Source: Lachnospiraceae bacterium
GTDB taxonomy: Bacteria > Bacillota > Clostridia > Lachnospirales > Lachnospiraceae
Assembly (NCBI GenBank): GCA_017624835.1
Contig: JAGAMG010000016.1
Location: forward strand, 1 to 39,231
Length of the DNA stretch: 39,231 nt
Direction of reading: 5' to 3'
Of the stretch, positions 1 through 39,231 are shown in pieces. Each line of letters opens with the position of its first letter. Position 1 is the stretch's first letter. Both the position numbers and the translations under genes were made by a program. The notes under the pieces were generated by a model. That model saw only the letters and a program-made list of their open reading frames with translations, had not been told where the DNA came from and did not search any database.

Positions 1-113
1 AATTCAAGCAAATTCACATGACAAGATGGTGCATTAACATATGGATTTGGCTGTTCAAAGTAGCTTTGTGCCGGAACCTGATTTTCCATGAATTTAGGTC
101 TCGTTCCATTCAT
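1..113 (-). CDS. Unidentified protein, N-terminal fragment (cut by window edge)
   Basis: An open frame starts at an ATG at 113 and runs off the left edge of the window. A perfect GGAGGTG Shine-Dalgarno (121-127 on the plus strand) lies 7 bases before the ATG, so I consider it a real start. The visible 37 residues begin MNGTRPKFMENQ and are rich in Asn, Pro and Gln, with no signal peptide or membrane segment. I do not recognise the family. It lies directly downstream of the damaged DUF1016 gene on the same strand, within the mobile region, so it is probably an accessory or element gene. Function unknown. Confidence 0.6.
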   Translation of the reverse strand, partial: MNGTRPKFMENQVPAQSYFEQPNPYVNAPSCHVNLLE

Positions 114-146
114 AGTGATACACCTCCAATAGATTTTTTGCTTGTT

Positions 147-1367
147 TTATTCGTTATCCCAAAACTCACGATAGGAATTTATTTCATAGGCTATCATTTC
201 AGGGTATATTTCGTAATAGTGTTTACAGATCTGTTTAAACAGTTTTAGAATTTCATCGCAACCGCAGAAATCCAACATCCTATCCAGAATATGTTCCACT
301 TCGTCGCTAGAAGCAATTCTACCACACAAATCATATGCAATTGGTTTATATTGAATATATGCCAATTCATTTATATGCTCTATTTGGGCTACCAATTTGC
401 TTAAATCATCATTACCCTTGTTCAAATTATTCCCCTTTTCATGCAACTTCTTAACTTTATCATCCAGAATTGTCAGGTACGTATTTAATTGCCCCAGATA
501 AGCAGGTTTAAACTTTCCGGCTTTCAATTCCACTGCAACAAGACAATTCGACTCACGATTAAAGAAGAGAAGGTCAATATACATTTCTTCCCCCTCTATC
601 TCAATTCTATATTGATTTCCCATAAAAATAAAGTCTGTTCCAAACCTTATTATGAAATCTTTGATATTATTAACTATTTCATTTTCAATTATTCTTTCAT
701 CAATATCATCAAAGGCTTCTCCAAGGTTTTCTGTATTAATGAAGTCAAGTAAATAATTATCTTTAAAGGCCTTCGTTGCTTTTATTGCAAACTGTCTATC
801 AGTAAGTGTATTCGAGAAATTATTTGGAAAACTTTCTCTTTGCTGGTATAGTCCTGATTTAATGTATTCTCGTAAAGTATATTTGTCTCAGGCTCTTGTA
901 GCACATTCATGAATGTAAAATATTCGTTCCTCAATGTTCTTCGTCTTGGACAAAATTTCCATATGATGGGTAAAACCTAAGGATATGAATTCATTCCAAT
1001 TTATTTCGCCAGCCACCGGCTGACGAATTGCCAAAAGAAAGCTTTCTTCATTGACTTCCAAATCGTCAGCCAGTGGCTGACGACTTACATAGGGCTTCCA
1101 TTCTTCATAAAAAAGACGCATATTTTTAATATTAGTTTCCGAAAAGCCTCTCATACCTACCAATTCAGATTTTAATCTATCTGAAATTGTTTTTATTGCA
1201 TCAGTTCCCCAAGTACCATTTCTTGTATTTTCTGATACATATTTACCAATACCATAATACAAAGAAAGCAATTCTGCATTTCCAGCTTTTGCTGCCCGAT
1301 AACGACTTTTTTCAACAGCTTGCTTAATTGCCTTTACAGCGTATTCATATTTGTTAATATCGTTCAT
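147..1367 (-). pseudogene. DUF1016/YhcG-family PD-(D/E)XK nuclease, in-frame stop and chimeric C-terminus
   Basis: Two open segments in one frame together give a YhcG (DUF1016) protein. The N-terminal part is 888-1367 (ATG at 1367 after AGGAAT). The nuclease-like part lies below 888 and contains the family strings YIDLLFF and LVAVELKAGKFKPAYLG, including the D...E-x-K active-site pattern. They are separated only by a TGA at 888-890. Reading resumes in the same frame with DKYTLREYI, where relatives usually have Trp-Asp or similar, so TGG to TGA is the simplest explanation. After ILDDKVKKLHEK the usual family ending (PSIGIILC-like) is missing. It is replaced by about 90 unrelated residues ending EFWDNE, which suggests a deletion-fusion with another gene. 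YhcG proteins are predicted nucleases often found with restriction or mobile genes. An internal restart at 623 could still give a 158-aa protein, but I regard the gene as broken. Confidence 0.75.
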
Positions 1368-1385
1368 TTTATTCCTTTCTAATAA

Positions 1386-1934
1386 TTATTGCATTTGTTC
1401 CCACATTCTGCGTATTATTCCATACATAGTGCAATCTTGAAATCCATCTCTTGTTTTATAGTAATGATGTAGAAAACCTTCATAGCACATCCCGACCTTT
1501 TCCATCACTTTTCCGGAAGCAGTGTTTTCTACCGAACTAAATGCATCAATTCGTTCAATATCTGTATTCTGGAACATATAATCAATAACTGCTTTAGCAG
1601 CTTCACTTGTATACCCTTGATTCCACCAGCGGCTTCCAATTTTATAACCTAATTCACCTTTTAAATCATATTCTGAGGTTATAGTGATACCAATCGAACC
1701 AATCATTTCACCATCTTTTAGGTATATTCCCCAGTAGTAAGTGGAATCATCAGGATAGCTATTAATCCATTGGTCAATCATATTCTTTGTAGCATCTATG
1801 GTTTTATGTGCATCCCATCGTAAGAAACGTGTAACTTTATCATCACTTGTCCAATTATCAAACATCATTTCCGCATCGGTATGTTCAAGTCTTCGCAATA
1901 TCATTCGCATAGTTTCTATTCTACATGCTTCAAT
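1386..1934 (-). CDS. GNAT-family N-acetyltransferase (RimJ/RimL-like), probable ATT start
   Basis: This is a RimJ/RimL-type acetyltransferase that would transfer acetyl from acetyl-CoA to a protein N-terminus or small molecule. The fold strings are visible: ILRRLEHTDAEMMF at the N-terminus, GELGYKIGSRWWNQGYTSEA (acetyl-CoA binding region) and ENTASGKVMEKVGM near the C-terminus. The first ATG (1910) lacks a ribosome binding site and would remove part of the first strand. In frame, eight codons upstream, an ATT at 1932-1934 sits 6 bases after a perfect AGGAGGA (1941-1947). It gives the expected leader IEACRIETMRMILRR, which matches the family's usual IETERLILRR start. I therefore chose the ATT. 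The alternative is that an ancestral ATG was lost and the gene is poorly expressed. The substrate is unknown; it is likely cargo of the mobile region. Confidence 0.8.
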   Translation of the reverse strand: MEACRIETMRMILRRLEHTDAEMMFDNWTSDDKVTRFLRWDAHKTIDATKNMIDQWINSYPDDSTYYWGIYLKDGEMIGSIGITITSEYDLKGELGYKIGSRWWNQGYTSEAAKAVIDYMFQNTDIERIDAFSSVENTASGKVMEKVGMCYEGFLHHYYKTRDGFQDCTMYGIIRRMWEQMQ

Positions 1935-2021
1935 GTTATTTCCTCCTTTGAACCATTCTAGTTTCTATCTGTTCTACATGTTGGAAGTTATCGAGTTCTT
2001 TGAGTAAAAACAACTTTTGAG

Positions 2022-2411
2022 TTAAAAGAAATAGCAATTATCTTCACCAATTATTCCAGTGAGTATCTTCTTAATCTCTACACCATGTGGCGGTGGCTCG
2101 CTTGAACCACAAATTGTTCTGAGACAACTCCTTTGAGTACATATCTTAAACTGCCAGTGATTACCATCGGACCCATCAACTGTATAATCGTCACAGTCCC
2201 AATCTTCAATGCATTTATATAAAATGCAATACAGCTCTTGTTTCTGTTGCTCGGACATCGGCCATATTCTGCCGCCGATTAAATTATCATTATTATAAAG
2301 TCTTACATGAATTTCTGTTTGAAGTACTTTTGTTACAACGCTTAATATATCTTCTGTATTTTCCCAGGAAATAGTACAACTGGTTATGTGATTGCTCTCA
2401 TTTTTTGCCAT
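2022..2411 (-). CDS. Hypothetical protein (129 aa)
   Basis: The frame starts at an ATG preceded by GAGGTAACAGT and ends at a TAA. The product is soluble, has no signal peptide or membrane segment, and contains Trp-rich stretches (SWENTED, CIEDWDCDD, GNHWQFKI) and a C-terminal GSSEPPPHGVEI motif. I do not recognise the family. Its size, acidity and position among single-gene cargo would suit a small immunity-like or stress protein, but that is only a guess. It is co-directional with the DUF3795 gene upstream (51-base gap) and the GNAT gene downstream. Confidence 0.65.
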   Translation of the reverse strand: MAKNESNHITSCTISWENTEDILSVVTKVLQTEIHVRLYNNDNLIGGRIWPMSEQQKQELYCILYKCIEDWDCDDYTVDGSDGNHWQFKICTQRSCLRTICGSSEPPPHGVEIKKILTGIIGEDNCYFF

Positions 2412-2462
2412 ACTGTTACCTCAAATTCAAGTTGTTAATTGTTCGACATATTAGAATTTTAA

Positions 2463-2930
2463 TTACTTTTTATACGGTTTATAATGTGGATTTTCGGAAT
2501 ATTTCTTCCAAAATGCCTCTATACCGTATTCTTTAATTTGTTGATTTCCTTCCAGCCACTGCCTGTATACTAGTTCTTCAAACAATCCCTGCGTTTTTTT
2601 GCATGGGAACTCATTGCACTCTCCACAAAAATCAACTCCATGGTTCTTTGTACACTCAAGCAAAAAACACCCTTCAATGCTGCAACCATTATGCTCTGTG
2701 CTGCGGCAGCCTGAACAAGGAGCACCACCATATATGCTAAGTACTCCCTCAAAGTTGTTATAGCTTTCTACGGCGTCGGGCATATGTACCTCATAAAATT
2801 CTTTTATGCCCTCTAAATATTTTAATAATGTTTTAGCAGACACACAAATTACACCATCATTATATGCCGAACAAGTGTGACACATTAAAGAACATGGTGC
2901 AATCCTTTTAATAATTTCATTTTTTTCCAT
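2463..2930 (-). CDS. DUF3795 domain-containing cysteine-rich protein
   Basis: A 155-aa protein with the DUF3795 cysteine pattern: APCSLMCHTC near the N-terminus, CSGCRSTEHNGCSIEGC in the middle, and CGECNEFPC towards the end. Such clusters probably bind a metal, perhaps zinc, but the family has no established function. The ATG at 2930 follows GGAGGAGCACAAAAG. The gene lies 40 bases from the end of the XRE regulator gene and could be cotranscribed with it. Typical length for the family; nothing suggests it is broken. Confidence 0.8.
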   Translation of the reverse strand: MEKNEIIKRIAPCSLMCHTCSAYNDGVICVSAKTLLKYLEGIKEFYEVHMPDAVESYNNFEGVLSIYGGAPCSGCRSTEHNGCSIEGCFLLECTKNHGVDFCGECNEFPCKKTQGLFEELVYRQWLEGNQQIKEYGIEAFWKKYSENPHYKPYKK

Positions 2931-2970
2931 CTTTTGTGCTCCTCCACTTAATTCAAGTTTCCTAATTAAA

Positions 2971-3810
2971 TTATACTATATTTTCGCCATTTTCTCCATC
3001 AGTACCATTAGACATACGTTCTAGTAAATGCTTAGAAAGCTCATAAAACATCATGGTTTCCGTTTCATCCAAAGCATCTACACCGGAGAGGAGGGAAGCA
3101 GTAATATTTGCGATATCTGTTTCAGTGACCGGACGTTTAGCCTGTATGTCATCGCTCTGTGTCTTTATTTCTGCCAACATCTCCTGAAACTCTGTTGCCT
3201 CAATATCCTGTGGTGCATTATCATAATCAGCTTTGATATCCTTCAAAATGCTCATAAAGATATTACGGAGCTTGTTCATATCCGCTTCATCACCACCGAT
3301 TTTCTCTGCATTTAATTGGCGGATATCATGACTAATTTCCATGCGATTCTCAGGATGTTCTTTCATGAAATCCTTAAGGCTTGCAGTAGCAAGATTGATA
3401 ACATCGTTTCGTGATTGGATTCCGGCTTTATGTGCATCTTTAAAATAAGCATCTGCGGTATCAAGCAGTGTTACAAAATGCGGATGTTCTATTATCCGGC
3501 TGAGTAACGCACCGTCAACGCTACCGGAGAGCAGTGCAAACAATGCTTTATTCGTCAAGCCAAGCTCAGACAGTTCCACGTTCTTCTTAAACTTCACATT
3601 CGTTAATCCAAGCAAATAATCTGTGGAGACATTGAAGAAATTTGCCAGTTTAATCAGTACATCATTGCTCACATTTGAGATTTTCCCTTGTTCAATTCGG
3701 CATAAGGTTGATGTAGGTACATCAATTCTATCTGCAAGCTCTTTTTGTGACAAACCACTCATGGTTCGCAAATCTGTAATTCGTTCATTTATCGTAATGT
3801 CAATTTCCAT
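2971..3810 (-). CDS. XRE/Cro-type helix-turn-helix transcriptional regulator
   Basis: A 279-aa regulator. Residues about 8-66 form an XRE HTH domain (SQKELADRIDVPTSTLCRIE is the helix-turn-helix), followed by about 210 residues of helical sequence without a recognised enzymatic domain. Upstream ATGs exist in the frame (to 3912), but I chose 3810. It has GAGGTG 4-5 bases upstream, and the strong promoter at 3838-3866 would start transcription downstream of the more distal ATGs. Two palindromes just upstream of the -35 are likely its own operators. It is divergent from the plus-strand mobilization genes, so it probably controls itself and perhaps the element's transfer genes. Confidence 0.85.
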   Translation of the reverse strand: MEIDITINERITDLRTMSGLSQKELADRIDVPTSTLCRIEQGKISNVSNDVLIKLANFFNVSTDYLLGLTNVKFKKNVELSELGLTNKALFALLSGSVDGALLSRIIEHPHFVTLLDTADAYFKDAHKAGIQSRNDVINLATASLKDFMKEHPENRMEISHDIRQLNAEKIGGDEADMNKLRNIFMSILKDIKADYDNAPQDIEATEFQEMLAEIKTQSDDIQAKRPVTETDIANITASLLSGVDALDETETMMFYELSKHLLERMSNGTDGENGENIV

Positions 3811-3837
3811 ATTCACCTCGTCATCGAACATACATTC

Positions 3838-3866
3838 AGTATAGTAATAGATATCATTAATGTCAA
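3838..3866 (-). promoter_or_regulatory. SigA promoter of the XRE regulator
   Basis: On the minus strand, a consensus TTGACA (3861-3866) is followed by exactly 17 bases and TATACT (3838-3843). The predicted start is near 3831, giving a short leader with GAGGTG before the ATG at 3810. Confidence 0.85.
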
Positions 3867-3913
3867 TTGCAAATCTGCAATTATTTGAGGATTTAGGATT
3901 GCAAATTTGCAAT
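3865..3913. promoter_or_regulatory. Two palindromic operators (TTGCAAATnTGCAA type)
   Basis: The site at 3898-3913 is a perfect 16-base palindrome, ATTGCAAATTTGCAAT. A second copy at 3865-3882 (AATTGCAAATCTGCAATT) has the same arms with one central mismatch pair. Centres are 32 bases apart, about three helical turns, so two dimers would lie on one face of the DNA. The inner copy touches the -35 of the regulator promoter. The likely ligand is the adjacent XRE protein (inference). Confidence 0.7.
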
Positions 3914-3975
3914 AGTGCCTAAAATCAAGGATTTCCGAATTTAAGTGCTATTCTTGTCCTACAGCAAAACGCTGA

Positions 3976-3989
3976 CATATGCGCATATG
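3976..3989. other. 14-bp perfect palindrome before the mobilization genes (possible oriT or operator)
   Basis: CATATGCGCATATG is a perfect palindrome about 50 bases upstream of the first plus-strand gene. The 100 bases around it also contain CAGC-aaaa-c-GCTG (3962-3974). MobV relaxases nick an oriT that usually lies just upstream of the mob genes, so this is a candidate, but I see no match to a known nick sequence. Confidence 0.3.
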
Positions 3990-4042
3990 GGTAACTCGTA
4001 AACGGTCAATCTATGACTCACAGAAAGAAGGAGGAACCCGAT

Positions 4043-4141
4043 TTGGAAAAAGAAATCACAGAAATGTTATTAAGGAATCATCCCTTGAATTACATCCCTC
4101 TGTTGCAGACAGCAGAGAATTGGCAAAGCGATACGAACTGA
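4043..4141 (+). CDS. Small leader protein of the mobilization operon (32 aa)
   Basis: A TTG at 4043 follows AAGAAGGAGG with 8 bases spacing. It opens a 32-codon frame beginning MEKEITEMLLRNHP and ending at a TGA whose last base is the A of the next gene's ATG (TGATG at 4139-4143), so translation is probably coupled. An in-frame ATG at 4013 is possible but has no ribosome binding site. No family recognised. The longer frame that overlaps it (from 3979) reads as the N-terminus of the CHC2 gene but is out of phase with this ribosome binding site, so I do not use it. Confidence 0.6.
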   Translation: MEKEITEMLLRNHPLNYIPLLQTAENWQSDTN

Positions 4142-4776
4142 TGTCAATATTCAGTGAAGTCAAACAACGTCTGCCAATGAAAGAGGTTGCAAGGTACTAT
4201 GGGATAACTGTCAACCGGTCAGGCTTTACAAAGTGTCCGTTCCACAAGGAGCGGACACCCAGTATGAAGATATATGATGACCATTTTTACTGCTTTAGCT
4301 GTCAATGTGGTGGAGATGTCATAAGGCTGGTTAGTCAGTTGTTTTCCTTAACTCCCTTGGAAGCAGCCAAGAAGCTACAGACTGACTTTGGAATTGCAGA
4401 TGTGGAATTTGATAAGGAGAGCTACAAAAAGGAATGTAATACCCGCATGAAACAGCTTCTTAAGGAAAAGCAGTTTGAAAGCTGGAAGCACAACACCTAT
4501 CTGCTCCTCGCAGATTATTGCTCAATGCTTCGAAAATGGCGTGAAGCATTCGCACCAAAGACTTTGGATGAACCATTAAAGGATGAATATGTAGAGAGTC
4601 TACAGGAGCTTGAAAAAATGGAATATTATTGTGACCTGTTCCTCTATGGAATAAGGGCTGATTTAGAAGATTTTAGACAGAATGAAGAAAGACTGGTGAG
4701 CAGGATTGAACAACGTGTCAGGGAACAGAAACAAAGGGATGCAAGGGAGCGTTGCCCCACACTTTACAGGATGTGA
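4141..4776 (+). CDS. CHC2 zinc-finger (DnaG-type primase N-domain) protein
   Basis: A 211-aa protein whose first 90 residues are a CHC2 zinc-binding domain like that of DnaG primase. The ligands are visible in CPFHKERTPSMKIYDDHFYC and FSCQCGGDVI (Cys, His, Cys, Cys). The rest is a helical, charged region with no TOPRIM catalytic domain, so it is not a complete primase. Such short CHC2 proteins are common in Clostridia mobilizable elements next to a Mob relaxase, and may help prime the transferred strand (inference). The start at 4141 is set by the TGATG coupling with the small upstream ORF. The stop codon abuts the relaxase ATG. Confidence 0.8.
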   Translation: MSIFSEVKQRLPMKEVARYYGITVNRSGFTKCPFHKERTPSMKIYDDHFYCFSCQCGGDVIRLVSQLFSLTPLEAAKKLQTDFGIADVEFDKESYKKECNTRMKQLLKEKQFESWKHNTYLLLADYCSMLRKWREAFAPKTLDEPLKDEYVESLQELEKMEYYCDLFLYGIRADLEDFRQNEERLVSRIEQRVREQKQRDARERCPTLYRM

Positions 4777-5628
4777 ATGGCAAAATTAGTTTGTCATGGC
4801 GAGAAATATACAAAGGGTGCTATCGCAAAGATTGAGCGGCATAACGAACGACAAAACGAGCATTACGGCAATCAGGATATTGATTTGGAGCGTAGTCATT
4901 TGAATTACAGATTGATGGAATGCGCGGAAAAGAATTACTTTGCGGCTGTAATGAAGCTGGTGGATGCCAGAAACAATCCTACCGGAAAGAAGCTTCGCAA
5001 GGATGCTATTGTATTAACAGAATTTATCATATCATCCAGCAATGAGTTTTTTGATACCTTATCACCGGAGAGACAAAGGGAATATTTTCAGTCTTCCATG
5101 GAGTATTTGGAGTCTCTCTTTGGTAAGAAAAATACAATTTATGCCGTAGTCCATAATGATGAGCATACACCACATATGCACTTTGGATTTGTACCTATGA
5201 CGGAGGATAATCGTGTCTGTGCCAAAGAGGTCATAAACCGTAATATTCTTCGTCAGATACAGGAGGAACTGCCAAAGCATTTGCAGAAAGCCGGATTTGA
5301 TATTGAGCGTGGAGAAGTAAATTCTGAAGCAGTTCACCGCACAGTAAAGCAGTATAAGGCTGATATGGAGAAGGAAAAAGCAGAGCTTGCCACGGTTATT
5401 CAAGAACAGAAACAGGAGCTACAAGTAATTGCTGAGAAAAAGACGGATATCCGTTCCGTGGAAGAAATAGCAACCGGAAAAACATTACTTGGTGGCAAGG
5501 TAACTGTGGAGGAAGCCGATTATCAGAAACTTACTGATTTGGCAAAGAAGCAGATTGTGGGAGAAAGCAAAGAAAAGAAACTTAAGAGAGAAAATGCTAT
5601 TCTGCGTAAAGAAAATCAGCAATTATAA
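4777..5628 (+). CDS. MobV/Pre-family relaxase (plasmid recombination enzyme), C-terminally truncated
   Basis: A relaxase of the MobV (Pre/Mob) family, which nicks oriT and leads the DNA strand in mobilization; the Tn4451 homologue is TnpZ. The N-terminal RHNERQNEHYGN motif and the metal-binding HNDEHTPHMHFGFVPM motif (HxDExxPHxH) are intact. The C-terminal third is coiled-coil rich. The frame stops at TAA (5626-5628) in the middle of the coiled coil, yet the same frame continues open for 64 more codons to 5823 with coiled-coil sequence typical of the family, so this TAA is a probable nonsense mutation of a Lys or Gln codon. The catalytic domain is unaffected and may still nick DNA. It starts directly after the CHC2 stop. 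Confidence 0.8.
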   Translation: MAKLVCHGEKYTKGAIAKIERHNERQNEHYGNQDIDLERSHLNYRLMECAEKNYFAAVMKLVDARNNPTGKKLRKDAIVLTEFIISSSNEFFDTLSPERQREYFQSSMEYLESLFGKKNTIYAVVHNDEHTPHMHFGFVPMTEDNRVCAKEVINRNILRQIQEELPKHLQKAGFDIERGEVNSEAVHRTVKQYKADMEKEKAELATVIQEQKQELQVIAEKKTDIRSVEEIATGKTLLGGKVTVEEADYQKLTDLAKKQIVGESKEKKLKRENAILRKENQQL

Positions 5629-5823
5629 GCATCCAATGAAGCCCTAAGCTCCCAGCTTACCTGTGAACAGTCTATGAGTAGACGGCTTTCCTTAAAGAAG
5701 CTGGAAGCAGAGGTTCATGAGCTTCGTAAGTTCAAGCAAATGGCAGAAAAGTTTCTTGCAGAGCGTGATTTAAAGGATTATTTCAGAAAAGCATTCATAC
5801 ATTCTAATAATCAGGAACTTTAG
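5629..5823 (+). pseudogene. Detached C-terminal tail of the MobV relaxase
   Basis: In the same frame as the relaxase, beyond its TAA, 64 codons remain open to a TAG at 5821-5823. They encode ASNEALSSQLTC..., then LEAEVHELRKFKQMAEKFL and DYFRKAF, a coiled coil of the kind that ends intact MobV proteins. There is no ribosome binding site of its own at the internal ATGs, so it is probably untranslated apart from readthrough. Confidence 0.7.
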
Positions 5824-5877
5824 GAGTAAATGGTGCTTGAAACAGATAAAAACAGTCTTACAGAAAAGGAGAAATTG

Positions 5878-6012
5878 ATGAATATAACACTTGATGCAAC
5901 ACAGCAAAAGGAATTAAAAAAAACGCTGAAATGCGGAATTTATAAGGAATTACATAAACGGGATGTTTTGACAGATGCGCAACTAAATAGCTTACTTGAA
6001 CGTAATTCTTAG
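5878..6012 (+). CDS. Small helical protein upstream of the recombinase (44 aa), possible TnpW-like or directionality factor
   Basis: The ATG at 5878 has AAAAGGAG with 6-7 bases spacing. It gives a 44-aa protein beginning MNITLDATQQKELKK and ending TDAQLNSLLERNS; an earlier in-frame ATG (5830) lacks such a site. The C-terminal half (YKELHKRDVLTDAQLNSLL) resembles short SHOCT-like helical hairpins. Small proteins of this kind commonly precede the recombinase in Clostridia elements. Large serine integrases need a recombination directionality factor for excision, and this is the best candidate visible, but that is inference from position and size. Confidence 0.55.
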   Translation: MNITLDATQQKELKKTLKCGIYKELHKRDVLTDAQLNSLLERNS

Positions 6013-6020
6013 GAAATTAC

Positions 6021-6049
6021 TTGCACATCATCATTTGCATTGTTATACT
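6021..6049 (+). promoter_or_regulatory. Promoter of the serine recombinase gene
   Basis: TTGCAC (6021-6026), exactly 17 bases, TATACT (6044-6049). It lies just after the stop of the 44-aa ORF and about 45 bases before the recombinase start, so the recombinase can be expressed independently of the mob operon. Confidence 0.75.
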
Positions 6050-6092
6050 GTAGGTGGTGATGTGTCAGCCTAACAAAAGGAGGACACATAAA

Positions 6093-7715
6093 TTGAATAC
6101 AAAAAGTAAACTTAGAGTTGCCGCATATTGCAGAGTTTCTACCGACAAGGATGACCAGACCAATTCCTTAATCAGCCAGCGCAAATACTTTGCAGATTAT
6201 ATTACACACCATGTGGATTGGTCTTTGATGGATGTGTATTATGATGAGGGTATCAGCGGTACGCAGACCAAGAATCGTGCCGGATTTAATGCCATGATTG
6301 AAGATGCTATGCGAGGTGAAATTGACCTTATTCTAACCAAGGAAGTATGTCGATTTGCAAGAAACACGGTGGATACCCTGTCCTACACCCGAAAGCTAAA
6401 GGATAACGGTGTTGGTGTGATTTTTACTATTGATAACATTGACACCAGGGATTCGGATGGCGAGCTTCGTCTGACCATTATGGCGAGTATCGCACAGGAA
6501 GAAAGTCGTAAGACATCGGAGCGTGTGAAGTGGGGACAGAAACGCCGGATGGAGCAAGGTATTGTCTTTGGTAGGGATTTGATTGGTTATACTGTCCGTG
6601 ATGGTGAGCTTGCAATCAACGAGGAAGAAGTACCTATCGTCCGTGCAATTTTTCACAAATATACCAACGAGGGAAAAGGTACTCATGTGATTGCAAGGGA
6701 ATTGTCAGAGGAAGGCTTACGTCCTAAGAGAGTTAAGCTATGGTCTGCTACCGTTATTCTCAGGGCATTACGAAACGAGAAATATGTGGGTGACTTGTGT
6801 CAGAAGAAAACCTTTACACCCAACTATCTGACACATGCAAAGAAGTACAATCGAGGGAATGAAGAAATGGTTTATTTGAAAGACCACCACGAGCCTATCA
6901 TTGATAGGGATTTGTGGAACCGGACACAGGAGGAATTACTCCGACGTGCTCCTACGGAAGAAATGAAATCCAAGCACAGCAACCGCTATTGGTGCAGTGG
7001 CAAACTCTACTGTGGTATGTGCGGTCAGCGGTATGTCAGCCGTACCAAGAAGCTGAAAAATGGCACTACCTACAAGGCATGGCGTTGCTATGAGGCGGCA
7101 AACCACGGAGCCCGTAAGGTATCTGAGGATGGTGAAGTGATTGGCTGTGACAACGGTTCAATCAATGAGCGAGCATTGCTTACCTGTGTACATTATTGTA
7201 TCTGCCAGTTACAGACCAATCAGAAGGAACTAAAGAAGGAAATCCTGCAGGAAATCAAGGCGCTTAAAGGTATCACAGAGAAAAAACTTGATACAAAGCG
7301 TATTACAGAGAAAATGGAAAATCTGAATGCTAAGAAGCGTAAAGCCATTGATTTGATGCTGGATGGATTGATTTCTAAGGCTGATTTACAGGAGCAGACA
7401 AAATGGTACGATGAACAGCTTGTAGAGCTTTCAGAACTGCTTGCCAGTGCACAGAGCAATGATAAAGCACAATCAAAGCAGATTGATGTATTTGAGCAGT
7501 ATATCACTGCTTTGGACGAGATTATGACCTTTGATGAGAACAACGAAAGTCTGTATCGTGAGATACTGGATAAAATGGTTATTTACCACGACAACACTGT
7601 AGAAGTCTGGCTGAAATGCGTTCCCTTCGGCATGAAGTTGACTATTCATTCCTATGGTAAGAATGAGGACTATACAACGGACATTCTTAGCATGGAGGTT
7701 ATTGAAAAATCTTAA
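6093..7715 (+). CDS. Large serine recombinase (TnpX-like)
   Basis: A 540-aa serine recombinase that would integrate and excise the element by site-specific recombination. The N-terminal resolvase domain (residues about 8-150) has the catalytic Ser in AAYCRVSTDKDDQ (Ser16) and the conserved Arg-rich VCRFARNTVD and ASIAQEESRKTSERVKWG strings. A Recombinase (PF07508-type) domain follows. Next is a zinc ribbon (CSGKLYCGMCGQRY ... RCYEAANHG), then a long coiled coil (residues about 390-470) typical of large serine integrases. I chose the TTG at 6093, 9 bases after AAAAGGAGG, over the GTG/ATG codons at 6054-6062, which lack a site. No frameshift or stop is visible, so the enzyme is probably active. 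It ends about 70 bases from the cotJC junction, the usual place for such a gene. Confidence 0.9.
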   Translation: MNTKSKLRVAAYCRVSTDKDDQTNSLISQRKYFADYITHHVDWSLMDVYYDEGISGTQTKNRAGFNAMIEDAMRGEIDLILTKEVCRFARNTVDTLSYTRKLKDNGVGVIFTIDNIDTRDSDGELRLTIMASIAQEESRKTSERVKWGQKRRMEQGIVFGRDLIGYTVRDGELAINEEEVPIVRAIFHKYTNEGKGTHVIARELSEEGLRPKRVKLWSATVILRALRNEKYVGDLCQKKTFTPNYLTHAKKYNRGNEEMVYLKDHHEPIIDRDLWNRTQEELLRRAPTEEMKSKHSNRYWCSGKLYCGMCGQRYVSRTKKLKNGTTYKAWRCYEAANHGARKVSEDGEVIGCDNGSINERALLTCVHYCICQLQTNQKELKKEILQEIKALKGITEKKLDTKRITEKMENLNAKKRKAIDLMLDGLISKADLQEQTKWYDEQLVELSELLASAQSNDKAQSKQIDVFEQYITALDEIMTFDENNESLYREILDKMVIYHDNTVEVWLKCVPFGMKLTIHSYGKNEDYTTDILSMEVIEKS

Positions 7716-7716
7716 A

Positions 7717-7742
7717 GCTCCGGAAACCGAAACTTCCGGAGC
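7717..7742 (+). terminator. Hairpin after the recombinase gene
   Basis: GCTCCGGAA (7717-7725) and TTCCGGAGC (7734-7742) form a perfect 9-bp stem with an 8-base loop, starting 2 bases after the recombinase stop. The following bases are only moderately T-rich, so termination may be partial. It would also act on transcripts of the truncated cotJC coming from the other strand. Confidence 0.6.
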
Positions 7743-7779
7743 ATCTACTTAAATCTAAGATGTGCAATTTTAGTACCGA

Positions 7780-7792
7780 TACACCGATATCT
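7780..7792. other. Element-chromosome junction inside cotJC (attachment site half)
   Basis: On the minus strand cotJC homology runs through LLTDIG and stops at about 7783. Intact CotJC proteins continue TEE(L/F)AHLEM, whereas here the frame reads VSVLKLHIL and then enters the recombinase end. The exact crossover cannot be fixed without the other half. A GA dinucleotide at 7786-7787 would suit a TnpX-type enzyme, whose targets share GA at the crossover (family knowledge). Confidence 0.65.
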
Positions 7793-7968
7793 GTCAAAAG
7801 TCCTGCAACCTCTCGATAAGGCATGGAATATCTCTGGGATAGATAACGCATACTTGCTGCCAATTCACCATCAGGTCCACCAAACTGGGAAATAATAACC
7901 TGTGCCAGCTTTGCATTGGGCTCTTTGATTTTTACAGGAAACTGTAATCTTTTTTCATAACTCCACAT

Positions 7969-8229
7969 TTAGCTACACACTCCTTCCATCTCCCATGGCA
8001 ATGGTGCTGTGCCCCATTTCCACTCCTTGTTACTTTCAGCCAAATTCTTTGTCAAAGGAAAATATTTCTGTGAAAACTCTTTTTCCATCTGATTTTTAAT
8101 ACGGGCATAATGGTTATAATATTCCATTGCGGTTTTATCAAAGGGATGGGTATCCAGATAAAGCATAAGCTCAATCATTGTAAAATCCACCATGCCAATA
8201 TCCATCAGCAAACGCTCCTGTTGATTCAT
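7969..8229 (-). CDS. cotJB: CotJB spore coat-associated protein
   Basis: An 86-aa CotJB. The family strings LMDIGMVDFTMIELMLYLDT and the C-terminal WKWGTAPLPWEMEGVC are clear. In Bacillus subtilis the cotJABC products enter the inner spore coat and are made in the mother cell. The ATG at 8229 overlaps the cotJA stop by one base (TAATG) and has AAGGAG 9-10 bases upstream; the ATG at 8238 sits too close to that site. The length is normal for the family. It is followed without gap by the interrupted cotJC. Confidence 0.9.
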   Translation of the reverse strand: MNQQERLLMDIGMVDFTMIELMLYLDTHPFDKTAMEYYNHYARIKNQMEKEFSQKYFPLTKNLAESNKEWKWGTAPLPWEMEGVCS

Positions 8230-8396
8230 TATACGCATCTCCTTCCTGTGAAAGGTTTATTCAATTCGGGAAAAACAGTGCCGCATTTGTATGCTTTTTC
8301 CAAATCATCGTACATTCTGTCAAAGTGCTGCCATGGTACATATGCCATAGCAATAGGATATTTATCAAAATGCTCATCAAATGAATAATTCTGCAT
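8229..8396 (-). CDS. cotJA: CotJA spore coat-associated protein
   Basis: A 55-aa protein beginning MQNYSFDEHFDKYPIAMAYV and containing PWQHFDRMYDDLEKAY, the CotJA signature (small, with AMAYVPWQ and a C-terminal PELNKPF). It is the first gene of the cotJABC operon. AAAGGA precedes the ATG at 8396. It overlaps cotJB by one base. CotJA is needed for CotJC assembly into the coat in Bacillus subtilis (family knowledge). Confidence 0.85.
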   Translation of the reverse strand: MQNYSFDEHFDKYPIAMAYVPWQHFDRMYDDLEKAYKCGTVFPELNKPFTGRRCV

Positions 8397-8433
8397 ATGA
8401 TTCCTTTCATATTTCTTTATTCTCTTTAATAAT

Positions 8434-8441
8434 ATAGTATG
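8434..8441 (-). promoter_or_regulatory. Possible SigE -10 element of the cotJ operon
   Basis: CATACTAT on the minus strand, 38 bases before the cotJA start, resembles the SigE -10 consensus CATACAnT. No good SigE -35 is seen 13-15 bases upstream. cotJ is SigE-dependent in Bacillus subtilis, which is the main support. Confidence 0.35.
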
Positions 8442-8466
8442 AAAATTATTGCTTTGTGTGAAAACA

Positions 8467-8512
8467 AAAAGACTTATGATGATTATTTCTCATAATACGT
8501 CACAAGTCTTTT
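8467..8512 (-). terminator. Terminator of degV
   Basis: Arms 8467-8479 and 8500-8512 pair over 13 bases (one G-U pair on the minus strand RNA), followed on the minus strand by TTGTTTTC. It lies 8 bases after the degV stop. Confidence 0.7.
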
Positions 8513-8519
8513 ATTACTT

Positions 8520-9383
8520 CTATCTGGTTTCACCCATAAAGAATAATGCAATGGTTCCCGGACCGGAATGAGCACCAATGGTAGGACCCACGTTATTTAT
8601 TAAGATATTTTCAATCCAAAATCTTTGTTTCACCATGCCCGCCACATATTCAGCACATTCTAAATCATCACCATGACTAATCATAATGATGTCATTTTCA
8701 GAAGCAAAGCTTCCCATCTTTTCTGCCATATAATCTACCAAAGCATGCAGGGACTTTTTACGGCCTCTCACCTTACTTACAGCCACCAAATGCCCTTCAT
8801 CATCCACATGCAAAACAGGCTTAATACCTGCTAATGTTCCAACAATTGCTGTTGTCTTGCTGACACGTCCGCCACGATGAAGATGGAACAGATCATCCAC
8901 GGTAAACATATGCACAAAATTTAAAACATGCTTATTTATCCATTCTGCCACTTCATCCAATGTCTTTCCTGCATCCCGAAGCCCTACAGCCTTATGAACC
9001 AACAAGCCTTCTCCCAAGGAAGCTGACAAGGTATCAATTACAATAATTCTACAATCGGAATGCTCCTCCATTACCTCTTCCGCTGCAATACGCATACTGT
9101 TATAGGTTCCGCTTAACCCGGAAGAAAAGGCAAGGCATAAAATTTCTTTATTTTCCTGTATTGCCTTTTCAAAACATACTTTAGCCTCCTCAGGATTTAC
9201 CTGGGAAGTAGTGGGCATCTTTCCCTGACGCATCAAGGCATAAAATTCATCACAAGGCAACTCTTTGCCATGTCCATAGGTTTCTCCATCCACAATATAA
9301 GATAAATTGATACATTCCACATTATGCTCACGAAAATATTCAAGTGGTAAATCCGTTGTACTGTCAGTAATAATTTTAAACAT
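8520..9383 (-). CDS. DegV family protein (fatty acid-binding, EDD fold)
   Basis: A 287-aa DegV protein. Members bind fatty acids and the FakB members present them to the FakA kinase. Visible signatures are the N-terminal FKIITDSTTDLP, the fatty-acid pocket strings PTTSQVNPEE and FSSGLSGTYNSM, and HRGGRVSKTTAIVG and HSGPGTIALFF in the C-terminal lobe. The ATG at 9383 has AGGAGG with 7 bases spacing; longer in-frame starts lack a site and would add a non-homologous leader. It is transcribed alone, with its own promoter (9464-9492) and terminator. No FakA gene is nearby, so whether it is a FakB is undecided. Confidence 0.9.
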   Translation of the reverse strand: MFKIITDSTTDLPLEYFREHNVECINLSYIVDGETYGHGKELPCDEFYALMRQGKMPTTSQVNPEEAKVCFEKAIQENKEILCLAFSSGLSGTYNSMRIAAEEVMEEHSDCRIIVIDTLSASLGEGLLVHKAVGLRDAGKTLDEVAEWINKHVLNFVHMFTVDDLFHLHRGGRVSKTTAIVGTLAGIKPVLHVDDEGHLVAVSKVRGRKKSLHALVDYMAEKMGSFASENDIIMISHGDDLECAEYVAGMVKQRFWIENILINNVGPTIGAHSGPGTIALFFMGETR

Positions 9384-9463
9384 GGGAATCCTCCTGTGTT
9401 CTTTTAGCATCTTTTTCATAATAGCTAGAATCATTTGTTTTATTATATAGTTTTCCAAACCAC

Positions 9464-9492
9464 ATTATAACACTGTGGCTTATACATTGCAA
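9464..9492 (-). promoter_or_regulatory. SigA promoter of degV
   Basis: TTGCAA (9487-9492), 17 bases, TATAAT (9464-9469) on the minus strand. The -35 is the centre of a perfect 16-base palindrome (9482-9497, ATACATTGCAATGTAT), a possible operator. Confidence 0.8.
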
Positions 9493-9500
9493 TGTATTTC

Positions 9501-10967
9501 TCACTTCTCCCCGGAAACAGTTCCTGCTGAATTCGCTTTTTGCAAAGCACCCGGAAGGCGTCTCCGAAACAAGCGACTTTTTAGCTTTTTCCAATCAAAG
9601 GGAATCAGCGGATACAGATAGCTGGTATGGAAAATCGTCCGATTCATTGAAATTGATAATATCGTTAACACAATTCCACCAAGATATCCGACTATACCAA
9701 ACCACTGCGTTAAAATCAGATTTACAATACGCATAAATTTCAAGGCATACCCCAATTCATAATTCGCCTGAGTATAATTGGCAATTGCCACAAATGCCAT
9801 ATACAGCATAACCTCAGCAGAAAACCAGCCACTGTTTACCGAAAACTCTCCCAAAACAAGAGCTGCCATAACACTTAACGGAGTACTTAGCATACTAGGG
9901 GTATTCACCGCAGCCAAACGCAATCCGTCTATCGCCAGCTCCAATAACAAAAACTGCCACAAAATAGGCACATTGGGTGGCTCCTTTAGCAATATGAACT
10001 CAAATCCCTTTGGAACCAGTTCCGGCTGATTTACTAACAAAAGAAATGTGGGAGTAATAATATAAGTCATTACCGCAATCAAAAATCTGGTAACTCGCAA
10101 ATACGTTCCGGTAATAGGAGGAAAATAATAATCATCCGCTTCCTCCAAAATATCAAAAATGGTGGTTGGCACCACCATTGCCGCTGTTGAATTATCTACC
10201 AATATAATAATATTGCCCTCCAACACCTGTGCCGCTGCCGCATCGGGTCTCTCCGTATATTTAAATTTTGGAAAAGGATTATACCATTTTCTTTGATAAA
10301 GACATTCCGCCAGACTCTCCTGATTCATGGTCAGAGCATCCACATTGATATTTTGTATCTTTCGCTTTATCTGCTCCAAATATTTTGTATTCACTCTGTC
10401 CTGCATATAGCAAACCACAATATCCGTCTTAGAAGAATCCCCTGCACTCATCATTTCCATGCGAAGCTGGGTGCTTCGAATTCGTCTGCGTATCAGCGCG
10501 GTATTAAATACAATGGTTTCCACAAATCCATCCCGGGAGCCTCTCAGCACCTTATCCTTTTCCGGCTCTGCCACGCTTCTTGCCGGATAAGTGCGGGAAT
10601 CAATGAGAATAGCCTGAGTATATCCATCCACAAGCAGGATAAATACTCCCGAGAGCAGAAAATCCACTGTTTTTTGCCATTCTGCTGTCAGGTCCACCTC
10701 CACATAGGGAATTTTTTGTTTGAATAATTCATGGGCATCCCTAGGCGTTTCTTCCGACTTGATATCCATGAAATATTGCAATATTTTTTGAATGATATCG
10801 TCCTTACAAAAGCCATCAATAAAATACATACATGCCTGTCTGTTACCGATATAAAAAGTACGATAAACAATATCAAAGCTTACATCCGCTTCCAGCAAAC
10901 GATTAAAGTACTGCATATCCCCATTTAAATTTCCCGATAGAATATCTTGCTTTTTCAGATTTTCCAA
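9501..10967 (-). CDS. spoVAF: GerA-family spore germination protein, SpoVAF-like
   Basis: A 488-aa member of the GerA A-subunit family, closest in pattern to SpoVAF, an inner spore membrane protein linked to germination. The soluble N-terminal domain ends with the family string PDAAAAQVLEGNIIILVDNS followed by PTTIFDILEEADDYY. Four to six membrane segments then occupy residues about 285-450, and there is a basic C-terminus. The start is a TTG at 10967, 9 bases after GGGAG. That Shine-Dalgarno lies in the 3' arm of a hairpin (10975-11024), see there. No gerB/gerC or spoVA genes are adjacent, and the gene seems to be transcribed alone. SpoVAF versus another GerAA paralogue cannot be settled here. 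Confidence 0.8.
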   Translation of the reverse strand: MENLKKQDILSGNLNGDMQYFNRLLEADVSFDIVYRTFYIGNRQACMYFIDGFCKDDIIQKILQYFMDIKSEETPRDAHELFKQKIPYVEVDLTAEWQKTVDFLLSGVFILLVDGYTQAILIDSRTYPARSVAEPEKDKVLRGSRDGFVETIVFNTALIRRRIRSTQLRMEMMSAGDSSKTDIVVCYMQDRVNTKYLEQIKRKIQNINVDALTMNQESLAECLYQRKWYNPFPKFKYTERPDAAAAQVLEGNIIILVDNSTAAMVVPTTIFDILEEADDYYFPPITGTYLRVTRFLIAVMTYIITPTFLLLVNQPELVPKGFEFILLKEPPNVPILWQFLLLELAIDGLRLAAVNTPSMLSTPLSVMAALVLGEFSVNSGWFSAEVMLYMAFVAIANYTQANYELGYALKFMRIVNLILTQWFGIVGYLGGIVLTILSISMNRTIFHTSYLYPLIPFDWKKLKSRLFRRRLPGALQKANSAGTVSGEK

Positions 10968-10974
10968 AATAAAT

Positions 10975-11024
10975 ACTCCCTTTCCGTAAGAACACTTTGT
11001 CTATATTCTTTCCGAAAAGGGAGT
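10975..11024 (-). terminator. Terminator of nrdD-nrdG-dut that also covers the spoVAF ribosome binding site
   Basis: ACTCCCTTTCCG (10975-10986) and CGAAAAGGGAGT (11013-11024) pair over 12 bases with one G-U pair and a 26-base loop. On the minus strand the hairpin begins about 10 bases after the dut stop and is followed by ATTTATTTT. The GGGAG used by spoVAF is in its 3' arm, so readthrough RNA would have this site paired. Confidence 0.65.
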
Positions 11025-11033
11025 CATTATTCA

Positions 11034-11546
11034 TTATTTAGTAGTACTGCCAAAGCCACCGTTACGGATACCTTCCGCATCATCATCCACTGTAATGCCA
11101 TATTCCAAGAAGATTCCCTGAACAATACCTGTTCCCTCAGTTACATCCACTGTTTTTCCTTCATTGGAATCATTGGTCAGCTTTACAAAAATATGACCTT
11201 CATTATCTGAATAAAAATAATCACTGTCTATGACACCAACCGTATTATTCAATTGCAGACGGAATTTAAATCCAAGTCCGCTTCTGGGATAGAGCTTTAA
11301 CACCCAATCCTCTTCCATCTCTGCACGAATCCCGGTAGGAATCTTAATGGTAGTTCCGGGGGGCAGTGAAAAGGAAAAGGGAGCAAAAAAGTCATAACCT
11401 GCGCTTCCCTTAGTAGCACGCTTAGGAAGCATCAAAGACTCATACATATCCTGAATATCTCTTTCTGTATACTGAGGAAAATCCTCTCTCATGGCGCCCA
11501 TAAACTGCTCGGGACTTACCTTGTGAAACTTTGCTATTCTACGCAT
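11034..11546 (-). CDS. dut: dUTP diphosphatase (dUTPase)
   Basis: A 170-aa trimeric-type dUTPase that hydrolyses dUTP to dUMP. All five motifs are visible: GSAGYDFFAP (1), PRSGLGFKF (2), NTVGVIDSDYF (3), EGTGIVQGIF (4) and RNGGFGSTTK (5). There is an extra N-terminal region of about 45 residues (FHKVSPEQFMGAMREDFPQY) before motif 1. The ATG at 11546 follows AAGGAG with 6 bases spacing and lies 10 bases after nrdG, so the gene belongs to the nrdD-nrdG operon. Co-expression with ribonucleotide reductase makes sense for dNTP supply and uracil exclusion. Confidence 0.9.
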   Translation of the reverse strand: MRRIAKFHKVSPEQFMGAMREDFPQYTERDIQDMYESLMLPKRATKGSAGYDFFAPFSFSLPPGTTIKIPTGIRAEMEEDWVLKLYPRSGLGFKFRLQLNNTVGVIDSDYFYSDNEGHIFVKLTNDSNEGKTVDVTEGTGIVQGIFLEYGITVDDDAEGIRNGGFGSTTK

Positions 11547-11556
11547 CTTTTTCTCC

Positions 11557-12066
11557 TTACATATAATCGGGACAATGTAATACAGGTACGGACGGGTCTG
11601 TCTGTGCAAGAGTCTTCTTCACATCGATTACTCTTTGATTCTTGCTACCCTTCCAAAGAAGCTTTACATCTTTTTCCTCCAGCTTAAATTCTCCGTCAAC
11701 CACCACATCCACATATTGCATGGTAGCATAATGTAAAATATTTTCCCAGCTGTCACCGGTATAAAGCCAGATTGTCTTATTGGGATATTTCTCTTTTATT
11801 TCCGCCATAAAATTTCGTACATCCAAACGATTGGCGGGATGCAGGGGGTCCCCGCCCGAAAAGGTAATCCCGGATATGTAATTTTTATCTAATTGTTCAA
11901 ATATTTCCTGCTTTGCAGCATCATCAAAAAGAAGACCGCCGTCCGGATCCCAGGTAATGGGATTCTGGCAGCCCTTGCAGCAATGATTGCAGCCGGCTAC
12001 CCAGAGAACGACCCTAAGGCCGTCTCCGTTCAGCATATCATCCTTTGTTATATTGTGATATCTCAT
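11557..12066 (-). CDS. nrdG: Anaerobic ribonucleotide reductase activating protein
   Basis: A 169-aa radical SAM enzyme that installs the glycyl radical on NrdD. The CxxxCxxC cluster is in GCNHCCKGCQNP (Cys26, Cys30, Cys33). The SAM-binding GG motif is in ITFSGGDPLHP. The length and the ending are typical. It starts 2 bases after the nrdD stop and is followed by dut, so all three are cotranscribed. Confidence 0.95.
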   Translation of the reverse strand: MRYHNITKDDMLNGDGLRVVLWVAGCNHCCKGCQNPITWDPDGGLLFDDAAKQEIFEQLDKNYISGITFSGGDPLHPANRLDVRNFMAEIKEKYPNKTIWLYTGDSWENILHYATMQYVDVVVDGEFKLEEKDVKLLWKGSKNQRVIDVKKTLAQTDPSVPVLHCPDYM

Positions 12067-12068
12067 TA

Positions 12069-14258
12069 CTACATACTTTTCCTTTCCGCAATTTCCGCCA
12101 TTTTCGCGTCATTCAATCTGGTATCCCCATGTACTCGGGAATAGGACAGATATCCATTCATTCTGTCAATCTTGGTCAGATTGCGGCTTCCGCACTTAGG
12201 ACATACATCCATCTCCAATTCCTGATGTCCGCAGTCATCACAATAAGCCAATGACAAATTGACACCCTCATAGAATCCCATATCCATGGCACGGTGAATT
12301 AATGTCTTTACAGCTTCAATATTATAATCAATGGGGTATTTTACATATTGAAACTTACCGCCATTACTCAAATCCCAGAATCGATTCTCCAAATCCTGCT
12401 TCTCAATGGGTGTAATATCCTCTGATACATGACAGTGGAAGCTGTTACTTACATATTCTCTGTCAGAAACACCCTCAATAATGCCAAATTTCTCACGGAA
12501 CTGCTTTACCTGTAAGCCACAGAGGTTTTCTGCAGGAGTTCCATAAATAGCATAAAGATTGCCATCCTCTTCCTTAAATTCATTTACCTTCTTATTAATG
12601 TGCTCCAAAACCTCCACTGCAAAGGCACCATCCTCTACCAGAGATTTACCGTTATACAGCTCCTGAAGCTCATTTAATGCAGTAATACCAAAGCTTGCGG
12701 TTGCAGACCTAAGCAGGGGCTTAATCTTGTCAGTCAGCTTCAGATTTCCTCCAAGGAAGCCTCCCTCACAATAGGCAAGAGGGTTAGTGGATGCACGCAT
12801 TTCACCCAAATATGCATAAGTACGGATATGAAGCTGACGAATCAGATTCAGATAATAATCCAATACCTCATAGAAATCACGGCTTTCCTTTCTTGCCTTT
12901 GCTAAAATCATAGGCAAATGCAGGGACACTGCACCAATATTAAAACGACCTACAAAGATTGGCTTATCCTCATCATTTGCAGGATGCATTCCACCCTTCT
13001 CATACCAGGGAGACAAAAATGCACGACAACCCATGGGGGAAATAATTCTGCCATACTGCTTGTACATGCTGGCTACATAGCCCTTTCCGGTAAGGCTCAG
13101 CCAATCGGGATACATGGTCTTTGCAGAGCATTTTACACCTGCCTCAAACACATCCTCCAGAGGCTTTCCGGGTCCATGGAGATTTTCATCATACAAAAAT
13201 ACAATCTTAGGGAACAATACAGGCTTCTTGCATTCCTTCTTACCCTGTCCTCTTCTTCTTACATTCAACATACAAATGGTTCCCAGCTTTGCAAATCTGC
13301 CGGTACCGGTGCCTGCGGTAACGGTAATAAAAGGATAATCACCACGGCTGCTGGCAACCGTATTAAACTTATACTCCCAGCCCTGGAATCCCTGCTCAAA
13401 TTCACGAACTACATCTGCGTAAGCTTCAGCCTCTGCAGTTTCCTTATCAATACCCATTCTGGTATATTTCTCAATATTACGTTTGTAGGATTTTTCGGCA
13501 TAGGGTTCCAAAATCAAATCCACACTGGGCACCGTGAAACCGCCATACTGCTGACTGGCTGCACTGAGTACAATATCTCCGATAACATCAAAGGCTACAT
13601 CCAGGGACTTGGGCTCATTGTACCAAATATTTCCCATCTCAAATCCACCGGTAAGGACATTCTGCACGTCAAAGAGACAGCAGTTCATGGTATCCCTTCT
13701 GGCAGACATATCATGGACATAAATATAGCCATCACGACATGCCTGAATCTCCTCTGTGGTCATGAAAAACTTCTGATAAAGCTCCTTATTTAACTGATTA
13801 AAAATCAAACTTCTCTTGGTAGATACCAAAGCAGAATCCGTATTGGCATTTTCCTTATCGCCAATATACATGATGGACTGACTCTTTTTGTAAACATCAT
13901 CCAGCATGCGCACAAAATCCTGCTTATAATTACGATAATCCCGATAGCTCTTTGCAACAATGGGCTTTACCTGCTCCAAAGCACTTTCCACAATATTGTG
14001 CATAATGGGAATGGGCACCTCATCGGTATCCAATTCATTTACCTTATCTACAACATATTGGCAAATATGACGCTTTTCCTCATCCGTAAACTTTGTCAAA
14101 GCTCTGTATGCGCTCTTTCCAACTGCACTGATAACCTTCTGCACATCAAAAGCCTCTTTACTGCCATCCTTTTTTATGACATAAACAATCTTTTCCGGCT
14201 TATATTCAATCCCGTAATTCTCAGCCTCAGTATTGGTCTTGTTCTCATTATTACCCAT
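12069..14258 (-). CDS. nrdD: Anaerobic (class III) ribonucleoside-triphosphate reductase
   Basis: About 729 aa. It reduces ribonucleotides to deoxyribonucleotides with a glycyl radical and is oxygen sensitive. An N-terminal ATP-cone (residues about 22-112, KKDGSKEAFDVQKV onwards) gives allosteric control. The catalytic barrel follows. Near the C-terminus there is a zinc finger (CDDCGHQELEMDVCPKCGS) and the glycyl radical loop RMNGYLSYSR, with Gly about residue 702. The residue before this Gly is Asn, where the Escherichia coli-type enzyme has Cys (RVCGYLG). I chose the ATG at 14258 (AAGGGATGG upstream); the ATG at 14276 is also possible. It is the first gene of the operon, behind NrdR-like boxes. 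Confidence 0.95.
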   Translation of the reverse strand: MGNNENKTNTEAENYGIEYKPEKIVYVIKKDGSKEAFDVQKVISAVGKSAYRALTKFTDEEKRHICQYVVDKVNELDTDEVPIPIMHNIVESALEQVKPIVAKSYRDYRNYKQDFVRMLDDVYKKSQSIMYIGDKENANTDSALVSTKRSLIFNQLNKELYQKFFMTTEEIQACRDGYIYVHDMSARRDTMNCCLFDVQNVLTGGFEMGNIWYNEPKSLDVAFDVIGDIVLSAASQQYGGFTVPSVDLILEPYAEKSYKRNIEKYTRMGIDKETAEAEAYADVVREFEQGFQGWEYKFNTVASSRGDYPFITVTAGTGTGRFAKLGTICMLNVRRRGQGKKECKKPVLFPKIVFLYDENLHGPGKPLEDVFEAGVKCSAKTMYPDWLSLTGKGYVASMYKQYGRIISPMGCRAFLSPWYEKGGMHPANDEDKPIFVGRFNIGAVSLHLPMILAKARKESRDFYEVLDYYLNLIRQLHIRTYAYLGEMRASTNPLAYCEGGFLGGNLKLTDKIKPLLRSATASFGITALNELQELYNGKSLVEDGAFAVEVLEHINKKVNEFKEEDGNLYAIYGTPAENLCGLQVKQFREKFGIIEGVSDREYVSNSFHCHVSEDITPIEKQDLENRFWDLSNGGKFQYVKYPIDYNIEAVKTLIHRAMDMGFYEGVNLSLAYCDDCGHQELEMDVCPKCGSRNLTKIDRMNGYLSYSRVHGDTRLNDAKMAEIAERKSM

Positions 14259-14320
14259 CTGGTTCCATCCCTTCATCCGATTATTACTATTATTTATATC
14301 CCTTTTTTGCTATTTAAAAC

Positions 14321-14366
14321 CCACCATATATAGGGGGCTTTTTCAAAAAAGTGCAATATCTTGTAT
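14321..14366 (-). promoter_or_regulatory. Pair of NrdR boxes in the nrdD leader
   Basis: Two AT-rich boxes resemble the NrdR consensus ACAC-ATATAT-GTGT: CCACCATATATAGGGG (14321-14336) and GTGCAATATCTTGTAT (14351-14366). Centres are 30 bases apart, about three helical turns, which is the usual NrdR arrangement. Both lie just downstream of the nrdD -10, where a repressor would block transcription. Confidence 0.7.
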
Positions 14367-14378
14367 TCGCTAACTACA

Positions 14379-14407
14379 AGTATATGAAAAAAGCTACTGC
14401 TTGTCAA
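14379..14407 (-). promoter_or_regulatory. SigA promoter of nrdD-nrdG-dut
   Basis: Consensus TTGACA (14402-14407), 17 bases, TATACT (14379-14384) on the minus strand. Predicted start near 14372, inside reach of the NrdR-like boxes. Confidence 0.85.
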
Positions 14408-14433
14408 CGTGGTAACTTTCTCAAAAATAAACA

Positions 14434-14464
14434 AAAAAGGCACCTGAAATTTAGATACCTTTTT
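14434..14464 (-). terminator. Terminator of the aminotransferase operon
   Basis: Arms 14434-14445 and 14453-14464 pair over 12 bases (two G-U pairs) with a 7-base loop. On the minus strand the stem ends in a T run (TTTTTTG). It lies about 24 bases after the aminotransferase stop. Confidence 0.85.
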
Positions 14465-14487
14465 CGTAAATTATACTTGACTTAAGA

Positions 14488-15657
14488 TTATCCCAAGATT
14501 CCGCTGATTTTTACCTGCTCCAATGCTTCTTCAATTACCTCTACGGGCAGAACCAAAGCAAAACGAACATGTCCTTTTCCCAATTTACCAAAGCTGCTTC
14601 CGGGAGTACACAGCACTCCTGTTTTGTCTAAAAGCTCCATTACAAAGGCTACATCATCCGTAAAGCCCTCCGGTATTTTGCTCCAGGCAAACATGGTTCC
14701 CTGACTACGCTCAAATTTCCAACCAAGCTTTGTAAATCCATCACATAAAGCATTTCTTCTTGCTTCATATTCCTTACACTGTGCTTTTATCATATCATCC
14801 GGTCCCGTCAATGCAGCAATGGCACCATATTGCACCGGCAGGAAGGTTCCGTAATCAATCTGGGAACGGAGTTTTTTGAAATTCTGCACAATAGTTTCAT
14901 TTCCCACCAAAAATCCCATTCTGGCACCTGTATAATTATAGGACTTAGAAAGCGAATAAAACTCTACACAAACCTCCTTAGCCCCCTCAAAGGAAAGAAT
15001 GGAGCGTCCGACTTTTCCATCAAAAATAATATCCGAATAAGCATTATCATGGATAATAATAATGTTATTTTCTTTTGCCCAGGGAATCAGCTTTTCATAA
15101 AAGGAATCCGGTGCCGTTCTGCAAACGGGATTTAACGGATAAGATACAATCATTACCTTTGCTTTTTTTCCATACTCTTTGCCGATTGCATCCAAATCCG
15201 GCAAATATCCGTTTTCCTCTTTCAATTCATAAGTAGCAAGCTCTGCTCCTGCCAAAGCCGGTCCAATGGCAAAGATAGGATAACCGGGGTCGGGAACCAA
15301 TACAATGTCTCCCTCATCCACCAAAGACAAGCCAATATGTGCAATGCCCTCCTGAGAGCCATATACACTCATAATTTCCTCGGGCTTTAATGATACCTGA
15401 TATCTTGACCGGAATCTTTCAATGACTGACTGAGTCAATTCCGGCAAATCTGCCAATGCATACTTATAATTTTCCGGTTTTGAAGCTGCCTTAGTCACAG
15501 CATCAATAATATGCTGTGCAGGCTTAAAATCAGGCGTTCCCACAGAAAAATTATAGACTCTTCTTCCGGTACCTTCCACTTCTTTTTTCTTTTCATTTAA
15601 TACCTGAAAAATTCCTTCTTCAAAATCCTCCATCCGCTTTGCGGGACGAATGTTCAT
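14488..15657 (-). CDS. Pyridoxal-phosphate-dependent class I/II aminotransferase
   Basis: A 389-aa fold-type I aminotransferase. Visible features are YNFSVGTPDF near residue 35, SYPLNPVCR (usually YPxNPT), HDNAYSDI with the PLP-binding Asp204 and Tyr207, and the Schiff-base Lys238 in FYSLSKSYNYTGARMGF. The overall pattern resembles the AspC/DapL-like group, but the substrate cannot be told from sequence. The ATG at 15657 has AAGGA upstream. It is last in the operon 48-aa peptide, yjjG-like, WYL regulator, aminotransferase, 43 bases after the regulator, and is followed by a strong terminator. Confidence 0.9.
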   Translation of the reverse strand: MNIRPAKRMEDFEEGIFQVLNEKKKEVEGTGRRVYNFSVGTPDFKPAQHIIDAVTKAASKPENYKYALADLPELTQSVIERFRSRYQVSLKPEEIMSVYGSQEGIAHIGLSLVDEGDIVLVPDPGYPIFAIGPALAGAELATYELKEENGYLPDLDAIGKEYGKKAKVMIVSYPLNPVCRTAPDSFYEKLIPWAKENNIIIIHDNAYSDIIFDGKVGRSILSFEGAKEVCVEFYSLSKSYNYTGARMGFLVGNETIVQNFKKLRSQIDYGTFLPVQYGAIAALTGPDDMIKAQCKEYEARRNALCDGFTKLGWKFERSQGTMFAWSKIPEGFTDDVAFVMELLDKTGVLCTPGSSFGKLGKGHVRFALVLPVEVIEEALEQVKISGILG

Positions 15658-15700
15658 AGCAATTCCTTCTTTCTCTTTCTCAAATTTATTATATAAGCTA

Positions 15701-16684
15701 TTATTCCTGTCCCAAAATTTCCTGCAGCCACTCATAATAGCTATTTTTTACAGAATCCGGTGCCACAATTTTGGCATCCTTGCCAATACCTGCCAGCCAC
15801 CCAAAAAACTGACCACTGACTGCCACCTTAGCTCTGATTCTAAAGCTTCCGCCATCTATAGGACGTACCTCTGCTTCCTTCCCAAAACGGTCTAATACCA
15901 CACCTATTAAATAACCGGGAAACTGCAAGGTTACAATTTCTTCTTTTCCACCAAACATACCAAAGGTCTGATTGGTGTAGGACGCCAAATCCACATGAGC
16001 AAACTGTTCCACTCCTTCTCTGGGCTTATCAAGCAATACAGCCTGTCCCATTTTATCCACTCGATAGTGCTTAATAATACCATCAGCCATATCATAGGCA
16101 GCCAGATAATAATTCTCCTCGCGCCAGATTAACGCCCAAGGGCTTACCTGCTTTTCTCCATTCTTTCTTGGCTCCAGCTTTTTTTGCAGATTCCAATCCA
16201 AATAGTTAAAGCTGATTTGCTTATTTTCCTGAATCGCCCGATGTATGGTGTCTATATTATAATAAATACTTTCATTTTCCGTTTTGATTCTGCCGGCCAC
16301 ATAAACCTGACGTTGAAGCTTTCCGGCATCATGCTTTCCAGCCTTCTTTTCCAGCTTCTTTATCAATTCTCTGGACTTTTTGCTGGTAATAAAACGGGAG
16401 GACTGCACCGCATCCACAAGTAGCTTTAACTCCGGCAGCTCAAACTCCCTGCTTGCCAGATAATATCCACCACCCAGCCTGCTTTGAACCTGAATTACAT
16501 CATATCCAAATTCTACCAGCTTTTCCATATCATCATAAATACTTTTCCGCTCAGAATGAATCCCATTCGCTTCCAGCCGCTTGATAATTTCTGCTGTGCT
16601 CATGGGATAATTTTCGTCCGTATTCTCTTCCAGCATCTGTAAAATATACAAAAGTTTCAGCTTTTGTCCGGGAGATTTCGCCAT
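15701..16684 (-). CDS. WYL-domain transcriptional regulator (DeoR/YafY type)
   Basis: A 327-aa regulator. The N-terminal winged HTH (residues about 8-75, including STAEIIKRLEANGIHSERKS) is followed by a WYL domain at about 140-220 (ISFNYLDWN ... VSPWALIWREENYYLAAYD) and a C-terminal WCX-like extension. WYL domains sense ligands, often nucleic acids. The gene lies 32 bases after the HAD phosphatase and upstream of the aminotransferase. Its target is unknown. Confidence 0.9.
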   Translation of the reverse strand: MAKSPGQKLKLLYILQMLEENTDENYPMSTAEIIKRLEANGIHSERKSIYDDMEKLVEFGYDVIQVQSRLGGGYYLASREFELPELKLLVDAVQSSRFITSKKSRELIKKLEKKAGKHDAGKLQRQVYVAGRIKTENESIYYNIDTIHRAIQENKQISFNYLDWNLQKKLEPRKNGEKQVSPWALIWREENYYLAAYDMADGIIKHYRVDKMGQAVLLDKPREGVEQFAHVDLASYTNQTFGMFGGKEEIVTLQFPGYLIGVVLDRFGKEAEVRPIDGGSFRIRAKVAVSGQFFGWLAGIGKDAKIVAPDSVKNSYYEWLQEILGQE

Positions 16685-16716
16685 TCTCTTTTCCTTCTTC
16701 TTAAAATAGTATGCCC

Positions 16717-17406
16717 TTACCCGATAATATCATAAATCTGATGCAAATCATTGATTTCATAAGTGGGCTGAAATTCTGTGGGATTATCCATTCCTTCAGG
16801 ACGATACCAGCAGGTAGGAATCCCTGCATTCACACCACCCTTAATATCACTGGACAGACTATCCCCTATCAATAAAATTTTGTTCTTATCCTTTTCTGTT
16901 ATGTGTTCAAGGCAATAATCAAAATATTCCTTGTGCGGCTTGGGTGCACCAATCTGCTCAGAAATAAAAAGCTCCTCCATAATATCATAAAAACCGGAAA
17001 GCTTTAATTTGTTAAGCTGCGTAGAGGTAACCCCATTGGTTACCACATATTGCTTTACCTTTCCCTGCAAGGACTTGCAAATAGTGAGAGAATCATCAAT
17101 ATAGGAGTATACACTTCCCAATCCCTCCTGATATTCCTCACGAAAGGCCTCCACATCCACTCCTTCAATCCCATATTCCTCAAAGAGCTGCACAAATCTG
17201 CCCGTTAACAGCTGCGCCTTGGTAATCTCACCAAGCTCCAGCCGCTTCCAAAAGCCATCGTTAATCTCAGAATAACGGTTTAAAATCTCTTCATTTACCT
17301 CTCTGCCTATAGAACGAAAACATTTGGTCAAGGCATAACGCTGGGAATAAATAAAATCCAAAAGAGTTCCATCCACATCCCAAAGGATGGTGGTAAAATT
17401 ACTCAT
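16717..17406 (-). CDS. HAD-family phosphatase, YjjG-type (pyrimidine 5'-nucleotidase family)
   Basis: A 229-aa HAD hydrolase. Motif I is WDVDGTLLDF (nucleophile Asp10, Asp12), motif II is VVTNGVTSTQLNKL, motif III/IV is GAPKPHKEYFDYC followed by LLIGDSLSSDIKGG. This combination fits the YjjG/YfnB family, which dephosphorylates nucleotides such as dUMP or non-canonical pyrimidine nucleotides. The ATG at 17406 overlaps the end of the upstream 48-aa ORF by 8 bases, so translation is probably coupled. Confidence 0.9.
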   Translation of the reverse strand: MSNFTTILWDVDGTLLDFIYSQRYALTKCFRSIGREVNEEILNRYSEINDGFWKRLELGEITKAQLLTGRFVQLFEEYGIEGVDVEAFREEYQEGLGSVYSYIDDSLTICKSLQGKVKQYVVTNGVTSTQLNKLKLSGFYDIMEELFISEQIGAPKPHKEYFDYCLEHITEKDKNKILLIGDSLSSDIKGGVNAGIPTCWYRPEGMDNPTEFQPTYEINDLHQIYDIIG

Positions 17407-17545
17407 TTGCCTGTTCCTCTGTCAGAGCAGCAGACGCATTTTTCTTTTTCCTCATGGTAATACCGATAATCAATGCCACAGCACCTACACCTAATATAAT
17501 TAACATCAATAATAAATAAGATAAAAAAGAATTTACAAAAGCCAT
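17399..17545 (-). CDS. Small single-span membrane protein (48 aa)
   Basis: The ATG at 17545 follows GGAGGTAGAATT; a longer in-frame start has no site. One hydrophobic helix covers residues about 5-29, then MRKKKNAS and an acidic tail ending EEQANE, so the C-terminus should be cytoplasmic. No family recognised. It is the first gene of the operon with the HAD phosphatase, overlapping it by 8 bases, and has a good promoter. Confidence 0.65.
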   Translation of the reverse strand: MAFVNSFLSYLLLMLIILGVGAVALIIGITMRKKKNASAALTEEQANE

Positions 17546-17571
17546 AATTCTACCTCCAATTGTTTTAATTA

Positions 17572-17600
17572 AGTATATCAATGCATAACTTTTCCGTCAA
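17572..17600 (-). promoter_or_regulatory. Promoter of the 48-aa peptide/HAD/WYL/aminotransferase operon
   Basis: TTGACG (17595-17600), 17 bases, TATACT (17572-17577) on the minus strand, with GGAGG of the first gene 19-23 bases after the -10. Confidence 0.8.
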
Positions 17601-17631
17601 GAAGCTTCCCCCTTCACCTTAAACAATTCCC

Positions 17632-19371
17632 CTAATTCTTAATTTCTTCCCATTCGCCGGTTTCCACAAAATGCTCTGCCTGAGATGTAGCTTTTTCAAT
17701 AATTGCCCTGTCATATCCCATAATCTCCAACAGTTTAATAGCATTCCTGGTAGAGGCTCTGCCGGGAAGCAGCTTATAATTAAAGAAAATATCTCCTTCC
17801 TTTATTTCCTCTTCAAAATGATAATTGTCATATTCCCGATATAAAAGTCTGGTTAATTCAATATCATGGGTTGCCGCAAAGCAAAGAATCCGATTGGCAG
17901 AAAGACTCTTTAATATCTGGGTGGATGCTGCAATTCGCTCCACTGTATTGGTTCCTCTTAATACCTCATCTACAAAGCAAAGTACGCTTCCCTTGTTTTC
18001 CCCTGCCCCATCCAAAATCCGTTTCAAGGCTTTGATTTCCACAATATAATAGCTATCTCCACTTTCTAAATCATCTCTTAAGGACATGGAAGAAAAAATC
18101 CGATATACCGGTGCTTTATATTCCTGTGCAGTACAGGTATGAATCGTCTGAGCCAATATAGCATTTAACGCCACCGTTTTCAAAAAAGTGGATTTACCGG
18201 ATGCATTGGAGCCCGTTAAAAGCACTCCTTTTTCAGTGGTAATACTGTTTTTCACAGGGTTTACAATTAAAGGATGATACGCTTCTGTAAGGGTAAGCTG
18301 ACACACCATACTGCCGCTCCAGCTTCCCTGCTTTTCCAAATTATCATTTGCAAAATCCACCTTAGGAATACAATACTCCGGCAGGGATTTACGGAAGGCT
18401 CCGATTGCAATGGCAGTTTCCACAAAACCAACTGTAGAAATCAGAGCATCCACATCCTCAATATGATTCCGAAGCTGAGCAAGCATCTTATTGAACTTTA
18501 TTAAATCCAGATGGAACACCATGCGCAGGTAATCCAATACCACATCAAACGGATTTCCTGATATTTTACCCATTCCCGAGGTTAATACAATAAAAGCCCC
18601 TCTTTTCAGCCCTAACAATCCACTTCGGTGTCTGCGAATACTTTCCCATTCCTTCTCGCACACAGGAACCTTAATTTTTAGTAGCTTTTCACTAATATAA
18701 ACAAGTCGTAATATATAGGCAAAGCTTAGAATGTACGGATCAATCTCCTTTTTTTCCTTAAAATAGCTTGTAATATTATAAACGATTAGTCCAACCAATC
18801 CCATAATTCCGAGACTTGTCTTAAAAGGTAACAGCAATAGTAAAGGAAGAAACAAAAAATCCAGCAGATAATGCTTTTTATTGGAACGAGCCCCCAGATA
18901 TCCCAGATTATCAATATAATCATAAAGGGAATATTTTCCGGTATATCCCAGCTGACTCATAATATACTGAATTCTTACTCTTTCATCTGGATGCTCCTGA
19001 AAAAATACAATAACCTCCTCCAGATGCTCAAGCTCTTTCTCTGTCTTTCCCGCATTTCGCAATGTATCATATAAATACTCTTCTCCTGAAGCGGAAAAAG
19101 TATAATTCATTCGTTTGAAAATCTCATCCATATTCAGGTCGTTCCAGGTAATATCATCAATTCCCCCATCCCGACCTTTCTTGTGCTTCTCATAATAGCT
19201 GGGAATACGCACAAAGCGCTCCAATGCATATTCCTTATCGGGTACATTTCCATAATCCGTATATAACGAATCGATAAATTTTTTCTCCCTTTTTTTGGCA
19301 CTATAAGCCTCCCTTGCAAAGACTACTGCAAAAAAGATTGCCATAGCCCCAAAAAAGAACAATAACTCCAT
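17632..19371 (-). CDS. Membrane-anchored MutS-like ATPase
   Basis: A 579-aa protein with a MutS domain V ATPase at the C-terminus. Walker A is GSNASGKSTFLKT (about 387-399), and Walker B is in LCFVDEVLRGTNTVER (about 465-480). It lacks the mismatch-binding domains of MutS and the Smr domain of MutS2. Instead it has membrane helices: one at the N-terminus (residues 1-19) and about two at 168-200 (DFLFLPLLLLLPF, GIMGLVGLIVYNI). This architecture is common in Firmicutes and is annotated as MutS-related, but a role in mismatch repair is unlikely. Function unknown. It is followed by the promoter of the next operon and preceded by the permease terminator. Confidence 0.85.
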   Translation of the reverse strand: MELLFFFGAMAIFFAVVFAREAYSAKKREKKFIDSLYTDYGNVPDKEYALERFVRIPSYYEKHKKGRDGGIDDITWNDLNMDEIFKRMNYTFSASGEEYLYDTLRNAGKTEKELEHLEEVIVFFQEHPDERVRIQYIMSQLGYTGKYSLYDYIDNLGYLGARSNKKHYLLDFLFLPLLLLLPFKTSLGIMGLVGLIVYNITSYFKEKKEIDPYILSFAYILRLVYISEKLLKIKVPVCEKEWESIRRHRSGLLGLKRGAFIVLTSGMGKISGNPFDVVLDYLRMVFHLDLIKFNKMLAQLRNHIEDVDALISTVGFVETAIAIGAFRKSLPEYCIPKVDFANDNLEKQGSWSGSMVCQLTLTEAYHPLIVNPVKNSITTEKGVLLTGSNASGKSTFLKTVALNAILAQTIHTCTAQEYKAPVYRIFSSMSLRDDLESGDSYYIVEIKALKRILDGAGENKGSVLCFVDEVLRGTNTVERIAASTQILKSLSANRILCFAATHDIELTRLLYREYDNYHFEEEIKEGDIFFNYKLLPGRASTRNAIKLLEIMGYDRAIIEKATSQAEHFVETGEWEEIKN

Positions 19372-19420
19372 ACTTCCAATCCCTTATCTTTATTTTTTTA
19401 CTCCACATCCTATTTGCAGA

Positions 19421-19454
19421 AGGGTGGGCATATCCCAGCGATACTGCCCACCCT
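19421..19454 (-). terminator. Hairpin after the NCS2 permease gene
   Basis: AGGGTGGGCA (19421-19430) and TGCCCACCCT (19445-19454) form a perfect 10-bp stem, loop 14 bases, about 30 bases after the permease stop. There is no T run on the minus strand, so it may be a 3'-end stabiliser instead. Confidence 0.55.
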
Positions 19455-19485
19455 AATTACATTATTATCAGCAAACCTTAACAGC

Positions 19486-20913
19486 TTATACAGCCAGGAA
19501 GAATTTAACCAGGAAAATTACTGACAATACATAGGTAAGTACAGATACCTCCTTGCCCTTTCCGGTAAACAGCTTTAATACAGTATAGGCAATCAATCCA
19601 AGACCAATTGCATGTCCAATGGAACCTGATACGGGCATTGCAATCAACATCAATGTAACAGGAAGTGTCTGACTCAAATCATCAAAATTAATATTCTTAA
19701 GTCCTGTAAGCATCAATACACCTACATAAATCAATGCCGCAGAGGTTGCTGCTGCAGGAATAATTGCTGCAATAGGTGCAATAAAAATACATGCCAGGAA
19801 CAAAATACCGGTAGTTAAAGCGGTCAAACCGGTACGTCCTCCTGCTTCTACACCGGAGGCAGATTCTACAAAGGTTGTAACCGTGGATGTACCTGTGGCT
19901 GCACCTGTTACAGTACCGATTGCATCTGCCAAAAGTGCTTCCTTCATATTAGACATATTGCCATCCTTGTCCAGCATACCTGCACGACTTGCAGTACCAA
20001 CCAGAGTACCAATAGTATCAAACATATCAATAATGCAGAAAGTAACTACTAGAGTGATTGCAGTAAACCAACCAATCTGAACAAAGGCTTCAAAATTAAA
20101 CTTAAATAAAGTAGTCTCTACCATATCCTTAAAAGGAGGTACAAAGGATGCTGTAGTCAGGGAAGCAAAGGGATTGGTTCCAAGGAATATTGCCTGTCCA
20201 ATCCAATATACCACACTTGCAACCAGCATACCTAAAATAACGGATGCCTTAATTCCCTTCTGCGCAAGTACCACGATAACAAAGAGGCCTACAAACATGG
20301 TTACCACGGTAAGAACCATCGGACCATAACCGGAGCCCATATTAGTCTTAGCTACTCCGGGAGTCAATGCACCGAAGAAATCACGCATAGCATAAAAGGG
20401 TCCACCAGTTTCAGAATAAATACCTGCATTGGAACCCAAACCGATATTCATCAGCATCAGACCTATAGCAGGTGCAATACCCAGACGAACACCCAAAGGA
20501 ATTGCCTCTACAATCTTTTCACGAACATTTAATACAGAAAGTATGATAAACACAATACCCTCTATCAAAATAATACAAAGCGCTGCCTGAAAAGATTCCA
20601 CATAGCTCAATCCTGTAATACTTACGATATTGGCTACAACCACTGCAAAGAAGCTGTTTAAGCCCATACCGGGTGCCATTGCAAAAGGCTTATTGGCAAG
20701 GAAAGCCATTGCAAACATACCTACTGCAGATGCAATACAGGTTGCCATAAATACGCCGTTCCAAAGCTCCTGTCCATTTGCACCAAAGCCTGTCAGCAGA
20801 TTGGGATTCAGGGCGATGATATAAGCCATCGTCATGAATGTTGTAAGACCGGCAATAATCTCAGTCTTTACCGTTGTTTTGTTCTCCGTAAGTTTGAACA
20901 CTTTCTCTAACAT
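19486..20913 (-). CDS. NCS2-family purine permease (AzgA-like; guanine/hypoxanthine)
   Basis: A 475-aa integral membrane permease with about 12-14 hydrophobic segments. The start LTENKTTVKTEIIAGLTTFM and the motif FAMAPGMGLNSFFAVVV are typical of AzgA/PbuG-type purine importers. The motif SASGVEAGGRTGLTALTTG is the conserved region near TM10. It would import adenine, guanine or hypoxanthine with protons. The ATG follows AGGAGG. It is the last gene of the nucleoside-salvage operon, 49 bases after the deaminase, and can supply or recover the bases made by pnp and the deaminase. Confidence 0.9.
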   Translation of the reverse strand: MLEKVFKLTENKTTVKTEIIAGLTTFMTMAYIIALNPNLLTGFGANGQELWNGVFMATCIASAVGMFAMAFLANKPFAMAPGMGLNSFFAVVVANIVSITGLSYVESFQAALCIILIEGIVFIILSVLNVREKIVEAIPLGVRLGIAPAIGLMLMNIGLGSNAGIYSETGGPFYAMRDFFGALTPGVAKTNMGSGYGPMVLTVVTMFVGLFVIVVLAQKGIKASVILGMLVASVVYWIGQAIFLGTNPFASLTTASFVPPFKDMVETTLFKFNFEAFVQIGWFTAITLVVTFCIIDMFDTIGTLVGTASRAGMLDKDGNMSNMKEALLADAIGTVTGAATGTSTVTTFVESASGVEAGGRTGLTALTTGILFLACIFIAPIAAIIPAAATSAALIYVGVLMLTGLKNINFDDLSQTLPVTLMLIAMPVSGSIGHAIGLGLIAYTVLKLFTGKGKEVSVLTYVLSVIFLVKFFLAV

Positions 20914-20962
20914 GTTTTTCCCTCCTATTTTTTAGAGAATACTTTCTATGATGTCTGAGCAC

Positions 20963-22267
20963 TTACTCAGATAACATACGCTTTACAATTTTATCACATT
21001 TCTGATAAATCTGCTCCGGGCTCTCTCCCACATTAAACTCACCATTGCGATAAAGAATTTTACCATTTACCATAGTCATCAACACATTTGCTTTGCTTCC
21101 ACTGTACACAAGATTCTTAGGGATATTATGTATGGGCTGCATATTGGGTTGATGCAGGTCAATCATAATAATATCTGCATACTTGCCCTTACTCAAGGTA
21201 TCTGCTTTATTCAAACGCATTGCTTTAGCTCCGTGTACCGTAGCCATTCTGAGCACTCTCATGGCATCCACACTGGCAGCATCATTTTCGCGAACCTTGC
21301 TTAAGCCGGATACCAAAAACATTTCCCGGAACATATCCAAACAGTTATTGCTGGCAGGCCCATCCGTACCGATTGCTACAGGAATCTTTCTTCTTTCATA
21401 TTCTGCAATGGGAGCAATACCACTGGCAAGCTTTAGATTAGAAGCCGGGTTGGTAATCACATGCATTCTGCGTTTACGAAACACCTCCATATCCTGCTCC
21501 GTCATGTGAACGCAGTGGAAGCCTCCACCACCAAATTCAAACATTCCCAAGGAATCCAAAAAGACAGCCGGAGTCATACCATATCTTGCCTTGCATTCCT
21601 CCACCTCTCTGGCGGTCTCTGCCATATGGGCATACACCGGTGTGCGATATCTGTGTGCAAGCTGCGCCACCTTATATAACAGTTCCTTGGAACAGGTATA
21701 CTCCGCATGGAAGCCCAGCTGATAACTAATTAAAGAATTCTTTTTATTAAATTTCAAAAACTCCTCTTCCACCTGCTCCGGGGAAGAACTAAAATTATTC
21801 AGCCCGGAAACCAATACACAGCGCATTCCCATATCCATGCAGGCATCTGCAATGGTATCCGGTGTCAGATACATATCAAAAATAGAGGTAATACCAGAGG
21901 TTAGATACTCCAATATAGCAAGCTTGGTCAGTTCATAAATATCCTCAGGCGTCAGCTTCGCCTCCATAGGAAAAATCTTTTCATTTAACCATTCCTGTAA
22001 GGGTACATCATCCGCATAGGAACGAAGGAATGTCATACCGGAATGGGTATGGGCATTTTTAAAGCCGGGCATCAACAAATTATCCTTACAATCTATTTCA
22101 ATATCCCAGGCAATTCTGGGAAAAGCCTTTCTATCCCATTCCTGTGCCAGTTCATCCTCTCCTGCTACATACGCAATTTTATCATTTTTTATCCAAACTT
22201 CTCCGCGAAATACATCCTTATTCTTTTCCATTGTCAGAATTCTGGCATTGTATAATCTAATATTCAT
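20963..22267 (-). CDS. Amidohydrolase, MTA/SAH deaminase-like
   Basis: A 434-aa metal-dependent amidohydrolase. The metal ligands His73 and His75 are in MPGFKNAHTHSGMTFLRSYA; further ligands are seen in LGFHAEYTC, GGFHCVHM and AIGTDGPASNN. The string LRSYADDVPLQEWLNEKIFP is characteristic of the 5-methylthioadenosine/S-adenosylhomocysteine deaminase group, which converts these or related adenosines to inosine forms. Guanine deaminase is less likely. The ATG overlaps the cdd stop by 4 bases (ATGA). With pnp and the permease it would feed adenine nucleosides into hypoxanthine salvage (inference). Confidence 0.85.
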   Translation of the reverse strand: MNIRLYNARILTMEKNKDVFRGEVWIKNDKIAYVAGEDELAQEWDRKAFPRIAWDIEIDCKDNLLMPGFKNAHTHSGMTFLRSYADDVPLQEWLNEKIFPMEAKLTPEDIYELTKLAILEYLTSGITSIFDMYLTPDTIADACMDMGMRCVLVSGLNNFSSSPEQVEEEFLKFNKKNSLISYQLGFHAEYTCSKELLYKVAQLAHRYRTPVYAHMAETAREVEECKARYGMTPAVFLDSLGMFEFGGGGFHCVHMTEQDMEVFRKRRMHVITNPASNLKLASGIAPIAEYERRKIPVAIGTDGPASNNCLDMFREMFLVSGLSKVRENDAASVDAMRVLRMATVHGAKAMRLNKADTLSKGKYADIIMIDLHQPNMQPIHNIPKNLVYSGSKANVLMTMVNGKILYRNGEFNVGESPEQIYQKCDKIVKRMLSE

Positions 22268-22695
22268 CTGATTGCATCTCCTCCAAACCCATGGGGTAAT
22301 AATTCCTCTAAGGTAAATATCTGATAATCGGTATTACTTTTTACCACAATAATCTGAAAAGTCTCCTTACAAAATTCCTTCATAACCTGTCTGCAAATGC
22401 CACAGGGATAAGCGTAGTCTTCAGGGGACTGTCCTGCCAAACCACCGGCAATGGCAATTGCCAGAAACTCTCTTTCTCCCTCGCTGACTGCCTTGAAAAA
22501 AGCGGTTCTTTCTGCACAATTAGTAGCTCCATAGGAAGCATTCTCAATATTGCAGCCATTGTATATCCTTCCATCCTCTGTAAGAAGGGAAGCACCTACC
22601 GCATACCCGGAATAGGGCACATGCGCATTATTCCGGGCTTCCAACGCTCCGGCAACTAACTGTTTTATTTGATTTTCCGATAAAGTAATTTTCAT
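22264..22695 (-). CDS. cdd: Cytidine deaminase
   Basis: A 143-aa homotetramer-type cytidine deaminase that converts cytidine and deoxycytidine to uridine forms. The zinc site is visible: Cys60 and catalytic Glu62 in NCAERTAFF, and Cys98/Cys101 in YPCGICRQVM. It lies 25 bases after pnp and overlaps the next gene by 4 bases, so it is part of the salvage operon. Confidence 0.95.
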   Translation of the reverse strand: MKITLSENQIKQLVAGALEARNNAHVPYSGYAVGASLLTEDGRIYNGCNIENASYGATNCAERTAFFKAVSEGEREFLAIAIAGGLAGQSPEDYAYPCGICRQVMKEFCKETFQIIVVKSNTDYQIFTLEELLPHGFGGDAIR

Positions 22696-22720
22696 ACTCC
22701 GTACCTTTTAACCGACAATC

Positions 22721-23563
22721 TTAATTTTCGTTTACTAACTTCCCAAACTTCTTTACGGACTCTGTTACCAGCTTTTTAAAGCAGGGTGCAGCCATATCCG
22801 CAGCTTCCTGTACCTCTTCATGGGTTAAAGGATTTTCCGTCATTCCTGCCGCCAGATTACTGATACAGGAAATACCACAAATCTTCATTCCACAATGATT
22901 TGCTGCAATTGCCTCCACTACGGTACTCATTCCCACTGCATCGCTTCCCAATACTCTCATCATTTTAATATCTGACGGGGATTCAAAGGAAGGACCTGTA
23001 AGCTGGGTATAAACGCCCTCCTGCAGATAAATATTATTTTCCTTTGCAGTTTCTCTGATAATCTGCTGTAACTCCTTATCATAAACAGTACTCATATCGG
23101 GGAATCTGGTTCCCAGTTCATCAATATTGGGACCAATTAAAGGATTGGGAGCAAACACCGCAATATGGTCGCGAATCAACATTAAATCCCCTGCATGGAA
23201 GCTGGTATTCACACCACCTGCCGCATTGGTAAGAAACAGTATCTTCGCTCCCATAAGCTTCATCAGTCTGGTAGGAAGTACTACATCCGTAATGGGATAT
23301 CCCTCATAATAATGCACTCTTCCCTTCATACATACCACGGGAATCTCATTAATATATCCAAAGATAAATTTGCCCGCATGACCGGGAACAGTGGATACCG
23401 GAAAGCCTTCTATTTCTGAATAGGAAATTTCTGTTTCCACTTTTATCTGTTCTGCATAATCTCCCAGACCGGAGCCCAATACAATTGCCACCTTGGGCAC
23501 AAAATCTGTTTTTTCCCTTACACATTTATAACAGTTCATCAATTTCTCATAAACAGCATTCAT
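22721..23563 (-). CDS. Purine-nucleoside phosphorylase (trimeric type)
   Basis: A 280-aa PNP of the trimeric (PunA/DeoD-unrelated) type. It splits inosine or guanosine with phosphate to the base and ribose-1-phosphate. Signatures are VLGSGLGDYAEQI, TVPGHAGKF, LTNAAGGVN, TGPSFESPSD and GMSTVVEAIAANH. The ATG at 23563 has GGAGG with 8 bases spacing; the in-frame ATG at 23590 has none. It lies 33 bases after the GtrII-type gene and upstream of cdd. Confidence 0.95.
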   Translation of the reverse strand: MNAVYEKLMNCYKCVREKTDFVPKVAIVLGSGLGDYAEQIKVETEISYSEIEGFPVSTVPGHAGKFIFGYINEIPVVCMKGRVHYYEGYPITDVVLPTRLMKLMGAKILFLTNAAGGVNTSFHAGDLMLIRDHIAVFAPNPLIGPNIDELGTRFPDMSTVYDKELQQIIRETAKENNIYLQEGVYTQLTGPSFESPSDIKMMRVLGSDAVGMSTVVEAIAANHCGMKICGISCISNLAAGMTENPLTHEEVQEAADMAAPCFKKLVTESVKKFGKLVNEN

Positions 23564-23596
23564 CCTTACATCCTCCTTATTTTTATACATTTAATT

Positions 23597-25189
23597 TCAG
23601 TCACTTAGTTTTACTATAATAATACCTTCCTGATCCTTCACACAATCATCCATGGGCCAAGAGGACATATAATAGCTATAATCTATGGCATGGTCAAATC
23701 TATCCTGAGGTGCAATCTCATAATCCACCCCTAACACATGAAACAGACCTAATACCCTTTTGGTACTCCAATAATACATAGGTTCTGCATGGGCATCATG
23801 GTCAAACAAAGAGGTACCAATTGTCTCACCTTCTACACAGGACTGATTCCCCACAAAGGGCTTGCTGCCTACCACTACCAATGCCACCTCATCCATTCCT
23901 TCGGATATTCGTTCCTTTTCTATCCTGACAATCAAATCCCTTGCCAAAGCAATATCCTGCTCATAACGCATGCTGTCCGTATAATAGAGCGAAAAGGTTG
24001 TTTGAATCTGTTGCCAAAGTCCAATGATGCAGCCCACAAACAATACGCAATAAAGAGCGCTCATTCCTATCTGAAGCTTCCTGCCCTCCTGAAATATTCC
24101 CAGAAAACCAATTACCAAATATGCCAAAAAACCTGTTGCCATAGGCAACACCAACTGGGAGCGATATGCCGGTGTTCCACCGATTACAATGGTCATCAAA
24201 TAGGGCGTACTCAAGAAAGAAAACAGATAAAAGAATAACACTACTGCTACGCCTTTTTTTATTGCCCTTTTTTTCACTACAAACAATAGTAACACTACTG
24301 CCAAAACAGATAATATTCCGAAACCACAATTATAATAAATTCCCTCATAGCCTGTCATGGACTTCAAAACATGTCCCAATATTGCCCGGAAATTATTAAT
24401 TCCATTATCCTTCCCCCACAAAATCTGATTATCCAGATAATCGGAGGATTGGAAAAAGCATCCCGTTACCAAGGAATTCAGACCAAAGGCAACCAAAAAA
24501 ACACTTGCATAAGGCACAATAGGAAACAAAAGCCTGTCCATTTCAAAATTTTGTTCTTCACAGGCATTGCTTACGCTTTGCAGTAAAATCAAACTTACCG
24601 TACCGCAAATATAAACCACCACAAATATCTGATACACGGAAAAAGTAAGCAGTAACAACAAAATACTCACAAGGGGCATCCATACATGCTTCCCAAGTCT
24701 TCTAATTGTTCCATCCGCTTTGCATTGCCATTCGTAAACCAAATACAATGCCAGTGCAGTAAGGAATATACTGATACAGATTTCTGCACTTTGCAGGGTA
24801 AAATAAAATTGCTCCGTCATAATGGGATGGGATATCCAAAGTGCTCCACAAAAAGTCCAACTAATCACACTAATTTTTTGCTGTTTGCCCCAATTACCTA
24901 CTTTATCCCAAAGCATCAGAAAAACAGACACTGCAAGGGCAAAACAAAGCAATGTCAATAAACCTGCAAAATAGGGATTAAAGGTCAAGTTCCCCATCAA
25001 CCCCTTTAAAAGAACCAAGCCCTGTCTGCCCGTATCCAGCCAGCCACTGTAAAATTCCTCCCGATACTGAATCAAGTCCTCCGTATCAATTCCTACAATA
25101 TTACTGTTTAATTTTGCTCCATGGATTAAAAACACAAATAACCCCATTAATATAATGTGGCTACGATATTTCTCCATATATTCCTTCAT
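23597..25189 (-). CDS. GtrII-type glucosyltransferase-domain membrane protein
   Basis: About 530 aa with 11-13 predicted membrane helices and a soluble C-terminal part of about 100 residues. The start region LNSNIVGIDTEDLIQYREEF followed by GWLDTGRQGLVLL matches the GtrII (PF14264) family pattern (GxDxED ... GRxG). GtrII members transfer glucose from a lipid carrier to surface polysaccharide. I chose the ATG at 25189; the GTG/ATG codons up to 25219 lie at or before the predicted transcription start, and 25177 is another option. It is first in the run leading to pnp-cdd-deaminase-permease, though a functional link to those genes is not evident. Confidence 0.75.
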   Translation of the reverse strand: MKEYMEKYRSHIILMGLFVFLIHGAKLNSNIVGIDTEDLIQYREEFYSGWLDTGRQGLVLLKGLMGNLTFNPYFAGLLTLLCFALAVSVFLMLWDKVGNWGKQQKISVISWTFCGALWISHPIMTEQFYFTLQSAEICISIFLTALALYLVYEWQCKADGTIRRLGKHVWMPLVSILLLLLTFSVYQIFVVVYICGTVSLILLQSVSNACEEQNFEMDRLLFPIVPYASVFLVAFGLNSLVTGCFFQSSDYLDNQILWGKDNGINNFRAILGHVLKSMTGYEGIYYNCGFGILSVLAVVLLLFVVKKRAIKKGVAVVLFFYLFSFLSTPYLMTIVIGGTPAYRSQLVLPMATGFLAYLVIGFLGIFQEGRKLQIGMSALYCVLFVGCIIGLWQQIQTTFSLYYTDSMRYEQDIALARDLIVRIEKERISEGMDEVALVVVGSKPFVGNQSCVEGETIGTSLFDHDAHAEPMYYWSTKRVLGLFHVLGVDYEIAPQDRFDHAIDYSYYMSSWPMDDCVKDQEGIIIVKLSD

Positions 25190-25221
25190 ATATTTAAAAT
25201 CCTCTATTTTCATCACCAAAT

Positions 25222-25250
25222 AGTATATGCAAATTTGTCAAAAAGAACAA
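25222..25250 (-). promoter_or_regulatory. Probable promoter of the GtrII-pnp-cdd run
   Basis: TTGTTC (25245-25250), 17 bases, TATACT (25222-25227) on the minus strand. Predicted start is near 25215, so the ATGs upstream of that cannot be used. Confidence 0.6.
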
Positions 25251-25272
25251 ATTCATTATACAAAATTTTTAT

Positions 25273-26037
25273 CTAAAATGCAATCGTTCTGCTTAAAACC
25301 CCCTGTACCAAATACCTTTTATCTGCTTCTTCTGCAACACAGGTCGATAATGTAAGAATATTACAATATTCATTTACTTCTATCTCTGCATTAAAATTCC
25401 CTTCCATACTGTAAATTTCTTCCAAATATTTTTGATACACACTTTTATCCTCAAAATCATGATTCAACAAAATATGACAATCTTTATATTCATAAGCCGC
25501 AAATATATCATAGACCAAAATACCTTCCGATACATAAACATAAATGTATGGATGATTCTCGAAAAAATCTGCGTTTTCATACTGATGCAAACCTGCAAAC
25601 ATAGTACCATCCTTCATATTATGTCCATATAATATTGTAACCGGATCTGAAAAATCCTTTGCATTATAATTTTCAGAATAGATACATCCCGGATAACCTT
25701 TTGAACCATCCAAATTATAATTCAAATAATAACTATTATCCGTAGCATGTTGAAGCACAGGATAATCAATTTTTGTATCAGGAATTGTAATCCATGCATA
25801 AATATCTGCATTATTTTCTTTCTGCATTTTTTTCAAATCAACTTCTTTGTGCAATATCCATTCTTCCGATTCTACATGTTCTTGCTGTTCTCCCTCCACT
25901 GCACTCAAAGCTTCACTGCTTTCTACTATAGGAATAGGCCGGATTGTCTGCACGCTCCATTCCTCTTCCTTTTTCCTGCACCCACAGAGCATTGTCCCTA
26001 TAAACATAATTAAGAAAAAAGCTGATTTCTTTTTCAT
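25273..26037 (-). CDS. Class B sortase with lipoprotein-type signal
   Basis: A 254-aa sortase B-family transpeptidase. The catalytic triad is visible: His139 (ILYGHNMKDG), Cys233 (ILTLSTCVAEE) and Arg241 (DKRYLVQGVL). The N-terminus is a hydrophobic signal ending in MLCGC, a good lipobox (Leu-Cys-Gly-Cys20), so it may be a membrane lipoprotein instead of the usual single-span protein. The ATG has AAAGG with 6 bases spacing. No substrate with an LPxTG or NPxTN-like signal is seen in this window, including the two large lyases. It sits between spoIVA and the GtrII gene. Confidence 0.9.
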   Translation of the reverse strand: MKKKSAFFLIMFIGTMLCGCRKKEEEWSVQTIRPIPIVESSEALSAVEGEQQEHVESEEWILHKEVDLKKMQKENNADIYAWITIPDTKIDYPVLQHATDNSYYLNYNLDGSKGYPGCIYSENYNAKDFSDPVTILYGHNMKDGTMFAGLHQYENADFFENHPYIYVYVSEGILVYDIFAAYEYKDCHILLNHDFEDKSVYQKYLEEIYSMEGNFNAEIEVNEYCNILTLSTCVAEEADKRYLVQGVLSRTIAF

Positions 26038-26066
26038 AGTTTACCTTTCATATTATCGCAACCGCA

Positions 26067-26099
26067 AACGGGCAGAAGGATTCTCCCCCTGCCCATTTA
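26067..26099 (-). terminator. Hairpin after spoIVA
   Basis: AAACGGGCAG (26067-26076) and CTGCCCATTT (26090-26099) form a 10-bp stem (one G-U pair) with a 13-base loop, 12 bases after the spoIVA stop. T content downstream is low, so termination may be weak. Confidence 0.5.
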
Positions 26100-26110
26100 G
26101 TATACCATTT

Positions 26111-27598
26111 TTATATAATGATGCAAACCATTCCGCCATTACTGTCATTTACAATTTTCTGCATGGTATCCTGTAGCTTTATCTGACTTTCCTCACCAAT
26201 CGCCGCAACCTTAGTAGTAATGCCATCATTCACAAGCTGTTCCACAGTTTTTCCAAAAATATTTGTCTCCCAAATTCCCTGCTCCACATCTGCTTTATTA
26301 ATAAAACGAATCAAATCCTCCGCCTGCTCCTGGGTTCCTACAATAGGTGCAATCTCCGTTTCAATATTTGCCTTAATCATATGAATGGATGGACTGAGTG
26401 CCTTAATTTTTACTCCAAATTTATTACCATGCCTGATTATTTCCGGTTTATCCAATCGTATTTCTTCTTTATCCGGGGTAACCACTCCATACCCCTTCAT
26501 ACGAACCGCACCAACTGCATTCAGTACCTTTGAATACTCCTTTTTCATAACAGCAAATTCTCGAAGTTTACTAATCAACTGATATTCATCCGTAATACTT
26601 TCTCCTACCATTTCTGTAAGCATCTCATAATAATAAGCTTCCTCCACATCCAGCATAACCTTTATCAATCCATCGGACAACCGGATGTGGTCTGTTTTAC
26701 AGCGCTTTATAAAGTCACCTTGAAGCTGTATGGGTTTTTCCAGCACATCACGAATGGTATTGTATTCCTTCATCAACGCCTTCACATTTTCTATTAATTC
26801 CAGCTTTATCCTATTGTCAGAGGGCAACATTTCCACCCATTTTGGCATATAGAATTCCATGGCCGCCAAGGGAAATTCATATAAAATATTTTCCAGAATT
26901 TTTAGGATATCCTCCTTCTTAAGCTGCTCACAGTTTACAGCCATTGCGCCCACATCATATTTGGTCACAATATCATTCACAATCGCCTTTACTTCCTCCG
27001 AATAAGGCTTCTGACTGTTTACAAGCACCAAAAACGGTTTATGCAAACGTTTTAATGCCAATATGGTTTTTTCCTCAGCTTCCAAATAACTATTCCTTGG
27101 AAGCTCTCCGATACTGCCATCCGTAGTAATAACTACTCCAATGGTGGAATGATCATTCATTACCTTATCCGTTCCAATTTCTGCCGCCTGAGTAAAAGGA
27201 ATTTCTTCCTCAAACCATGGAGTCTTTACCATACGTTCTTGATTTTCTTCCAGATGTCCCACTGCGCCATCCACCATATATCCCACGCAATCAATCATCC
27301 TGACAGAGACCTCCATATCCTCATTCAAGGATATTTTTGCTGCCTCTTTGGGAATAAATTTAGGCTCCGTAGTGGTAATAGTCTTTCCACCGGCACTTTG
27401 AGGCAGTTCATCCTGAGCTCGCATTTTCGCATGCTCATCCTCCATATTGGGTAGCACCATTTCATTCATAAAGCGTTTGATAAAAGTAGATTTTCCTGTT
27501 CTGACAGGTCCTAATACCCCTATGTAAATTTCTCCCTTACATCTTTCTTTTATATCACGATAAAGCTCATATGTATTTACTGCTTTTCGATTTTCCAT
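26111..27598 (-). CDS. spoIVA: SpoIVA, stage IV sporulation protein A (coat basement ATPase)
   Basis: A 495-aa SpoIVA, the mother-cell ATPase that polymerises on the forespore surface to anchor the coat. The Walker A motif is GVLGPVRTGKST (residues about 27-38). DCVGYMVDGAVGHLEE and the C-terminus NDSNGGMVCIII are typical. The ATG at 27598 has GGAGG with 7-8 bases spacing; an upstream in-frame ATG (27652) has no site. The Shine-Dalgarno is inside a 15-bp hairpin (27601-27645), and a SigE-like promoter overlaps the hairpin's 5' arm. Length is normal for the family. Confidence 0.97.
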   Translation of the reverse strand: MENRKAVNTYELYRDIKERCKGEIYIGVLGPVRTGKSTFIKRFMNEMVLPNMEDEHAKMRAQDELPQSAGGKTITTTEPKFIPKEAAKISLNEDMEVSVRMIDCVGYMVDGAVGHLEENQERMVKTPWFEEEIPFTQAAEIGTDKVMNDHSTIGVVITTDGSIGELPRNSYLEAEEKTILALKRLHKPFLVLVNSQKPYSEEVKAIVNDIVTKYDVGAMAVNCEQLKKEDILKILENILYEFPLAAMEFYMPKWVEMLPSDNRIKLELIENVKALMKEYNTIRDVLEKPIQLQGDFIKRCKTDHIRLSDGLIKVMLDVEEAYYYEMLTEMVGESITDEYQLISKLREFAVMKKEYSKVLNAVGAVRMKGYGVVTPDKEEIRLDKPEIIRHGNKFGVKIKALSPSIHMIKANIETEIAPIVGTQEQAEDLIRFINKADVEQGIWETNIFGKTVEQLVNDGITTKVAAIGEESQIKLQDTMQKIVNDSNGGMVCIII

Positions 27599-27600
27599 AC

Positions 27601-27645
27601 AAAAACCTCCTACATTACTGTTAAAAGTATATGCAGGAGGCTTTT
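27601..27645 (-). terminator. 15-bp hairpin: lyase terminator and spoIVA ribosome-binding-site cover
   Basis: Arms 27601-27615 and 27631-27645 pair over 15 bases (two G-U pairs in the minus strand RNA) with a 15-base loop, beginning 27 bases after the stop of the lyase gene and ending in TTTTTGT. The 3' arm contains the AGGAGG of spoIVA. RNA coming from the lyase gene would either stop here or have the spoIVA site paired. Confidence 0.75.
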
Positions 27646-27654
27646 GATTCATGC
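27626..27654 (-). promoter_or_regulatory. SigE-like promoter of spoIVA
   Basis: GCATGAAT (27647-27654), 13 bases, CATATACT (27626-27633) on the minus strand, close to the SigE pattern. Start predicted near 27619, downstream of the hairpin's 5' arm. spoIVA is SigE-dependent in Bacillus subtilis. Confidence 0.5.
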
Positions 27655-27672
27655 TTTCATTAAAACGCTTAT

Positions 27673-30600
27673 TTAAAACTCTTCTTTATTCTTACGATAC
27701 CACAGGATACCGAAAGCACCTCCGGCAACCGCTAAAATTGCAAATACAACCAAAGCAATCCATCCATTACCGTTTTGAACTGTTTCCTGTGCAGCAACAG
27801 CCGCTGCCATAGTTACATTGCCATTAGTATCCACACCCTTCGCATTTTCTTCGCCGTTCTCAGCATCAGTATTTGGCCAAAGAATGCTGTGAATCAAGGA
27901 GCCCTCTTCAAAGAAAGTCTTAGGGCTTCGTATCTTCTTCCATAATCCATCGGAAGACTTCTCATCAGCAGAATCGGAAGCATTATCGTCCTTAGAATCC
28001 GTACTATCCTCATCCTTATTATCATTCTTATTGTCATCCTTAGAATCGGAATCCGTATTATTATCATCCTTGGAATCATTACCCGGTGTAGGCGTAGGTG
28101 TATTCTCTGCATTATCAACAGCTTTTTCCCCTACAAACATAAAGGTACTGAAATGATTTACAGTAAAGGTAATCTTATCACCATTCAATGTATATTTCAC
28201 TTCTTCAAAGCTTCCATCCTCTGCAAAATGAAGAAGCTTTAAATTCTCATTTAACTTCATGTTCTTAGGTACAGACATTGTAATGGTTACAGGAACCTTT
28301 AAGGAAAGAGACTTATTCTCTCCATTCACCAGCTTGATATCCATGGAAACCTTCATTTCCTGAGGATACTTTGCATTATCAACAGATACTGCTTTATCCG
28401 TCTTGCCAATTACTAATTTCACAACTCCCTTGTCCACATTCAGGGCAGCATACTTAATTTCTGCCACCTCTGATGCCAACAAATCTTTTGCTTCATTTTC
28501 CACTACAACAGAAACATCAATGCCTTTTTCTTTGATATATTCAGCTTCCAGCTTTGTTAACATTTCTGCTACTGCGGCATCTTTTTCTACAAGCTCCAAT
28601 AATTCTCTCTCATCAGTATAGCCAAGAATTACTTCCAATGCTTCTTCTGCAGAAGTTGCATTGGTAACTGCATTTTCGATTACATCCTCAGTCTTTGCAT
28701 CCGTACTATCCGGTAATACACTGCTTCCCGGATAAACCTCAAAGCCCTCATGATCCATCAGCTTCAAATCGAGGATTTCCACAGTGGCACCGATAACACC
28801 AATACCATAACGGATTGTATTTCCTTCTGCCAAAGTACATTCATTAATCTTAAAATTCTTACTGGAGGGTGAACAGGAACCATCTGCTGCTTCCCATTCT
28901 ACTAAAAATCCACTACTTCCATTGCTGGTAAAGTTGATAGTATACTCTACATTCTCACTCCAGCCCAGCTTAGGAGAACCATTTCCGGCACTTCCGGATG
29001 CCTTGGTCCAATAACCGGCAAGCTCTTCTGCAGTCGCTTTACCATCATCATGACGGAATCCCAAAGTGGAAAATGCATTTCCGGGAATATCAAAGATACC
29101 AACAAATACACCGGTTTCCTTAGGGCTCTTGGTGTCCAATTTTTCTTTAATTGTCATTTTCATGGACATGGTATAGGCTTTATCCGTTTCCGGGAAAAGG
29201 ATATACCCCATTCCGGTTGTTGCTGTAGAAGTATTCTTTGCAATTTTTCCATCCAAGCCTGTATGAGTTAAAGTAATTACACCATCCTTTTCCTCAACAG
29301 TCATGTTATTCTCAATATCAACCTCTTCAAACTTAACCTTTACAACCTTTCTCTTAACAGCGGATGCCTTTACTACAATGTTTCCTGTAACATTCTCAAG
29401 AGAAATGGTTCCATTCTCTGCATCATAGGTATGTGGAATAGCTACACCATCCTTTGTAACCTCCACGGTTTCAGGAAGTAAATAACCGGTTCCTGCAATC
29501 AGCTTAATTACCACATCTTCTCCGGCTGCAATTCTCTCTACACCATTTACATCCAGCTTGTCCACATCATAACTGATATTTGCAAAATCAGTATTAATCT
29601 GAATATTGGAAAACTTTGCAGTTGCATAGTTTTCAATATCATTTGCTGCCTTTCCGGCATCTACCGCGAAACCGATATAGAGTTCATCCGGCATATCCAT
29701 GGTAATCTCACCAATGGTCTGCCAAGCCACGCCATCCTGGGATACATAACCGATAAAGGTATCTCCATCCCTTGCCAGCTTCAGCCAAATTCCATAATAG
29801 GTATCCAAGTCCTTGAAGTCGAGACCATATACAAAAGGAATTCCTGCTTTTTCAGCCGCACTAGGGCTGTCAATGGTTTCACTGATGGAAGGCATTGCAG
29901 CACCGGTAGTTTCTCTGTTTACCATAAAAGCAGTCCAAATGGTAGAATCCTCCACAATCTTGGACATGGAGAAGCCCACACCTACGGATGCTGCATTTGC
30001 ATCCAGACTTTCTCTAAACATCAGACCATTATAGGTATGATTGTCCACTACGATATAGGAATCCAATCTTGTTACCAATTCCATATCACCGGTAAATTTC
30101 TTATAAACATAAGCATAATTATCCTTGGTTGCATCTGCATAAGCAGTTCCGAATACGGAGCCTTCACATCTGCCAACCTTACCGGCACCCTTTACCGTCA
30201 TTACACCATCAATATAAGAAGCCGTACTCTTGATTGCCGGATTACCGATATCGGTAACACTCCACTCTTCTCCGGTACCTGCGGTAGCATTTACATGTAA
30301 CTTTGCAGTATTACTCTGTGTTGCATTTTCCTGATTATCATAGGCTCTTACAGAAATATCATAGGTTCCATCCTTAAGACCACTATAGGTATAGCTATAA
30401 GGAGCGCTGGTTGCCTCACCAACCTTTTTTCCGCCATTATAGAACTCCACTCTGTCAATGCTGCCACCATTCTTTGCGGTAGCAGAAGCTGTAACCGTTA
30501 CAGCAGTACCTTCATTTACAATTGTGTTATTTGCCAAATCAATAGATACATTAGGATTTTTTGCGGCATAATCAGCCTTCACAACATCCTGTACCAACTC

Positions 30601-32940
30601 GTTAAAGTATACCTCTATCCATGCATATCCTGCATCATTCAAGGTTCTACTATCCAGCTTATCGTTGGGATTTAATCCATGTGCACTTTCCCATTCATCA
30701 GGAATACCATCCATGTCGGTATCAAAGCTTTCGCTTCTGTAGGCCTCAGGTGCACAATAACCACCAACTTCATCCTGTGTATTAATAAAGAATCCGGTAT
30801 TCTCTTCCACCTGCTGAATTACTCTGGCATCAATGGCATCACGCTTAGGATAGGTAACACCTGCACCATTCAATACCAAATCATATGCCTCTTCTGCACT
30901 TCTTAAGGTTACAGAATCAAAGGATTCTGCTGTATAAGCTTCCTTAGACCAGGTTGTAGTACCTCCCTTTTCATTTTTGGTAATGGTAACTCCCTTTGTA
31001 TTATCTGTCAGCTTACCATTTTTACTTTCTACCACATTACCGGAAATATAAACACCACCGGTTTTGGAATCCTCGCCATAATCAATCAGACTATTCTGAA
31101 GAGAATCTCTGGTTCCCGGACCTGTCTTAAGGTAGTTATTGATATAATTGGTATATGCATAACCACCACCATAGCATGCATAATAACCATAATCATAGGT
31201 TACATTGTTATTTAACTGTACCGTTGCATAGCTCTCAACAGAGGTAGGATCCGTCATGGAACCGCCGCCGATACGAGGATTACGTGAAGTATGGTTCGCA
31301 ATCAGATTATACTGAAATACGGTGTTGTCACTACCCCAGATACCGCCGTAACCATGACGCCCCTTTGAATGTCCTGACACAGTCAAACTCTCAGAAATAA
31401 TACTCCACTGTACCGTACCATTCTGTCCTCTATATGTGGACAAGCATTCGTCCGTATTCCAGCTAAAGGAACAGTGGTCAATCATAAAGTTGCTCATATC
31501 TCTTCCCCAAAGAGCATCAATGGAGTCACCACCATCTGCCAATCCTGCTGTACCGGGACGGAAATGAACAAAACGAACAATTACATTATCTAAATCACTA
31601 ATATTGGTATCATAGCCCGCAATGGTAATACCTTCGCCGGGTGCGGTCTGACCAGCAATGGTAATATTATCAGCAAGCTTTAAGGTATCATTTAAGTAGA
31701 TGGTTCCACCTACGTTAAATACAATAATACGTCCTGCAGCCGGTGCATTCTCAATACCATATCTTAAAGTACCTTCGCTACCATCATCTGCAAGGCTGGT
31801 AACTACATAAACATCACCGCCACGTCCACCGGTTGCATAGCGTCCACCACCTTCTGCACCTTCAAATGCAAGATATTTGCCTTCCGGTAAGATAATCTCG
31901 GGAAGCTGTTCGCCGGTGGTTTCCACTTCATATTTATAAGCAAGAGAATAGAAACGCATCTTGGTTCCTTTAGCATAAATATAATAGGTTTTTCCGGCTT
32001 CCACCTGTACTGCTTCAAAACGAGTATTCATTTTATCACCACTAGTATTTTCATAGGAAAATACGGTAGTTCCATCATTGGTATCAATACGGAATGTTTT
32101 ACCGGAACCTAATTGTCCTGCCACCTGAATTTTTCCATCTTGTGTAGGCGTAAATCGAATTAAAGCACCGGTACCTGTTGAAGTATCAGGATTTGTACCA
32201 TTTGTTACATAACCGGTTGCTTTTCCGGCATCTCCACCGGACACATCCGTTAATGTGGTATTACCTGATGTATATGCCATATCTGTACCTACGCTGACCA
32301 TACCATCCATATAGGTTTGTCCTGCGGTTAATCCGCCTGTAATATCCAATTCAGCTGTTTTCTCAACAGTAACAGTAGGTGCCTCATCCTCCTTTTCATA
32401 GGAATACTCTAAGGAGTAGAAACGCATCTTAGTTCCCTTTGCATAAATATAATAGGTTTGACCAGCTTTCACTTCTACTGTTTCAAAACGAGTATTCATT
32501 TTGTCACCACTAGTATTTTCATAGGAAAATACGGTAGTTCCATCATTGGTATCAATACGGAATGTTTTACCAGATCCTAATTGACCTGCCACCTGAACTT
32601 TTCCATCTTGTACAGGCGTAAATCGAATTAAAGCACCGGTACCTGTTGAAGTATCGGGATTTGTACCATTTGTTACATAACCGGTTGCTTTTCCTGCATC
32701 CCCTCCGGACACATCTGTTAATGTGGTATTACCTGAAGTATATGCCATATCCGTACCTACACTAACCATGCCATCCATATAGGTTTGTCCTACAGTTAAT
32801 CCGCCTGTAATATCCAGACTGACAGTCTCCGTCTTCGTTGCAGCCTTTGCCGCCAATGTTAATCCATTGTTAGGAAATATCCCCCCTAATAACAACAGAA
32901 GCGACAAAAGAACAGCTATTTTCCTTTTGCATCCTTTCAT
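27673..32940 (-). CDS. Giant secreted pectate lyase-like protein 1 (PL1 family), membrane-anchored
   Basis: A 1755-aa surface protein. Order: signal peptide (KRKIAVLLSLLLLLGGIF); two almost identical 141-aa modules (residues about 42-182 and 198-338, carbohydrate-binding-like); a right-handed beta-helix PL1-type lyase domain (about 360-740) with NFMIDHCSFSW and SRNPRIGGGS, the latter holding the likely catalytic Arg. Then a Ca-loop DTDMDGIPDEWE (about 741-752), an Ig-like domain (about 795-880), a beta-sandwich domain, further carbohydrate-binding-like regions, a Ser/Asp/Asn/Lys-rich spacer, and a C-terminal helix WIALVVFAILAVAGGAFGIL followed by YRKNKEEF. No LPxTG is present before that helix, so anchoring is by the membrane. 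The ATG at 32940 has GGGAGG with 8-9 bases spacing. It would cleave pectin at the cell surface. A close paralogue lies upstream (33142-37092). Confidence 0.9.
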   Translation of the reverse strand: MKGCKRKIAVLLSLLLLLGGIFPNNGLTLAAKAATKTETVSLDITGGLTVGQTYMDGMVSVGTDMAYTSGNTTLTDVSGGDAGKATGYVTNGTNPDTSTGTGALIRFTPVQDGKVQVAGQLGSGKTFRIDTNDGTTVFSYENTSGDKMNTRFETVEVKAGQTYYIYAKGTKMRFYSLEYSYEKEDEAPTVTVEKTAELDITGGLTAGQTYMDGMVSVGTDMAYTSGNTTLTDVSGGDAGKATGYVTNGTNPDTSTGTGALIRFTPTQDGKIQVAGQLGSGKTFRIDTNDGTTVFSYENTSGDKMNTRFEAVQVEAGKTYYIYAKGTKMRFYSLAYKYEVETTGEQLPEIILPEGKYLAFEGAEGGGRYATGGRGGDVYVVTSLADDGSEGTLRYGIENAPAAGRIIVFNVGGTIYLNDTLKLADNITIAGQTAPGEGITIAGYDTNISDLDNVIVRFVHFRPGTAGLADGGDSIDALWGRDMSNFMIDHCSFSWNTDECLSTYRGQNGTVQWSIISESLTVSGHSKGRHGYGGIWGSDNTVFQYNLIANHTSRNPRIGGGSMTDPTSVESYATVQLNNNVTYDYGYYACYGGGYAYTNYINNYLKTGPGTRDSLQNSLIDYGEDSKTGGVYISGNVVESKNGKLTDNTKGVTITKNEKGGTTTWSKEAYTAESFDSVTLRSAEEAYDLVLNGAGVTYPKRDAIDARVIQQVEENTGFFINTQDEVGGYCAPEAYRSESFDTDMDGIPDEWESAHGLNPNDKLDSRTLNDAGYAWIEVYFNELVQDVVKADYAAKNPNVSIDLANNTIVNEGTAVTVTASATAKNGGSIDRVEFYNGGKKVGEATSAPYSYTYSGLKDGTYDISVRAYDNQENATQSNTAKLHVNATAGTGEEWSVTDIGNPAIKSTASYIDGVMTVKGAGKVGRCEGSVFGTAYADATKDNYAYVYKKFTGDMELVTRLDSYIVVDNHTYNGLMFRESLDANAASVGVGFSMSKIVEDSTIWTAFMVNRETTGAAMPSISETIDSPSAAEKAGIPFVYGLDFKDLDTYYGIWLKLARDGDTFIGYVSQDGVAWQTIGEITMDMPDELYIGFAVDAGKAANDIENYATAKFSNIQINTDFANISYDVDKLDVNGVERIAAGEDVVIKLIAGTGYLLPETVEVTKDGVAIPHTYDAENGTISLENVTGNIVVKASAVKRKVVKVKFEEVDIENNMTVEEKDGVITLTHTGLDGKIAKNTSTATTGMGYILFPETDKAYTMSMKMTIKEKLDTKSPKETGVFVGIFDIPGNAFSTLGFRHDDGKATAEELAGYWTKASGSAGNGSPKLGWSENVEYTINFTSNGSSGFLVEWEAADGSCSPSSKNFKINECTLAEGNTIRYGIGVIGATVEILDLKLMDHEGFEVYPGSSVLPDSTDAKTEDVIENAVTNATSAEEALEVILGYTDERELLELVEKDAAVAEMLTKLEAEYIKEKGIDVSVVVENEAKDLLASEVAEIKYAALNVDKGVVKLVIGKTDKAVSVDNAKYPQEMKVSMDIKLVNGENKSLSLKVPVTITMSVPKNMKLNENLKLLHFAEDGSFEEVKYTLNGDKITFTVNHFSTFMFVGEKAVDNAENTPTPTPGNDSKDDNNTDSDSKDDNKNDNKDEDSTDSKDDNASDSADEKSSDGLWKKIRSPKTFFEEGSLIHSILWPNTDAENGEENAKGVDTNGNVTMAAAVAAQETVQNGNGWIALVVFAILAVAGGAFGILWYRKNKEEF
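31927..32349. repeat. Tandem module copy 2 within lyase 1
   Basis: The second 423-base copy, with only a handful of amino acid changes (for example TVGQ to TAGQ, PVQDGKV to PTQDGKI, ETVEVKAGQ to EAVQVEAGK). The near identity points to a recent duplication or ongoing gene conversion. Confidence 0.9.
32395..32817. repeat. Tandem module copy 1 within lyase 1
   Basis: A 423-base unit encoding 141 residues from LDITGGLTVGQTYMDG to MRFYSLEYSYE. It is nearly identical in DNA to copy 2 at 31927-32349 (start-to-start 468 bases, including a 45-base linker). Confidence 0.9.
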
Positions 32941-32965
32941 GAAAGAATCCTCCCATTTCTTTAAT

Positions 32966-32977
32966 GTGCACGTGCAC
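32966..32977. promoter_or_regulatory. Operator-like palindrome upstream of lyase 1
   Basis: GTGCACGTGCAC is a perfect 12-base palindrome, about 12-23 bases downstream of the predicted transcription start. A related palindrome sits at the same relative position upstream of lyase 2 (37125-37138). This looks like a LacI-type operator (inference). Confidence 0.6.
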
Positions 32978-32995
32978 GTTTTTTGTTTCTTTTTT

Positions 32996-33024
32996 ATTCT
33001 ATATATTTTCCATAACAAATGCAA
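32996..33024 (-). promoter_or_regulatory. Promoter of lyase 1
   Basis: TTGCAT (33019-33024), 17 bases, TAGAAT (32996-33001) on the minus strand. The predicted start near 32989 lies upstream of the palindrome at 32966-32977. Confidence 0.65.
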
Positions 33025-33063
33025 TTACTTTTTCTATATAATTCTTTTTTCTCCTTAATACAC

Positions 33064-33102
33064 AAAAAACAGGACATAGAATTTCTTCTTGTCCTGTTTT
33101 TT
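33064..33102 (-). terminator. Terminator of lyase 2
   Basis: AAAAAACAGGACA and TGTCCTGTTTTTT form a 13-bp stem (33064-33076 and 33090-33102), A-rich before and T-rich after on both strands. It lies about 40 bases after the lyase 2 stop and isolates the two lyase genes. Confidence 0.9.
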
Positions 33103-33141
33103 TGTGCATTATATCCAAACTTTACCAAAAGCGTGCCCGTG

Positions 33142-36100
33142 CTAATTACCTTTTTTCTTCCGATACACCGTAATACCGCATGCCGCTGCAATGCAGCCAA
33201 CAATCAAAAGCACAATGATGCCTACACCATTTCCACTCTCTTCCTGCAGGCTTTCACCTTCCACAGGGATATCTGTTTCCTGATTCGCAGATAAATTCTT
33301 GCCGGGATAAATTTCATTTCCCTCGTAATCAACCAATGTCAAATCACTGATTTCCACAGTGGCACCGATAATACCGATACCCATACGTACCTTTTCTCCC
33401 TGCTGCATAAAGTTTTCATTTACCTTGAAATTCTTTACACCATCAGAAGCCTTTACAGAACCATCCATAGCTTCAAAATTCACCTGATACTGTCCTTCTG
33501 CATTGGTGGTAAAGGTTACCTTATATTCCACTCCGGTTTGTGCCTGGAACTTAGGAGAACCGTTTCCCACATAATCATCCGCCTTAGTCCAATAAGCAGA
33601 AAGGGAATCCTTTTTCTCATTTTCATAGGCTCTGAAGCCAAGGGTGGTAAAAGCATGATTGTCCACTGCATAAGCACCTACAAATACACCTGTATTTTTC
33701 TCATCGGCAGTTTTTACAAATTCTGTGATTTTCAAGGTCATGGACAGAGTCTGGGGTTTCTTTGTTTCAGGGAACAAAATAAAACTCTGGTTTACAGGAG
33801 CTGTTTTGGAATCCTTGGCAGTCTGACCACTACTTGCAGTCTGGGTTAACACAAGCTTTCCATCCTTTTCCTCTACCGTAAGCAGATTTCCTTCATCCAC
33901 CTCTTCAAAGGTTACCGCTTCCACCACTCGAGTTTCTCCCTCCCCAGCAATGGTAAGATTTTCTGTTACATTCTCCAAGGTTAAAAGTCCGCTGGAGGGC
34001 TGATAAACAAAGTCAACCTCTGCACCGCCTGCATTGGTAACTTTTACATTCTTAGGCAAATCATAGCCGGTAGCATTGGTAAACTGAATTACCACATCCT
34101 TACCCAGGGCAATTTCTGCCGGGCCTTCCACCTCCACATCTTCCACATCATAGGTTAAGCTAACCCATTCCGTATTTACCTCCACGCCGGAGAATTTAGC
34201 TGTTGCATAATTATCAATATCATTTGCCACCTTGGCAGCATCCACAGCCAGACCTACATAAATAGTTTCCGGCATTTTTACATCCATGGTGCCAATCTGG
34301 CGCCAGCTCATACCATCCTCAGACACAAAACCGTTAAAGGTATCTCCCTTTCTCAGAAGCTTCAACCATGTTCCGTTAAAGGTATTCCCCTCTTTAAAAT
34401 TCAAATCCTGTATCATGGGGATTCCTGCCTTCTCGGCAGCACTTGCGCTGTCGATGGAGCCTCCGATGGTTGTAATATCCCCACCGGTCTTGTCTCTGTC
34501 AATCATAAAGGCAGACCATACCGTACTGTTTTCAATCTTAACCATGGACAGACCTACGCCCACTGACGCAGCGTCGGGAGTCAAATCTTCTCTGAACATA
34601 ACACCGTTAAAGGAATGATTATCCACTACCAGATACTCATCCAATTTAGCAATGATTTCTCCATCTCCGGTAATGGATTGATACACATAATGGAAATCAT
34701 CATTGGTGCCATTGGAATAGTCCGTTTTGTTTGCTGCATCCAGTTCTTTATTATTTCCTTCGCTCTTGCCAATTCTTCCTGAACTCTTTATGGTCATAAC
34801 TCCTGTATCAGCATCCAGGGACGCAGTTCCGGGAATATTATGGTTGCCGATATCTACACTTTCCCATTCTCCTGTTCCCGCTGTGGAATTCACATGCAGC
34901 TTGGAGGTTTCACTCTGGGTTGCATTTCCATCATTATCAATGGCTCTTACAGAAATATCATAGGTTCCGTCAGGCAGTCCCTTAAAGATATAACTATAAG
35001 GAGCCGCCTCTATCGTACCAACCAATTCATTGCCCTTGAAAAATTCCACCTTGGCAATACTTCCTCCATTATTAGCTTTGGGACTGGCTGTAACCGTTAC
35101 ATCCTTTCCTTCCTCTAACAAAGTATTATTTGTTAAATCAATGGATACATCCGGGTTCTTTGCCTTGTAATTAGCAGCTACCACATCCTCCACCAATTCA
35201 TTAAAGTATACCTCAACCCATGCATAGCCTTCCTTGTTCAGCTTGCGGCTGTCAGTATTGTCGGAAGGATTTAAGCCATTTGCTGTTTCCCAAGCATCGG
35301 GAATACCATCCATATCCGTATCAAAGCTTTCTTCCCTATATACCTCAGGCGCACAATAACCGCCAATTTCATCCTGAGTATTAATATAGTAGCCCGTTCC
35401 ATTGTCTACATGCGCTACCACTCTGGCATCAATGGCATCCCGCTTAGGATAGGTAGCTCCTGCCTGTGCTAATACCTTGTCATATGCTTCCTCCGCACTT
35501 ACTAAAGTAACGGTATCAAATGCATCCGCAGTATATTTTTCCGTTGCCCATGTGGTATCTCCGGTGATATCCACACCCACAGTATTATCAGTGATAATTC
35601 CACTTTCGTTTTCTACCACATTGCCATCCAGATAAACACCGCCCTTCTTACCATCCTCACCATAATCAATCAAGGTATTCTGAATGGAATCTCTGGTACC
35701 GGGACCGGTTTTTAAATAATTATTAATATAATTCGTGTAAGCATAACCACCGCCATAACATACGTAGAAACCGTAGTTATATGCCACGTTATTACTTAAT
35801 TGAACTGTAGCAAAGCTTTCCTCCTTGGTAGGATCAGTCATGGAACCGCCACCAATACGGGGATTTCTGGAGGTATGGTCGGAAATCAGATTATACTGGA
35901 ACACAGTATTGTCACCGCCCCAGATACCACCATAACCATGACGTCCCTTGGAATGTCCTGATACAGTTAAACTCTCGGAAATAATACACCACTGAACCGT
36001 ACCATCCTTACCCCTGTATGTGGACAGAGTTTCATCCGTACTCCAGCTAAAGCTACAATGATCAATGATAAAGTTACTATTATCTCTTCCCCAAAGGGCA

Positions 36101-37092
36101 TCAAAGGAATCTCCTCCGCTAAGAAGATTTTCCGTACCTACACGAAAATGCACAAAACGGATAATCAAATTCTCAGAGTCGGAAATATTGGTATCCGCAC
36201 CACCAATGGTAATTCCTTCTCCGGGTGCGGTCTGACCTGCAATGGTAAGATTCTTTTTCCCGCTAAGACTCAAGGTATCCTTCAAGTGAATGGTGCCGCC
36301 TACGTTAAACACAATAATTCTTCCTGCCGTAGGTGATGTCTCCACACCATATCTGAGGGACCCTTCAATTTTATTTTCTCCGGGACCATAATCCTCCAAA
36401 TTGGTAACCACATACACATCTCCGCCACGACCACCGGTAGCGTACATACCGCCGCCTTCTGCACCTTCAAATGCCACCAGACCCTCAACTAACTCCACTT
36501 CCTCCAACTGGGTCTGTCCCACAGGCGTACCGCTGTAGGTGTAGCTGATTTCTGCAAAGCTTGCTTTGGAGCCGTTACGATATGCATAGTAGGTATTACC
36601 TGCCTTCAGCTCATAGGTAAATCTCTTGTATACTTTACCATCCACACCGCTTTCATCCTCTGTCACGGAAGTAACAGAACCGTCCGCAGCCTGGGTTACA
36701 AAATAAAAGGTTTTCTCCGCATTGGATCTTACCACCAAACTTACGGTACAATCCAACTCCGGTACTAATTTAATAGCCGCACCTTTTTCCACAATATCTC
36801 CCTTACCGGGCTTGGGATTATTTTTTCCTACCACATAGCCGGATATGCTGCTTCCATCCTCTAAGGATACGGTTGCAGATTTATGTCCCATTTCATCCAG
36901 AACATAAATGCCGATTATCCCCGGAGTACCATAATCCGTGCCGGTTTTCAAGCCTTCGCTTGTAATTTCCACAGCACCTGTGTTTTCTTCTGCCCTTGCT
37001 ATTACCACATTATCTCCCAGGTCTGCAAAAACACCACCAAACACTAGAAATAAGGTCAGCAAAGCAGCTAAAAATCTTTTTGTTTGCTTCAT
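33142..37092 (-). CDS. Giant secreted pectate lyase-like protein 2 (PL1 family), membrane-anchored
   Basis: A 1316-aa paralogue of lyase 1. Order: signal peptide (KQTKRFLAALLTLFLVFGGVF); one divergent N-terminal module (about 35-175) related to the duplicated module of lyase 1; the PL1-type beta-helix domain beginning FEGAEGGGMYATGGRGGDVY, with NFIIDHCSFSW and SRNPRIGGGS; the DTDMDGIPDAWE loop; an Ig-like domain; a beta-sandwich region; a carbohydrate-binding-like region; and a C-terminal helix GVGIIVLLIVGCIAAACGI with YRKKKGN. It lacks the long acidic Ser/Asp spacer of lyase 1. The ATG at 37092 has GGGAGG with 7-8 bases spacing. It has its own promoter and operator-like palindrome and a strong terminator, so it is monocistronic. 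Probable role: pectin or related polysaccharide breakdown. Confidence 0.9.
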   Translation of the reverse strand: MKQTKRFLAALLTLFLVFGGVFADLGDNVVIARAEENTGAVEITSEGLKTGTDYGTPGIIGIYVLDEMGHKSATVSLEDGSSISGYVVGKNNPKPGKGDIVEKGAAIKLVPELDCTVSLVVRSNAEKTFYFVTQAADGSVTSVTEDESGVDGKVYKRFTYELKAGNTYYAYRNGSKASFAEISYTYSGTPVGQTQLEEVELVEGLVAFEGAEGGGMYATGGRGGDVYVVTNLEDYGPGENKIEGSLRYGVETSPTAGRIIVFNVGGTIHLKDTLSLSGKKNLTIAGQTAPGEGITIGGADTNISDSENLIIRFVHFRVGTENLLSGGDSFDALWGRDNSNFIIDHCSFSWSTDETLSTYRGKDGTVQWCIISESLTVSGHSKGRHGYGGIWGGDNTVFQYNLISDHTSRNPRIGGGSMTDPTKEESFATVQLSNNVAYNYGFYVCYGGGYAYTNYINNYLKTGPGTRDSIQNTLIDYGEDGKKGGVYLDGNVVENESGIITDNTVGVDITGDTTWATEKYTADAFDTVTLVSAEEAYDKVLAQAGATYPKRDAIDARVVAHVDNGTGYYINTQDEIGGYCAPEVYREESFDTDMDGIPDAWETANGLNPSDNTDSRKLNKEGYAWVEVYFNELVEDVVAANYKAKNPDVSIDLTNNTLLEEGKDVTVTASPKANNGGSIAKVEFFKGNELVGTIEAAPYSYIFKGLPDGTYDISVRAIDNDGNATQSETSKLHVNSTAGTGEWESVDIGNHNIPGTASLDADTGVMTIKSSGRIGKSEGNNKELDAANKTDYSNGTNDDFHYVYQSITGDGEIIAKLDEYLVVDNHSFNGVMFREDLTPDAASVGVGLSMVKIENSTVWSAFMIDRDKTGGDITTIGGSIDSASAAEKAGIPMIQDLNFKEGNTFNGTWLKLLRKGDTFNGFVSEDGMSWRQIGTMDVKMPETIYVGLAVDAAKVANDIDNYATAKFSGVEVNTEWVSLTYDVEDVEVEGPAEIALGKDVVIQFTNATGYDLPKNVKVTNAGGAEVDFVYQPSSGLLTLENVTENLTIAGEGETRVVEAVTFEEVDEGNLLTVEEKDGKLVLTQTASSGQTAKDSKTAPVNQSFILFPETKKPQTLSMTLKITEFVKTADEKNTGVFVGAYAVDNHAFTTLGFRAYENEKKDSLSAYWTKADDYVGNGSPKFQAQTGVEYKVTFTTNAEGQYQVNFEAMDGSVKASDGVKNFKVNENFMQQGEKVRMGIGIIGATVEISDLTLVDYEGNEIYPGKNLSANQETDIPVEGESLQEESGNGVGIIVLLIVGCIAAACGITVYRKKKGN

Positions 37093-37124
37093 TTCTGTTC
37101 CTCCCTTTGAGCAGTCCGCTCTTT

Positions 37125-37138
37125 TGTGCTCGTGCACA
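37125..37138. promoter_or_regulatory. Operator-like palindrome upstream of lyase 2
   Basis: TGTGCTCGTGCACA, arms TGTGC and GCACA around CG, palindromic but for one A/T pair swap. It shares the core with GTGCACGTGCAC upstream of lyase 1 and lies about 10-23 bases downstream of the predicted start. Confidence 0.6.
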
Positions 37139-37154
37139 TCTTTTCTCTTTCCTC

Positions 37155-37183
37155 ATTATATTGTTGGTTTTCCAAGATTGCAA
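37155..37183 (-). promoter_or_regulatory. Promoter of lyase 2
   Basis: TTGCAA (37178-37183), 17 bases, TATAAT (37155-37160) on the minus strand. The predicted start is near 37148. Confidence 0.8.
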
Positions 37184-37263
37184 ATGATATTTCCAATTAA
37201 AAAGATTTTTAGGGATTTCCACAAAAACACCTTGCGTTTTTGTACGAAATAGCCAAAAGAAAG

Positions 37264-37308
37264 ACCTGCCTCTTACGATTGTTTTCCCCAACCGCAGGAT
37301 GCAGGCCA
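37264..37308 (-). terminator. Possible terminator of tyrS
   Basis: GACCTGC (37264-37270) and GCAGGCC (37302-37308) pair over 7 bases with one G-U pair; the minus strand continues TTTCTTTT. The loop is long (31 bases), so the call is tentative. Confidence 0.45.
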
Positions 37309-37330
37309 TGCTTCTTACTTTTTCTATGAA

Positions 37331-38554
37331 CTAATTCATTACTACACGTCTAAAGTTCTTTTTACCACGCTTCACCACAATACCCTCTCCCTTAAAGCTA
37401 TCAGGAGTGTACATGGTTCTGGTATCGGTAATCTTCTCGCCTTCTACCGTTACGCCACCCTGTTCCACAGCACGTCTTGCCTCAGAACGGGATGCAGTCA
37501 GACCGGAAGCGGTTAATACACCAAGAATATCAATCTGTCCCTCAGTAAAATCAGATTCCTGTATTTCATAGGTAGGCATTTCAGCTGCATTACCGCCGGC
37601 AAACAATGCTCTTGCACTTTCCTGTGCCTTTACAGCCTCTTCTTCTCCATGAACCAACTTGGTTAATTCGTAAGCCAAAATTTCCTTTGCCTGATTTAAC
37701 TGGCTGCCTTCCCAGCTATCCATTTCCTCAATCTGCTCCAAAGGCAGGAAGGTCAGCATACGAATACATTTCAACACATCCGCATCTGCCACATTTCTCC
37801 AGTACTGGTAGAATTCAAAAGGTGAAGTCTTGTTAGGATCAAGCCATACAGCCCCCTTCTGAGTCTTGCCCATCTTCTTACCCTCGGAATTTAACAACAG
37901 GGTAATGGTCATTGCATAAGCATCCTCACCCAGCTTACGACGGATAAGTTCTGTACCACCCAGCATATTACTCCACTGGTCATCTCCGCCAAACTGCATG
38001 TTACAGCCGTACTTCTGGAATAACTGATAGAAATCGTAGCTCTGCATAATCATATAGTTAAATTCAAGGAAGCTCAATCCCTTTTCCATACGCTGCTTGT
38101 AGCACTCAGCAGTCAGCATTCTGTTTACAGAGAAATGTGCACCAACCTCACGAAGTACTTCTACATAATTCAAGTCCAAAAGCCAATCTGCATTGTTTAC
38201 CAAAAGTGCTTTACCCTCGGAGAAATCAATAAATTTGCTCATCTGCTTCTTGAAGCATTCTACATTGTGAGCAATGGTTTCCTTGGTCATCATGGTACGC
38301 ATATCGGTTCTGCCGGAAGGGTCACCAATCATTGCAGTACCGCCACCAATCAATGCGATGGGCTTGTTACCTGCCATCTGTAATCTCTTCATCAGGCACA
38401 ATGCCATGAAATGTCCTACATGAAGGCTGTCTGCGGTAGGGTCAAAGCCGATGTAAAAGGTTGCCTTACCATTGTTAATCAGTTCCTTAATTTCTTCTTC
38501 GTCTGTGAGCTGTGCTAACAGACCTCTTGCTTTTAATTCTTCAAATACTGTCAT
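37331..38554 (-). CDS. tyrS: Tyrosyl-tRNA synthetase
   Basis: A 407-aa class I aminoacyl-tRNA synthetase that charges tRNA-Tyr. The HIGH-type motif is HVGH (residues 45-48, within [13 protein letters not shown]). The KMSKS-type motif is [16 protein letters not shown]-terminal S4 RNA-binding domain covers about residues 340-407 ([20 protein letters not shown]). The ATG follows AGGAG with 7 bases spacing. The gene is alone, controlled by the Tyr T-box leader upstream, and separated from it by an unusual hairpin-rich stretch. Confidence 0.97.
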
Positions 38555-38589
38555 GATTTTTCTCCTTTTTTATTATACAAATCAGACTC

Positions 38590-38732
38590 GCAACAAAGTT
38601 GCTCGTTGATGCGACATTCGCCGAATGCATCTGCTAATGCAGACACATCATCGCCCTAGTTCAGACATATGTGAGTGTGTGCAAGCACCCCTCACATATG
38701 TCTGCCTTGGGCGGCGCGTGCATCACACGCGC
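38590..38732. repeat. Run of five hairpins between the T-box terminator and tyrS
   Basis: Five inverted repeats follow one another: 38590-38602 (GCAAC/GTTGC), 38615-38627 (CATTCG/CGAATG), 38630-38643 (TCTGC/GCAGA), 38662-38704 (CAGACATATGTGAG, perfect 14-bp stem, loop 15) and 38714-38732 (GCGCGTG/CACGCGC). The stretch is richer in G+C than its surroundings and contains no gene. It may be a dispersed palindromic repeat inserted in the leader. Confidence 0.65.
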
Positions 38733-38750
38733 TCGGCTCATTGCACGCAC

Positions 38751-38787
38751 AAAAAGAGCTCGCCCTTTCTTTTCAAAAGGACGAGCT
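38751..38787 (-). terminator. T-box attenuator terminator
   Basis: Arms 38757-38768 and 38776-38787 form a 12-bp stem (one G-U pair) followed on the minus strand by CTTTTTG. It directly follows the T-box sequence and would be disrupted by the antiterminator when tRNA-Tyr is uncharged. Confidence 0.85.
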
Positions 38788-39029
38788 TAAACTCGTGTTA
38801 CCACCTAATGTTCCCATATGCCTCACGACATATAGCTTAGCAAGTATCCATCAATACTTCGGCAGATATCGGTGCCCACCGGCAAAGTCTACTTGGCTTA
38901 CGCCTTTCAATTTGCTGCTCGGAGATGTATTTCCCACTGTCCTTCTTGCGCCTCTCACCCACCGGCAACTCTCTGTTAGCTTTTAAACAGTAGTACTCTT
39001 CTCGTCATCGCGTTATACTTTTCTGATTT
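38751..39029 (-). ncRNA. T-box leader of tyrS (Tyr specifier)
   Basis: The conserved T-box sequence TTAGGTGGTAACACGAG is seen on the minus strand at about 38791-38808, immediately before the terminator. Stem I features lie upstream: AGAGTAC, the AG-rich bulge region, GGTGGGTGAGAGG, and a specifier loop GGGAAATACATC in which UAC (38927-38929) is a Tyr codon. The leader would let uncharged tRNA-Tyr turn on tyrS. Start of RNA inferred from the promoter at 39036-39064. Confidence 0.9.
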
Positions 39030-39035
39030 CTTCAA

Positions 39036-39064
39036 ATTATACAAAGTGTTATAGGGTTTGTCAA
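39036..39064 (-). promoter_or_regulatory. Promoter of the tyrS T-box leader
   Basis: Perfect TTGACA (39059-39064), 17 bases, perfect TATAAT (39036-39041) on the minus strand. Confidence 0.9.
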
Positions 39065-39097
39065 CTGTTTTTTCTACTTATTTACCATCAATATAAA

Positions 39098-39231
39098 TCA
39101 TTTTTGATAATGTCACTATATACCACAAAGGAAAATGTCACAGATGTGGTATGATACCCTCCTATAAAGGAGGTTGATATTATCAGAAAGGTTAATTTGA
39201 ACATGGATGAACAGAAGAAATATGAAGTAAT
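39098..39231 (+). mobile_element. Left end of an insertion sequence (cut by window edge)
   Basis: The stretch before the transposase-like start contains repeats typical of transposon ends: TGTCAC twice (39112-39117 and 39136-39141) and an inverted pair TACCACA / TGTGGTA (39121-39127 and 39145-39151). The left boundary is approximate, near TTTTTGATAATGTCAC. The right end is outside the window. Confidence 0.5.
39179..39231 (+). CDS. Transposase N-terminus (ISNCY/IS1202-like), partial, non-ATG start
   Basis: A strong AAAGGAGG (39166-39173) precedes a frame reading IIRKVNLNMDEQKKYEVI, which I recognise as the N-terminus of a transposase family common in Lachnospiraceae (ISNCY type, with an HTH following). 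No ATG sits at the right distance. The codons 5 and 8 bases after the site are ATT (39179) and ATC (39182), while TTG (39197) and ATG (39203) are too far for that site. The true start is therefore uncertain. The gene runs off the window. Confidence 0.5.
   Translation, partial: MIRKVNLNMDEQKKYEV

What the first reader, a model, noticed from the sequence alone, without database searches (positions are those of the whole stretch)
7699..8396. cotJC interrupted by a serine-recombinase element: possible sporulation-controlled excision
cotJA and cotJB are intact, and cotJC reads normally for 62 codons, then switches at LLTDIG to element sequence about 70 bases from an intact large serine recombinase. 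In known cases (sigK with skin, spsM with SPbeta) such elements are excised in the mother cell to rebuild a sporulation gene. A mobilizable Tn4451-like element doing this in cotJC would be a new case, or it is simple inactivation. The recombinase has its own promoter and no stop or frameshift.
Basis: partly seen in the sequence, partly recalled or inferred. Interest (0 to 1): 0.82.

Follow-up and report, generated by a model that had tools for sequence, protein, structure and literature searches.

The report
Spore-coat gene split by mobile elements
A gut bacterium's spore-coat gene is cut in two by a mobile DNA element that looks able to cut itself out exactly and restore the gene, and the same gene is split this way, at a few recurring places, in many related bacteria, though nobody has yet shown the cut-out happening.

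Summary
cotJA and cotJB are intact; cotJC reads for 62 codons (7968-7783, minus strand), then enters an element whose intact large serine recombinase (LSR, 6054-7715) ends about 68 bases away. The window is a whole contig that stops about 190 bases short of the element's other end, judging by a relative (L094, LSR 87% identical). The 3' half was not found in the assembly, which also holds an intact cotJC paralogue.

This is not a one-off. Of 396 sampled family genomes, 250 have cotJC. Of 80 weak-scoring ones re-examined, 78 have no full-length match and 56 show both sides of a split at codons ~30, 62 or 135, beside metal-ligand motifs. All 34 same-contig piece pairs are collinear (gaps 1.6-53 kb); all 24 loci holding both junctions carry an LSR; LSRs sort by site. 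A core repeat of 6 nt or more lies in gene register in 25 of 39 pairs (1.0% in other registers), so precise excision would restore cotJC.

Best reading: sporulation-gene intervening elements of the skin/SPbeta kind, on a new target and scale. Excision and its timing are not shown: no mother-cell promoter enrichment was found, and three elements have truncated LSRs.

The parts
7783..7968 (-). 5' part of cotJC, codons 1-62 (MWSYEK...LLTDIG)
   Evidence: PF05067 profile 1-64; tblastn 94% to intact G030 copy
7699..7968 (-). fused open frame: cotJC 5' part plus element sequence to first stop
   Evidence: ORF list
7756..7812 (-). attachment junction (attL-like): cotJC ...ACAGATATCGGT then arm GTATCGGTACTAAAATTGCACATCT; core about GGT(A)
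   Evidence: same arm at the junction in L032 and L094; limits of the site are my estimate
7969..8238 (-). cotJB, intact
   Evidence: PF12652 match 7990-8214; ORF
8229..8396 (-). cotJA, intact, 55 aa
   Evidence: translation; named from sequence resemblance, no family search
8432..8461 (-). cotJ promoter-like site TCACACA-N13-CATACTATAT, like those before cotJA in relatives
   Evidence: model trained on these sites, so circular; coordinates worked out
6054..7715 (+). large serine recombinase, 553 aa as an ORF (true start may be the TTG near 6094)
   Evidence: PF00239, PF07508, PF13408 all over cut-off; 81% to L032 LSR, 87% to L094 LSR
6022..6049 (+). sigma-70-like promoter before the recombinase
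   Evidence: consensus match only
5830..6012 (+). small ORF, 60 aa (...GIYKELHKRDVLTDAQLNSLLERNS); candidate directionality factor, inferred from position and conservation only
   Evidence: a related motif in an open frame directly upstream of the LSR in 15 of 16 class-62A elements (not in L106); no Pfam or NCBIfam match
4777..5628 (+). Mob_Pre relaxase, catalytic part; a stop codon ends this frame and the frame goes on open to 5823
   Evidence: PF01076 E 3e-60; translation
3979..4776 (+). CHC2 zinc-finger (primase-like) protein
   Evidence: PF01807
2971..3813 (-). HTH (XRE-type) regulator
   Evidence: PF01381
2463..2930 (-). cargo: DUF3795 protein
   Evidence: PF12675
2022..2411 (-). cargo: hypothetical protein, 129 aa
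   Evidence: ORF list
1386..1910 (-). cargo: GNAT acetyltransferase
   Evidence: PF13302
888..1367 (-). cargo: DUF1016 N-terminal part of a YhcG-type protein (separate frame from its C-terminal part)
   Evidence: PF17761
147..623 (-). cargo: YhcG C-terminal nuclease part
   Evidence: PF06250
1..146 (-). start of an ORF (MNGTRPKFMENQ...), the outermost part of the element in the window
   Evidence: window 4-146 is 89% identical to L094:802-944, about 190 bases from the 3' half of cotJC in L094

Best explanation
The window holds one junction of an element of about 8 kb that a large serine recombinase placed in codon 62 of cotJC. The element is one of a large set: several LSR lineages each recognise a different short, very conserved stretch of cotJC (beside the di-manganese ligand motifs at codons ~30, 62, 135 and probably 177). 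Recombination of the two junctions by the element's own LSR would release a circle and rejoin cotJC exactly and in frame. Because cotJC is a spore-coat gene needed only in the mother cell (recalled), insertion costs nothing in growth; the element survives in the forespore chromosome, and cells that rebuild cotJC in the mother cell make normal spores. Shown: insertion, LSR, collinearity, in-register core repeats in relatives, recurrence, site-specific LSR clades, mostly open reading frames of the halves. Inferred: that excision happens and that it occurs in the sporulating mother cell. For the window copy, presence of the 3' half is inferred from L094 and L032.
For: Junction and intact LSR. The same element type with both halves on one contig: L032 (2.9 kb, core ACCGACATTGGT) and L094 (4.2 kb); the window's outer end matches L094 next to its far junction. 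Recurrence: of 80 weak-scoring genomes out of 250 cotJC-positive in a 396-genome sample, 78 have no full-length match and 56 show both sides of a split at codon ~30 (15), ~62 (33) or ~135 (12); 34 of 34 same-contig pairs are collinear on one strand. Core repeats in gene register: 6 nt or more in 25 of 39 pairs against 1.0% of other registers, 4 nt or more in 36 of 39 against 11.5%. 24 of 24 loci holding both junctions carry an LSR in the element. LSRs sort by site: site 30, 10 of 10 in one clade; site 135, 10 of 10 in one clade. Elements of 2.4-3.7 kb keep LSRs of 481-586 aa (L032, L055, L064, L075), and dN/dS is 0.03-0.20 in the 11 of 24 close LSR pairs where dS could be estimated. Found by LSR alone, 43 of 57 genome loci with at least 40% identity, but 1 of 23 below, carry a cotJC piece within the fetched flanks. 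Controls: adk full length in 79 of 80, a sub-threshold match in 1, split in none; cotJB nearly full length in 93 of 93 genomes that have it.
Against: No reads, circle or excised copy was seen. No mother-cell promoter enrichment at the LSRs or in the elements. Three of the 24 both-end elements have clearly truncated LSRs (L054, L060, L065) and two more are short (L059, L074), yet their cotJC halves are still open, so open halves alone do not prove excision. dN/dS of the halves (medians 0.055 for 10 C pieces, 0.063 for 21 N pieces) rests on near-saturated dS and partly predates insertion. The window genome and Lactonifactor longoviformis also have an intact cotJC paralogue, so loss there could be tolerated. 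22 of the 80 genomes show only one side or other partial matches, so they are not proven splits. The window's 3' half was not found.
Confidence: 0.66

Rival explanations
1. Integration hotspot with plain inactivation. LSR elements use the most conserved DNA of cotJC as attB because it is widespread; cotJC is dispensable or backed up by a paralogue, and the element leaves only rarely, as any mobile element does, with no developmental role.
For: Attachment sites coincide with the most conserved DNA of the gene (p 0.0046 in a placement test). Intact paralogues exist in G000 and L. longoviformis. Truncated LSRs exist in L054, L060, L065. No mother-cell promoter enrichment. Some close LSRs lie in different genera (L035/L061 92%, L076/L086 94% identical), so some elements moved recently.
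Against: 78 of the 80 re-examined genomes have no full-length match, yet of 172 pieces examined only L101 is clearly damaged on inspection. Several elements stripped to little more than an LSR keep it full length.
Confidence: 0.27
2. The halves are used as separate polypeptides: N- and C-parts are translated apart and assemble into a working CotJC, so no excision is needed.
For: Both halves stay open, even where the LSR is truncated. In some loci the C-half frame extends upstream to a start codon (L094).
Against: Cuts fall beside metal-ligand motifs (ligands recalled). C-halves lie 1.6-53 kb from the N-half in the 34 same-contig pairs, and the C-half start in L094 has no evident ribosome site (my reading). 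It does not explain the LSR and attachment arms.
Confidence: 0.04
3. Assembly or binning artefact: contig breaks or chimeric joins make cotJC look split.
For: Most genomes are drafts, and the window contig itself ends inside the element.
Against: Splits on single-contig genomes (G295, G327, G386; G402) and a cultured type strain (L. longoviformis DSM 17459); recurring codons; LSR and arms at the joins; adk unsplit in the same 80 genomes; cotJB unsplit in 93.
Confidence: 0.02

Closest known systems
skin elements in sigK (B. subtilis, C. difficile)
   Same: LSR element in a mother-cell sporulation gene; rejoining restores the frame. Of 50 genomes checked here, 3 show sigK in two collinear pieces and 1 a partial match.
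   Different: Target is cotJC, a coat protein and not a sigma factor; several sites, several LSR lineages, multiple inserts per gene; excision not shown.
SPbeta prophage in spsM (B. subtilis)
   Same: Prophages among the cotJC elements (G177, G386, G097 carry tail or tape-measure genes).
   Different: In SPbeta the directionality factor SprB has mother-cell promoters (passage in PMC6957869); no such control was found here.
vfbin in spoVFB, gin in gerE, yin in yabG
   Same: Intervening elements in sporulation genes (gin: abstract start; all three: passages of PMC10747680).
   Different: Each is reported for one gene; yin in one strain. The cotJC case spans many genera.
fdxN element / XisF of heterocyst-forming cyanobacteria
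   Same: Excision that rejoins an interrupted gene (passage). Window LSR matches the XisF model at E 1.3e-29, far below its cut-off (103.5 of 375 bits).
   Different: Other phylum, gene and development; LSRs only distantly related.
Tn4451/Tn5397-type mobilizable elements (recalled)
   Same: LSR together with a Mob_Pre relaxase.
   Different: Insertion is in a fixed codon of cotJC; no TnpX comparison was made; relaxase frame has a stop.

Membership tests
Sporulation-gene intervening element (skin/SPbeta kind) | Lies inside the coding sequence of a mother-cell sporulation gene | tested here: met
   cotJC 5' part then element; mother-cell expression of the cotJ operon is recalled, not tested
Sporulation-gene intervening element (skin/SPbeta kind) | Carries a site-specific recombinase next to a junction | tested here: met
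   LSR domains intact, stop about 68 bases from the junction
Sporulation-gene intervening element (skin/SPbeta kind) | Core repeat at both ends and frame restored on rejoining | tested here: inconclusive
   In relatives: 6 nt or more in register in 25 of 39 pairs, 4 nt or more in 36 of 39, and L094; the window's other end lies off the contig
Sporulation-gene intervening element (skin/SPbeta kind) | Excision with circle formation | not testable with these tools
   no reads or cultures; no free attP of three tested patterns recognised in 37 viral loci
Sporulation-gene intervening element (skin/SPbeta kind) | Excision timed to sporulation in the mother cell | not testable with these tools
   only a promoter proxy could be tried, and it was negative overall
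Sporulation-gene intervening element (skin/SPbeta kind) | Recombination directionality factor | tested here: inconclusive
   small ORF with a shared motif before the LSR in 15 of 16 class-62A elements; no family match
Tn4451-type mobilizable element | LSR plus Mob_Pre relaxase | tested here: met
   relaxase frame interrupted by a stop
Tn4451-type mobilizable element | LSR is a TnpX homologue | not tested
   no TnpX sequence was fetched
Complete CotJC (Mn catalase family) | Full-length domain with all metal-ligand motifs | tested here: not met
   only profile positions 1-64 of 284; NCBIfam ManCatBAC 33.7 of 350 bits

The most novel reading that the evidence does not exclude
cotJC is a gene in pieces across much of a gut bacterial family: separate LSR lineages have each specialised on one of four metal-ligand motifs, two or three inserts (prophage, mobilizable or minimal) can sit in one gene, and several DNA excisions in each mother cell rebuild it, so that mobile elements act as removable DNA introns of a spore-coat enzyme.
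Probability: 0.5. Interest if true: 0.92.

Novelty: new variant of a known kind. Interest (0 to 1): 0.82.

Why it matters
The sporulation-gene inserts I found in print are single target genes (sigK, spsM, spoVFB, gerE, yabG; passages). Here one coat gene shows both sides of a split in at least 56 of 250 cotJC-positive genomes of a family sample, more often than sigK in the 50 genomes compared (two pieces in 3; those 50 were chosen for split cotJC, so the comparison is rough), at the same few codons by different LSR lineages. If excision is confirmed, it is a natural experiment on why mobile elements settle in mother-cell genes, it supplies many LSRs with readable attB sites, and it means a spore-coat Mn-catalase-like gene is easily missed by annotation in many gut anaerobes. 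It also makes directly testable whether one gene can be rebuilt by two or three excisions in one cell.

Tried and rejected
Assembly artefact: rejected. Linking the window's left end to another contig of the same genome: no second copy of window 1-700 beyond a 37-base match. 3' half in the genome: only the C5 paralogue and a chance-level match. Mother-cell promoter control of the LSR: first a recalled sigma-E consensus on cotJA upstream regions, then a model trained on cotJ promoters; no enrichment overall, although L062, L081 and L097 have sites above 10 bits upstream of the LSR and L056 has 7 hits against 1.7 expected. A conserved DNA stretch before the small ORF (GGATTATTTCAG...CATTCATACATTCTAATAA in window, L032, L094, L099) looked like a promoter but does not fit the learned cotJ model; left open. 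Truncated LSRs completed in the circle: looked for; L054's frame lengthens across the junction (417 codons against 305) but nothing convincing. Free attP in viral contigs: none recognised with three patterns; a free Dorea phage with a 62% identical LSR has a plausible attP, but its match to cotJC is too short to claim. dN/dS on halves: saturated, weak (only the 31 pieces with over 75% identity and dS under 3 were kept).

Counts and their limits: four weak-scoring genomes (G106, G168, G205, G251) were left out for its 80-handle cap, and a few near the cut-off (such as G245) were not picked; the row list was cut, so 56 is a lower bound; 17 of the 80 (full-length ones aside) have a single row there. 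11 listed rows carry a stop inside the match; I checked four genomes (G149, G195, G402, G081): none inside the gene part in G195 and G081, at or before the junction in G149 and G402. The cotJB control is an order-level sample, not the same 80 genomes. In one search three pairs (G262, G177, G295) gave no core at the junction; in the control register 0 was strictly the best in 20 of 39.

Literature: (listings and abstract starts) and passages of PMC10747680, PMC6957869 and PMC10083194 showed no report of an element in cotJC; subscription papers and preprints are not held.
Full report
Observation. The window is the whole of contig C10 of a 2.93 Mb, 55-contig, 84.8% complete genome. On the minus strand, cotJA (8229-8396), cotJB (7969-8238) and the first 62 codons of cotJC (7968-7783) are intact. 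At codon 62 the sequence leaves cotJC and enters an attachment-like arm (GTATCGGTACTAAAATTGCACATCT), and about 68 bases further lies the stop of a convergent, intact 553-aa large serine recombinase. The rest of the contig's left part is element: a small ORF, a Mob_Pre relaxase with an in-frame stop, a CHC2 protein, an HTH regulator and cargo.

The other end. It is not in the window, and a search for the 3' half in the same genome found only an intact paralogue on contig C5, 64% identical, and a chance-level match. Two relatives carry the same element type with both ends on one contig. L032 is a contig of a same-genus genome and corresponds in length and content to the record 'uncultured Acetatifactor sp.' (L095); L094 is a Lachnospiraceae MAG from roe deer. 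Their LSRs are 81% and 87% identical to the window's. In L032 both ends show ACCGACATTGGT in the same codon register, and rejoining there gives LTDIGTEELAHLEM. Window bases 4-146 match L094:944-802 at 89%, about 190 bases from the L094 3' half. So the contig most likely breaks just short of the far junction.

How general it is. PF05067 in 61 genomes (the window's and 60 relatives) already showed cotJC broken at repeating positions. In an evenly drawn family sample of 396 genomes (completeness filter 90), 250 have a match. I re-examined 80 of the weakest-scoring ones: 2 have a full-length copy, 78 have none, and 56 show both sides of at least one split in the listed rows: codon ~30 in 15, ~62 in 33, ~135 in 12. 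G402 adds a 57th from its own locus. Counting any piece end, the sites occur in 30, 43 and 15 genomes, with a possible fourth near codon 177 in 7; nine genomes show ends at two or three of the first three sites, four of them with both sides at two sites. All 34 same-contig neighbouring pairs are collinear on one strand, with gaps of 1.6 to 53 kb. The remaining 22 genomes (G402 among them) show one side or other partial matches in those rows and are not proven splits by them.

Controls. adk is full length in 79 of the same 80 genomes, has only a sub-threshold match in 1 and is split in none. cotJB, next door in the operon, has a nearly full-length match in all 93 of 148 order-level genomes that have it (a different sample). 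sigK, the textbook split gene, is in two collinear pieces in 3 of 50 of the cotJC-split genomes, partial in 1 and near full length in 46. Of 172 cotJC pieces examined, four showed a stop after automatic trimming; by inspection three of these stops lie beyond the junction, and only L101 is clearly damaged, while L103's piece also runs out of frame just after codon ~138.

Anatomy of the elements. In 39 same-genome pairs I compared the two junctions in gene register. A shared run of 6 nt or more lies there in 25 of 39 against 1.0% of other registers, and 4 nt or more in 36 of 39 against 11.5%; G262, G177 and G295 gave none. Several flanking arms are visibly inverted repeats, as expected for serine-integrase sites (my reading). 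All 24 loci that hold both junctions encode an LSR inside the element. Elements range from 1.6-3.7 kb LSR-dominated pieces to 31-39 kb elements with phage tail genes (G177, G386, G097). In a tree of 46 LSRs, all 10 site-30 enzymes form one clade, all 10 site-135 enzymes another, and the 24 site-62 enzymes fall into two large clades plus one outlier. Scanning named genomes and viral contigs with a four-LSR alignment of the window's clade, without using cotJC, kept 95 loci, of which 49 carry cotJC pieces: 43 of 57 genome loci at 40% identity or more, 1 of 23 below, and 5 of 15 viral loci.

Why these codons. The four sites lie in or beside GGPDGE, TEELAH, AAEQKAR and VHFQRFGEA. These are among the most conserved nucleotides of the gene (placement test p 0.0046), and the protein aligns with solved Mn catalases; that these motifs hold the metal ligands is recalled. 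Conserved DNA gives an LSR a target that persists across hosts.

Mechanism and its limits. Rejoining would restore the frame, and related LSRs are under purifying selection (dN/dS 0.03-0.20 in the 11 of 24 pairs above 78% identity where dS could be estimated), including the window-L094 pair (0.058), although L094 lacks a match to the window's relaxase and primase. But I found no excised product, no free attP and no mother-cell promoter enrichment at the LSRs or in the elements. A small ORF with a shared motif lies before the LSR in 15 of 16 class-62A elements (window 5830-6012); it is a candidate directionality factor with no family match. Three both-end elements have truncated LSRs and may be dead. 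The window genome has two near full-length matches to the sigK model (the second is presumably sigE) and an intact cotJC paralogue, so the split copy may be redundant there.

Comparison with known systems. The closest kind is the sporulation-gene intervening element: sigK/skin, spsM/SPbeta, spoVFB/vfbin, gerE/gin and yabG/yin (passages of PMC10747680; passages of PMC6957869). By structure the cotJC elements work like these. Membership is met for location and recombinase, met in relatives for in-frame cores, and untestable for excision and timing. None of my searches (listings) showed a cotJC case.

Verdict. A real and recurrent feature, new in target, multiplicity and scale, with a well-supported structural case for precise gene reconstitution and an unproven developmental trigger.

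Noticed in passing
L107:6886-11869: The element splitting cotJC carries its own complete cotJC, preceded by cotJA- and cotJB-like sequence (my reading), between the two cotJC halves.
   Followed up: partly
L072:2061-6171 (G109): Two tandem copies of the far junction plus the cotJC 3' half, 3.5 kb apart, 96% identical in DNA with the same CotJC protein part; other ORFs lie between them.
   Followed up: partly
G204, G223, G247: sigK found as two collinear pieces about 4-20 kb apart, and a partial sigK in G088: probable skin-like elements in these genomes.
   Followed up: no
window 4777-5823: The Mob_Pre relaxase frame is interrupted by one in-frame stop; the rest of the frame stays open.
   Followed up: no
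window 147-1367: A YhcG/DUF1016-type nuclease gene lies in two separate frames (N-part 888-1367, C-part 147-623), so it looks broken.
   Followed up: no
L233 (MT837874.1), L234 (MT839280.1): Two faecal records deposited as bacteriophage are pieces of split cotJC loci: LSR next to a cotJC 3' half in one and, by my reading of the printed flank, next to cotJC's 5' half in the other.
   Followed up: partly
L235 (Dorea phage DO134P1): A sewage phage of a Dorea host has an LSR 62% identical to a cotJC-site LSR of a 39 kb prophage, and an attP-like inverted repeat beside it.
   Followed up: partly
window 5774-5815 (approximate), L032, L094, L099: A DNA stretch GGATTATTTCAG...CATTCATACATTCTAATAA before the small ORF is conserved even where the relaxase frame is lost.
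   Followed up: partly
L213, L215, L216 (IMG/VR): Viral contigs with only the cotJC middle piece (codons ~63-136) in the fetched stretch, suggesting inserts at both sites 62 and 135.
   Followed up: no
G457 (Eubacterium sp. 14-2), contig C1: cotJC in two collinear pieces 72 kb apart (profile 1-64 and 62-190), with no full-length match.
   Followed up: no
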